Positions 1 to 64,000 of a stretch of DNA of 64,000 bases are shown here, in pieces. The notes under the pieces were generated by a model. That model was not told the origin of the DNA and did no database searches. It saw nothing but the letters and a program-made list of their open reading frames with translations. Within the stretch, counting starts at the first letter, position 1; every line of letters starts with the position of its first letter. Source of the stretch: Tridacna crocea. Its lineage: Eukaryota; Mollusca; Bivalvia; Cardiida; Cardiidae. Location: assembly GCA_943736015.1 (NCBI GenBank), contig OX031057.1:37224501-37288500 (forward strand). The letters run 5' to 3'. The translations under genes and the position numbers were made by a program.

Positions 1-962
1 GTGCAGGCTGGCCTGGGCCGAAGTTTTTGTTATTAGTCAAGTTTACGCATGTCAAATGACCAGTTCGCCTCAAGATTCAGTTCCATAGCTAATTGATGAT
101 CTGCTTGGTATTATTTATTTGTAGTTTGTAGTTATTGATTACAGAGAGAGAGAAAGACAGAGAGAAACGGATAGAAAGACAGACAGAAAAATAGAAATCC
201 TAATCATTAGAACATTTCAAGACAGTCTGATCTGAATCTACTCCCATCGCTAAAGAGCACTCAATCGTGACTGACCTACTATGGGTTTTGAAGGAGAACA
301 CAGATATAATGAAAATAAAATGTCACTTTTCCCTGAAAAGCAGACGGATATGTTTTAAATCAGATCATGTTTCATTTCTTGTAACCGAGGTATATGTAAA
401 GTTTGATTGAATTTCTCCTTTTTTGTTATGATCACGCGGCACACATATGACAGGCAATAAAGCGGGGATTTCTAAATTTAAAGTTGGTCAACCGAAGCCT
501 TTAAGGTACATGAGCACTTATATATCTAGCAATAAATTGTGAATTTATTAATTCATTAACAACTATAATTTGGCTATTTTCTTCACGTTTCCTTTCACCT
601 CAATATATTGGGGTGATTTCTTTAAAACACTCATCATATTCAAAAAACAAAACATAACATTTTAACTGACTATAACTCTGTAAATGCAAGAAAAACAGCG
701 AAACCTTGACCTTTTAGGACAACTTATTTTTTTAGCATTTTGATCGTCTGATGCAATGTCTTGTTGACATCCATTCTTGCTTTCCCTGTTTAACCCTATC
801 GGCAAAAAGCAGAAATAACTTATTTTTGCTCACGACAAAGATCAAGATCAGACATCACATGCTTGTCACATGCAATCTTATTTTTAAGCAATTCTGGTCG
901 CCTGTTTACTCAAGCGTACAAGGCAAAACTCAGCCTGAGTTTCAACATTCGAATAGGTAAAC
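1..962. other. No gene recognised; AT-rich DNA
   Basis: I see no coding region. The short open frame at 751-960 has no domain signature. The first bases (GCAGGCTGGCCTGGGCC) resemble half of a small GC-rich foldback seen again near 47658-47695. Confidence 0.5.
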
Positions 963-1035
963 GGTCAAAAGCCCCTCCGGTCATTATCCCCTACCCCCAA
1001 AACAGGTAAGGCGGTCAAAAGCCCCCATGATCCCC
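963..1035. repeat. Left inverted end with iterons
   Basis: Iterons start at 963, 979 and 1013, with a degenerate fourth near 1023. The first spacings (16 and 34 bp) mirror those of the right end. Confidence 0.7.
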
Positions 1036-1509
1036 TCCGTAAAGATGAAGTCTGATTATCGCTTTAAAAGCCCTATACAGATTCTGTAAGTGTGAAATCC
1101 GATGATTGTTGATTGACTGTATGTTGTTTAACGCCGTTTTCAACCGTATTTGACTTATATCGCAGAGGCCAGTGTACCTAACAATGCTTTCCCAGGTTGC
1201 TTTTTTATCCATTCAAATCGGTAATTTATCCATTAATCCGCAATTTTCTTTCAAGCCACTGGCTGCTTTCTCACATAACAATTTGAGTGCCAATGGGCAG
1301 CAGTGACAGGTATGAATCGTATCATCAATCCTCAGGAAGGAAACGTCGTCGAACCGGCGACACCCAGCGGCTCGCAAAAACGGGTCGACATGTTCCAAAG
1401 GCATTCTATTAATTACAGTTCTTGGAATTAGGACTCGAGTCCTACACTTTACCTCTGAGCCCTGCAGGATCATGGAAATAAATGAAAAAATCAAGACCAT
1501 GTTGGGAAC

Positions 1510-1562
1510 AATGTAGATCAAGATCAGACTGCGCAGACCATACGGTCTGATCTTTATCTACA
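1510..1562. repeat. Short foldback of the AGATCAAGATCAGACTG family
   Basis: This is an imperfect hairpin, GTAGATCAAGATCAGACTG then CGGTCTGATCTTTATCTAC. Related hairpins lie at about 37650-37710, 48860-48905, 52722-52775, 52994-53055 and 63216-63276, so it is a dispersed family. Confidence 0.6.
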
Positions 1563-2321
1563 TATGAAGCTATTCCTAGTCAGTTTCTTTGCAGTCCCTT
1601 AAAAATATTTCAAATGTGAACGCCTCGAGAAAGCAGGCTTTTTAATTTTTTTTTACTGAAAATGCAATAATGCTAGGTACCAAAAGTTCCTCTTTTTCTC
1701 ACAATGTTTTGATCCTTAGCGTACAAAAATCACACAAATCAAACACTAACAGCCACAGTGTCCTCTGCCAACACTTTAAAAATGGACAATTAGATAAAAA
1801 GTTTGTTGTTTGGTGACGAGTTTGGGGCGAAAAATGGACTGAAATTATTCTTGTAATTGTATTATTACTTTATTCTTTATTGAAAAAGTCTCCATTGAAA
1901 AAAAAAAAATCAAAATGAAACATACTTATTCAGAGTATCTTATATGAGTGATTTGTGTATTGTCATCTTTATCGAACGAGTTGACCAAAATTATATGGAA
2001 AAAGCCTTGGTATTTAATACATGACTCCTACATTTCGGTTATTTATTTTCTTTATACTGGAAAGGGTGTTGTCTTTACATCTATTGAAATGATTGAGACA
2101 AACTGAGGACGGATTAAGATAATTATCTATTATGATGCAAATTTATGACACGTTTACATGTTGAATGTGTAAGACTGGCAGGAAACAATTTTAATGTGTA
2201 AATCACCATCGAGCAAAGAAAAAAAAAGGGGGGGATAGGGATGCACGACACAGGTAAGGTACTCTGACATGATTTCATTTCTTCGTTAAAAATCACAACG
2301 GAAAACGCTAGCCTATTTAAA

Positions 2322-2512
2322 GGGGCTTATGTCCGCCTTTAAGACTGGATGAAGGGGATAATGACCGCCCATGCGAAATCGCGTAGGGGCTTTTGACCGC
2401 TTTTAAAATTTGATGAAGGGGATATTGACCGCCCTTGCAAAGTCGTGAAGGGGCTTTTGACAGCCATACCTGTTTTGGGGGTAGGGGATAATGACCGGAG
2501 GGGCTTTTGACC
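2322..2512. repeat. Right inverted end: seven phased iterons
   Basis: Read on this strand the iterons are GGGGCTTTTGACC-type and GGGGATAATGACC-type, in strict alternation, starting at 2322, 2354, 2386, 2418, 2450, 2484 and 2500. The first five are spaced exactly 32 bp apart. The outer two spacings (34 and 16) match the left end. Confidence 0.75.
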
Positions 2513-4115
2513 GCCATTCCTATCGGGTATCTTGATTGGTGTTACGTAATGGTATACATTGATACCGGGTAATCGGAAAGAAAGTATCAGAAAAAAAAAT
2601 CAGACTTCTTTATGGAGAGGACCTATACAAGCTTTGATGCTTTCGTTTCAATCCTTTTCGCAATATGTTGTTGTAAATGAATGATGTTACATGTATTATA
2701 TTGAATAAATTAAAACTAAATGTTTAAACTAAGATCAGACTTTTTTTATGAGATTATTTATAAGGATTTAAAGTCAAGTTTAACAAGATTTTGTATAAGG
2801 AAGTCCAATTTGCCGCCCTCTCTCTTTAGCTTTTTACTTGCAAATGTGTGATGATTAATGCATTTTCAAAAGTATTTTATGGCTACAGCTCACATATTCA
2901 AATTTCCTCGCTATTTTCAATCTGATCACATGTATTTTCTCCCTCTCATGTGTTTTCAAAAGTCAATAATTTAAAACTGTTTCCCATATGGAGAGCTTTT
3001 TTACTTCACCAACGTTTAAAAAAAGCAATTTCAAAAAATAAATCAAATGTAGCTCAATTGATATTCTTCACTTTAAAAGAGTAGAAAACATTGTAAGAAA
3101 AGGAAACAATGCTGGGTATTGGTATTTCTCCTTTTCTCACAATGTTTACAAAAGGTTCTATGCAGGACCGTTAAAATTCGGGAGTGTGCTGTACGGGTCA
3201 CATCAATATTCCCAAAACGCAAATTGTTTTCTGCTGATTTCAGTCACATATTGATATTGCAACGTCAATTTTTTAAGCCGAAACAATTTCGACACATAAA
3301 ATAAAACCGATTCGGCCCAGGATCAGACTGCTTGTTTTGTATAGTTTGTTACTGGTCTATTGACTGCATAATTATTACAATGATCCAATAGTACAACAAA
3401 TTCAATCTTTAAAAATAAAGACTAAAAAAAAAAAAGAAATAAAAATGCAATTTAAAGAAATTTATACTAACTAAATTGAATTTATTTTCCGAGAAAGAAT
3501 TAAAAAAGACGATACTGGGAAGATAATGGTTTTTACAAATCTCTTAAAAGTTTTCACTGATGCAAATAATATACACGTACATGTATAAAAGTGATAAATA
3601 CAGTCATTATATATTTGGACAATGTGTAAAAACAGGATCCAGGTTTAACAAAACAAAACAGATAAGGTTATCATGTCATCAGTTCTTATCTTCCCTTTAT
3701 CCGTTGCTAAATCTTTTCACCCAGTCTTAAAATCTCACTTAGCTCGATACAGCATTTTTTATACAAAAATTAACGATAGTGTCGTTTTTAAACTAAAATG
3801 GACGTTATCGGAAATCCTTTCGGACCAGATAATCGATAAGTTCCAAGGAGAGTAACTCTTGCTCGACCTGCAGCTGAAAGTTGGGGATGAAAACCCTCAC
3901 GGAGGAACCAGGGACTTTGATTTTATGTATTCAGTCCTACGAGATTCATTAATCTAATTTTGTAATGAACATGTGGAGATAACTTTATCAATTTGTAAAA
4001 ATAAACATTTTGTTTGCTAGTGATCGTTATCGCTGGTAGAAAAAAAATAAGCTCAAGAGTCAAGACCTAATAGGCCTAAGAGCCGCTCGTGAACTATTTC
4101 TCCTTGACGGTACAT
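2513..4115. other. No gene; AT-rich with one degenerate foldback
   Basis: Nothing coding is supported. Around 3087-3155 there is a degenerate hairpin (AAACATTGTAAGAAAAGG then CCTTTTCTCACAATGTTT) of the TTAA-flanked MITE family seen at 18970, 42381 and 51348. The frames at 3119-3304 and 3673-3855 lack domain features. Confidence 0.5.
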
Positions 4116-4298
4116 GCCGGTGTAATGCAGAAAAATGACCCCCATTACAAAATGACCCCCGGGTCATTTGTCGACGTAGAGGAATGACCCATGGGTCATT
4201 TTTCGACGTAGAAAAATGACCCATGGGTAATTATTCTACGTTGAGAAATAACCGTAGGTCATTTTGTAATGGGGGTCATTTCTCTGCATTACACCGGC
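4116..4298. mobile_element. Foldback MITE with GCCGGTGTAATGCAGA termini
   Basis: The 183-bp unit has inverted ends (GCCGGTGTAATGCAGA and TCTCTGCATTACACCGGC) and an interior of repeated GACCCATGGGTCATTT palindromes. A right-end fragment recurs near 39392-39452. It has no coding capacity. The transposase source is unknown. Confidence 0.7.
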
Positions 4299-4938
4299 GC
4301 TGTCATTATGCCTCAAACCAGCATTTTCTTCCTTTTCCCGCAATGGTCTCACCTAACAAAAAACACGTTTTATATTTTGAGTTAGATTCAAAATTTCGCC
4401 TGCAAATGTTTTATTCAATTTGGACAAATTTTGTCGTTTGGTAAAGAGTTCAGGAAATATGACCATCACTCGTAATATATATTGTCGAAGAGTGTTTGAC
4501 AAGGTAGATAAACATTGCATAAGAAAAAATGCTGGTTGCCGGCCTATTCATTTTTTCCTACAATGTTTTCGCAACCCTTGTTCTGCAAGGCACTTTAAAC
4601 TCATGATATGTGGTTAAAGATTTATGTGTTTCGATTCTATAACCTATTAATTCAGTGCCCACTGAATAATTTGCTTGGCAATGATGACTGCTTATCATCT
4701 TTTTTCTTTCTGATATAAAAAATTCTCGTGGAGATACATACGTGTAATATGACTTTGTAAAAGAGTAAAATGGTGCGTAACTTCATTCATTCTTGAATCA
4801 TTTGCTACACTGAAAAGAAACTTACCTGTCTGATCGCGGCGGAGTCATCGCGTCGTTTTAATTGCGTAATCAGACCGCCGCGGTCCGCCAGGGATCGCCG
4901 CGTTTAAACAGCGCTCCGGGTTAGTCCGCGTTCACCTG
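4299..4938. other. No gene; ends in a CpG-dense patch
   Basis: The frame at 4420-4617 has no domain. From about 4826 the composition changes sharply to CpG-rich DNA in which GATCGCCGCG-like words recur (4827 inverted, 4892 and, just beyond, 4949). This may be the edge of a separate small repeat. Confidence 0.45.
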
Positions 4939-5588
4939 TGTTGTAAAATCGCCGCGTTGGGTCCGCGCTAAATACATCGCTGACAGCAAAAATAGCAAAA
5001 TCCTCGAGGAGTGTACTGTATCTTCATATCAGATAGTTTTGGTCGAAAATCAGTTTGCACGTTTTGCACAGTCTAGTTAATCTAATATTCATCTAAGAAG
5101 TGTTTTGTAGGTATAATTCGGTGTTGTAAAATGTAATTCGGTATAATTGGGTGTAATCCGGTATTTCCATGCACCTCCGAAAATGGCGTCGAGAGATCAT
5201 CAAGGACGACACATAAAAGATATTTAACGGAGTGTCACGACGCAGAAAATGACTTTACACATGATAGTAAAAAAAACGATTAGACTTGGAACTGAATGTG
5301 TTGTGAATTACCTCTAATTTCCAGAATATGCTTCGAAAGCAAGAGCAAACATTGATGATGACAGTGGTATTTTCACTAGTTGGAATTTAGCACGCGCATA
5401 ATAAGCGCCGGAGAATCCCGTTAAATAAAGGTAGCCTCAGACGAGATCGAGAAGCCAAGCTGTAAAGCCATGATTTTGTACCTTGTGTTTGCTGTCGTGT
5501 GGCATCAGCCTGTAGAAAAGACGACTAGCAGTTTTTGTGACCCTCGGAGGCGGACCAGTTACAAATAAGCAAGTGTGATTTTACAACA
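4939..5588 (+). repeat. Candidate 5' LTR of the fossil
   Basis: The ends are perfect 12-bp inverted repeats, TGTTGTAAAATC and GATTTTACAACA, giving a 650-bp unit with TG...CA ends. An AATAAA lies at about 5424. The sequence immediately after (GTGGCGAGAAATTCGG) sits where a primer site would. The doubts are that no second copy occurs in the window and that the left edge lies inside a CpG-rich repeated patch. Confidence 0.4.
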
Positions 5589-6393
5589 GTGGCGAGAAAT
5601 TCGGATCGCATTTGCGGACAATTGTTTGCATTATTGTATTTTGCATTTTCTTTTGTTGTATTGAGGCGGCATCCATTTGTCACGTGGGTGGGGTTTCCCG
5701 CAGAATTTGAATGCTGGTTTCATTAATTATTTATGTCCAGTTATTGTATTATTAACTGTATGGTTCAATTTTGATATTTTTTTTTGTATTTTGACTGCTA
5801 GGGTCAGTAGTAAAACACAGAGCGATATTTTGATTTCTTATCTGAATTGTTTTACATGGTTACCTCTCTTGCCAACAGTTGAAAACATTGTGGCCGTAGC
5901 ATCTTAACATTTTACTCTTTCCATTGCCTCATTTCAACATTTGGAAATGCAGTATTTGCCCAAACTATTGTGAGGATAATTGACTGTTTCTGGTTGAGGT
6001 TGTTCATTATTTCCGACTTATTGAAAGACTTATACCCAGTTGTTTCAATTTCATTTTCGACTAACAAAAAGTGAAAGTAACTTGTTTCCGGCTTTTTAGT
6101 GGAAACATAATTTGAAACATTTGTTTTCAGCTTTCCACTTTTAAAACGGAAATTGCTTACCGCTTTCTTCTCAAATAGAGGAAGTGTTAAAGGGGAACTG
6201 CTGCATTTTCCTGTCTATTAAAGGGAAAGTGAACAATTTTCTGACTCAGTACGAAAAGCAAATAATTGAAAATTCCAGTCTATTGAAAGATCTAGCTGTT
6301 GATTATCCATGTCAACAATTATTAATAAATGGTGATTTTTATCACTCATAATTTCGGTTTTCATTTACATTCAAAAGCTAGATTGTTTTAAAA

Positions 6394-7949
6394 ATGGACA
6401 AGGTACTAATAAATTACTGTCTGGTGCGTCAATTATTAGCTCTGCCAGGAATTGGAGAGCATCTAGCTGCTGAAATTTTGAAAATGAGAGAGGAGAAAGG
6501 AAATGTAGATTTAGAAGAGTTTCGATCTATTCGAGGACTCAGAATCACAGATGAATTGATAGACCAGGGCCCGTATTCACCAACCATTCTTGAGAATATT
6601 CTTAGGCTTATTCTTCAGAATTTTGCCAATGTGAAAGTAACAGAACGTCTGATTGGCTAAACCGGATGGTTTAGCCAATCAGACGTTCTGTTACTTTCAC
6701 AGTCAGGAAATCTTGAAGAATAAGACCAAGAACGTTCTTGAGAATTGTTGGTGAATACGGGCCCTGATAGACTTTAGACCTTACAAGCCGTCTTATAAAG
6801 AGGTTCAAAAAGATACAAGAAGACAATGGTCTTCAATGAAAATGACAGAGCCCCATATCATTTTGATCAAAGTGTTCCCTCACTGGTAGCTCACTACCCT
6901 ACACAAACCACTAGTACCTATGACAGTCCATATTATGGAGATCATGAACGGAGATCAAATAACTCGTTCTATTCACAGTATGCTGCCAGAGATGCTTATA
7001 ATGTCGTCCGCAAAACTAATTGGGTTGACGACTGCAATGCACAAAGACATGATTTGTGCTATGAGCCAGTAACGGTTCTAAGGCACATCAGCTATGATGG
7101 CACTGGTTCATGGCCATCAGTTTTTGTAAACTTTGCTACCTTCGCTGAAGAACAACAATGGACAGGAAGGGAAAGAAAGAATAATTGGTGCTGGTGTTTG
7201 CAAGGTCGAGCAAGAGACTACTTTGCTATGATCATGGACAGGGAACCAAATTTGGAATATTTTGATTTGGTTGAAAAACTAGAGAGAAGATTTAGTCCTT
7301 CCGATCTTCCCAGCGTGCTGAGGATGCAATTTGTAAATCCGTGCCAAAATGTGATGAAAGTATTCATGAATGGGCAGACAGAGTGGCATACCTGGGCACA
7401 AAGGCCTATAGAGACATGCCAGAACATCTCATTCAATATGAGCTTGTTCTGAAATTTTACCAAGGTTGCATAGATACTGATTCCGGTCACTATGCAAGAA
7501 ATATGAAACCATAGACCTTGGAGCAAGCAATAGGCCATGTAGTGTGGAATCAAAGCACTTCAAAAATGATGAATGAGGGACGGGTTAGACGTCCCAACCG
7601 GCAAGTTCGTGCAAATACAGAAGCAGGTGAAGAATTCTCTGTTGATGCTTCAAGTAGACCAGAGTTAGAGAAAAGAATAACCACTTTAAAGGGGAAGATG
7701 TGTCATGTTGTGACAGTATTAGAAGAATTGAAAACTGTCATCTTAATATCAGAAAGTGGACAAGGAGATAGATCTAGGTCCCCAGAAAGGGACCCAGATA
7801 GGCGTACTTATCATAGTTGTAATGAAGTGGGCCACTTAAAGAAAGACTGTCCTAAGCAGCACAAATCGGTAAGGTTTCACGAGACAGTAGACTCATTAAA
7901 CGACCAAAGGTTGAGGGAGAAGGCCAGCCTTCAACCCAAGCAGAATTAA
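6394..7949 (+). pseudogene. Gag region of the LTR fossil, broken
   Basis: The first part has a helix-hairpin-helix look (LPGIGEHLAAEIL). The middle (about 7085-7330) reads like a Ty3-type capsid, with WTGRER...GRARDYF and YFDLVEKLERRF. The end carries one CCHC knuckle, C-x2-C-x4-H-x4-C (HSCNEVGHLKKDC), near 7815-7855. The region is interrupted by a MITE and broken several times. It would have packaged the element's RNA in an intracellular particle. Confidence 0.6.
6566..6765. mobile_element. Foldback MITE (GGGCCCGTATTCACC ends) inserted in gag
   Basis: The long inverted arms, AGGGCCCGTATTCACCAAC and GTTGGTGAATACGGGCCCT, fold almost end to end around GATTGGCTAAACC and GGTTTAGCCAATC. The flanks read GATAGACC and GATAGACT, an 8-bp target duplication with one difference. 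That length together with a CAGGG-type end suggests a hAT-derived MITE. Relatives lie at 40340-40526, 40976-41182, 42793-42975 and, as a half copy, about 37080-37110. Confidence 0.75.
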
Positions 7950-9330
7950 ATGGCCTGAAAACTAAGGACATAGTAGCTGGACTCAAAGAAGAGCCGGCAG
8001 ATACCACTGATAGTGAGTTGCACTCAAACACACGACCATAAATTTAATGTGTGTGTTAATCAAGTTCATGTTGAAGGAACATTAGAGGGAGATCAAAGTT
8101 TTATGGAGCAATTCATTGTCTGTAGACTTGATTCCTGATCAGCCTCTACAGTTACCTTCAAAATAAAATCTTTACCATTAAAAGCAATAGTTCATTCAGC
8201 TGCTGAAGTTACAGATGGCAATACCCTCAAACAAGTCAGCAAAGTGGACCTGATATTACCTGGAACAGACAATAAAGTGGGAAAAAAACCACTGAGAGGT
8301 GCCATAAATACATCTAAGACAGACCATCGCTTAAATGAGAGGCACAAATCTGAGAATGGCCATGGTAATCCACAGACAATACTTGGAAATCCCGATAGTT
8401 TTGAAGAGCTCCTTATGTGGAGGCTGCAATAAAGCCAGTAATGTTTACCAGGACTGGGAATACATCATGGGAATGGAAGTCGTACAGAACATATTCCATG
8501 AGAAAGAAAATAAAAATGGTACCCGAAAGAAACTCACTGGTCTACAGATAGAAGGGAAAAATTCATATACCTGCAGAAATTCCATAAAAAAGCACCGGCA
8601 GATGGAGAAGTGAATTTGATGCTGGAGGAGTACTTCTGGATATGTAGGGATGTTTCCATTAGACCCTACGCTGTGGAAAAGTGATCAAGAAAAAGTGAAA
8701 CCAGAAAATAAAAAAAAAGGTGATTGGAGTCAATGTGCTCATCCCGACAATAAGGAATGTGGGAATTGACATAATGAGCATTAAAGTGCAGAATTCAGCT
8801 AGGTCAGATCATTGCCCAGATAGAAGAAGGGAAGGATCAAATAAATGTAGGTAATTGTCTCTCACTCCCAGCCTATATGACAGTCAGTGAAATGGATTCA
8901 GGGGATGAAAGAAGATTGTTGAGTATTACCAGTGGAAGGAGCTGTTAAGCTGCCTTTTGGTAGACAACCTCAAACCGAGATCAGTGGTTGGCATATATCC
9001 AAATGAAGTGGGTCTTATGAGTAATGACTCCAGAAAAATGGGTCATATTTGAAAAAGAGATTCACGACAGTGCAGTACTAGCAGATACAAGTGAAATATA
9101 TATGTGTTGACCTCTCTGCTCAGAGACTACTGATACTTGGGTTTGCACGGATTTGGGAGAGGATCCTTATAATGGGAGCTGCAGGTCTTTTATTTGTAGT
9201 CCACCTGAGAGAAGAAAAACCGGACCAAATACATGTAGGTAAGAATAGCAAGTGCCTTCAAGCCGTATGAACCACTATTTGCTATATCAGAGGATCCATG
9301 GACACATATACCGGCTTCTACAGTATGGCT

Positions 9331-9759
9331 AGGGAATTTATGCAGACTTTTCCAAACTGTGATTTCGTTTTTTTATTGTTTTTTTTTTTTTTTTTTTTTT
9401 TTTTTTTCTGAGGGAAAAGCACCTTTTCCAGCCAAAGGAACTTTCATAAGAAAGTCGGTCTAATAATATTTCTGGTAGGAAGAGATTTGTCCTGATACCT
9501 GGAAATGGAATTAGTATGAATAAGTACATGTACTTCCACCTTTAAAGGGGAAGTTGCTGCCCTAATTGCCAGACTGAAAGTGATGCCTGTGTCAGTGGTC
9601 CTTTCAGATAGTAAGGTATTAGATCTTAATAGCCGTGTATGTAGAGAAACAGGCCAAGTCCACATAGACAGGCCGCAATTTTAGACTTGGGCTTCTTTAT
9701 AGCTGCTTAGAGGGTGCTGCATTAACAGACCCTATATGAGATGGGGCTTTTAAAAATGG
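9331..9759. other. No gene; long poly-T tract
   Basis: A run of about 29 T lies at 9379-9407. It creates artificial lysine-rich frames on the other strand. The rest is unrecognised. Confidence 0.5.
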
Positions 9760-9952
9760 GGAAGTATGTGGTAATTTCACTGGTTGCAATTTAGCCAGTC
9801 CCGCGTTAATACCATGCGATGGCTCATTTATTATGTATCTTTGCATAAGTATGTAATATTTAGTATAGTGACATGTGTTATGTATGCCCTTAAAGGGCCC
9901 ACTATGGAAATAATAAAACTATTCTATTCTATTCCATTCTATCACATTTGTG
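9760..9952 (+). repeat. Retroelement 3' end with ATTCT-repeat tail
   Basis: Sequence with AAATAATAAAACT runs into a short (CTATT)n tail at about 9920-9945. Such a tail is typical of a LINE or SINE 3' end. An LTR end is the alternative. Confidence 0.4.
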
Positions 9953-10088
9953 TGATGTCATTTTTGACGTCATTTTATACAAATTTCATACAAGTAAATG
10001 GGTCTCATGGAAAATACTGCGTGTGCATTTATGAATGTTTTTGCATCATCTGATCTATATTTTGTGACATATCGTTATGTGATAAAAA

Positions 10089-10235
10089 GAATCTGACATT
10101 TGTGGGCGTTTGAGATAAGATTTTATTAAACTCGTCGAGGAAAATGTTATTAAGCTCGCCAAAGGATCGCTTAATAACATTTCCCTAGCCTCGTTTAATA
10201 AAATCTTATCTCAAAAGCCCACTCATGTCAGATCC
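10089..10235. mobile_element. Foldback MITE
   Basis: The arms GAGATAAGATTTTATTAAAC and GTTTAATAAAATCTTATCTC pair, with nested arms AAATGTTATTAAGC and GCTTAATAACATTT near the loop. The outer ends (ATCTGACATTTGTGGGC and GCCCACTCATGTCAGAT) also pair. There is no coding capacity. Confidence 0.65.
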
Positions 10236-11830
10236 TATATATCTCATAAGTAGTTGATTGTGTTAGTTTTAAGACAAAATGAATTTTATGAATGCATGAC
10301 TATGTGATGCCTTGCTTGGAAAATACATCACGTGATGCCTTACGCCTCATTTTACTAGAGCATGATGCAGTTATATTTTATGCTGAAAGAGTTATACGTA
10401 CAATTTTTATTTCTTGTGTGTGCACCTCACAATCGTCACATTATCCACTTAAAGTACTCATGCATTAAAAAGAAGAGGGTTTTTTGACGTTTGTGTAAAA
10501 TTCGCAGTTCTTGTCAACTGCTTTCCCCCTTGCACATGCATGCATTTTTTATCAGTGCATGTTCTTTAAGGAAGACCAGTGCATTGTGGGAAGGAAATGA
10601 CAACGCAAAGGTAAATTGTTTTGCTTTTATTATTGTTTGACTCTAATTCATAAATATTTCTTTCACTGTTTTCTATTTTTTTTTTCTTTTTTTTTTTTTT
10701 TTTGATAAATGCTAAATTTTTAAATTTCTTGTAAGGTATGCATAACAATACTTCAACAAGAAGAAAGAAACAAAAGGAAAAAAATCAAAGAATAGCTATA
10801 AGAACGTGGATTTCGGTGACTAGACCCCGCGGTTGCAAAATGACGACATGTAGTCGGACGTTTTACAGAAAAGTAAATGTATACAAAAATGCACTAGGGG
10901 AAATACATTTTTTAAAAAGAAATGATGAAATAGACATCATTTCATTTCCACTAAAAGATTACAACTGCTATTTAGAATAAGGTAAAGATAAACATCTTAC
11001 TATAGTAAAACTGAAACTATAGGAAATAAAAAACCCAGAGTTATATATGTTCAATTATGTAAACCTTTTAGTAAGGCTACTTATCGAATTACCTTTGATC
11101 ATTTTCCACACATTATTGCATAAAACGTGCCTTTTCGGGCCGTTATAAGCATGTATTAACGGGTAAAAATCGGGCGGTTAACGGGAGAAAACGTGTATTA
11201 ATCAGTAAATTCACGCGCCGTTAACGCCCGGGTTTGTACTATCAATATCCTCGATTCGGGCTTACCTTGTAAACAACGTTTGTCCTTGTCAGATTTTTCC
11301 TAGACTCCGACCATCAAACTGTAGGTATTCGTACCATATTCGATCCTTTTCATGGCATGTCTTTGATGATATTAGTACACCACAAACAAACCTTTGCACA
11401 GAATCTCAGTTTAATCGAGATCTGAACAAAAATTCACCCGTGAAATGTACTCTAAAGCAGCTACATCCCACCCACTTTTTAACGTGATCGGTCCGCCTCG
11501 CTTGATGTATATCGAACCCTCTGTCGCCTTCAGTTACAGAAATTTATATCCACGCATTCATCCTAGTTGTAATCGTCCAAATGTGTGCAAGTTTATTCCA
11601 CATAAGTTCAGTGTGTATTAAAAATCAATAAAAGTGTAGTTTACAGCGAGAGAATCAAAACTGGCATACAGGACTAACGGCCCTTTCCTAATCGTAACAA
11701 AAACTTCTTCGCCGACTTCCGGTTTTGACCCATTTGCTTACAGTACATTTGAAATTCGCTTATTTGCATTTCTATGGAAATATTTTCGCTATCTGTGCAA
11801 ATTATTGTTAGAATACCTTAACTTTATGCA
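10236..11830. other. No gene recognised
   Basis: The frame at 10738-10980 (80 aa, basic) has no domain I know. Around 11125-11235 TTAACG words resemble the arms of the foldback at 11831-11992, so a related degenerate copy may lie here. Confidence 0.45.
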
Positions 11831-11992
11831 ATAATAGCGTTAATTCACGTTTTTTTCGGTCGTTAACATTCGCAGAGGCCCTCAAAATACTTTAACACCC
11901 TCGTGCTTCGCACTCGGGCGTTAAAGCATTTTTCGGGCCTCTGCGAATGTTAACGACCTCAAAAACGTGAATTAACCCTATAATAGTTACTT
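11831..11992. mobile_element. Foldback MITE
   Basis: The arms CGTTAACATTCGCAGAGGCC and GGCCTCTGCGAATGTTAACG pair perfectly. The outer GTTAATTCACGTTTTT pairs with AAAAACGTGAATTAAC. The loop side contains CCCTCGTGCTTCGCACTCGGG, a second hairpin. Confidence 0.7.
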
Positions 11993-12960
11993 TCGACGAC
12001 TCTGAACTAAAAGGCTTTAGACAACTTAGTTAAAAGAGGAGAAAATCTTGGTAAGCAGCATATGCTCCTTTTATAGCGCTTTTTCAAGCCTACCTATGAC
12101 AGAAATCTCCATTTTGCCACATTTCATCTGTTGTCTGCATATGCTTTCAATTTGGCCCTATCCAAAATTTTGTCGTCTGGTAGAGGGTTAAGGCGGGGAA
12201 ATTTACCGGGACAAGAATTTTATCCAAGGAACCCCATGCTGGACCTTTTTTTTAATATGCAAATGACATTTCGTGTAAACGAAATAAAGTGAGAAATTTG
12301 CATGTTTAAAAAAGGTCGAACATGTCAACTTATATATTTTGAGCGTTGTAAATAATAATTGTTGTTATTTTTTCTTCGGATGTAGTTCTACCGAAACTAT
12401 ATTTCATGTTAATATTTAAACGGAATACCATTTTTTCCACAAGGTTTTTGATAGCTAGTCTAATAAAGGTATATGTGCACACAGAATCTAATTCATGAGC
12501 TTAATGAAAACACGGGTACAACACATTTGGTATTAATATCAGTCGTGGCATAATGTTATTTTGTACCATAATGTTCTCAAAGGCTTTGTAATGAATGCAC
12601 ATAGGTGGTTAATATTTATCTATAATTTTCTTTTTATGTTATCTTTTTATCTGTCGCCTTTCCAAACCTATTGCTGCAGATTTGTAGAAGTACAATTAGC
12701 CGGTTCGTTTTGTGACCGTTTTAAACAGTTTTTAACTTAGAACTTTATTGTTTCAACTCGAACTACATAGCAGTTTATCGTTATCTACAAATAACAAAGA
12801 AGCATACATAAAACAATGGCATAATAATTTTTTGAAAGGGAAGAAAAATTTGGTTCGATCGATGAAAGTAACATAAAAACGGAGGTTTTAAAATTCAATT
12901 TTCATTTTTCAATTTCCACCTATATATGCATGCCCATTCACTCAGAGTGAAAAGTTCATG
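11993..12960. other. No gene recognised
   Basis: AT-rich sequence with no supported frame. Around 12170-12195 there is a TAGAGGGTTAAG end resembling the TTAA-flanked MITE family. Confidence 0.45.
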
Positions 12961-13145
12961 CAGACATAAATGGGGATCAAATGGAATTAATGTGTTGTTA
13001 GTATGAAACAAATATGCAGTTCGTCAAAAGTATTAAATCGTATATGAGAAAAGCAGACATAAATAGAGATCAAATGGAATTAATGTGTTGTTAATATGAA
13101 ACAAATAGGCATTCGTCAAAAGTATTAAATCGTGCATGAGAAATG
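12961..13145. repeat. 93-bp unit in two tandem copies
   Basis: The unit beginning CAGACATAAATGGGGATCAA (12961) recurs at 13054 with a handful of differences. Confidence 0.8.
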
Positions 13146-13396
13146 CAGGTAAAGAATTCAGCAGACAACTTAAGAATTCCGCAAATAATACAATCTTTAC
13201 TTGTATTAGCATAATAAATTATATACAATATCTAAATCAAAGACATATATAAACATACACAAATATACATAATCAACCTAAACTTGTGTTTGAAATGTAA
13301 GAAATGTAAAGTATGAATACAGCTCTGGGACTCTGTGCTTTTAAATTAAGGCAATTCTGAATTTGGGAATAATACGTAATGGATTTTTATGAAACA

Positions 13397-14087
13397 AAAT
13401 TGCAGCAGGTGGCTTTTGAAACAATATCTATTAAATTTAACGTATATTATTGCTTAATAAGTAATTGGTGAGTGAAGAAGAATGTTTGTCAGGAATTTCG
13501 AAGTTAAACAAATTTGCAGCGGACCATTACAACATTCTGAGTCAGAAGCCTGAAGAAATGGGATAATAACTTGTTAATTAATTAGTTAATGTGTCTCTGT
13601 TTTATTGATCTTGAATGTAATTTATTGTTTGTCACAAAATTGTCAAGAAACTTCAAATTACAGGCATATTAAAATCTTAAAACTTATAGGAACAAGTTAA
13701 ATAATAAAGAGTGTGAATAATAATGGCATCTGTATTGCAAGCTTTTAGTACAATGTAGTCTGCTGAAACAATGTTTCAAAATTAATCATTAAATCTTAGA
13801 AACATCTAACGTCGTGTTAACCCAGAAATGGAGTCAAAGCTAGAATTTAAATTAGTTGTTACATTGCCAATTGATCTTTACACGTATTGTAACAGCCGCT
13901 ATCTTAATGTTTTCAAAAGTATCAAGTACAAGAACAGAAAAGTTTATTAGCACAATTACGTGTAATAAAAGATGTATTACGATTGCCTGTTAAATTTCTT
14001 TGTTTACTTTTCATGAAGTGATACAATTTGCTACAGCGTTTTCAGAAGCCCCAAAGTTGCTAAAACAAAAAAAAGGTCGTATCTTTT
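13397..14087. repeat. 690-bp direct repeat, copy 1
   Basis: It matches 20456-21145 with roughly 20-25 differences by eye (about 97%). The shared block starts AAATTGCAGCAGGTGG and ends GGTCGTATCTTTT. The ends are not TG...CA and are not inverted. A LINE fragment follows almost immediately. Confidence 0.85.
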
Positions 14088-14091
14088 GGTA

Positions 14092-15000
14092 GATTCTAAG
14101 CACATTTATAATAAAATATTATACGATTGTGGTATAAGATATGTAAAGGACCTATTAAATGTAGATGGAAGTTTTAAAAATTGGTTGGACATAAAAACAG
14201 TGACTAGAAACACAGTGATTTTTTAAAATTTCTATAGCATTACAACATCAGTTAAAAATTTCCTTTCAAAAAATCACATTTTGATTAAAAAGGATGCTTT
14301 AAAAGGATGTCATAATCCTTCTATTAGTTGTTATTTCTTTCATATGCTTACTAAAAGTTGCATAAATAAACATGTTTATAACACTTTGACACACAACGAT
14401 GAAATACCTTCGAGCAGAGTTAAGTGGGACTCATTATATAACAACATAAATATAGATTGGAAACAAGTTCATGGAAATGTGTTTAAATGCACAAAAGACA
14501 CTATTACACAGTGGTTTCAAACAAGAATAATACACAGAATAATTCCAACAAATTCTCTGCTTTTTAAAATGAAATTGATAGATACTAACTCATGTACATT
14601 TTGTAAACGATATGAAGAAACTATTCAACATTTATTTCATGACTGTGAACACACCAAATCATTAATTAATAATATAGCAACAATTTTAAGTACTTTTGGC
14701 CATACACTGCAAACTGACAGTCGAATTTTACTTTGAGGCACACGTACATCAAACGTACCATTAGACAGGCTACTTTTAGAACTTAAGAAATATATTTATC
14801 ACTGTAGGAATAAACAAAAAATACCCTCAATGATCGGCTTTAAAAATACTTTAAACTTAACCTTGAATATTCATAAATGCACAAACACACATGAAATTGA
14901 CAAGTGTCACATGACAATTGTAGAACATGTTTATCAAAGTCTCCTATTGCTAGTATAGTGTACAGGTAGTAAATATTAACGAATTTCTATAAAATTTCTG
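14092..15000 (+). mobile_element. L1/Tx1-like LINE, 3' fragment
   Basis: The frame at 14281-14736 (151 aa) is the carboxyl end of an ORF2-type protein: TITQWFQTRIIHRIIPTNSL, then C-x2-C...H-x4-C (CTFCKRYEETIQHLFHDC). The same signature occurs in the LINE at 28350-30401 (TQWMQKRIVNKVFPTN, CCFCNTSEESLLHVF). The endonuclease and reverse transcriptase are missing, so this is a 5'-truncated insertion starting right after the 690-bp repeat. A stop ends the frame early at 14736. Confidence 0.65.
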
Positions 15001-15098
15001 AAAGATTCCAGTTTCTTTACTCCATATTCACATCCACTCACCCACACACACACATGCTTACATCTATTTCATGTTTTTCTACCCTGATTTCTGATTTT

Positions 15099-15101
15099 CT
15101 C

Positions 15102-15140
<39 letters not shown>
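15099..15140. repeat. (CT)n microsatellite
   Basis: A nearly pure CT run, which explains the RERERERE-type frame on the other strand. Confidence 0.9.
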
Positions 15141-15143
<3 letters not shown>

Positions 15144-15483
15144 TAAGGCCACATTCAAGTGATGGAACAACTTTACAAAAAATACAATTTTTGTCAGGCA
15201 TATGAAACATCTTTTGGGAAAATACATGATGCAAGAAAGAGCTAAGGGTAGATACGCGCGCTTGAAATACGATAAGCTGATAGTGGATACGGATATTTTT
15301 AAATTTGATGACTCAATCAATCGAATCGTGAGAATTGGAAAGAACAAAGGTCACCAACAGCCAATCGCATAAGGGCGGGAAAATGACCAATATGACGTAG
15401 GTGCATCAGACCAATCGGACTCTGACAACGTGGGAGTGACCGGTGCGGTAGGAGGAGCAATATAACAGGGCGGTCAAGGCCTA

Positions 15484-18400
15484 ATGAACAATGTAAACAT
15501 TTTAACGTGGAATATTTGTGGTCTGAAAAAACATACATCGGATCAATCTTTTATACGTTTCCTAACAAAATTTGATATAATCGGACTTTTAGAAACCTGG
15601 AGCGACTTTACAGGAGAATTCTTCGATATTTTAAATGGTTACACATTATTTGATTCCGTAAGGCAAAGGCGTAAAAACTCTCTTAGAAATAGTGGGGGTA
15701 TAGCTGTTTTTGTCAGGAACTCGTTTACAAGGGATAATTTCATCACTAGAATCCATCATGATTTTAAAGATTGTATTATTTTGTACGTTAAATCAAACAC
15801 TTTTAAATTTATGCAAGATATGCTTATTTATATTACATATATATCACCTGAGGGATCAGCCATATATAAGGACAGGGAAGAGAAAAACGGTATCGTTACC
15901 ATGGAAAATAATATAACATTTATTCGTCAGCAATGCCCAAGTAGCTATTTGTATATTGCTGGGGATTTAAATGCTCGAACAAAAGACCTGTTAGATTTTA
16001 TACCAGACGATTCCTTAGATTATGTTTTCAATGATAATGTTGATTATTTGTCTGATATTTTTTCTACTCCTAGAAATAATAGATATGTAGAGAGATGTAA
16101 CATGTTTTGTAAATCGTTGGTAGAACTTTGTTGTTTATATGATGTACATATATTGAATGGTAGATTACATGAAGATATGGTTGGAAATTTCACCTGTTTA
16201 ACTAGTAATGGAGCTAGTTTAACTGATTATCATATTGCTTCGACATTTTTGTTCCCTTTTGTTACATATTTCAATATTCTTGAAAGAGATGAGTCTGATC
16301 ATTTACCTATTCATTCCGTCCTAAGTTTTAAACATCAACAAAAAAACCCATTCAAAGAAAAAAATGAGCAAAATTTACACAGCAAATGTTTTCCCAAGTA
16401 TAAATGGAACGAACATTATAGAGAAAATTTTACCAGTATATTTAAGACAAAATTACGTACCTCCTTTGATTTGTTAATGCATTATGCAAATACAAATGTT
16501 AATCATTCAGTTAATACCTTAATAGAACTTTATCAGTCATCAAGTAAAAAGATGTTAGTCAAACCTCAAAGAAAGGACCTTAACACTACTACGGATCAGC
16601 CTTGGTGGGATACAGATTGTGACAGAGCAAAGTACCGCAAGTATGCAGCACTACGACGTTTCCGTTCTACAAATCAACACATCGATTATACTGCCTATAT
16701 AGAAACTAAACGTTCATTTAAAAAGATTTGTGGGCATAAGAAGTCAAATTATAATTTCAACAACAGGCAAAAATTGATTTCATCAAGAAAAAATCCTAAG
16801 ATATTTTGGCAATTACTGAAACAAAATACAAATAAGAGTAAAAATATAGAAAATACAACATGTAACTTACAAATATGGAAAAATCATTTTGAAAATTTGC
16901 TATATAAAGAAAATCAACCACCGCTCGAATATTCCAATTTTGCTGGTAGAGAGGATAACAATGAGAACATATTAAACGAAATAATTACTCTAGATGAAAT
17001 ACACAAAAGCATTAGAAAACTAAAATTAGGTAAGGCCCAAGGTACCGATGGTATTGGCGCCGAGTTCTACAGATATACGTGTCACGAAATCGCACCAATA
17101 TTATGCACACTTTTTAATAATATATACTCTACTGGAAATTTGCCGGACATGTGGAGAGACAGTGTTATAATACCAGTATACAAATCAGGGCTAAGAGATG
17201 AGCCCGCTAACTACCGGGGAATATCTCTTATAAATGTAATGTATAAGATATTTTCAAATATTCTATAACGACAGGCTACGTAAATGGGCCGAGCTTAACA
17301 ATAAAATTGATGAAGCCCAATCTGGTTTTCGGGCAGGATATTCGACCACCGATAATATTTTTATTCTACAAAGTCTTGTTCAAAAATATCTAAGCAAACA
17401 GGGAGGGCGATTTTATGTACTGTATGTTGATTTCAAAAAGGCATTCGATTCGGTAGTGCACCAAAATTTATTTAATTGTCTAAAAAATATTGGTGTTAGT
17501 AGCAAAATGTTAAAAATTTTATTATCCATTTACTCAAATATGCGTAACTTTGTACGAGTTAATCAAACATTTACTGAACCATTTCCTTGTTACATCGGCA
17601 CTAAACAAGGGGACGTAACTAGTACGATACTTTTTACACTTTACATTAACGAGTTACTTACCTTCTTAAGAAATAAAAATCACAGAGGAATTTTCGTGAC
17701 AGAAGATATTGAAGATGTAATTTGTATTCTCTTCGCGGATGATATTGCAAACTGTGCTGATACAGCAATAAATTTACAGTTACAACTTAATTCTATCTCC
17801 GAATTTTGTAGTCAGACGGGTTTGGCTGTAAATCAATCAAAAACGGAAATTATAGTCTTCAGAAATTCTGGGCCTCTTCGTAACTATGAACATTGGACTT
17901 ACAATGGAGAAGCAGTAAATGTTGTTACAATCTACAAATACTTGGGACTGATTTTCACCCCAACTCTATCATGGGGTAAAGCGAAACAGAAACTAGTAGC
18001 GCAAGCTAATAAATCGATTTTTGCAATAAAATCTTATCAAAAGAAATTTGGACATTTTACTCTCTCTGATCATTTCAAATTGTTCGATTCTATGGTAAAA
18101 CCTATACTACTATACGGGGGAGACATTTGGGGCTTCGAATATACAAGTGAAATTGAAAAAGTTCAAATAAGATTTTGTAAAGATTTTTTAGGTGTAGGAC
18201 CTTCAACGAACGATTCTGTTGCATTGGGAGAATGCGGTCGACTGCCACTATGTGTAGACTATTTTTTAAAATGTATAAAATATTGGTTAAAATTATTATA
18301 TATGCCTCAATACAGATTACCAAGAAATTGTTATAAGATGCTAAAAGGTCTAGATGATACCGGTAGAAATAATTGGGCTTCAGCCATCAAACATTTATTA

Positions 18401-18934
18401 TACTTACACGGGTTTGGAAATGTATGGTTAGCACAAGAAGTGGGAAACATTGAAGTGTTTTTATCTATCTTTAAGCAGAGGGTCATAGATTGTAGGAAAC
18501 AAAATTGGGAGGAGGCTATAAATAGTTCGTCGCGATGTAGCACATATAAGTGTTTTAAAACAATGTTAAACCCCGAAAGATATTTAAGTTTAAATATTTC
18601 GTATTCATTGAGAAGAAATTTGGCAAAATTTCGATGTTCTAATCATAAATTCAAAATAGAAGTCGGAAGACATTTAGGGATCGAAAGAGAAAGAAGAATT
18701 TGTTCCTTTTGCTATAATAATCAGAACCTATCTTATGTTGAAGACGAATACCATGCGTTCTTCCAATGCTTTCAATACAACAGTGAAAGAAAACGTTATC
18801 TCAATAATTGGTATAAAGGTAGAGGCACCCTCGATAACTTCTACAGGTTAATGAAAACAACGGAAGAGTCCACTATTAGAAAAATCGCAATTTTTGTCAG
18901 TGCCATAATGAAAGTGAAAGAGTCTCAAATTTAA
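15484..18934 (+). pseudogene. LINE endonuclease-reverse transcriptase, one frameshift
   Basis: Residues 1-280 are an exonuclease-endonuclease-phosphatase domain: TWNICGL near residue 8, Glu37 in LLETW, GDLNAR near 160 and SDH near 272. The RT follows: GTDGIGAEFYR and NYRGISLINVMYK before 17268, then in the next frame FRAGYSTTDNIF, YVDFKKAFDS, GTKQGDVTS, FADD (17733-17744) and YLGLIF. The carboxyl end has C-x2-C...H-x4-C (CSFC, HAFFQC). The protein nicks target DNA and copies its own RNA there. A single-base shift lies near 17262-17268; otherwise the frame is open for about 1,150 codons. It could be a sequencing indel in a live copy. Confidence 0.85.
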
Positions 18935-18969
18935 TGAATATATAACGCTAAAATGGGCAAGTCATAAGC

Positions 18970-19197
18970 TTAACTCTTTACCAAACGACAAAATATTAGA
19001 CAGGTCCAAATAGAAAACTCCCGCAGACGACAAAATAAACGTATTTCAAAAGTGATATTTGTTTCCAGCAGGGTAGAGAGCATTGTGGATAAAGGAGAAA
19101 ATGCTTGTTACCGCCATTTTCTCCTTTTCCCACAATGTTTTCAAAAGACTTCTATCTTAGGGTCGTAAAAATCAGGGATTGTTTGGTACTGGGTTAA
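18970..19197. mobile_element. TTAA-flanked MITE (piggyBac-like), in LINE 3' UTR
   Basis: TTAA lies at both edges. The inner ends CTCTTTACCAAAC and GTTTGGTACTGGG are inverted. The centre is a hairpin (GGAGAAAATG...CATTTTCTCC). The CCCTTT-type end plus a TTAA target fits piggyBac. Confidence 0.65.
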
Positions 19198-19448
19198 ATG
19201 GAAAGTCACTGTACATATCTAGCTTTATTCAATCATTTGAGATTAGTTCAAAGGACAATCCGAATTGTTTAAGTGTGAGTCTAAAAAAAAATATATCTCT
19301 CTCTTCATATAACATGTATGTTAACTAAATATATAGATATTTTGCAATTATGTTTTTCGTATTTGAATACTAATCTACATCTAAACTGGTAGTCTACAAT
19401 AAACTATCAAAAGTGTTACAACTTGTCTTAGTGAAGCAAATAGTTTGG

Positions 19449-19970
19449 GCCGGAAGCCTTTACTTACATTCTCGATTTAACGTTGATAAAAATGACCTTT
19501 AAAGATTCGGGTTGTTGGTAAAGGGTTAATGAACATCGTCACTCTTATCTTCCACTTGAATACCAAAAAATTATTCTTTTTACCTCACGAAAATACCGGC
19601 GAGTTTAAAGTTTTCTCGGTAAATTATCATTGTGTTTAATCTTATACTATTTTCGTATTATATATAGGTTTGATATTATTGTATATGAATTGTTGTTTCT
19701 GTGTCGGAGGCCTTTACTTACAACATCTATTGGACTTTGACAAAATTGGTCGTTAAAGCTCTGGGTTGTTTGGTAAAGGGTTAATCGACATTGTCAGTTA
19801 ACATGTCACAGCTAACTTCGATAGAAATGTCAAAAAAAAAAATTGATTCTTTTTTTCCCGTAACGCAAATACAGGCGAGTCTAAATTTTTTCGAATTATT
19901 ATTGTTGTGTCTAATCCAATACTATTTATCGTAGCATATAATTATATGTTTGATGTTATACTAGTAGTTA
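19449..19970 (+). repeat. About 260-bp tandem duplication in the LINE 3' UTR
   Basis: The block from GGAAGCCTTTACTTAC (about 19451) recurs from GGAGGCCTTTACTTAC (about 19708), both with TTGGTAAAGGGTTAAT inside and GCGAGT further on. A third partial unit (AAATACAGGCAAGTCT) lies near 20015. Confidence 0.7.
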
Positions 19971-20384
19971 CCTGTCACAGATATTTTAGGAATGAATTAT
20001 CCCGTTTCTGTAAAGCAAATACAGGCAAGTCTATTATTTTTTTTTCTCGGTAAACTATTTGTATATGTGTATGTGTCTAACTCCTTTTTATTATTATGTA
20101 CATGATGGATATTCTATGGATTCAAATGAATTTCATTATATCTCTGGGCTTCATGTACTTCAAATAGATAGATAGATCCTGGTATAATTAGCTATCAAAT
20201 ATATAGGGATTGTTTTGGTTAAAGATTTTACGAATTTCACCGATAAAACGACAACTCTAATAGTTAACTTTTGTAATGTTGTATTTTGTATGTTAGGCCG
20301 GTGGCCTCTATGTACATTGAGATTAAATTGAAATTGAAATTGAAATTCAATTGTTTAAGAGTACTAACAAATTATTTAGAAACC

Positions 20385-20451
20385 TACTAACATTGAATTG
20401 TAAGGTATGGTGTGAGATGGCCACGACTCCCATCATACCAGTTGACGTGGC
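20385..20451. repeat. 67-bp hairpin repeat, copy 1
   Basis: This short block is shared with 24007-24074. It contains the hairpin GGTATGGTGTGAG, loop, CTCCCATCATACC. Confidence 0.75.
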
Positions 20452-20455
20452 AAAA

Positions 20456-21145
20456 AAATTGCAGCAGGTGGATTTTGAAACAATATCTACTAAATTTAAC
20501 GTTTATTATTGCTTAATAAGTAATTGATGAGTGAAGAAGAATGTTTGTCAGGAATTTCGAAGTTAAACAAATTTGCAGCGGACCATTACAACATTCTGAG
20601 TCAGAAGCCTGAAGAAATGGGATAATAACTTGTTAATTAATAAGTTAATGTGTCTCTATTTTATTGATCTTGAATATAATTTATTGTTTGTCACAAAATT
20701 GTCAAGAAACTTCAAATTACAGGCATATTAAAATCTTAAAACTTATAGGAACGGGTTAATAGATAAAGAGTGTGAATAATAATGGCATCTGTATTGCAAG
20801 CTTTTAGTACAATGTAGTCTGCTGATACAATGTTTCAAAATTAATTATTAAATTTTAGAAACATCTAACGTCGTGCTAACGCAGAAATGGAGTCAAAGCT
20901 AGAATTTAGATTAGTTGTTACATTGCCAATTGATCTTTACACGTATTGTAACAGCCGCTATCTTAATGTTTTCAAAAGTATAAATTACAAGAACAGAAAA
21001 GTTTATTAGCACAATTACGTGTAATAAAAGATGTATTACGATTGCCTGTTAAATTTCTTTGTTTACTTTTCATGAAGTGATACAATTTGCCACAGTGTTT
21101 TCAGAAGCCCCAAAGTTGCTAAAACAAAAAAAGGTCGTATCTTTT
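20456..21145. repeat. 690-bp direct repeat, copy 2
   Basis: Partner of 13397-14087. It lies just after the LINE tail and the 67-bp hairpin repeat. The downstream sequence is not shared with copy 1. Confidence 0.85.
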
Positions 21146-21640
21146 CAGCAATGATTTAGATTAAACATCTACACACATATATTGTCTGATAAGCTATTTA
21201 GCTTTCGTATTAACGCTTGTACATAGTCTTAACTTTTGTCACAATGTTATCTAAAGTATGAATTACAAGAAAAGGAACACGTATATGTAGAGTTATGTGT
21301 ATGTAAATACGTCCATGTATTATGGATGTTACTACAATTCTTTGTGTACCTTTTATAAACTGATTCAATTAGCCATTATGTTTTTAAATGCCTCCCTCAA
21401 AAAGCAAAACAAATAGCCGTATCTTCACAGATCCGGGTATAATAACGTGTATTGTTACATTTATTTGAAATGCATTGTATTGGTTTTTGTTACCGTGCTA
21501 TTAAGGAACATGGGTATTAGTTAAGATGCAATTATGTTAGTCTTTTAAACAGCGTTCAGTCATATCGAACTTGTTGAAAGATTTCAACAAACTTAATTCG
21601 TTCTATGGTACAAAATACTGCAGGAAAAGATTAATAGTAC
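21146..21640. other. No gene recognised
   Basis: AT-rich sequence following the second 690-bp repeat. No frame or repeat is supported. Confidence 0.45.
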
Positions 21641-22160
21641 TTAAAGCACTCTAACATTTTGAAATGATGTTACTGGGAAACCATTATGCGTTATTCGCTC
21701 TCGTAATAATGATGTTAAATTGCGTGTTAAACCTATGAATTTCTTTTCGGATCTATATGATAATAATGTAGAATTGTTGCAAGGCGAATCCCTCTCACCG
21801 ATCTTACTTTTACGTTTCGTTAACGAAATTGATTTTTTTACACCAGAATACCAATGAATGCTATACTTTAGGTCGTTTATCGATTTATTTGTTGCTATTG
21901 AATTTGCAGACGACCCCATCCTTATTCTACTACCACTTCAAGGTTACAAAAAATTGTTATCAGCATTCGAGAAATATTTTGTAAAAGTAGAATTTTTTAT
22001 TTTAATGTAGCCTACAAAAAAGTAGTTATCTTTCGTAGAGTTAGAAAACTTTGAATGGAAGGAATGAATTTTACATACATGTATTCTGGAAATAATATGA
22101 AAAAATGAACGCTTTTGATTACTTATGCCAAGTTTTTACTCGTTTTTATTTAAAAAAAAA
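21641..22160 (+). mobile_element. LINE reverse-transcriptase fragment, badly decayed
   Basis: On the + strand, fragments read QGESLSPILLLRFVNEIDFF (about 21779), IEFADDPILILL (the YADD-like catalytic box near 21897) and KVEFF...KKVVIFRR-like text near 21985-22040. Stops and shifts separate them. This is an old, short RT remnant; RTE-like is my best guess. Confidence 0.55.
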
Positions 22161-23890
22161 AAAAAGATGGACGAGAAAATAGAGCACAAAACTAGGTTTT
22201 AAACATATCTGTTGCTTGTGTATCTAATAACCTTTCGTACATCCACAATGAACGTCTAAATATAAAAAAACACAATATTTTCTCAGTCCTTTTCCCAAAA
22301 TGGTTTCTAAAGGCTTCTTTCTCAGTGGCGTCAAAAGTCGGGATTGTGTGGTAATTGGTTAAACAAATAAATCAGGTATAACAAAGTTTACAAAGATAAA
22401 AAGAAAATATGATAGATCTTAATTACCTGAACTCAGTTCCATCCCTCTTGATTTGACGTGGTGGGTCATATCGCAGGCCACATTACTTATCATATGACAA
22501 ATTTCACATTTCACATACAGATATCCACCTTCTTCTTCTTCCTTTCTATATTTCTCCCAACAACACTGTCATAAGAGGAGGAAACAGGCCAGTGAAGTCA
22601 AAATTGACACACCCTCAATTTTTTCGAAAGAACATCGAATTTAACCGACGTCGGCCAACCTTCCAACTATAACCTGTCGTGGCAACTTCAACATGATCAC
22701 AAGCCTCAGGCAAACGATCCACAAGCATAGTTATGCCAGTCAAAACTGATATCGGGGCAAGAATGGGCAGCCTTTCTTTCTGTTTTGCGTGAATCGGTCT
22801 TCACGGTAGAGTCGCGAAGTTGTATGACAAACTTCTACTGTACACCGGAAGTCTCAATCGCCGGGCAGAGTTGTCGTTCGTTACTCTCACCGTGCGAGAG
22901 AGTGCGGAAGTCTTTAAAAAAATCGTTTCTATTTTTTTTTATTTAGATCTACATGTATCGGTTACATTAATCGACAAAACACCTATAAAAATTTTATATT
23001 CTTCATAAAGTTTCATTGTATATTAAAAAGCAATAATGCTAAAGATAGTTTAATCATGCCGTGTCCGGCGGTAATTGACGTGAATGCCTTACCATTCTCA
23101 GCAGCTTACGGAGGCAATTCGATTGTTGTACGTAATATACCGACATTGGCCGATGTTTCAGGATTCCATAACAGTTGGCCAACCTTAACTGTCTCTTAGA
23201 ATGTATCTTTAAGCACAAAATCAATCACTATCAACACTTCTTTGATTAGTAAAATTAGTTAAAGCCGTCTTCTTTTGAAGCAGTAGCTTATTTGGTGGAC
23301 TACTTTTTATTGGGATAACTGAAATGTTATGGCGGTTGTTAGGTATGTTCATCACCGATACATAGGCAATGAGTTTGGCTTTTAGGCTTTTTTTTTTCGA
23401 ATTTTGTTTCGAATTTTGTTTTTTTCGAATTTTGGAATTTTCGTTAACTCTGGCGACAACCGCCACAAAAAATGATAACGGTATTTTGATTGCTATTGAG
23501 AGAAAACCGTGGGAAAGAAAAACAGAACAGGAAAATAAGCTGATTCGTGTAGAGAGTTTTACTGGGGGAACAGGAAGAATTTTTCACATTTCACAAACAA
23601 TTGTCCTCCTCCCTAACCATCACATATCAATAGATATTGGATGCTATCAATAACAGAACATGCAGTTACTTATTTAGATATAAGCATTTAAATTGAGTTT
23701 TGGAATCCAAAGAAAGAAAAAGCCATAATATTCTAAGTAAATCTTCTGCTTTCACTAATATAAGAATGGACTGCTGCGAATATTTTTTCGTTATTAGGTT
23801 GATCAAGATCCTCATCACCATATAAGATGACTTGAGGAGTAACTCTCGTAATTGTAATTATGTCATTATTTAGACTAATTCTTAATTCTC
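22161..23890. other. No gene recognised
   Basis: Mixed sequence. A half copy of the TTAA-family foldback lies at about 22276-22365. The frames at 22820-23008, 23221-23466 and 23369-23653 show no family signature; those at 23221-23653 are driven by a TTTCGAATTTTG repeat. Confidence 0.45.
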
Positions 23891-24006
23891 GGTAAAATGG
23901 GTATTCAAAGAATTACTGATGTGTTAATTCAACAGAGCCGCATCTACAAAGGGGCGACTGGACTATATTTTTCAAATACGAATGCTCATTAAGACAACTA
24001 CACTTA

Positions 24007-24074
24007 TTACTAACATTGAATTGTAAGGTATGGTGGGAGATGGCCACGACTCCCATCATACCAGTTGACGTGGC
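24007..24074. repeat. 67-bp hairpin repeat, copy 2
   Basis: Same block as 20385-20451, here lying within the LINE carboxyl-end coding region and flanked by CTAA on both sides. The stem is GGTATGGTGGGAG with CTCCCATCATACC. Confidence 0.75.
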
Positions 24075-24322
24075 TAATAGAAGTCTAAAAAAAAAAACTA
24101 CATTTATTACGTGACCTAGCATGTATGATCTGAGTTTTTCTATCTCCAAAGAAATAAAGCTTATTTGGTCTCGGTTTATCAATGTTTTAGCGATATTTAA
24201 AAGAAAACAACGTTCCGGCATTTTTCGTTTCATCTGATAAACAGTTCCAATCATTGATCACTGATGGCAAGAATGAACTTCTGTACAAAGTGACTCTGCA
24301 AGCAATGGTTCGCAAGTTATTT

Positions 24323-24530
24323 TCTTACGAACAAAGTCCGTAACAAAGAAACAAATGAATAAATGCATGGCAGAAATAAGGGTCGGAGCGGGATTCGAAC
24401 TCCGAACTCCCGGATGCAAAGCCAATACCCTAACCACTGAGCCAAAGAGATATCTCCCTGACGCAGTAGCCAGGTATTGTATTTAAATCGGGAGTATATG
24501 CCATGCAGGAAGGAGTGGTCTCCCGTAACA
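24323..24530 (-). repeat. 3' LTR of the mini-element
   Basis: 208 bp, with A box at 24434-24444 and B box at 24390-24400. The polypurine tract is directly next to its start. Confidence 0.88.
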
Positions 24531-24542
24531 CACCCCCTCTTA
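24531..24542 (-). promoter_or_regulatory. Polypurine tract
   Basis: On the minus strand AAGAGGGGGTG directly precedes the 3' LTR, the standard position for plus-strand priming. A perfect 7-bp hairpin (GTCATCA and TGATGAC) lies just upstream at about 24545-24563. Confidence 0.75.
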
Positions 24543-24628
24543 AAGTCATCATTTATTGATGACTCAAAGCCTTATTAGGCAGGAAGTCCGATTTTGGACA
24601 ACAAATGGGATTGATGGCTCAATGGCCA

Positions 24629-24646
24629 ATCCCGGACGAGCCCCCA
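24629..24646 (-). promoter_or_regulatory. Primer-binding site, tRNA-Pro type
   Basis: The minus strand reads TGGGGGCTCGTCCGGGAT right after the 5' LTR. These 18 bases are, from memory, identical to the tRNA-Pro primer site of murine leukaemia virus. Confidence 0.85.
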
Positions 24647-24854
24647 TCTTACGAACAAAGTCCGTAACAAAGAAACAAATGAATAAATGCATGGCAGAAA
24701 TAAGGATCGGAGCGGGATTCGAACTCCGAACTCCCGGACGCAAAGCCAATACCCTAACCACTGAGCCAAAGAGATATCTCCCTGACGCAGTAGCCAGGTA
24801 TTGTATTTAAATCGGGAGTATATGCCATGCAGGAAGGAGTGGTCTCCCGTAACA
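24647..24854 (-). repeat. 5' LTR of the mini-element
   Basis: 208 bp. A TATA-like TTTAAATA lies about 45 bases in, then the A box (24758-24768) and B box (24714-24724) of the tRNA-like module. Confidence 0.88.
24704..24775 (-). ncRNA. tRNA-like module (A and B boxes) inside the 5' LTR
   Basis: The minus strand reads TGGCTCAGTGG (A box, TRGYNNANNNG-type), a TTTGCAT loop as in tRNA-Ala(TGC), and GTTCGAATCCC (B box), with normal tRNA-like spacing. The T stem is imperfect and there is no 5' acceptor strand to match TCCGACC, so it is not a working tRNA gene. It is a tRNA-derived RNA polymerase III promoter candidate. The same module is at 24380-24451 in the other LTR. Confidence 0.7.
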
Positions 24855-24858
24855 ATTT

Positions 24859-25753
24859 GGTCTTCGAAATTGTAAGATGATGATTCTCCAACTGTCCGAG
24901 GAACAAGAGCATTAAGATAGTTAGGAGATAGTCCGTTGAACATTTTATAAAAGAGAATCAGTTTGTGTTTTCGCCTCCTTTGGCTTAAAGTTTCCCATCC
25001 AGTTTCTTGGTATAGATCACGGATAGCAGCTAGTTTGGTGCAGCCTGTTACTATGCGAGCCGCTTCATTTTGAACTTTATCCATTTGATCTTTCAGACCC
25101 TGAGAAAAGTTGTCCCATACAATATCACCGTATTCAAGAATAGGCCTGATAAATGAAAAGTAAATAATTTGAAGAGAAAGATGATCGAGACGCATTTTTA
25201 GATGCCGCATGATTCCAATCCTTTTCCAGGCTTTTTCAATAGATTTACTAACGTGAATGTCCCAAGAACCGTCATGGGAGAGAAGGAATCCCAAATGTTT
25301 ATGACTGGTAACAGACAGTATTTCTATATTTGACATAAACAGACCTGGGTGATTTGGCTTGGAACGTTTACGAGAATTTACTAAAGATTCAGTCTTAAAT
25401 GGATTAAACTTGACCAACCACTTCTGAGCCCATTGATTAATTTTGTCGATGTCTGATTGTAAAACTCTTCCAACTTCGTCCGGATTACCTACAACCATTG
25501 ATAAGCTGGTATCGTCAGCAAACAGATTAATATTGGCCTGAATGTCATCTACTATATCATTGATGTAATCTAAAAATAACAGAGGTCCGAGTATAGAACC
25601 TTGGGGGACACCGGCTTGTACACGACTTAAAGTTGAAACACCGCCAGGCAAAATGACCCTTTGATAATAAATAGAAAGGTAAATGGAAAACCAAGATAAT
25701 AACTTTCCACGAATCCCTTCTCCCTTAAGCTTAAAGAGTAAACCTTCATCCAA
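24859..25753 (-). pseudogene. LINE reverse transcriptase (partial)
   Basis: About 300 residues of RT: GVPQGSILGPLLFLDYINDI, NLFADDTSLS (catalytic FADD intact), KTESLVNSRK, HLGFLLSHDGSW, then a thumb-like region with RPILEYGDIVWD and AARIVTGCTKL. These motifs fit the CR1/Jockey-like group. Upstream RT motifs (26291 down to 25753) continue in other frames. The frame runs on past 24859 only because it reads into the inserted mini-element; the true continuation (NLRTIACR, then FLPSVINDWN) resumes below 24320. Confidence 0.8.
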
Positions 25754-27047
25754 ACGTAGTCAAATACTTATATCGAAAAATAAAACTCTGAATTCCAAAC
25801 CATTATCCAAAGCTTTACAAATGTGGTTATAGAGACAAGCTATTTGATTAACAGTTGAGTCACCTGGCATGAAACCAGATTGCCAAGGTGTAAAGAAATT
25901 GATGTCTTTTAGATAGATGTAAAGTTATAAACATGTTTAAAGATAAATCTTTCTAAAACCTTTTCAATATTACTCAACAATGAAACAGGCTTATAATTGG
26001 AAGGAAGGGATGCATCACCTGATTTATATATTGGACACACCTTGGATATTTTCCAAGATGATGGAACAGAACTGGTATTTAAAGATTGATTAAACAGATC
26101 GCACAGGTAAGGTGCCAGCTGACCAGCAGCCTCGATAAGAATTCCATTATTTATGCCGTCAGGTCCTGATGCCTTACCAAGCTTAAGTGTTTTGAGAACA
26201 TCTAGTTCTTCAGACGGCGTGACATTGATAGAATCTAAGGAATTGTTTATAAATTTCTGATTTTCATCTGGAATAAAACTTAAGGAATCGTCAATCGTCT
26301 ATGCACGACTGGTTTGCAAAGTATGAATTAAGTAAGTTTGCTTTCTTGTCCTCTTTGATAATCATAGAGTCGTTAGAAGTATCATACAAAGAAGGGATAG
26401 ATGTTGACGAATGAGAACACATGAGCGACTTTAGAGTTTTCCACCAACCATGCCATGACAGAGTTCCAGATTTCAATTGTGAAGCCAACCGTTCGAAATA
26501 TTGTGCTTTATTTTGTCGGATCAATGCAATGACTTCATTTCTAGCCGACCTAAAATTTGACCAGTGGCTGACATCGTTTGACTTCTTTGCTTTTCTATGA
26601 AATCTTTTAGGGCGACGTATTTTCTTTTTAATCTCACTGTTCAACTACGGAGGTTCTTTGGGATTGACATAAACATTTTTGCAGGGGATAAACTTACATG
26701 CGTTTTCTGTAATGACATCCGCTAAACTGTCAGCATAAATTTCAATATTAGAATTGTGTATAGAGCTCCAATCAATAATTTAGAGGTTATGTCTGAGCTG
26801 ATTATAATTACTTTGGTCATACTTCCAAATTGTTGGCTTTATATTCTTAACCTTGGGTTTAAGAAAATTAAAGACACTAAAGACAGGGCAGTGATACCGC
26901 ATCAAGGTTCGCCAACGCCCATTGTTAGTAAGAAATTCCTTTAAAAGTCATGATTAATCTGTTTGACTCCTATTTGTTGCATCAGCCCTTTACCATTCGA
27001 GCGAGGTGTGGATTTTGTGACCAGTGAATTTACAGAGAGACTACATC

Positions 27048-28346
27048 AGTTTCAGTTTCAGTTTATTCAGCATAAAATTACATAAATTTTTAACTGATAT
27101 GCTGATACAAACAACATTTGCACATGCGTATGAAAAATATACAAAAAAATAATAATAGTAATAATATTTCAAACTGTGAAATTCACAATCCGGCAAATAA
27201 CGACCACATAACATATTTGTACCTGATCGAAATAGGTTGATTTTTTTCTGTTTTGTCTGAAGCTTGGTAATAAAATATAATTTCTGACTTAAAATGATTA
27301 AAAGTAGAAACATAGAAATAATGAACAATATTTGATGGAAAATTGATTGAAAAAAATCAGATACATGTATCCTTGGGTTCCGATCTTAACCCAAATGCAA
27401 AATATATATATTTCGATAAAAGTTTAAGGTATTATGTGACTTTGAAGACATTAAGTTTTTAAATTTTTCGACGGTAGGCCACCGGCACTAATAATTTGTG
27501 AGATATTCTTTTCTAAGATTAGCATATTTCGGGCAAACTAAAATTAAGTTATATTCGTTTTCAACCAGATACATGTTACAGTATTTACATAACCGATCTT
27601 CTCTTTGGATATGCAGGTGTCTTCCCTTTTCGATGAGTAATTCATGTGATGATAATCTAAATTTTGTTAGTGATGTATATTTTTTATTAGCTATTACAGA
27701 AAGATACTCTTCTAATTCGAAATTATCTCTGAATTTACTATAGGATTCTAGTCTTTTAGATTCATTATTGGAATCCCAAGTTCGTATGAAATTATCAATA
27801 ATCCGTTGTTTTATATAATGATAGTTGATGGTTAAAGTATCCCGATTAGCCCACAAATTAGAAAGTCCCAGTCTGTCACGTAATGTTTTCATATGAGAGT
27901 CCCAGTTTATTCCATTTAATGTCCTGTTATTATTTGCTTCAGTTTTTAACATATTATAAATCTTTTTAGTTATATTATTATTGTCTAAGTTTAGTAGTTT
28001 TGACCAAAATTTAACCATTGTTATTTGTCTTCTTATTTTCATTGGATATCGCCCTAATTCTCCGTATATACCATCAAGATTTGTACTCTTTTGAACATGT
28101 AGTACTTTTCTAATAAATTTGCAATGAACAGATTCTATATCTTTATACTCATTAAACCCAAGTACCTCCGCTTCATAGTTTAATATTAGTGCCACTAAAT
28201 TATCGAATAATTGACATTTATTTTTTATAGTAAGATCAAGGTTGATAAAAACTGTAAATAATTTATGTAAAGGATATTGGGAGTGTCCTGTTAATTTCTT
28301 TTGCGTCCGAGTGTATTTGCCACTTTTATACAATGTTAATCCCAAA
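27048..28346 (-). mobile_element. 5'-truncated LINE, related to the 15.3-20.4 kb LINE
   Basis: The minus-strand frame 27488-28345 (285 aa) covers the end of an RT thumb and a carboxyl Cys domain, GRHLHIQREDRLCKYC. The same signature ends the element at 15484-18934. The 3' UTR runs down to a (TGAAAC)n-type tail at about 27048-27066. The 5' side is cut just past the YLGL-like motif (LGLTLY) and joins another LINE head to head near 28346. Confidence 0.75.
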
Positions 28347-28349
28347 TAC

Positions 28350-30401
28350 TTTTTTTTTAAATTAAATTCAGCAAAATCAATAAGCTTTATCGAAAAACAA
28401 AAAAGAGAAACAATCAGTAATCAAGAGGAAATCTTAAATGAGACAAAATTATTTTATGAAAACCTATATAAAGAACAAGATAACCGAGATGATTTTAGTA
28501 TATCTGATTTTTTACTTAATTGTACAGTAAATAAGTTAGATTATGTCGAGTCAAAGTCTAGAATGTCTTTTAAATTACCGAGAGGTATCACTGACTTTAA
28601 AACAAATGTCAAATGACAAAAGCCCAGGCCCTGGTGGCTTCTCAGCAAACTTCTTTAAGGTTTTTTGGCCTAAGATCGGGCATTTTGTCGTTGAATCCCT
28701 AAATTACGCCCTATTGAACGGCTCTTTTTCTAGCTCTATAAAATCGGGAATCATAACATGCATCCTGAAAGACAATAAACCGAAAAAGTTCTTAAAAAAT
28801 TGGAGACCGATAACTTTATTTAATGTTTTATATAAAATAGCGTCTGGAACACTAGCAAATAGATTAAAAACCGTAATAGACCAATTAATTTCAAGTGACC
28901 AAACAGGTTTCCTTAAGAATCGCTTTATAGGAGAAAATACCCGTTTAATTTATGACATCATGAAACATTGTGAAGACAATAACACACCTGGCCTATTATT
29001 GCTACTAGATTTTTAAAAAAAAGCCTTTGACTCGTTATCGTTTGACTTTATCTTAAAAACATTTGACTTTTTTGGATTTGGTCCTACAGTCAAAAAATGG
29101 ATAAAATTAGTTTGTATAATACACAAGTAAGTGTGCAATTAAATGGTTTTCTATCAGATGCCTCTACGATAAAGAGGGGCTGTCGTCAGGGAGACCCTAT
29201 TTCTTCATATATATTCATCCTATGCTCTGAAATTTTAAGCATTAAAATTAGACAAAGTAAAGATATTAAAGTTAAAGGGTGAAAGACACTGAATGTCTCA
29301 TAGGCCAATTCGCTGATGACACGACATTATTACTAGACGGTTCGGAAAAATCTTTAAATAGCGTTTTAGAAATACTTGGCAAGTTTTATGCAATCTCTGG
29401 GTTAAAGTGCAATTTTGATAAAACAGATTTGGATAGGGTCACGTAAATATAGTGCATATTCGATAAAAACTAAATGGAAATTAAACTGGGGTGAAACTCA
29501 ATTTGTGCTACTTGGATTAACTTTTGATATTAATCTTCATAAGATGATAGATTTAAATTATGAACCAAAACTTACAACTATTTCAAAATCCATATCGTAC
29601 TGGAAAAGAAGAAAGCTTTGCACCTTTTGGTAGAATAACTGTGGTAAAATCACTTCTTGTTCCACTTTTAACGCATTTATTTATAAGTCTCCCTTCTCCG
29701 ACAACATTTTTCATAAAACGTTTAAACGATTTACTGTACAACTTTGTATGGGATGGAAAGGCAAAAATTAGAAAAAATGTTTTTATCCAAAACTATGAAG
29801 AAGGTGGTATGAAAATGATAGATATCAAAAGCTCTTATTCTACAACGAAAATTTTACAATCGACTCAAAAAGTCATCTACATCAAAGATTTATATGAAAG
29901 AGGATTTAGAAATGTCCGAGATTTAATGGATAACAATGGGAAATTCATTGGTTTAGAATCTATAGAGATGATTTTAGGTAAAAAGATTAATTATTTGAGG
30001 TATTATGATCTGATAAACAATATCCAAAATTTTTCAAGAAATGTTAGTACTAATAACGATGAAAATTTGATTCTAAACTATGCCAATCCTTGCATTAATA
30101 GCTATTTAAATGAAATTTTGATAAATAAGAAACCTAACAAAATAATATATAAAGCACTTATTTATAACAATGAAATTCCTACTAGCCAATAGAAATTGTT
30201 CCCTACTCATATCTTTGATTGGAAATACATTTATAATAATATTTTTAAAAATACAAAAGATTCGTATACTCAATGGATGCAAAAAAGGATAGTTAATAAA
30301 GTTTTCCCCACTAATGTCCTATTACACAAAATGAATATTGCCCAAAATAACCTATGCTGTTTTTGCAATACCAGTGAAGAAAGTTTGCTCCATGTATTTC
30401 A
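28350..30401 (+). mobile_element. L1/Tx1-like LINE, 5'- and 3'-truncated
   Basis: RT motifs spread over frames: DKSPGPGGFSANFFKVFW (28615), NWRPITLFNVLYKIASG (28799), QTGFLKNRFIGENTRLIYD, LLLLDF then a stop then KKAFDS (near 29010), GCRQGDPISSYIFILCSEIL (29177), FADDTTLLLDGSE (29307). The carboxyl end is TQWMQKRIVNKVFPTN...CCFC (30270-30360). The style GCRQGDPxSxYIF with RYIGENTRL-type text is Tx1-like. There are several stops and shifts. The 3' end is cut by a Harbinger-like element at 30402. Confidence 0.75.
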
Positions 30402-30945
30402 GACCGGCCCTCCACTAGGACCCCGAATGGTTCCCGATCGTAAAAATGACAGGAACTGCATGCTTCGGCACATCTTCGCAATGATCGGGAACTGTTCTTG
30501 GTGTTTCTTAAACCCATCTGGAAACATTCTTAGTGTGTCGGGGCCGATTCGGGATCAAAAAAGCTTCGGGATCCAAAATTTAAAAGTTTTAAAATTTTGA
30601 CGCCGATCGTTGAGTTCGGGGAAGCGTCGGGACCTTTGGCATCCCTTCGGGGAACCTTCGGCGATCATTCCTGACGTTCTGAAACACATCGCGCATAATC
30701 CGACAGCATTCGGCGAGGTTTCTTATTCACTGTGTCACCCCGAGCAGTTCAGGAAAGATAACTCGCCATATATACCTTGGCACTCGTATCGCCAACATGT
30801 CGGCATTGATTCTTAAACGCTTCTGTATGTTCTGCAAGTGAAACGCAGCCATTCCGCGTGATCGGGAAACACTCGGTCAACAAATCTGGACCAATCGGCA
30901 TTTTTCTGTACTGGATCTGAATACTTCTGTAAGATTTCGGTGACC
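30402..30945. mobile_element. Harbinger-like element, copy 1, right end missing
   Basis: It starts GACCGGCCCTCCACTAGG like the complete copy at 35208-35847 and follows it closely until about 30945, where similarity stops. It carries about 30 extra bases near 30570-30600. The frames here are fortuitous. Confidence 0.7.
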
Positions 30946-31308
30946 TGTCGCAAAATCGTGGAGCATAAATGATTACTTCGAAAATTGATAAATGTTTAGT
31001 GAATAGCCACTAATTCAGCTATGGACGGCAAATTCAGCAGGTATCCATCGCATATTAATAAAAAAGGAATACACTTTTCACAGACAAAAGATCTCAATGT
31101 GTTTTACAACCAGTCCAATTAAAACAGATAAAGCACCTAAACCTAACCCATGGACCTTCAAAATTAAAAAGTTATTACAATGAACGCTTTTATGACATAT
31201 TTCCTGCCTCAGTGAATTTCAATGCATATCTACCTATATTCTGTAATCAGCTGATTAACATTTATGTGAGTAAATGATTCTATTTTATCAATAAAAGACA
31301 TTCACTTT
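30946..31308. other. No gene recognised
   Basis: AT-rich sequence between the truncated Harbinger-like copy and a LINE remnant. Confidence 0.45.
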
Positions 31309-31497
31309 TTGTTCAGGATTCTTAAAAGAGGTTTTAATTGTTCAAAACATTTTGATAAAATGAAAATAACGTCGTATAGGTATACTGTTGCCAAATTACG
31401 TCTATCCGCCGATAACCGTTTTCTTGAAACAAGTCAATATAAAACTATTGCTAAAAATGAAAAAAAATGTTTTCATTGTGCGCTCTTTATGAACTTT
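31309..31497 (+). pseudogene. LINE carboxyl-end remnant, split by a later LINE
   Basis: The frame reads TVAKLRLSADNRFLE...KKCFHC, which resembles the LTKFRLSSHxLxIExGR...CxxC end of the other LINEs here. It is interrupted at about 31497 by the LINE at 31498-33477. Short continuing sequence lies after 33498. Confidence 0.4.
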
Positions 31498-33477
31498 TTT
31501 TAAAATATTTTATTGTCCCCGTATATTGGTGTGTGAGGGTCGGGGAGCTATTCCTCTCCACATCTTACAAAGCAAAGTAATACAAATCATGATCATACAT
31601 TTAGGGACAAAGAAACAAAAACAGATAATAAACATGAGGAAAAAAACGTGAATAAGAATAGACATAGAATATGTGTAAGTAAAAGGTGAATTTTCCCAGG
31701 TTTAGAGACAAAAAAATATTAATTTCTTGAATTATTCATAAAACAAGTAAAGTTTTCCCAGTCTTTATTAAAACATTTTAGGTGATTGTTTTCGATGGCT
31801 GCTTTTCTTAGAATCGTAAATTTGATAGATATAAAATTCCCGGCAGCAGTTTCTGTAGGTATTTAACTGACACAGCAATCTATCTATCCAAAATGGATTT
31901 GTTATTCTGTTTATCAGATTTTCTATAAAGTCTTTTCTACATAAACATAACTTTTCAATATTTTTTAGTTCGTCAGTAATATTTACCCATCCACCTTTGC
32001 TTCTAATCAGACGTCTGATCCAAGTGATTTTTTGGTGAATTGATAAAGGCTTTAACATTTATCATTCTCAGTCCACCGTACATACAATCTTTTGTGACAA
32101 TTGATCTTTTTATTTTATGACAGCCTTCCCAAATATATGTATAAAATGTATTTTGGAGCTGCGAAACTTTCTTTTCAGGGGGATTTGGTAGGGCAAGAAA
32201 CATGTGGTTCAATTTTGAAATAAGTAAATTTTTATAACTGTAAGTTTTCCTATTGGTGTGAGGATACGTCGGTTCCATCGTTTAATTGTATTTTCCATTT
32301 CATTCAATTTTGTATGAAATTTAAATCAATTACTTTGTTTAAATCTACGTGAAAAATTATACCCAATTACTCACATTTTTCATGTCCCCATATCAATTTC
32401 CATTTCGTTTCAATAGTGTCAGAACTGCATTTTTTCTTTAGTTTTAAACTTTAGATTTATTGAAATTAATGTTTAGACAAGATAATTTAGAAAATTTTGA
32501 TAGGGAATTAAGCGTTTCGTTAAAAGATTTTTCCGATCCGTCAAGAAATATACTTGTATTGTCTGCAAACTGTGATAAGTTAAATTCTGTACCTTTAATT
32601 TTTATTCTTTTTAAGTTTTTATTATTTCTATAGTAAATGGATAATATTTCAGCACATAAAACAAAAATATAGCTAGACAAAGGGTCTCCTTGACGACAAT
32701 CTCTCTTAATTCTGAAGAAGTTTGATAAAAATTCACACTGAGAAACTGTTGACTTTGCATCTTGATAAATTACATTGAACCATTTCATAACTGATGCTCC
32801 AAAATTGAAAGTTTCGAGAACCTTAATAACAAAAGACCAAGAAACGGAATCAAATGCTTTTTCGAAGCCGATTAAGAGTATTATATCAGGAATATCATTT
32901 ACTTCAGTGTAATGTGAAAGATCGTAGACGAGTCGAATATTTTCTCCTATGTATCTGTCTTTTAGAAAATCAGATTGGTCAGTGTGTATAAGTTTATTTT
33001 GGAATGACTTGTTTCTGTTGGCAATACACCCTGTTCCGATTTTGTATAATGCATTTAACAAGGTTATTGGCCGCCAATTTTCTGTGAATTGTTTCGGTTT
33101 ATTTCCCTTTGGAATGCATGTTATCAAACCTTGTGTTTGAGTTTCAGATATAGAATTTGTATGGTATGCTTCGTTCAATGCTCTGGCAACAAGATCTCCT
33201 AACTTATTCCAAAAACCTTTGTAAAAATCGGCGTTAAAACTGGATGTACCAGGATTTCGATTATTTTTCATTTTTTAAGACTAGAGAAGCTTCCGTCATT
33301 GTCAGTTTTCCTTCAATACTTTTCGACTCCTCAACTGAGAGTTTCGGTATTTCTAAATCAAGATTAAAGTCGTTAAAATAATCGACAGAAAAATAAATCA
33401 GAAGTTGTTGACTTGTAAAGAGACTGGTGAAATACTTTAATTTCATCCAGAATATCGTTTTGCTTTGTAATTTCCCC
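31498..33477 (-). mobile_element. 5'-truncated L1/Tx1-like LINE with target duplications
   Basis: The minus strand begins inside the RT and ends in a poly-T (poly-A) tail at 31498. The flanks GTGCGCTCTTTATGAACTT (31479-31497) and GTGCGCTCTTCATGAACTT (33479-33497) form a target duplication with one difference. RT motifs: NWRPITLLNALYKIGTG, RYIGENIRLVYD, KAFDSVSW, CRQGDPLSSYIFVLCAEIL. Two catalytic positions are altered: LIGFEKAF for LIDFEKAF, and FADN for FADD. The carboxyl region continues at 32278-31768 in other frames (MYGGLRMINVK). Confidence 0.85.
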
Positions 33478-33497
33478 GTGCGCTCTTCATGAACTTA

Positions 33498-35039
33498 AGG
33501 ACAAGTATCTTTTTTCTGTTTAATCTGCCCAGCTTATAATTTCGAGACATTTGTATTTAAAAAAAATATTGCCACAACAAAATATACTTGATTAAACCCA
33601 ACTGTTAAACTGTGAACATGATAAAATATTAAATGCTATTGGACTTTTTCTACATAAGGGTAAATGAGAACACAAAAAAGTAACTGTCATTGATTAATCA
33701 TTAGGTAAATCCTATACTGTGAACTTAAATATATTGCCCATATCTATCAACTTTTAATTGCCATAAATGACACCTTTTTGGCATGGTGTGATGTGCAATA
33801 TAGCATCAATCGGCCTGCAATTCATGCACTCACTGTACCGATGACAACTTGAGAGCTCAAAAAGTTTGAAATGAAAGTCTGGACCAGACTGTAAACACAT
33901 ACAGAAAAAAATTTTATTTGCACTGTTTTCTTATCTCAAAGATGAAAGTTCCAGTTTCATTTTATTTTCTTTTGTCATCTTTGTTAGATGTATTACAAAG
34001 CTATTTTCAGGTTCATTTTTATATATCATTTCTTTAATTTCTCGTACGATTTCTCGTTCTTGAGTGTTTTAGTACTTTAAAATCTTGATGAATAATTATC
34101 TCTATATCTAAGGTAAATTCAGCCAAAGTCTTTACAAAATATAAAAGTAATACACAGTATTAACAGTGAAATATTGTCATATTAGGGGAGTATGGAGGAC
34201 ATTGTTGCTATGAGGGAGCAACTGATTGTTATGAGCGACTGCTTGGCTTATCGTTAGCGACTTTCAATATTTGTTTTCTTTATTTTTTTCAATTTGTTAA
34301 TCTTGTTTTCTTTATCATGAGAATTTTTAAACTCAAAACTTTTTTTCTCCTTATTTGGTAAACTAAAACTTGTTTCCTTGTTTTTTGTTCTTCAGCTACA
34401 GCATGATGACAATGAATTGTGTATTTTCATATTTGTTATCCCTATAAAAAATCATTAGATTTTGTCAATAAAATAATTCGTTCGTCCGAATATGCCAAAG
34501 CTTCAAATCGAATAAAATCGAAATTAAATTATCATTTTTACTGAAAGGTCCTAGATACTGTACCCTGAAAAACAGACTTTCAAAACCTTTGTACTTGCAA
34601 GAGCCCGACTTTTATCTTATAAACATTCAAAATAGGAGCCCTTCAGGGCCTGAATCGCTATACTGGTTGTAATGTTGCTAATTTTCTAGCATACATCATT
34701 AATTCATGTCGAAAATAGGAAAAAGACAAACACAGAAACATACACAAAATAGGGAAAATCCCGACACGTCAGCTATCGAAGGGTAGAGTTAAGACAGTTT
34801 AATTTTTTCAAGGAACAATAAGTAATCAGAGATTTTAAGGGATGAGATTAATCAATCTATTCTTTTTTTAAACAGTTGATCATTGAAATGCTATTTATTG
34901 ATAATAATAGTTGATACTAATTCCACTAATTTGTCAACCAAGTACTAAAAAGAGCCTGTGGTCAGGGTTAATGATTTTTAGAAACCACGTCACAATTTTC
35001 GTGATATAGTTAAGTCATAGAATACCTTAAAAGAGGACA
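33498..35039. other. No gene recognised
   Basis: AT-rich. I see neither frames nor repeat families that I can support. Confidence 0.45.
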
Positions 35040-35207
35040 AATACACGCAGTATAATAGATTCGTTGTCTGATCGTCTCTAAGTGCCTTGCCAACTGATTT
35101 CCTCTTTTAACAAGACAAATTCAACGTTAGCCACGATAACATGGCAAGTCCAGAAATCAGCGCGATGCTTTGCGAAGGCGACATACCCTATCAACAAAAT
35201 GACGTTA

Positions 35208-35847
35208 GACCGGCCCTCCACTAGGACCCCGAAAGGTTCCCGATCGTAAAAATGACAGGAACTGCATGCTTCGTCACATCTTCGCAATGATCGGGGACCG
35301 TTCTTGGTGTTTCTTCAATCCATCTGGAAACATTCTTAGTGTGTCGGGTCCGATTCGGGATCAAAAAAGCTTCGGGATCCAATCGTTAGTTCGGGGAAGC
35401 GTCGGGACCTTTGGCATCCCTTCGGGGAACCTTCAGCGATCATTCAGGACGTTCTGAAACACATCGCGCATAATCCGGCAGCATTCGGCGAGGTTTCTTA
35501 TTCACTGTGTCACCCCGAGCAGTTCAGAAAGATAACTAGCCTATATATACCTTGGCACTCATATCGCCAACATGTCGGCATTGATTCTTAAACGCTTCTG
35601 TATGTTCTGCAAGTGAACTGCCTGATCGGGAAACAATCGGTCAACAATCCTGGACCGATCGGCATTTTCTGTACTGGATCCGCATACTTCGGTAAGATTA
35701 CCTTTCGCATACTGTTCCCCGTATCACTGCCGAACGAGTCCCGTTTGCCAAGCTCCGCTCATTTTCATCCCGAAAGCTCACCGAAATTAGCCATTTTTCA
35801 TCTGCAACCCTTCGACAAGCAATCGGGGTTGTAGTGGAGGGCAGGCC
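35208..35847. mobile_element. Harbinger-like non-autonomous DNA element, complete
   Basis: It is flanked by TTA on both sides (35205-35207 and 35848-35850). The ends GACCGGCCCTCCACTA and TAGTGGAGGGCAGGCC are inverted with about 13 of 16 matching. A 3-bp TWA target fits PIF/Harbinger. It holds a TATATATACC box (about 35548) followed by an ATG at 35571 opening a 14-codon reading frame in both copies (MSALILKRFCMFCK in copy 1). There is no transposase. It is inserted in another foldback, whose arms lie at about 35045 and 35875. Confidence 0.75.
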
Positions 35848-35869
35848 TTATGGAGAAAACTAAAAAAAG

Positions 35870-36175
35870 GACTGAATAACAAGATAGCCAACACTAATAT
35901 ACTGCAAAGAAATTTATTGCACTTTAATTGGATAATATGCCCCGCATACAGCCATATACCACGGCAAAATGTTCGAAAAGAAATATTATTTGCCTTATGT
36001 GAGTCCCGTATACATGAATACACTTTCCACACAATATCCAAAATGGTGGCGTCGACCGATACGATACGCGATAAACATCTTGAACATAATGAGTAGCCTG
36101 CATCATCTCGTAGTTCTTGAAATAAACAAGACTGCGGGAGGTTAACGAGAAGGGATCTACTAGTAACATAATATA
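35870..36175 (+). repeat. Arm of the AATGGTGGCGTCGA repeat family
   Basis: It contains ACTGCAAAGAAATTTATTG and CCAAAATGGTGGCGTCGA. Related arms lie at 54375-54560 (+), 55265-55485 (inverted) and 55990-56230 (inverted). Confidence 0.6.
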
Positions 36176-36313
36176 ACGATGTAATTTAAAAAAATCTCAA
36201 AATTCAAACACAGTCAAGAAGATAACAAAACCTGCAATGTCATGTAAAACAGTTTAGGCGGTCTATGGATTAAACAGGTTTAAGTTTTATGAGGTCTGTA
36301 CCCAGCACGTAGT

Positions 36314-36530
36314 TTAACTCTTTACCACATGACAAAAGTTTGGACTGGACCAAACTGAAAGCAGTTGCAGACAACAAAGGAAACGATGCTAAAAGAATGA
36401 TTTTTGTCTTTGGTAACCTTGATAAACATTGTTGGGAAAAGAGAAAATGCTGGTTAGGAGCATTTTCTTTGTTTCACGCAAAGTTTACAAAAGGCTTCAA
36501 CATAGATTTAGCAAAAAACTAAGATTTGTG
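36314..36530. mobile_element. TTAA-family MITE, left end clear only
   Basis: It begins TTAACTCTTTACCACATGAC and contains the hairpin GAGAAAATGCTGGTTAG with GGAGCATTTTCTTTG. I could not place the right end. Confidence 0.5.
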
Positions 36531-36769
36531 AAAAGTCTTTTTATAGACTTGTCAACAAAAAATGTCTGGGCTTGTACCTGGGCTATTTCCCAAGCCTTAT
36601 AGGGGATGTTTTAAAAAAGAATGGTGGCACGTTAACCATCTCTTGATGAATCATACCAGGTAGTTTCATTTTGAATAAACGTACGTTTGATTTTGAAATT
36701 CCTTGGATCAATTGCCATTTCGAAAGGTAGTCCGTTTTAACCAAAAAGCCCAAACAACAGAGCTCCACA

Positions 36770-36950
36770 TAGAGGGAGTGATTTTGATTTTGAAATTAAA
36801 TGAGTTCCAGATGGAGGGAGGGATTTTGATTTTGAAATTAAATATACGAATTATTCTCGACCAAACCCTATGTTGTGGGTACTTATTAGAATCGTCTCAA
36901 CAAGACTATTCTAATGAGCACCTACAACATAGGGTTTTAAAGGAAATACA
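36770..36950. mobile_element. Foldback MITE (AACCCTATGTTGTGGGTAC core)
   Basis: The core arms AAACCCTATGTTGTGGGTAC and ACCTACAACATAGGGTTTT surround ATTAGAATCGTCTC. A second copy lies at 53430-53640. The left side here is a 40-bp duplication (GGGAGGGATTTTGATTTTG). Confidence 0.65.
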
Positions 36951-37079
36951 ATGCACTCTTGGAATGACATTTTTTCCATGTTTAGGAAGCAGATAACGGA
37001 AATCAACATTTTGTTTTCTCTTTTTTCCAAACCCAAAAAACAAAGCATTCGACAGTTTACAAAAAAAAGACGAAGCATA

Positions 37080-37110
37080 TTCTCAAGAATGGTTGGTGAA
37101 TACGGGCCCT
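37080..37110. repeat. Half copy of the GGGCCCGTATTCACC MITE
   Basis: Only the right arm is present: ATTCTCAAGAATGGTTGGTG then AATACGGGCCCT. Confidence 0.65.
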
Positions 37111-37649
37111 AAACTCCTTACAAAACAACAAAATTTTGGGATTGTCCCGATTTAAAACATTGAATTTAAATTTGTAGACGACAAAGTAGATGCGACTCTA
37201 ACTTTAGATTTCTTTTAAGTAAGACTTCAGGGAAGCTTTACCAAAAGCAGATATTTGTTCAATGTTTGATAATTTATCACGCAAGCCCGAGTTTTAACGA
37301 CCCTTTCCCTATATATTTTACATTACAAATGAATGAATCGTTAGGTGTAAGATAGTTTTGAAGGGTTTGTTCCAAAATCAGAAATGACGGTTGTAGTTCC
37401 AGCAAATCAGAGACAGCGAATAGTGCATATTCAAGCATAGTTCTCTGAGTGGTTACAGTTTTCGTGCAAATGTCTAAAACGTAAATACTAAGGTTGGTCC
37501 CAGTCAAAAATTGCACTCACTTGACCCTCAATTGGTAATTTGCCATTTTGAAGGATTATGTTTATGTTTATGCTATTCAGTACGCGGTAATTACGAATTA
37601 AGATTTTTATCCCTTGGACTGCTCAGCCAGACGCATGGACGTTTTGCTG

Positions 37650-37710
37650 ACAATGTATATCAAGATCAGATAGCTCAGAACGTGCATTCTGATTTTGAAT
37701 CTACGCTGTC
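37650..37710. repeat. Short foldback of the AGATCAAGATCAGACTG family
   Basis: TATCAAGATCAGATAGCTCAG and CATTCTGATTTTGAATC form an imperfect hairpin of this family. Confidence 0.5.
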
Positions 37711-37991
37711 TCATAAGGATTTTTTTTTTTTTGGTCAAAAATGAACTTTGAATTATTCGGTGTCTAACAATCGGTTTGGAAGGTTCATGTTTCATGTAAC
37801 TTATCTAGCAGTTTAAAGGTTAAGGAGGGTCTATTGAAAGCAGCTTTAGTATAAGTACTATTATGATATAGTGCAGTTTAGTCGACGTTTTTTCGGTTAA
37901 CCTCTGAACTACAAATATATGGTTATCACAAACCAAGCTGTTAGAATTTGGTTCAACTGTCCTGAATAGTTTGCATTTACTTTAATATTTG

Positions 37992-38005
37992 TTATTTTCT
38001 TTCAG
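37992..38005 (+). promoter_or_regulatory. 3' splice site of the sulfotransferase exon
   Basis: The pyrimidine-rich TTATTTTCTTTCAG ends in AG directly before G at 38006. It explains why the frame begins without a start codon. Confidence 0.75.
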
Positions 38006-39083
38006 GCATCTCGTTTTGGCACCAGTTTTGGCGGTACTCGGTGCTACCCTAGGCTATCTGATATATTCCGAATATTGGTTCAAGTTAAATGTATATATCA
38101 TTGGGTCTGAAGGCCATGTAGACGCCGCAGCCAGGCATATTGCTTTTCTGAAAGTCCACAGCACCGTAAGCAATACTGTACAGAATATACTTCTGCGGTT
38201 TGGTTGGAACCGGAAACTTACTTTCGTTTTACCTCCCAAGCATGCGCAAGTATTAAAGGATGATACAGGAACTGATGCGACGAGAATTTTATCACAGCAC
38301 AGACACTTTGATATTCTATGTAGTTATGTAAAATATTCTTCTGTGACATTTAAACAGTTACTTCCGGCCGACAGCAAAGTCATCGGAATAGTGAGAGAAC
38401 CATTTGAACAATTTGTCTCAAGTCTAGCTTTTTTTCAACCTGATTACATATTCAAATATATCAACAGCTCGGAACCTATCGAAACGTTTTTACAAGATCC
38501 ATACAAATACGAGCCAAAAAATATCAATGAGTCTTGGACAAATAATAGAATGGCGTTTGAATTTGGATTCCCTTTGCGTTTCTTCTCAAATTACAATAAA
38601 ACGGACGTCATGGACTATTTACAACATCTGGACAAAGAATTTCATTTCGTTGTTGTGACTGAATTACTGGACGAGTCTTTGGTAATTTTACGAAGACTTC
38701 TTCAATGGGACATGAAGGACATTTTGTATATCAGTCTTTACCATGAAACCAAACTGAATTACACCTTCATGCCATCTTTTACAGGATCATATCTCTATAG
38801 AAAATACGCACAACTTGACTATGATCTGTATTATTTCTTCTTCGTGAAGCTCAGACAAATAATTCGTGATCAAGGTGTTGATTTCATGGAAGAACTAGCT
38901 TTGTTTAGACATATTCGTCAAGTGGTAACAAAGCACTGTTTGGCTAATAGAGAGGAAACCTTGCACGTTGGGCGAAACCTGTGGAGAAGGGCGTTTAACA
39001 TTACGAAAGACGTGTGTGACGACATGAAAAGAAATGAAAATGAATTCATGACCATGATCAAAAATCGTCAATATCTTAAGTAG
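38006..39083 (+). CDS. Galactose-3-O-sulfotransferase-like, last exon
   Basis: A type II Golgi membrane enzyme that, by family, moves sulfate from PAPS to the 3-OH of galactose on glycolipids or glycoproteins. The exon encodes 359 residues: a hydrophobic anchor (LAPVLAVLGATLGYLIY), a 5'-phosphosulfate loop (FLKVHSTVSNTVQNILLRFG), a 3'-phosphate motif (VIGIVREPFEQFVSS; Arg and Ser present) and several N-glycosylation sites (NSS, NKT, NYT, NIT). In the usual K-T-H-K-T loop the second Lys is Ser here, so activity is uncertain. The open frame upstream has no ATG. TTATTTTCTTTCAG just before 38006 is a good 3' splice site, so the short cytoplasmic start lies in an upstream exon I could not find, joined after the second base of a codon. 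Family members are about 400 residues. GAL3ST1-like is my best match; I saw no close AATAAA. Confidence 0.88.
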
Positions 39084-40339
39084 GCCTTTCAACTAAATAC
39101 TGCAACGTTTCCACATCTGTCTGAAAAAAAGGCGTTTGAATTTAACAAAACACTGACGGATGAAGAATTTGTTAAAGAAACTGTTAGAAATTTGTGAGAT
39201 TTTGTCGTAACACTCGAATTATGTTTACTCCTACTATTATTGCTACATTAGGTACCATAATTGATAAGTTTTCAGCGATATTTTGCATGAAACTGAAACT
39301 GTGAGGTGATGTTTGATATAAATTTTGCTGGAGCCCATCCACTGAGAATTATAGGCGTGAAGACTGACCATTGAAGACTGACAGACGTAGTGATATGACC
39401 CATGGGTCATTTTGTAGGGGAGGGTAATTTCTCTGCATTACATCGGCATTTTGTAGAATTTATAATACAGATACTTTTCTTTTCTACTCAGCCGCCCTCA
39501 CAATAGTGTTGTACTCTACAATATGCACCACTTGGAAAAGGACCTTTTTATGCTTTGAGTCTAATGCCCCGGCATGTCTATTTAACCCTTTAACAAACGA
39601 CAAAACTTTAGACCTTTTCAAACTGAACGCAATCACAGTGATTACAAATCGATCACCCTAACCACTAATGATAACTATACATGTTTGTCATGAAGCGAGT
39701 AGAAGACGACATAATCTTACCATAGTTAATATGTCTTTCTCGCTCTCTCAAACCGTCTCTCTCGTTGTACAAAAAGAAATAAGACAAAGACTCTGAGACA
39801 ATGGCAATAGAAATGTAGTCAACTCATAAATGAGATTAGCGTCTCATTAAATGAATGGTCGGGAAAGGGACGCCCATGTGTGTCAATGGAATATACAAGT
39901 CCCACACTCTAGATTACCTAACAGGGCTTAGGACTCGTTTTTGCTTTATTTGAAAGATAATGAACTTCATGAACAAGAGACTGGACAGGCTGATCCCATT
40001 TGACCTGTATTTGGAGAAGATAAACTGCAGTTCTGTTATCAGTGGATTGTGTCTGATGCGTGTGTCTGACGCTGTCAACAGTTCAATCCACTACCCTCCT
40101 TCACCACCAGTACCATCGCCGCCGCCACCACCGCCATAGGCCACCACAGCACCACTTCAGCCGCCGCATCCTAGAGGTCTGGGGCTTAATACTTACTGGA
40201 TAAGGTGACTTTTTACAAAAGTGTCCTTGGGTGAGACTCTTCAGGACGCTGGTCTCGCTCGCATAAAACCATGGCCAGACGTGAATAAGTGAGCTATGTT
40301 ATCAGACTGAAATCATGTTGAAAGCAGTTTAAAAAAAAC
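39084..40339. other. No gene; repeat fragments and a CCG/CCA-rich tract
   Basis: A right-end fragment of the GCCGGTGTAATGCAGA MITE lies at about 39392-39452. A left end of the TTAA family (TTTAACCCTTTAACAAACGAC) lies near 39586. A CCG/CCA trinucleotide tract runs 40083-40165. Confidence 0.5.
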
Positions 40340-40526
40340 AGGGCCCGTATTCACCAACTATTCTTAAGAACATTCTCTGTCTTATTCTCCAGAACTTTCT
40401 GTATTTATAAGTAACACAACTTCTGATTGGCTAAACCAATCAAAAGTTGTGTTACTTACAAATTTAGAAAATCTCGGAGAATAAGACTAAAAATATTCTC
40501 AAGAATGGTTGGTAAATACGAGCCCA
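40340..40526. mobile_element. GGGCCCGTATTCACC-type foldback MITE
   Basis: Both arms are present: GGGCCCGTATTCACCAAC at the left and GGTTGGTAAATACGAGCCC at the right. The inner arms CTGATTGGCTAAACC...CAATCAAAAG and GTAACACAAC...GTTGTGTTAC pair. Confidence 0.75.
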
Positions 40527-40975
40527 GGTTAGATTCTACTTTGTGAGGGAAAGTACTGAAGGTTCAGTATCCGGAAAAGTTAGCTGTGAAACGATTATGT
40601 TGGGTACGAAATCCAGTAGGGGAGAATCATTTTTCGTGTACTTGGTTTTCTCTTAAACCTGACATGACCTTGTGATTTTTCTATCATCTTCCAAAAATCT
40701 TTTTAGGTCAAAATCATGTTTTATGCACCTTCAGCTTCAACCGTTCACTAAACACTTTTGTGTTTTAATTACAATGAAGAACTTGAGCAGGCCTCAGGAA
40801 TCATTGTGGGATAAGAAGAAAATGCTAGTCACCAGATTTTCTCTTTTTCTCGCCATGATATATTCCCTCGCAAAGGTACAATCTTTAGATTTAGCCACAT
40901 GTAATATATCATATGCGAATAAGTCTCCGACTTCATTGTCACTATTAAAGTGTGTAAAACTGACTCTTGTAGTAA

Positions 40976-41182
40976 CACGGCCCATATTCACCAACCATTC
41001 ATAAGAATATTCTTTGTCTAATTTCATTCGTGTATTTACAAACTAACGCAATTTTTGATTGGCTAAACCGAATGATTTAACCAATCATAATTTCCGGGGT
41101 TTTTTTTTTTGTTTGTTTTTTTTTTTTTAGATTTAGAAACAATACTAACAATGTTCTAGAATGGTTGGTGAAAAAAGACCCA
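40976..41182. mobile_element. GGGCCCGTATTCACC-type foldback MITE, decayed
   Basis: The left arm is CGGCCCATATTCACCAACC and the right arm GAATGGTTGGTG. The centre TTGATTGGCTAAACCGAATG resembles the gag copy. A poly-T tract lies at about 41100-41130. Confidence 0.65.
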
Positions 41183-41827
41183 GAATCGAAAAGGAAAATT
41201 AAGTAAAGGTGCCAAATACTGTACAAATAGATGTGAACACTTGTTAAGTGTCATATTTATTTATTGATATAAAAGAAATATACAAAATATTAACTTTTTA
41301 ATCATGATTCAAAACATACTTAAATGTAACATGGAATAATAACACTCTGTAAATGTAACCAAAAAAACACGTTATGGAAGGCTAATTTACTCTTCATCCA
41401 TTTACCAGGTGAGCCCATTTTTACGACCCTAAAGAGGAGGGCCTTTTGAAAACAGTTTGATAACAGTATAAATGTGGTTTTTTTTCGATCTCACACACTT
41501 TTCTCTGCATTTCATGAAACAAATTCCATTATTTGTGACAAAATAAATGTGACCCAGACATTGAAATTTGTCTTTTCAAGAGTAGAAATCATTGTAGGAA
41601 AATGACGAAAAAAAATGCTGGAACCCTAAAACAAGATATAATGAGACGAAGGAAGAAAGTTTATCTCCTTTTCACAAAATGATTTTCGTCCTATCATATA
41701 TAAATTCTTCAATTTCATACATATTCAATTGTTCATATTTTAACAACCCTTCAGAAGAAGGTCTTTGAAAAAATTGTAAGAAAATACTTCTTGTCCTTTC
41801 AAAGCCAAATTCAATACATTTTACTAT
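41183..41827. other. No gene recognised
   Basis: AT-rich sequence with degenerate pieces of the TTAA-family foldback (CATTGTAGGAAAATG near 41590). Confidence 0.4.
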
Positions 41828-42092
41828 ATGGAGCGCAACACGCGAAAAGGTGCATTCGGACATTTGCGTAAAGTGTTGTCTCGGATTAGCCTGCGCAGTC
41901 CGCGCAGGCTAATCCGAGACGACACTTTACGACTACATTAGATTTTGTGTTACAGTAGACTTACGTAAAACAGAAAATCACATAAAATCGGAAAGTGTCG
42001 TTTCGGATTAGCCTGTGCGGACTGAACACGCTGATCCGAGACGACACTTTACGCAAATGTCCGAATGACCCTTTTCGTGTGTTGCACTCCAT
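41828..42092. mobile_element. Double-hairpin MITE (CGGATTAGCCTG family)
   Basis: The outer arms ATGGAGCGCAACACGCG and CGTGTGTTGCACTCCAT pair, as do CATTCGGACATTTGCGTAAA and TTTACGCAAATGTCCGAATG. Each half also folds on itself: CTCGGATTAGCCTGCGCAG with CGCAGGCTAATCCGAG on the left, and the equivalent on the right. A second copy is at 49218-49484. Confidence 0.8.
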
Positions 42093-42380
42093 TATTATGA
42101 TATTTGCAAATGCTTTAAAACTGGACAAGTTTACAAGATATAAGAACCTATCAAAGTTTTTGCACAACGATGACTCAGATGACAGGGCTCTGGCAAAACC
42201 CGAATGTTTTCTTTGAAAACAGCCGATCTAAAAATTAGCAAAATATGTCATTAGTCGCATTTTTAATAAAAGCCACTTAAGTCACTTATAAAAATTGTAA
42301 CGGAAGCAATGAGTGAACTTATATGTTTTACTATGATTAATGACCTTTACATTTTGTACATTGATGTCATGTCTTGCTTT

Positions 42381-42608
42381 TTAACCCTTTACCGCACAAT
42401 CCAGGGTTTTAAAGACTGCAAGGAAAATGTGTTTTGAAAACATAGTGGGTAAAGAAGAAATGCTGGTAATCAGCATTTTCTCCTTTTCCTACAATGTTTT
42501 CTTCCCTTCCACAGTTGAATATTTATTTTTAAGTCACAATTATTCTGTCCTTTGAAGAAGCCTTCAGTTTGGGCAAGTTCTAAGTGTTGTCGTTAGGTAA
42601 AGGTTTAA
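42381..42608. mobile_element. TTAA-flanked MITE (piggyBac-like)
   Basis: TTAA lies at both edges, with CCCTTTACCGCAC at the left and CGTTAGGTAAAGG-type sequence at the right. The central hairpin is GAAATGCTGGTAATCAGCATTTTC. Confidence 0.65.
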
Positions 42609-42792
42609 AAAACTGGGAATCTGGACTCTGTAACTGATAATAATCTCGTCACAATGGGTAAAGTTGATCTTTAACTATCACACAGAAGGTCACTTTGACC
42701 TTTGTTGACCCTGCATTTCTCACCTCATCAAATACAAAAATATGTATAAGCTATGCTCTGTGAAAAGAGGGTTTTGTGCATAATATCAAATC

Positions 42793-42975
42793 AGGGTCCG
42801 TATTCACCAACTATTCTCAAGAACATTTTTAGTCTTATTCTCCAGATTTTTCCAAATATGAAAGAAACACATCTTCAGATTGGTTAAATCAAGGGGCGTG
42901 TTACTTTCAAACTTGGGAAGTCTTGCAGAATTAATACAAAGAACGTTCTTAAGCTAATTGTAAATTTTTCCAGTG
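42793..42975. mobile_element. GGGCCCGTATTCACC-type foldback MITE, right end lost
   Basis: The left arm is AGGGTCCGTATTCACCAAC. The centre has CAGATTGGTTAAATCAAG. The right arm fades after AAGAACGTTCTTAAG. Confidence 0.6.
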
Positions 42976-43294
42976 TCTAAGAACTATTGTACTTTTTGTA
43001 TCATTTGTATGTTAGACATAATGAATTTCATGAATCCACAATTATGTTATGACAACACCCTTCATACATTCAACATACTTTGGCCAGAGCATGGTTCATG
43101 AACTGTGACTGTACATTAAATCTTGGAATGGCGTAATGGTTGATACGAATGTTAATTCTATTACAATATGCTTTGTAAATTGATGTCACATGACTTTTAA
43201 ATGCCGGAATCTTGTTTTCCCATCATCATAAGGGTACAGATTGTCATAAAATAGAGATTAGCACTACTCGCCGGAAAATTATGATCAGCCAAAT
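42976..43294. other. No gene recognised
   Basis: AT-rich sequence upstream of the gag fossil. It could be leader of that element, but no LTR is recognisable. Confidence 0.4.
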
Positions 43295-44043
43295 ATGTTT
43301 TTCACACAAGGTAAATACGAATCTCAGCCTTGTAACATATCAAAGAATGTTGTCATGAAACCAGCTACTTTTGATAGGTGTGGGGCATGGCTGGCCTATA
43401 TAGCAGCTTTTGAAGCATGTGCCGATCTAAAAGGCTTGTCAGAAGAACAGAAGAGGTTATACCTCTCTGTTTCAAAACGAGGGCAGGCTCAGGGTGTGTT
43501 TGGTAATCTTGGGTCGGGGAAACATGATTTTATGACGACCCGGTCACTACTGTAGAAGAAAGATTTGCGCAGCCAAACCAGATTCCAACAACGCGAAGGT
43601 CGTCAAAAACCATCAGATAAGGTATGTGGCGCTTAACGCATTTAGCCAATTCAAGAGCCCCTAGTGACGTTAAAGAAAGAGTGGCAATGGAGAAATTTGT
43701 AGATTCTCTTGTCATCTCTGAAATGCGTTTAAGAATTAAACAGGTAAGACCTGTTGATCTTAATCATGCAGTTAGGCATGCAGCTGAACTAGAAACTTTC
43801 TATGGTTCTGAGAACAAACGTCTCGGAGAGACAAGATCTGCAGCCTTTGATGATCAATGTGAGTCACTAAAATATCCTGAATGGAAAGAAGAATTTTCAA
43901 CGCTCTTACGTAGACGCAAAAGTCCTTGCCCGAAACCACCGCAATGTACAAAAGGTATTGTTAGTTTGTTACGAATGTTTGTTGCTGGGAACCAGCTGAC
44001 CCGTTTCCTTCTTAAATTTTTTCCACGTGAAACTGTCACGTAA
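43295..44043 (+). pseudogene. Ty3-type (Gmr1-like) gag fossil, broken
   Basis: The text MKPATFD...WLAYIAAFEACADLKGLSEEQKR and the later DVKERVAMEKFVDSLV...RLRIKQVRPVDLNHAVRHA are the capsid style I associate with molluscan Gmr1-like Ty3 elements. It is broken in a few places. No LTR or pol is attached. It may belong to the same family as the pol fossil at 60.2-62.8 kb. Confidence 0.65.
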
Positions 44044-44602
44044 TCAGTTTGAGAGGGCGTTTCTGTCCTGACAGTCTTAGTTATTGCAAGAAAGAAAACT
44101 CGGTCGGTAAGTTAAATGAAATAACAATGCAATGTTTGTATGTTTATTGACTAGTCTAGTTAAAATACTAATATTTATTGCATTTTCAAAGTTTCAAATA
44201 AGTACATGGTATTTCATCATGGCTGCGGCAATTGCCACAACAGTTCCAGAATGTTTTCTCCCTTTGTGATCACATGAATCAAGCATGAATGAGTAATATT
44301 GAGCATTACCCAATTGGCAATTGTCTTGGTCAGTTGAAAGTCACTGAAATGGTCAATATTAGTGCAATATTGCAATTCTCTACGTAGGAAAATAAGAATT
44401 CGACTAGAGAAGCTTATTGAATTTCATATTCAATGAATCTTCATATTTTCAAGGTTCGCTTGTATGAGATATTCTTGCAAATAACAGGACTTCAATATTT
44501 TGTGGAGGAATATCTTTCTTTTAGGTTGAAATAGCACTAGTATCTTCGCTGCTAAAATGGAGTGTTCTGCTATTCATTTCATTGAAGCAAGTAAGCAGCA
44601 TC

Positions 44603-44658
<56 letters not shown>

Positions 44659-45479
44659 AAACACTGAAATTTCTGAAATTTATATAAAAAAAAATAGAAA
44701 TCATCAATAATTAAAAATCATAAAAGTACAAAAAAAATATGGCATTCCCTTAAAAAGGCTACGTAGCCTCATAAGCTAAAAATATTGAGGGAATGTTAAG
44801 TGACTGGCACGTGACTAATGACTCTTAAATTCCATAACATAACAAACATGTAATTATTTTCCATGATATTATCATTATTTTATTGTTTTTCCGCCAAAAT
44901 GGCGAGCATTATATAATAAAATACAAGAAAACAGTAAGAATGAAATAACAAACAAAAAAAAGTAGGTAAATGTCATAAAGAGAGAAAATCAATGTACGAC
45001 CAGACTCCGACCCGAAAAAGACCCTTACAATAAAAAGACGAAAATGCAAAAGCCCTTTCCCTGGTCAGAATGCGGGAGCACATTGTTAAAACTCAAAGTA
45101 CAAAATAAAGAAGAGAAACGAGACAAAAATAGGTAAAAGGAAAGCATGAATCAAGTAAGGGGACCTTGCAACGAAAGCGAAACACAAGGCAATCATAGGC
45201 AACAGAATATTTAGGAAAGCAACGCAATATTTAGGAACTAAATAATGAAGCAGACCCCTAGAATAAGTCCATTGATTGAATGAATGAGCGGATAGATCTA
45301 TAGAAGAATTAACCGGACAATCATTCAATCAATCGACTAGAAATTGCTGGCTGGAGTTAGCGGCAGATAAATAATAATATACAGTATTGAATCGAGGCAA
45401 CAGAGGCAAAAAACAAAAACAGATATGTCACAGCTGGTTGGGCATGGGGCTGAAGAAGTTAAGATAATATATTAACGCT
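44044..45479. other. No gene; microsatellite and AT-rich DNA
   Basis: Apart from the TG/TA microsatellite at 44604-44657 I see nothing I can support. Part of 45085-45479 may be 3' UTR of the LINE fragment that follows. Confidence 0.45.
44604..44657. repeat. (TG)n(TA)n microsatellite
   Basis: About 17 TG units run into about 9 TA units. Confidence 0.95.
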
Positions 45480-46135
45480 GTGGTGCATAGATCATAGAGC
45501 TATTACACAAAGAAAAAATTCCAAAATTTTCCAAGGATAGGTATAATAACTAGCAAGAGCCTATGGTTAATAACATTATCCTCCAATATGTTTCGAAGAC
45601 CTGAGAATAAGGCTACAACAATACCGTTATTACTCAGGCTTCTAAATCTCTGATAGGTGCATTCATTTGTCTCCATTGAGATACGATGAAATAATTCAAT
45701 CCTCAAACTCACTGTAGAAGGACATTGTAATAAAACGTGTTCACATAACGATACTGAAAAATAATTTTTGCAGTAATGACAGAATTTTGTAAATGAGTCG
45801 CTATAAAATTTAGCTATCATCTTAACACAATTGTTGCAGTGCTTGGCTATCACTCGAGAGGAGATAAACCTACTTAATTCCCATAGTTCACTATGGAGAA
45901 GTAATTGTGGTTTTATGTATTAGAAACTTGATAGATGACTGTCGGTCTGAACCCTGGTTATCCAAGTAGTATTTGCTTGTCCGTTGATGACATTACGAAA
46001 AATTCTCTTCCATTGAACTTTTGTAGGAAAAAGGCCTGTGGCCAAGTAACGCTGTAAGTAATCTTCCAGCGAATACTTGCGTAGAATACGTACAATATCT
46101 GGGATAAACCCAAGCTTCAAGGAATTACCACTTAT
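45480..46135 (-). mobile_element. LINE carboxyl-end fragment
   Basis: On the minus strand, KYSLEDYLQRYLATGLFPTKVQWKRI (46080 down) is followed in another frame by CHYCKNYFSVSLCEHVLLQC, a C-x2-C...H-x4-C end as in LINE proteins. The following 60 residues show no further motif. The RT and endonuclease are absent, so it is 5'-truncated. Confidence 0.6.
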
Positions 46136-46299
46136 AAAAAAAGAAAAGAGCCTGTCTTCTTCGGACGCTATGTTTGCAGGTATGTCTGTGTATTTGCGGT
46201 GTGTAAATGAGCAAATTGCTCATGTAAAAATAGATCTTGTCTCTTGTCGGTGTCGACCTAGGCTACAGTAAATCTCTAATTTCTCTTGTTGTCAGATGG

Positions 46300-46675
46300 T
46301 TTTCGACTAGATCTACCCTTGGCGGATCGAGCTTGATTTTTACGTTCACCCGATATGCTTTTTCATTGGATGCAGCCAGCTCTAGCTGCAACGAATGAAA
46401 TCGCTCGTAGCATTTCATCGTTGATAAAAATAGAACAAGGTCTCTACCTTTCGAATAAAAGGTAAAACATGGAAACCCACGTAGATGTCTGCTTATCGCT
46501 TCATGTGTATTCGTAAGCGGTTTGTAAAACGATATTTCATTTGCGTTTAAAAACATAATGTAAAGGAGTGTAATAACCAGCATCCAATAGAGGGCATGTC
46601 GCAGGAATCTCGAAATCGGGCTCAATCAGCCAAGATAAGATCCACGTACGTAAACTTGGCTCGCAAAGATGACGG
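46300..46675 (-). repeat. Dispersed repeat family R, copy 1
   Basis: It shares long blocks, in reverse, with 50185-50530 and 52205-52440: for example GGATGCAGCCAGCTCTAGCTG and GCATCCAATAGAGGGC. The type is unknown and it has no protein signature. Confidence 0.75.
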
Positions 46676-49217
46676 TTGTTAGACACTACGGATTTCATCA
46701 ATCAATAAAGAAATATTTATAGAAAAAAAATAAACCAAGATTTGCTTCAGATTTGATATATCATGAAATGATCCAAGTCGAGTATCGAAGAATACCCATT
46801 CGGGTGGACGACATAACGTGCAAGCCAGTCGGATGACTTGCCTTTGAATTTGGAAACGCAACAAGTTTCAGAAATATTGGTGAATACTGTCCGACGCCTC
46901 AGTAAATTGTGCTCCCAGAAATCGTATCAGGTTATCCTGCTAGGTTGATTTCTTGTCAATTTATGTGCAAATTACAAATACGCCTCGTTGTCATTTGGTA
47001 TTCATTATGTTCATTTGCTGAGACTGACGAGGTTTCATTCTGTAACAAAATGCAGAAAGTTTATCCTGACCGCTTGCTGGGAAATCTAGATTGTTTCGGG
47101 CGGGCCCGTCTATCCAAGGAATGATAAATCAATATCCAGATCGGACCTCTCATCTATGCTGTCTGAATCTTTAGTTGTACTGGCTAATATTTTACAAGAT
47201 ATTCTTGATTATGAATGCCTTGAAATATTCAGCCTTTTTTAGGGTCGTCCAGAGTTAGTTGTATTCATGGATGTATTGATTAAAGGGTGTTTTAAACCAC
47301 TTTCAGAATAGACCCATTTCTATAGCGACGAAAGCTTGTATATTCATGTATGTCCAGTGTGGCTAGCCTAGGACTCTGTCAAATCGTCATGCCCAATGGG
47401 CACACCCTAGAGAAAAGTGGTGCTTCAGGTGACACGTGACCAAGGGACATCCAGGTCATGAGTCCTGCACGTTACCACTCATTTAAAGAGTTGATTCTTG
47501 CTCTGTGAAAAGGGACCTTAATGCATCTCCGTGATGCATTGTAACAAGAAAGGTATCACATACTAAGGGATCCATACTGTCCGATAATTGAATAGCTGTA
47601 GAGGTAAACTGGTCCTTGTGCACTCAAATAATCTACAACTAGCAAAATGTTTCGTTCCATGTCAGCCTGCGCAGGCTGACATGGGCCGAAACTTTTTGCA
47701 GATGCATCACGCACCCTTTCCGCAAAGCATGCCTCACTTGTACTGGAATTGGGTTGGATGAAGGGAAAAGATTTCTTGGAATAATCTGATCGTTATGATG
47801 GTTAGAAAACAATTTGTGATACTGGAAATGTCACGCGATTTCAAATGCTGTTAATGGTTTCTCAATCGATTTAATTCTGGGTAAATATGACATTCATTCT
47901 GCCAATATTGCACTCCTTTGACAAGCGAACTCATTTTGTTTACGACCCTAAGGAAGAAGGCCTCTGAAAACAACGTGCGAAAAGAAGAAACTGCTGGGTG
48001 ACGAGGAGTACTTTTTTCTTCTCTCATGATATTTTAGTCCTTTCAGGGACAAACCCCATCATTTGTGTCGTATTCAATTTGCCGTCTGCAAAGTTGACCG
48101 TTCCTTTTAAAGTAAAGAGTTGAACCTTCACAACACTGAAGAAGAATACTTTTGAAAATATCGTGGGAGAAAGGTAAACTTGCCGCTAGACAACTGCATC
48201 TTGTTTTCTATATATGAGATCGATACTTTGTGAAATAGTAGTAGACTAAGACCCTTTTTCACAAAGCACGAATGAAATTAAGTTTCAAATTTCTTCCAAA
48301 TGTACAGGAACAAATTTGGTCGTGTGGTTAACTAAAGATTGCTTCTATGTTGACTGACATAGAACTTTGCTGAGTCAGCCAACTTTAATAATCTTTACAG
48401 GCTTTATACCGCTAAACAAATTAATAAAACGGACTTATTACGTCCTTGTAGCTTTTTACTTAGCTCTATACCAAACAACAGAAATTTTGGACTTGTCCAA
48501 TTTGACAGCATTTGCAGCCGACAATATTTTAATAGCTACTATACGGTTAACTCATAACATTTCAAGCAATCGAAAATGTTGAACGAGACCAATTTGTAAG
48601 CATTTACAGACATAGAGTTACATGTTGTTCAAATGATGAAAGTTGAGCTTCATTTAGTAAAAAGCCATTTAGATGTAAGAGGGAAATATGCTGGTAGTCA
48701 GAATTTCTCTTTTATCTACATTTCTTTTTTTTTTTTTCAAATACCCAGGACAACCTGGTAAAGTTGAAAATTATTTTTCTGAAAGTCGGGCGATAGATCA
48801 AACGTCAATCTTAACCCATTCAGCGCCAAAGATGAAAACAATGACTTTTGCGGCCCGCATAGATTAAGATGATACTGCACAGAACGTGCAGTCTGATATT
48901 TAATGTATGCCTTCCGCTTGTCTAGCTTATGCAATCAAAACATGCGTCTAATTTTAAAGGATTGTAGATATATCCGTCCGAAAGAGACCGAGTTTATTTA
49001 TTTTGGCGTTGAAAGAGTTAATGATGAGTTGATTCGGTCTTCGCCAACAGTGTCATGATAAAAATGATAACCTAAAGTTGATCTAAAAAAGGTTATCGGG
49101 TGTCTTCGTTTGATCAGCGGCACACATTATTCCTCAAAAGATGTTTCTTCTAACAGCGAAGCAGTGCAACACAGATAGTCTTGATTGTAACATATCCGTT
49201 CGAGGCAATCTGGTATA
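46676..49217. other. No gene; scattered repeat fragments
   Basis: A GC-rich hairpin, CCATGTCAGCCTGCGCAGGCTGACATGG, is at about 47658-47685. Degenerate TTAA-family pieces lie near 47930-48130 and 48440-48720. A short foldback of the AGATCAAGATCAGACTG family is at about 48860-48905. No coding frame is supported. Confidence 0.5.
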
Positions 49218-49484
49218 ATATGGCCTGTATCACGAGAGAAGGGGCATTTAAGCATTTGCGTAAAGTATCGTCTTGGATCAGCCTGTGCAGTCCGCACAGG
49301 CTGATCCGAGACGACACTTTCCGTTTTGATGTGCTTTTCTGTTTTGCACAAGTCTACTGTAGCACAACTTATCTTGTTTAGTCGTAAAGTGTCGTCTCGG
49401 ATTAGCCTATGCGGACTGAGCAGGCTACTCCTAAGCGACATTTTACTCATAGGTCCCTTTCCACGTATTGCAAGCAACATTATA
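49218..49484. mobile_element. Double-hairpin MITE (CGGATTAGCCTG family), copy 2
   Basis: Same plan as 41828-42092, with GATCAGCCTGTGCAGTCC paired to CGCACAGGCTGATC on the left and a weaker right hairpin. Confidence 0.75.
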
Positions 49485-49785
49485 CTGTTATCTAACAGTC
49501 GATTTCATAACTATGGACCTTGTAATGCAGCATTGTCCTAACGCTAGAACAAGCCGATTTCATAGACTGAAATCACGAGATAAAACCCTTAACCACTCAT
49601 ATAAAATTCAAATGTGTCCGTATTGAAAGCATTTGAAAACAATAATGGTGAATGTGGTTCATAGGATGGGGTGTGGCTTTGAAAGGGTAGAAGACATTGT
49701 GAAAAAAAGATTTTTCAAAAGTCCACCTCCTCCACGTGATTATTTTGCGAAGGATAAATGAAAACATCATCAATTAGTGCAAAAC

Positions 49786-50160
49786 TATATTTTATTTCAT
49801 GCTTCCCGGTAGGATGTCGAGAAAAAGCAGTGAAAATATATTTTAGATCTTACACTGGTACCACAAGTGAAAATAGCGATTTTCACGTTCTTGTTGCCAA
49901 GGTAAATACCGTAACCGCGTGTCTCACAACCAGATGGAAATATGACGTCATTTGCCTTACATTTCTCGCTCTTGACGTAATATTGTAATGCGCTGCTATG
50001 CGGGAGGGGTACGTCACGGGGAATAACGGAAAAGAACTGCACCGGATTTTGATAAAGGTCCTTCCAGAAAGGGTTAAAAGCATAAATCGAAATTATTTAT
50101 TTCATCGAGTGGATACCATCGGTAATATTTTCACGAGTGTCGCATGCAGCAGTCTGATCT
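49786..50160. mobile_element. Foldback MITE family M, copy A, truncated
   Basis: It shares CATGCTTCCCGGTAGGAT, TTGACGTAATATTGTAATGCG and ACCATCGGTAATATTTTCAC with the copies at 56528, 58222 and 63590. It stops in the middle of the terminal hairpin. Confidence 0.75.
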
Positions 50161-50184
50161 TGATCCATGCTATCCGCTTGTTTA

Positions 50185-50530
50185 GTCCACCTTCGCGAGC
50201 CAAGGTTACGATCACTACGTGGATCTTACCTTGGCTGATTGAGCCAGATTTCGAGATTCCTGCGATCCGCCCTCTATTGGATGCTGGTTATTACCCCCCT
50301 TTACATCATATTTCTGAAAGCCAATGAAATATCGTTTTACAAAGCGTTTACGGATACAATTATTCAACATGAAGCGATAAGCAGACATTCACGTGGATTT
50401 CCATGTTTACCTTAACTTCGACAGGTCGCGACCTTATTCAATTTTTATCAAAGATGAAATGCTACGAGCGATTTCGTTCGTTGCAGTTAGAGCTGGCTGC
50501 ATTCAATGAATCAAAGCGTTGAGAACGCTG
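50185..50530 (+). repeat. Dispersed repeat family R, copy 2
   Basis: Reverse-complement relative of 46300-46675, containing CCCTCTATTGGATGCTGG and GTTAGAGCTGGCTGCATTC. Confidence 0.75.
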
Positions 50531-51347
50531 AAGTGATATTTGTCAAGGAAACCCAATGCCTGGAATCAATAGTTTGAAAGAAAAAGAGACATATTGTTCA
50601 AATATTGGCTTAAAAGCAAATGAATACCTTTTCGGTGGATGGGAGAGTACTCATGTACCTTAAAACTATAATTTTGAAATATCTTTAGCCTTTTACATTT
50701 AATTTCCAACATTGCAATCAATTACTTCGATCTATAAATATTCATGAGCAATCAAATGGAGTAGCGCCCAACCATAAGACAAACAAGCCATGGAACGAAT
50801 TGGTTTTGGAACGAAAAAGTCCAGGTTCAGTAGGCAAATTTGTATCATTGCGCCAATAAAAGGCTATGAGCGAGAGAAGCTATTTTCAATCAAAAATAAG
50901 TATCTCAATGATTGATGGCCTCAACCAATGTATTTTAAAATGCCATTTCAAATTACATATTTGTGTGCCACCGAAAAACTCATTTGTCTGAGAAAGAATC
51001 AGTTTAACTGGGTTTATTCCCTTCGGCTTTGCACAAAATAAGATACATGGTTATCAAAATTTAGTCTTGAACTCTTAGTGGTATTGTCTTCGACAAATAC
51101 CACAAAAAGCGTATCGGGGGAATGTAAAAATCAAGCTTGGTCCGCCAAGGGTCGAGTTTATATATTTGACGCTGAAAGTGTTAAATAAACTGGCTTCACA
51201 AGTTTAGAGAGTATCTGTGTGGATGGAAAGACTTTTACTTGAACTTCAGTGAATTAAGTCTGAAGGATCTTGCACTAAATGAGAAAAGAGTGGTAACAAA
51301 CCTTACAGCTGTGATAAATTTATAAATACTGAATGGTCTGATACAAG
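50531..51347. other. No gene recognised
   Basis: AT-rich unique-looking sequence. No supported frame. Confidence 0.45.
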
Positions 51348-51571
51348 TTAATCCTTTCCCAAACAAGCCCTTGTTTTTACGTATCTGTAGTACAAGTCTT
51401 TTGAAAACACTGTGGGAAAAGGAGAAATTGCTCGTAATGAGCAAGTTATCCTTTTCCTACAGTGTTTTCTATGATTTAGAGAATTTTTGCCATTTTTATC
51501 AAATTTGAAACTGTCGTCTGCAAACTCTTTGAGTTTGGAAGAGTAAAATTTATCGTTTCGGAAAGGGTTAA
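51348..51571. mobile_element. TTAA-flanked MITE (piggyBac-like), best copy
   Basis: TTAA at both edges, with TCCTTTCCCAAAC at the left and GTTTCGGAAAGGG at the right. The central hairpin is GGGAAAAGGAGAAATTGCTC with GAGCAAGTTATCCTTTTCC. Confidence 0.7.
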
Positions 51572-52204
51572 TAGTTAATTTTGTGATCCACTGAAATAGA
51601 TCACAAGAAGTATCTGAACGTCTTTTAAAGTGTCAAGCGACAGGACGATCTGAAAAATACCGAACGGAATCCGTTAAGGTCTCGTCGAGTTACACCGGAA
51701 TGGAATGTTTCCAGTCCGTAGTGGTCAATGGTAGTCCATTTGAAAATTCTAATATCTAGGATGTCTGTGGTTGTGATATAAACAAGAAGTTCACGTTATT
51801 TTGACATGAGATTTTGTTCTCTAGGAATCATTTGTTCTTAAGCCAATCTCTTGTAGCAGAAAGACAAATACGACTCAGCCTCCATTGTCCTTTTTTGCGA
51901 TGAGTGATTTTCATACCGCAGCAGTTCGCTATCATATGTAATGCACTGTCCAAGGTTTATGTTGCCCATTCAGTATAAATAAACAGATCTTACTTGTATT
52001 ATATTTACTCTCAGATGATAATTTAAGCCTTTGTTGACATACACAACATAACAAAACAAACAAATAAAAGGTAAGACAGGTAAAATGCATTGCTTCATTA
52101 TATAGACAGTACAACGGACATTTCAGCAGTAAGGACTACCTGTTTCCCCTATTATTATGAAGTCAGTCAACCATAAAAAGACATTGATATCCTCTGAGAG
52201 TAAT
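51572..52204. other. No gene recognised
   Basis: No supported frame or repeat. Confidence 0.45.
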
Positions 52205-52440
52205 ACACATGAAGCGATAAGCAGACATCCACGTGGGTTTCCATGTTTACCTTCTATTCGAAAGGTACAGACCTTGTTCTATTTTTATCAAAGATGAAAT
52301 GCTACGAGTGATTTCATTCGTTGCAGCTAGAGCTGGCTGCATCCAATGAAAAAGAGTATCGGGTGAACGTAAAAATCAAGCTCGATCCGCCAAGGGTAGA
52401 TTTACGTAGTGAATCGTCAGTCTTGGCTTGCGAAGATGGA
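52205..52440 (+). repeat. Dispersed repeat family R, copy 3
   Basis: Matches 50350-50520 and the reverse of 46310-46500, e.g. GCTAGAGCTGGCTGCATCCA. Confidence 0.75.
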
Positions 52441-53429
52441 CTGGTATATGTCCATCTGTAAAAACAAACTTTCGAATTTCCAGCTCACTTGAATGCTACG
52501 ATGATGAAGGTATCAGAGGCACTGGTAATGAATTTATTTGACAGCTTTACATGATTTATTGTTTATAATAAACGTCTTGTTTGCCAAACATCCATAAAAG
52601 TTGTTTGCAGGCAAGGATATTTCATGCAATCAGCCTGTGAGATATTGACGCAAAAGTTGCTACCGATTAGCTAACCTTTTCGGCGCCATGGACGAAAACT
52701 GACTTTTACGGACGACATAGATCAAGATCAGACTGCACAGAAAGTGCATTCTGATCTTACATTTACACTGCCTGGTTGTGTAGTTAAGCCTATACGACCA
52801 CACTCTTTGTAAATTTCAATAGAATTTATTTAGAGCCGTCGAGAGCGGTTGGGTTTATTCATTTGGCACTAAAAGGGTTAAAACCTGTTTATTTTCCATC
52901 TATTGTGAAACAATCTCTCACAACTAGGTCGTCACTCCCGATGGTTGCTTCCTGTGTACCATAACCCTTTGGCTGCTAAGCTGACCTTAAGCGGACAGCG
53001 TAGATCAAGATCAGACTGCACAGAACGTGCAGTCTGATCTTGGATCTACACTGTCCGACAAGAAGATACTATTCCCAGAAACATACCTTTGAATTAACAA
53101 TATTTGTGTGTTTACTATCGAAATGAAAATTTCCATTATAGTTATTTCGCAAGATAACAGTTAACAAGACTTAGTACTTACGCCGAAATGTGATTAGTTC
53201 TAAGGGTTGACACCGTCCATCCCGAGATTCGAATCAGAACCTTTACTCTGAGAAGCCGACGCTCTGGCCCTATACAACTGTCGCCCGCTGAGACCAATGG
53301 TAATGATGATTACGATGATGATGATGGTTACGTTGATGATGATGATCCATATTTCAGACGTCTACTGGAGATTCTGTTTCCAGACGAAATCAGTTGAATG
53401 CTTTTAGGCTTTACATACATGTACCATTA
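52441..53429. other. No gene; two short foldbacks and a GAT-rich tract
   Basis: Foldbacks of the AGATCAAGATCAGACTG family lie at about 52722-52775 and 52994-53055, the latter nearly perfect. A GATGAT tract is at 53303-53347. Confidence 0.55.
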
Positions 53430-53640
53430 AGCAGAGGTCTAGATAGAGGGAGTAACTTTGATTTCAAAATTGAAAATATTTATTATTCTCCACTAAACCC
53501 TATGTTATAGGTACTCATTAGAATCGTCTCATCGAGACGATTCTAATGAGTACCCAAAACATAGGGTTGGGAAGAGTAGTAATGGATTTAGAATACCATC
53601 ACTCCCTCTTACCTGGAGCTCAGCCATTCAGTTTATTGAT
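53430..53640. mobile_element. Foldback MITE (AACCCTATGTTATAGGTAC core), copy 2
   Basis: The core arms CATTAGAATCGTCTC and GAGACGATTCTAATG form a near-perfect palindrome, nested in CCCTATGTTATAGG and CCAAAACATAGGG, then in AGAGGGAGTAAC and CATCACTCCCTCT. Relative of 36770-36950. Confidence 0.75.
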
Positions 53641-54371
53641 AATTGTGGTTTAGGTTATCAGGTTTTTCTTTAAAGCTGCAGAAAACATCGTGGAAAAGGG
53701 AAAAACGCTGCAAACCAGATTTATTTTTTCTTTTCTCACAATGTTTTCAACAGCTTCTTTTCCTCGGGGTCTTTAGAAGGCGGGATTATGATGTAAACGG
53801 TTAGCCCTTTCGAAGCCAAATAAACTTCCAGCTGTCGATAAGATTTTTACGTGGAGCTCCGCCTCAGACTGAAATACGATGTAAAAGTTATAGCCAAGCG
53901 CCCGGTAACGGACAATGTAGACCCATAATTAGGCTGCATGTTTTGTATTTACACGGTGCGTAGAAGCTCACTGAGAGCCATTCTGCGGCTTCGTGTTGTA
54001 ATAATAAGAAAATGAGAAACATTTTCCATGCTGTCACAATGCGGTCCAAGAAGGACACTATTCGGGTGTTTATCATATCACCAAACTTTAAGAAAAAAAA
54101 TGAGTAATTTCTTTATTTAGTAAGACAAGAGCTAGCTAACTATCGGTAAAGAAAGCCAAATTAATTTAAGAAAAAATCATTTATGTTGTTCATTGATTGA
54201 ATTTGCGTTCCTTTGTCGTAACCACCGGTTTTCAATATGGGCGACGCCCCCTGAAGACTATTAGCTTTGTTACGAGGGAAAGTACACGACAACGGACGAA
54301 ACCCATAGTAAGTTACGCCTGGTTCTTTAACGTTGCCTGTGTATAGCACCGTCATATGTTACCAAGGTTAA
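53641..54371. other. No gene; degenerate TTAA-family foldback
   Basis: The pair AAACATCGTGGAAAAGGG and TCTTTTCTCACAATGTTTTC at about 53686-53750 belongs to the TTAA family. Nothing coding is supported. Confidence 0.45.
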
Positions 54372-55490
54372 TTATTAAACTGCAAAGAAATTCCTCTTGA
54401 TCTGATTGGTTAACATGCCGAGAACATATATATCATGTTCCCTGGCAAAAAAACAAGTAAAACCAGTTTCCCTTTAGAGTGCCCCGTAAACATTACTACA
54501 CGTGCAACACAACATCCAAAATAGCGGCGTCGATAGATCACCATACTGAACATTTATGCACCAAACTGCACGTTTTAGTGACGTCAGTTTCCAGTGACGT
54601 CAGTTTTTATTGAACTCCGAAGGGAATTTCTATTTTGACAGCATACTCGATTCTTGAGATTATAATACAGAAAATTTCGCTTAGCGCGCTTTGAAAGGGT
54701 AAAACTTTGCAGTATAATAAATTCGTTGTACGGTCAGGTACAGGGGACTTGGAAACTTGTTCGTGGCTGTGCCGAATCATGTTGCCACCTCGCCTTCGGC
54801 TCGGGGTGACATAATTCGGCACAGCCGTGAACAGGTTTCCAAGTCCCCTTCCACCTGACCGTACAACTGTTAATGTCTCATCCGAAAGATTATTATAAAC
54901 TTTAAATGGATGGTCCAATGAAGCTCAAACCCACACGCTCAAGTGACCAAAAACATGATGTTTACCGACCCTGAACTCTATTAGTTGTACGGTAAGGTGG
55001 AAGGGGACTTTGAAACTTGTTTACGGCTGTGGTGTATCATGGCGTCCCGAGCGAAAGCTAGCTGGCGACAAGATTTACTAAAGCCGTAAACAAGTTTCCA
55101 AGTCTCCTGCCACCTGGCCTTATAATGATTTTATTATACTGCAAAGCTTTACTGTTCCAAAGTTTGTTAACGTAACTTGAGCTGTTTTTTTTTTGTTTAA
55201 AAATTGAGCACGCTGACAAAGTAGAATTTCCCTTCTGAGTGCCCCAATTCATCTGACATCTCTGGGAAATGATGTCAATGAAACCTTAGTAAAACGTGCT
55301 ATTAAAACGTGCAGCTTGTTAATCTTGAAGGACGCCGCCATTTTAGATGTTGCGTTGACAGTGTCATGTATACGGGGCTCCAGGAAAACTGCTTTTGCGT
55401 TGGTTTTGCCAGTGTAAATGATATTATGTTCGGGGAATATTATCCACATATCTGATCACAAGAAAAAAAATCTTTGCAGTATAGTAATGA
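54372..55490. mobile_element. Composite nested foldback element
   Basis: The outer arms are inverted relatives: AACATCCAAAATAGCGGCGTC (near 54510) and GACGCCGCCATTTTAGATGTT (near 55331), and CTGCAAAGAAATT against TTTGCAGTA. Inside lie two further foldbacks with GACTTGGAAACTTGTTC arms, at 54705-54875 and about 54975-55140. A third relative follows at 55480-55590, and a lone outer arm at 55990-56230. Confidence 0.6.
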
Positions 55491-55590
55491 TAGTTATACG
55501 ACCAGGTGGCAGGGCGACATTATTAACCACAGCCACAATTTTCCATGTCGCCTGCCACCTGACGGTATAACAAATTTATTATACTGCAAA
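55480..55590. repeat. Foldback relative (GGTGGCAGGCGACAT arms)
   Basis: TTTGCAGTATAGTAATG...ACGACCAGGTGGCAGG pairs with CCTGCCACCTGACGGT...TATTATACTGCAAAG. Confidence 0.65.
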
Positions 55591-55989
55591 GTTTCACTAT
55601 GCAACGTGTGTTGAGCGAATCCAAAAATTGAGTACGTTGACGGAATAAGATTTCCTTTCTTAGTGCCAAAATTCAATGAAAACTTTTTTTTTTTCTTTTA
55701 AACATGGATGGAAACATTTTTAAGGTAAGAAACTATGAATTTTAATGATTTGTTGGGAAAGGTAAACGACCATTTGTTGGCAAAAGTAAACGACTTTTAG
55801 TTGCCTCAAACGACCATTTGGTTATCCTTTGAACGTTACGCACAAAGTATGATTTTCGACACAATTTGCTCACCTGACGAAGGGATGGCTTGTCCCTCCC
55901 CCCTCCGCAACGTCTATCTGGTTTAGAATGACATCAAACAATACATGTAAATTTCTATAATAGAAATAATCCATTTTTTCTCAACTTTT
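55591..55989. other. No gene recognised
   Basis: Contains three near-repeats of AACGACCATTTG-like text around 55765-55820; otherwise nothing. Confidence 0.45.
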
Positions 55990-56235
55990 TAGGGAAACTA
56001 TGCAGTAATATGATGCAGACTACTCGTTATGTTTCTCTTGTTGGCGGCTCGTATCGATCGATCGACGCCGCCATTTTGGATTTGGTGTTGAAAGTGTAGT
56101 TATGTTTACAGGGCTACCAAAAGCGATACTGCTTTTTACGTTGGTTTTGCCTTTGGTATATAATTATTTTCGGATCATATTATCCATCTAGATCACGAGA
56201 AATTTCTTTCCAGTATGAAAATACCTCCTGAGCTA
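55990..56235 (-). repeat. Lone arm of the nested foldback family
   Basis: ATCGACGCCGCCATTTTGGA followed by ACGTTGGTTTTGCC parallels 55320-55485. Confidence 0.65.
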
Positions 56236-56527
56236 TCCGAACTGGTCTGTTTAAGGGAGTGGAACCGCAATCAAAAACAGCTATTTCAACTGATATTATC
56301 CTACAAAATTTGCTATGATTAAAAGTGAGTACTATTGTACTACTTTAACCGAGCCACTTTTTCTCTTTTTTTTTTTTTTTCTATCTTAGAATTATCATTT
56401 ATAAATCTAAAACCACTATATTATCATTACAAAGGGAGATAATATTTACCTCCCTTTTTGGAAACAAACAAAATTGTCAACAAATAGTTTCAAGATAGAC
56501 ATCAAAGGTATTTCTAATCGGTTGAAA
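56236..56527. other. No gene recognised
   Basis: AT-rich with a poly-T run. No supported feature. Confidence 0.4.
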
Positions 56528-56996
56528 ATATGCAAAATTATTTCATGCTTTCCGGTAGGATATCGAGAAATAGCAGGGAAAATATTATTCGATCTTACAC
56601 TGGTACTACCTGTGAAAATACCGATTTTCATGTTCTTGTTGCCTATGTTAATTGCACGTGACTCACAACTAGATGTAAATTTGACGTCATTTACATTTCA
56701 TTTCTCGCACTTGACTTAATATTGTAATGCGTTGCTATGCGGGAGGGTACGCTACGGGGAATAACGGAAAAGAGCTGTACTGGATTTTGATAAAGCTCTT
56801 CCCAGAAAGGGTTAAAAGCAGGAAATAAATGGAATATTTATTTTTTTCGGTGAAATACCGAAATTTATTTCATATCGTGAACACCATCGGTAATATTTTC
56901 AGGAGTGGCACAGCCACGAGTGAAAATATTACCGATGGTGTCCAGTCGATGAAATAAATTTAGATCTTTCACCGAAAAAAACAAATATCCTCTATA
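56528..56996. mobile_element. Foldback MITE family M, copy B
   Basis: It ends in a long hairpin, GATCTTTCACCG-type arms around CCATCGGTAATATTTTCAGG and GTGAAAATATTACCGATGG. The remainder is shared with copies A, C and D. Confidence 0.8.
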
Positions 56997-57587
56997 TATT
57001 ATATCTGTATAAATCCACATTTATCAGCTATCAAAAAAAGTATTCCATGTTGCACTAGATCTAGTAGTGTTACAGGTCTACTAGTAGATTCTTTACCATT
57101 ATTTAAGATACAATTATATTTCGTCTACCAAAGCTTTCAATTTGCTGAAGTCTATTTTTTTTCTTTCGTCTGGCAAAAAATAAAAATTATACTCTAGTGC
57201 ATTTTAGTTCGAAAGTGTGGTACAGGAAAACTTTATACAAGAAAATACAGTCTTCAGAGGAGTTGTAACATTCACTAAGGATTCTTCTGATGTACGATAC
57301 TAGTAATGCAATAAGCCTGTGAACTGTATGACCTTACATATATATCTAAATGAAGCCCCTCATCCGAGTTTCATTTAGAACAAGAGATAGACTGGTTTTG
57401 GAAAAAGAGACAACAAGATACAAGGTGATTCACAGCAACCGTTATTTTTCTCTCAATATTTTCATCAATATTTAGAATACGGGCTTTGGTGGTTTCTTGT
57501 CAACAAATGAACCTCTTTTGTCTTACTTATACTGCTACGTGCATTTTAGCCTCTGTTGATTCAGCAATAAGACGTAGAAATAGAGGA
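56997..57587. other. No gene recognised
   Basis: No supported frame or repeat. Confidence 0.45.
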
Positions 57588-57740
57588 TAATCAACTGGTT
57601 ATTTTTGATATGAAAAATATCTCATGAGGATGCGTTGTTAGGCGTTGAAAAAATGAGTGCGCAGCACAAGTTTTTTTAACGCCTAACGATTCATCCGAGT
57701 GAGATATTTTTTATATCAAAAATAACCAGTTAAGTATTCT
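57588..57740. mobile_element. Foldback MITE
   Basis: AACTGGTTATTTTTGATAT pairs with ATATCAAAAATAACCAGTT, and GTTAGGCGTTGAAAAAA pairs with TTTTTTTAACGCCTAAC. Confidence 0.75.
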
Positions 57741-58221
57741 ATTTATCATATATCTTCTTAACATTATTATTTTTAATTTTTCGTTTGAAAGTCGAAATCA
57801 ATACTTTGGATAGAGGGATGAAATCATGGACATAGTGTGGATGAATACACAATTTAAAAGAACAAAATGAGACTACTGTTTGAAAATATAGAACTTACAA
57901 TAAACACTATCTATAAGTGCTTGATGAAAAAAAATGTAGTTCCTAAATTACGGCAGGAAGTGAAAGTGAAAGTTGATATCATCACTAGTGAGATATAGTT
58001 CCTCCAAAAATACATTTTAAACAGCAATATTTGGATTTTCACCTTCGACTTTTCTTGGAATGATAAGGGTTAATTCGATCAGAATTAGAAACCATAATAC
58101 ATTCTAGCAGTGCTGTGGGAAAATTAGGCTGAAAATTATGCATATCTGTGATGCATTATATCCAGTAAGTCATTGTGATCCATGAAATCCATTTTGTCTG
58201 ACAACCAACCAAGTCGTAAGG
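57741..58221. other. No gene recognised
   Basis: AT-rich sequence. No supported feature. Confidence 0.45.
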
Positions 58222-58680
58222 TATAGAGGATATTTTATCTTTTTCGGTGAAAGATCGAAATTTATTTCATCGAGTGGACACCATCGGTAATATTTTCACA
58301 GGTGGCTCCGCCACTCGTGAAAATATTACCGATGGTCTTCACGAGATGAAAAAAATTCAATCTTTCACTGAAAAAAACAAATATTCTATTTATTTCATGC
58401 TTTTAATCCTTTCTAGGTGGAGCTTTATTAAAATCAAGTACAGTTCTTTTCCGTTATTCCCCATGGCGTACCCCTCCCGCATAGCAACGCATAGCAATAT
58501 TACGTCAAGTGCGATAAATGTAAGGTATATGACGTCATATTTCCCATCTTGTTGTTAAGCACGCGCAACTTATCTAGGCAACAAGAACGTGAAAATCGAT
58601 ATTTTTCACCGGTGGTACCAGTGTAAGATCGAAAAATAGTTTCACTGCTATTTCTCGATATCCTACCGGAAGGCATGAAA
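58222..58680. mobile_element. Foldback MITE family M, copy C
   Basis: The best-preserved terminal hairpin: CATCGGTAATATTTTCACAG, loop GGCTCCGCC, then CGTGAAAATATTACCGATG, inside GTGAAAGATCGAAATTTATTTCAT-type arms. The opposite orientation to copies A and B. Confidence 0.8.
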
Positions 58681-60244
58681 GAACGGATGGTCTTTGGTTA
58701 TACAAAATAGTTATATATAGCAAATATATTTCAAGTCAGGTTTACAAGGGTTGATGTATTTTGTAGACGCAATTACCCTTTTTCACAGAATATGAATTAA
58801 TCTTTTTTCGTTCTTTGGTGTTCGAAAAGTTAGTCTTTTGCCAATTGATACTGATTTTAATAGCCTTTTCAGGGAAAAAGTCATTATATGAGAAAGGTAA
58901 ATACCGGTAACTAGAATAATCCCCGTTTCTCAACAACATCTACCTTTGCATCTGTAATCCGAGACTCTTTGCACAGTAATAGTCAACACTGGTTTAGAAT
59001 TGAAGACTGTGACAAGTCTACACTGAGATTTGTAAATCGTAGAACATCAGCCCAGTGTCCTAGACACGGACAAACAATTGTCTCAAATGGTGCCATAGTT
59101 TCTTTGTTTGGAGTCGTCTCAAGTGCATGGGATAGTTTAGACCCGGACAAACATGAAATTTACCGTAGATAAAATGACAATTTCTTAGAAAATAAGTTAT
59201 CTTTACGTCACTTTTGTAGAAGGAACTTTCACATCACTGATCTGGGTCTGCTGTGTTTGTGACAACCCAGATCATCATAGGCACTACAAAAATAATCCAG
59301 AGCAAACGGTAAGAGTAATTCGGGACTTTCTGCACCGTGAATACCCTAATTCATAAAGGAAAGATTGAAATATGAAGAGTGACATGTCGACCCTGAGAAT
59401 AATGCCATAGAGAAAATATCACCTCATTTGAAAGAGATTGCCAGTCATTTGCCTTAATTAAACTTTTACCATACAATCCTGTTCATATCGAACCCTTGGG
59501 AAAACGTTTCTGTAAGAAAGAAATGCTAAAAAAATGTAAGGCCAGCACTTTCTCCATATAGCACAATGCTAGCTACCCTTTCAATGACAAATCTAATAAT
59601 TAGAGCACCATTTAATTTTCTATATATATTTAGACAGGTGTAAAATACTGTCATCTGATACAACGTTGACCGCACTAGAGCAGAGCTGTCTGAAAAAAAA
59701 AAGCAAGTAAATTCATCCCATTTCGGTACCAAAATGGTTCCAGAGAGAACATGAGAGAGAACGTTGACTGTATTTTGAGACATCCTGCAATATAAGAATA
59801 GGCATTACAAAAAAGAGACTTTAGAGCCAAGTGGGAATACAGTGGTACACGAGAGAAAACGTTCCCAGTTATTCAAGACTTCTTTTTTTTACTTTAAAGG
59901 TCGGCATATATTTGAGGCTTTTCTGCAGAAAGGGGGCATAAATCCATCTCCGTGATAAATCATAGCCCACAAAGTCCTTACATAATTACTGATCCATAAA
60001 ATTCATTCTGTCCGACAAACGTCATAATCGTATCCAGGTGATTCAGGTGGAATGGTTCTGGAAATAAAAAAAAATAGAACCAGCAAAACGTGTCTACCCA
60101 TGTCAGACTGCGAGACTTGCATAGGTTTACGTGAATCAGCACTTTTTTGCGGTTGCATATTAATTATAATGTTACGAGACAAGCGGAACGAGAAAGAAAA
60201 AAACAGCAATAAGACTTTAACATTTAACAATATTTACCTTGCCT
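58681..60244. other. No gene recognised
   Basis: The frame at 58969-59172 (67 aa, ending WDSLDPDKHEIYRR) looks protein-like in composition, but I recognise no family or splice signals, so I do not call it. Confidence 0.4.
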
Positions 60245-62760
60245 TTTGTATGTAGGTAAAGGAAAATCAGAAATAGCTTTAACTTTAGCCTCTAGAGGTT
60301 TCACCTGTCCTTTTCCAACAACATGACCCAAAAATGTTAAACTATCATGACAAACTCACTTTTAACAAGATTAACTGTTAATTTGGCTTTGCTCAGTCTG
60401 TGAAAATAACTCTGATAGTCTTTAGATGTTCATCCCAGTTATCGCAGTGAATTATGAAGTCATCAATGTGAGCCCTGCAGTCATCTAATCCAGATATTAT
60501 AATCATGTTGGTAAGACATTGAACGGTCTGTTTTTCATCCAAAACAGCTTAACTATGTACTTGTAAAGTCCATTAGGGTTACAAAATTTAATGCAGAGAT
60601 TCCTTGGCTCTGTCAGTGCGAGGAATTTGTCAAAATCCTTTTAGATGATCAAATTTAGTGACATATTTAGCATGAACAATTTTGTCAATGCAGTCATCTA
60701 CTCTGGACAGTGGAAACGAGTCAGTCTTGGTCACAGTTTTAACTTTTCTATAGTCAGTGCACATACGAAAGGTTCCATCTGGCTTTGGTATAAGAATACA
60801 GGGAGAACTCCATTTAACCAAAAGGCTTGGACTTATCAAAGTTCATTTCTTCATAGTCTATGTCTTCAGAGTTAATGTGATTTTGAGTTTGAGGGCCAGA
60901 GGAAACTACATTTATCGATGAAATATTTGAATTATTCCTATGAACATATTCTTTTACCATGTTTATATGACCTAGTTGCTTTTGCCTTCGTCTGTCAGGA
61001 GTTGTTATCACATACTAGTAATTAAAGCCACTTACCTTTTTCTCTACAGAATAAGGACCAAAATATCTTACTTATAGAGTCCTACCAGGAACTGGTAGAA
61101 GAGCTAAAACTTTATCTCCGGGTTTAAAATTTCTTTTTTAATTATTCTTGTCCTATCTTTCATTCAGTCTTCTCTACATTTGATCTTGCCACCGCAGAAG
61201 CTTTAAATAACATGTATCTAAAGTCATATACATACTGAAGTAGATTTAAAAGAGAGTCTTCTTGTGAAAGAAATGTTTCTCGTAAAAGTTTTAAAGGTAC
61301 ACGAATGGTATGGCCAAAAACAAGCTCAAAAGGACTAAAGCCAACACACTCTCTTACTACAAAGAGTTAAAGATGTATGCCTTCATACCAATCCTTTTGT
61401 GTGTCAAAGTAATATGACCTTATATTTCTTAAGGTCGGGTGTAAACCTTTAAAGGGCACCTTGGCTTTCAGGACGATATGTAGATGACCTATATTGTTTC
61501 ATTCTCAACTCATGCAAATTACTAGTTGGAAATTGCCAGACATAAAATTTGATCCTTGATAAGAATGAACAGATTTAGGAAGTCCTACAGAAGTGTAAAA
61601 CTTCACTAAAACATTGACGAATGTTTTAGATTTTATATTTCTTAAGGTATTGCTTCTGGAATACGAGTGGAAGCACACATAATAGTCAAAAGGTACTCAT
61701 TGCCGGTCCTAGTTTTTGGCTATGGACCTACAAAAACAATTATAATCCTGCTAAAAGGTCCGTCAAATGCAGGGATCGGCTGTAGTTTAGCCTTAGGTAT
61801 GACCTGATTGGCTTTACCTACCATTTGACAAGTATGACAAGGCTTACAATAATCTGATACATCTGCTTTTAGACCAGGCCAATAAAATGGATAAGAAATT
61901 TGTGATAGGTTTTATTGATACCTAAATGACCTGACATAGGTGTTTCATGAGCTAAGCTTAGCATTTCTAATCTATAGGACATAGAAATGACAACTTGTGG
62001 TTGACAGCCCACTCATCATCAACAGAGACTGCATGAGGGCGCCATCTTCTCATCAGTATTCCATTTTTTATGTAAAAATAGACAGTTCCTGTGAAAGATC
62101 AGTTTCACTTTTTACTTACAGCTTTTTGGAATAAGTTTGCTATGTCTGGATCATTGTGTTGGTCTACACTGAGTTTTTACTTTTACCTTGTATCATGGCC
62201 TTCATTAACTAAAGGTGAAGATGTGTAAACCATTTCTGAGGAATTATATTTAGAATTTGTATGACTTTCAGACGAGGTTTGTGAAATAGACCTCTTAATT
62301 TCAATTTTAAATAAACGACCCTGCAAAGAATCAGATAAGTCAATATGAGACTGATTTTCAGCCAAAATGCCTTGTTTTTCCATAGTTCTAGTAACTGCAC
62401 GTGACGGGTAAAAAGAAATTTCTTCCTCAATTGGATCGAGAAATTGATCCGTGCAAGGTATGTCAGTTATAAGTGGATTAACAATTTACCTTATCTCCGG
62501 CTAAATTATTGCGTAGTAACAAATTAACACCTTTAAAAGGATTTTTTTCTAAAACCAATAGACAAATAAATGTTATAAAGCGAAACATTAACAAATCCAC
62601 ATTCTACACCCTGAATAAGGACACTTATCCTAGAAGAAGTCTTCTCAGAAAAGAGGCAGGACATCTGCTAAAATAAGAGATTGAGAAGCTCCAGTATCGC
62701 TTAAATTTTGATAGAGGTAATTTAAACGCGCTGAAATTTATGTGCTGCAGTTACATAGTC
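60245..62760 (-). mobile_element. Gmr1-like Ty3 LTR-retrotransposon pol fossil, broken
   Basis: Minus-strand order: aspartic protease (SDTGAS-type site near 62700), integrase zinc-finger region (YWPGLKADVSDYC...CHTC, near 61840), integrase core (YQGSNFMSGNFQ, near 61560) and C-terminal part (FGPYSVEKKVSGFNYV...TPDRRR, near 61070), then reverse transcriptase (WSSPCILIPKPDG...RMCTDYRKV, near 60800; FLGHVVGKGQVKP, near 60310). Integrase thus lies before RT, as in Gmr1-like Ty3 elements and unlike ordinary Ty3. No LTR was found, and the RT is cut off at the low end. It is broken in many places, so it is old. Confidence 0.75.
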
Positions 62761-63589
62761 AATGGCTGTTATATATAATTTTTTTGTTTTGTAACTCTAA
62801 AACTGAGTCATCTTCCAAAGTGTTAATTGTACTCTACTAGTGCATTCACCTTTACTTCACTAATCTTAAAGTTGACCATCCACTAAAAAAGTACAATTGT
62901 CCCATTTTTGGTGCCAAAAGGAAAGAAAAAGGTACACGAGAGCGAATCTTCAAGGTAATTCGAGATTTTCTGCTCGATAAAAGTCATTGATTTAGAAAGA
63001 CTTGAAATATAAAGACAGTGACAGTTCGGCGCAGAGAATTATACCATAGAGAATATCACCTTATTCATTAAACAGGAGCAATCAATCGTCTCTGATAGCT
63101 GAACGTTCTTTGTTACGGTTTCCAGTGAAACAAGTTGAACAGTTTAGATTCAGAGAAATAAATATGAACTCTATTTGCATGTCATTAATCAATTGACTTA
63201 AATAGCCATCTAGCAGATAGATCTAAGATCAGATTGGCTGTTCTGTGCAGTCTGATCATGATCTACACTGTCCGGAAAAGGCCAGAGAGTCGCGCTAAAC
63301 GGCGTACAGGTTAAGGCTGGCCTGAAATGAAAGTTCTGTGCCAACTCGGTCTCGATCCATACCCTGCAAGATTCTTGGTTTATTATATAAGGGCCTAACA
63401 TTGTCCCTAATGGCGCAACCTTTCACAGAAAGAGTTAAAATATGTACATACCGTAGAGAACATCATCATTTTACAAGGTCCTGGATAATTAGATGCCTCT
63501 TACGGTACTGGTTTTGACAAAAATAAAAACGTTTACAAGGCTTATGCTGATGTTTTTATCACTGAACTTTAAATTGGCTGAGGAGATTG
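62761..63589. other. No gene; one short foldback
   Basis: At about 63216-63276 a foldback of the AGATCAAGATCAGACTG family (GATCTAAGATCAGATTG and CAGTCTGATCATGATC) is present. Nothing coding. Confidence 0.5.
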
Positions 63590-64000
63590 AGAATATTTGT
63601 TATTTTCGGTTAAAGATCGAAATTTCTTTCATCGAGTGAACATCACTGGTAATATTTTCAAGAGTGGCGCAGCAGCCACTCATGAAAATATTACCAGTGA
63701 TTTTCACTCAATGAAATAAATTCCGATCTTTTACTGACAAAAAACAAATATTCTGTTTATTTCATGCTTTTAACCCTTTCCGGGAGGAACTTTATCAAAT
63801 CCAGTACAGTTCTTTTCAGTAATTCCCAGTGGCATAGCATAGCAACGCATTACAATATGACGTCAAGCGCAAGAAATGTATGATAAATGACGTCATATTT
63901 CCATCTGATTGTGAGTCACGCGCGTTTTATCTTGGTAGCTAGAATATAAAAATCGGTATTTTCACTGGTCGTACCCTTGAAATATCAAGAAATATTTTCA
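63590..64000. mobile_element. Foldback MITE family M, copy D, cut by window end
   Basis: CACTGGTAATATTTTCAAGAG pairs with TCATGAAAATATTACCAGTG, followed by the same interior as copy C (ATGACGTCAAGCGC, ACTGGTCGTACC). It is in the same orientation as copy C. Confidence 0.8.

Follow-up and report, generated by a model that had tools for sequence, protein, structure and literature searches.

A Helenus-type TRIM with tRNA-type Pol III promoter boxes in both LTRs, inserted in a bivalve LINE

Helenus elements (TRIMp3) are TRIMs whose LTRs contain tRNA-derived sequence, and they have been described in fungi, animals and one plant (Kojima 2024, PMC10886601). In bivalves, 51 families are known from five orders, all pteriomorph, with primer tRNAs for Lys, His, Ile, Pro, Glu and Ser (PMC10886601). 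Animal Helenus elements range from 311 to 1263 bp in length, generate 4-bp target duplications and likely depend on Gypsy partners (PMC10886601). Boxes A and B of the Pol III promoter are conserved across families: box B contains GGTTC, and box A contains TRGCY and YGG in most families, both patterns standing outside the definition (PMC10886601). Few families are predicted to encode a tRNA, and in some fungi Helenus inflates tRNA gene counts (PMC10886601). Literature searches on both names turned up no other account of these TRIMs, the three further papers listed being unrelated by title. The plant element Cassandra, built on a 5S promoter, carries Pol III promoters and terminators within its LTRs (excerpted text of PMC7215508; also PMC10886601), and its RNA is predicted to form a super-hairpin in which LTR is paired with LTR (same excerpt of PMC7215508). 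Ajax, an animal TRIM of nemerteans, likewise has a Pol III promoter from a small RNA, which in this case is derived from 5S, together with 5-bp duplications and a tRNA-Leu primer (PMC10886601). Bivalves also harbor biv-TRIM, with repeats of 202-218 bp around an inner domain of 77-80 bp; its PPT is mostly GGGGAGA, an unambiguous PBS is lacking, and all species except one conserve a TGATCCCAAAGGAC segment (excerpted text of PMC6934838). Further accounts, available in part, cover a TRIM of ants (PMC3532108) and the transposons of bivalves (PMC10294476).

The element described here lies on the minus strand of a 64-kb stretch of bivalve DNA, which was analysed over its whole length and is called the window below; it measures 532 bp and is read from 24854 to 24323 (Table 1). 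Its LTRs begin with TG and are 99% identical, differing at LTR positions 116 (G/A) and 149 (T/C), neither of which falls within the A or B box. The internal region of 116 nt opens with TGGGGGCTCGTCCGGGAT, closes with AAGAGGGGGTG and has no coding capacity of its own, the only ORF of at least 130 aa that touches the element being the frame of the adjacent LINE running in. The original prediction of two 208-bp LTRs, a PBS, a PPT, an ATTT duplication and no coding region, laid out on the TRIM plan of LTR-PBS-PPT-LTR, was thereby confirmed in all its parts. The characters by which TRIMs are recognized are all present: a length below 1000 bp, two short LTRs without a coding region between them, a PBS beside the 5' LTR, a PPT beside the 3' LTR and a target-site duplication. 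From this anatomy it follows that the element is moved by LTR-retroelement machinery, as had been proposed. The PBS has a single match in the window at up to three mismatches, and none of 100 shuffles matches it. A 19-nt stretch at the PBS is identical to a primer for the 3' end of human tRNA-Pro (sequence from the available portion of PMC12217144). The 18 nt of the PBS are also those of the MLV PBS, the primer site for proline tRNA, and are contained in the MLV-PBS probe of PMC4587795 (excerpted text). Further LTR copies are absent from the window, where nothing beyond 13-nt matches was found, and the putative family is represented by a single locus, the copy in the window.

Table 1. Features of the element and of its insertion site, in coordinates of the 64-kb window
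Feature	Coordinates	Strand	Basis
Helenus-type TRIM, complete, 532 bp	24323..24854	-	LTR pair and full anatomy
5' LTR, 208 bp, starts TGTTACGGG, last bases GTAAGA	24647..24854	-	
3' LTR, 208 bp, differs from 5' LTR at 2 positions	24323..24530	-	
PBS, 18 nt, TGGGGGCTCGTCCGGGAT, tRNA-Pro type, abuts 5' LTR	24629..24646	-	
PPT, AAGAGGGGG, 2 nt ahead of 3' LTR	24533..24541	-	
Target-site duplication ATTT, first copy	24319..24322	.	
Target-site duplication ATTT, second copy	24855..24858	.	
A box, TGGCTCAGTGG, LTR 87-97, 5' LTR	24758..24768	-	
B box, GTTCGAATCCC, LTR 131-141, 5' LTR	24714..24724	-	
A box, 3' LTR	24434..24444	-	
B box, 3' LTR	24390..24400	-	
Predicted RNA hairpin, LTR 36-125, 5' LTR	24730..24819	-	Fold prediction
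Same predicted hairpin, 3' LTR	24406..24495	-	Fold prediction
LINE reverse-transcriptase ORF (RVT_1), one flank of insertion	24860..25759	-	RVT_1, E 2.7e-10
LINE ORF continuation, other flank, stretch used in empty-site test	24200..24318	-	

The element sits cleanly within a LINE, flanked by a 4-bp duplication, and its empty site is well supported. The interruption of the LINE ORF amounts to 532 bp plus 4 bp. When the element and one ATTT are removed in silico, the LINE codons CCA AAT and AAC TTG are joined, and the LINE frame of the reconstructed empty site runs unbroken from RRPN to NLRT. A protein search for homologues scored 7989 candidates, placed 6438 above threshold and listed 120. On the joined segment, 72 of the 120 listed homologues score at least 60 and the remaining 48 score below 60; 69 of the 72 span the junction, and all 69 are ungapped there. 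An apparent frameshift about 10 bases before the insertion site is a property of the LINE copy. Elsewhere in the window, a LINE-like pair of overlapping ORFs occupies positions 15466-18934, the first with an endonuclease domain and the second with a reverse-transcriptase domain.

Each LTR contains an A box and a B box, which are identical between the LTRs and lie 44 nt apart, start to start, in both, so that the tRNA spacing originally predicted stands. Within the window, a looser version of the A/B pattern is confined to the two LTRs; none of 100 window shuffles contains it, and its TAGC variant gave 0 matches. A tRNA-His gene from a viral contig aligns colinearly, over its positions 10-64, with LTR 89-141 at a score of 32; across 500 shuffles compared with the same set of 18 tRNAs, the highest score was 29 (0 of 500 as good). 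These 18 comparison tRNAs are the ARAGORN tRNAs of two contig loci matched by the B box plus the start of the PBS; the second-best of them scores 24 and the mean over all 18 is 17.7, so the other tRNAs are unremarkable. ARAGORN finds no intact tRNA in the element, and Rfam returns no tRNA match in the stretch 24200-25000 even at E up to 10. The element has therefore kept a promoter core within a tRNA-like remnant and not a working tRNA. Across the whole window, Rfam yields no match at gathering score, and in the stretch 24200-25000 no 5S match appears even at E up to 10. The one Rfam match obtained there, to MIR1031, was rejected: it scores 18.7 bits where the gathering score is 100.

A TRIM counts as Helenus when both of its LTRs contain tRNA-derived sequence, as those of the present element do. 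The likeness of the element to the published families extends to Pol III promoters of tRNA origin in the two LTRs, a PBS and PPT, and a bivalve host; its 4-bp ATTT duplication, tRNA-Pro primer, length of 532 bp and A box, which fits the TRGCY and YGG pattern given for most families, all agree as well. The B box begins with AGTTC and thus departs by one base from the GGTTC of Helenus. On this comparison, in which the element was matched to the published description, the assignment to the Helenus kind is firm. The original prediction of an animal counterpart of Cassandra built on a tRNA was accordingly right in kind, but the kind had already been published (PMC10886601). The novelty implied alongside it, with no described molluscan case known, does not stand: 51 bivalve Helenus families are in print (Kojima 2024, PMC10886601). 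The element adds a locus to a kind described in bivalves in 2024 and is no new class. The comparison with Cassandra is supported: both have a Pol III promoter inside their LTRs, of tRNA type here instead of 5S, and in both LTR-LTR pairing is predicted (for Cassandra, in the available text of PMC7215508). Apart from its plant host and 5S promoter, Cassandra differs in having terminators in its LTRs according to that text, whereas the bivalve element has no TTTT. Ajax shares with the element an animal host and a Pol III promoter of small-RNA type, but is set apart by its 5S-derived promoter, its nemertean hosts, its 5-bp duplications and its tRNA-Leu primer.

Taken as a whole, the locus is very probably a Helenus-type TRIM that has inserted in a LINE and that would be transcribed from a Pol III start and moved by the proteins of a Gypsy-type element. 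Transcription from tRNA-type promoters starts 12-20 nt upstream of the A box. Pol III bound to the A and B boxes of the 5' LTR would thus start at about LTR 68-75, and its transcript would comprise the rest of the 5' LTR, the interior, and the 3' LTR or beyond. The proteins of a Gypsy-type element would then provide packaging, tRNA-Pro-primed reverse transcription and integration, with strand transfer via the long shared R region. We infer this mechanism as a whole from analogy and from one copy. No autonomous partner was found in the window. As a separate observation, ORF stretches at 6799-7949 and 43621-44043 resemble Gypsy gag by eye, their sole Pfam match being a zinc knuckle at 7515-7946, just under the curated cut-off. 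No pol-like ORF of at least 130 aa is listed beside these stretches, and they have no tRNA-Pro PBS nearby, since that PBS occurs once in the window.

A strong Pol III stop downstream of the start would end the transcript within the 5' LTR, so under the proposed mechanism the part of the LTR after the start must be free of one. The sense strand of LTR and interior contains no TTTT although T makes up 33% of its bases. Dinucleotide shuffles contain TTTT 3.1 times on average and lack it in 0.85% of cases; mononucleotide shuffles contain it 2.4 times on average and lack it in 6.3%; and 106 of 2548 overlapping strand tiles of the same length from the window (4.2%) are without it. By these figures, the absence of TTTT is unusual but not remarkable. 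Beyond the element, the sense strand reaches its first TTTT after 116 nt of flank. At LTR 176-189, runs of T3 are broken by single bases. Split T3 runs can act as a leaky stop, a property of Pol III, and those at LTR 176-189 could serve in this way to give a tidy R region.

Alternatively, the element could be an ordinary Pol II TRIM with a SINE fragment in its LTR, whose A and B boxes came along as passengers and whose transcripts begin downstream of a TATA-like box. Such a box, TTTAAAT, is indeed present at LTR 44-50, some 18-31 nt upstream of the expected start stretch, and marks a possible Pol II start; the degeneracy of the tRNA-like part, in which neither ARAGORN nor Rfam recognizes a tRNA, would likewise suit a passenger. 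An AATAAA at element position 298 is also available, but it precedes the 3' LTR, so that an RNA ending there would be cut short. Against this reading, each box is identical between the LTRs, the pair keeps the spacing of a tRNA, both LTR differences fall outside the boxes, and the boxes are conserved across Helenus families (PMC10886601). The lack of TTTT on the sense strand also argues against this alternative, which we judge unlikely.

It is far less probable that the Helenus-type element is a copy of the published biv-TRIM family, with which it was compared by description. Both are bivalve TRIMs of similar repeat length, and the 208-bp repeat falls within the range reported for biv-TRIM in the excerpted text of PMC6934838. 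The two part company over the interior, which in our element spans 116 bp, includes a tRNA-Pro PBS and lacks TGATCCCAAAGGAC, whereas biv-TRIM, as described in that text, combines a shorter inner domain with a different PPT and no unambiguous PBS, and Pol III boxes go unmentioned there ("A box", "B box", "Pol III" and "polymerase III" are absent from the main text of PMC6934838). A tRNA-derived SINE, or two tandem copies of one, would account for a tRNA-like head bearing A and B boxes but is hardly credible given a PBS that abuts the LTR, a PPT before the second repeat, a TG start, a 4-bp duplication, no visible A-rich or simple-repeat tail and a LINE ORF interrupted by 532 bp plus 4 bp.

Copies of the Helenus-type element were also sought in two collections, viral_contigs and genome_contigs, which hold viruses and prokaryotes, so that absence from them carries no information on bivalves. 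The 16-mer at the LTR start matched once in viral_contigs and 21 times in genome_contigs. These 22 loci were rejected as copies, as they share with the LTR only the seed and a few bases (at best 22 nt among the BLAST matches listed), which is attributed to chance. Compared with the whole element, the best of the BLAST matches listed for the 22 loci covers 32 nt at 87.5% (E 0.006) and was also taken as chance. The LTR end plus PBS and two tRNA-like patterns gave 0 matches each in viral_contigs. The B box plus PBS start matched twice; one match bridges two genes of a tRNA array, and the second lies outside any ARAGORN tRNA and is put down to chance. Both were discarded.

RNA folding predicts a hairpin in both LTRs, in which the A-box half of the tRNA-like part pairs with a degenerate copy of itself that lies upstream in inverted orientation (a 74% inverted repeat). 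The LTR RNA folds at -83.5 kcal/mol, compared to -53.6 (sd 4.2) in 200 shuffles, none of which is as good (z -7.1). Such strength is not unique to the element, as 21 of 1228 strand tiles of the window fold at -83.5 or below, the element's included, and several of the others sit over the window's listed inverted repeats. The window also contains repeats, MITE-like by eye, with further copies in direct as well as inverted orientation (6561-6766, 40335-40534, 41826-42092 and 49218-49469), some of which form imperfect palindromes about 80-88% alike.

The arms were aligned at the DNA level, with no credit for wobble, and departures from Watson-Crick pairing were classed as they would appear in sense RNA. 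The alignment has 30 Watson-Crick columns, 8 G-U and 0 A-C, the remainder being 4 other columns and 3 gap columns. Because the departures are G-U and never A-C, the sense core folds better than the antisense core (-48.0 vs -26.9). Among 1227 overlapping window tiles, 52 fold at -70 or below on one strand, the element's tile among them, and the five with the largest strand difference within those 52 all overlap the element. The top three strand differences among all 1227 tiles are also the element's, and differences of 25 to 27 kcal/mol occur elsewhere too, at 44929, 44461 and 11285. The 8-to-0 excess of G-U has a one-sided probability of 0.004 at even odds and of about 0.026 at the odds of about 1.7 to 1 derived from the element's base counts. 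As G and T abound on the sense strand and the locus is a single one, the excess is only a hint that the RNA strand, rather than the DNA, is under constraint.

Folding predictions for the whole RNA allow LTR-LTR pairing, as is expected of any element with a self-complementary LTR. We tentatively suggest a role for this pairing that we consider possible, if doubtful: the LTR would be an RNA device, in which the R region of the 5' LTR pairs with U3 of the 3' LTR and tethers the two RNA termini to each other during strand transfer or packaging, a part that the predicted super-hairpin of Cassandra might play too. The sense strand would be kept without Pol III stops to prevent the 5' LTR from terminating the transcript that starts in it. 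The words "hairpin", "palindrom" and "inverted" are absent from the main text of PMC10886601, and "terminat" appears there twice, both times in a passage on Cassandra. Neither the hairpin of the LTR nor the TTTT-free sense strand thus seems to have been discussed for Helenus, and both features, each drawn from one locus, seem to be new relative to that main text.

The bivalve lineage around the element can be approached through a neighboring gene. An open stretch of 365 codons at 37986-39083 matches galactose-3-O-sulfotransferase. Of its 34 homologues, 16 carry organism names, and all 16 belong to genera that we take to be bivalve. In a tree of 35 rows, the protein from the window groups with five others (99/93), the only named one being from Ruditapes, a heterodont according to Table 1 of PMC6934838 (available in part). 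This position in a tree of one gene with paralogues weakly suggests that Helenus may also occur outside Pteriomorphia.

The locus provides one structurally complete insertion with a supported empty site. By joining a Pol III promoter to LTR-type replication, such elements blur the boundary that separates SINEs from LTR retrotransposons. The TTTT-free sense strand and the hairpin of the LTR, both open to testing, are relevant to how an RNA made by Pol III can act as the genome of an LTR element.
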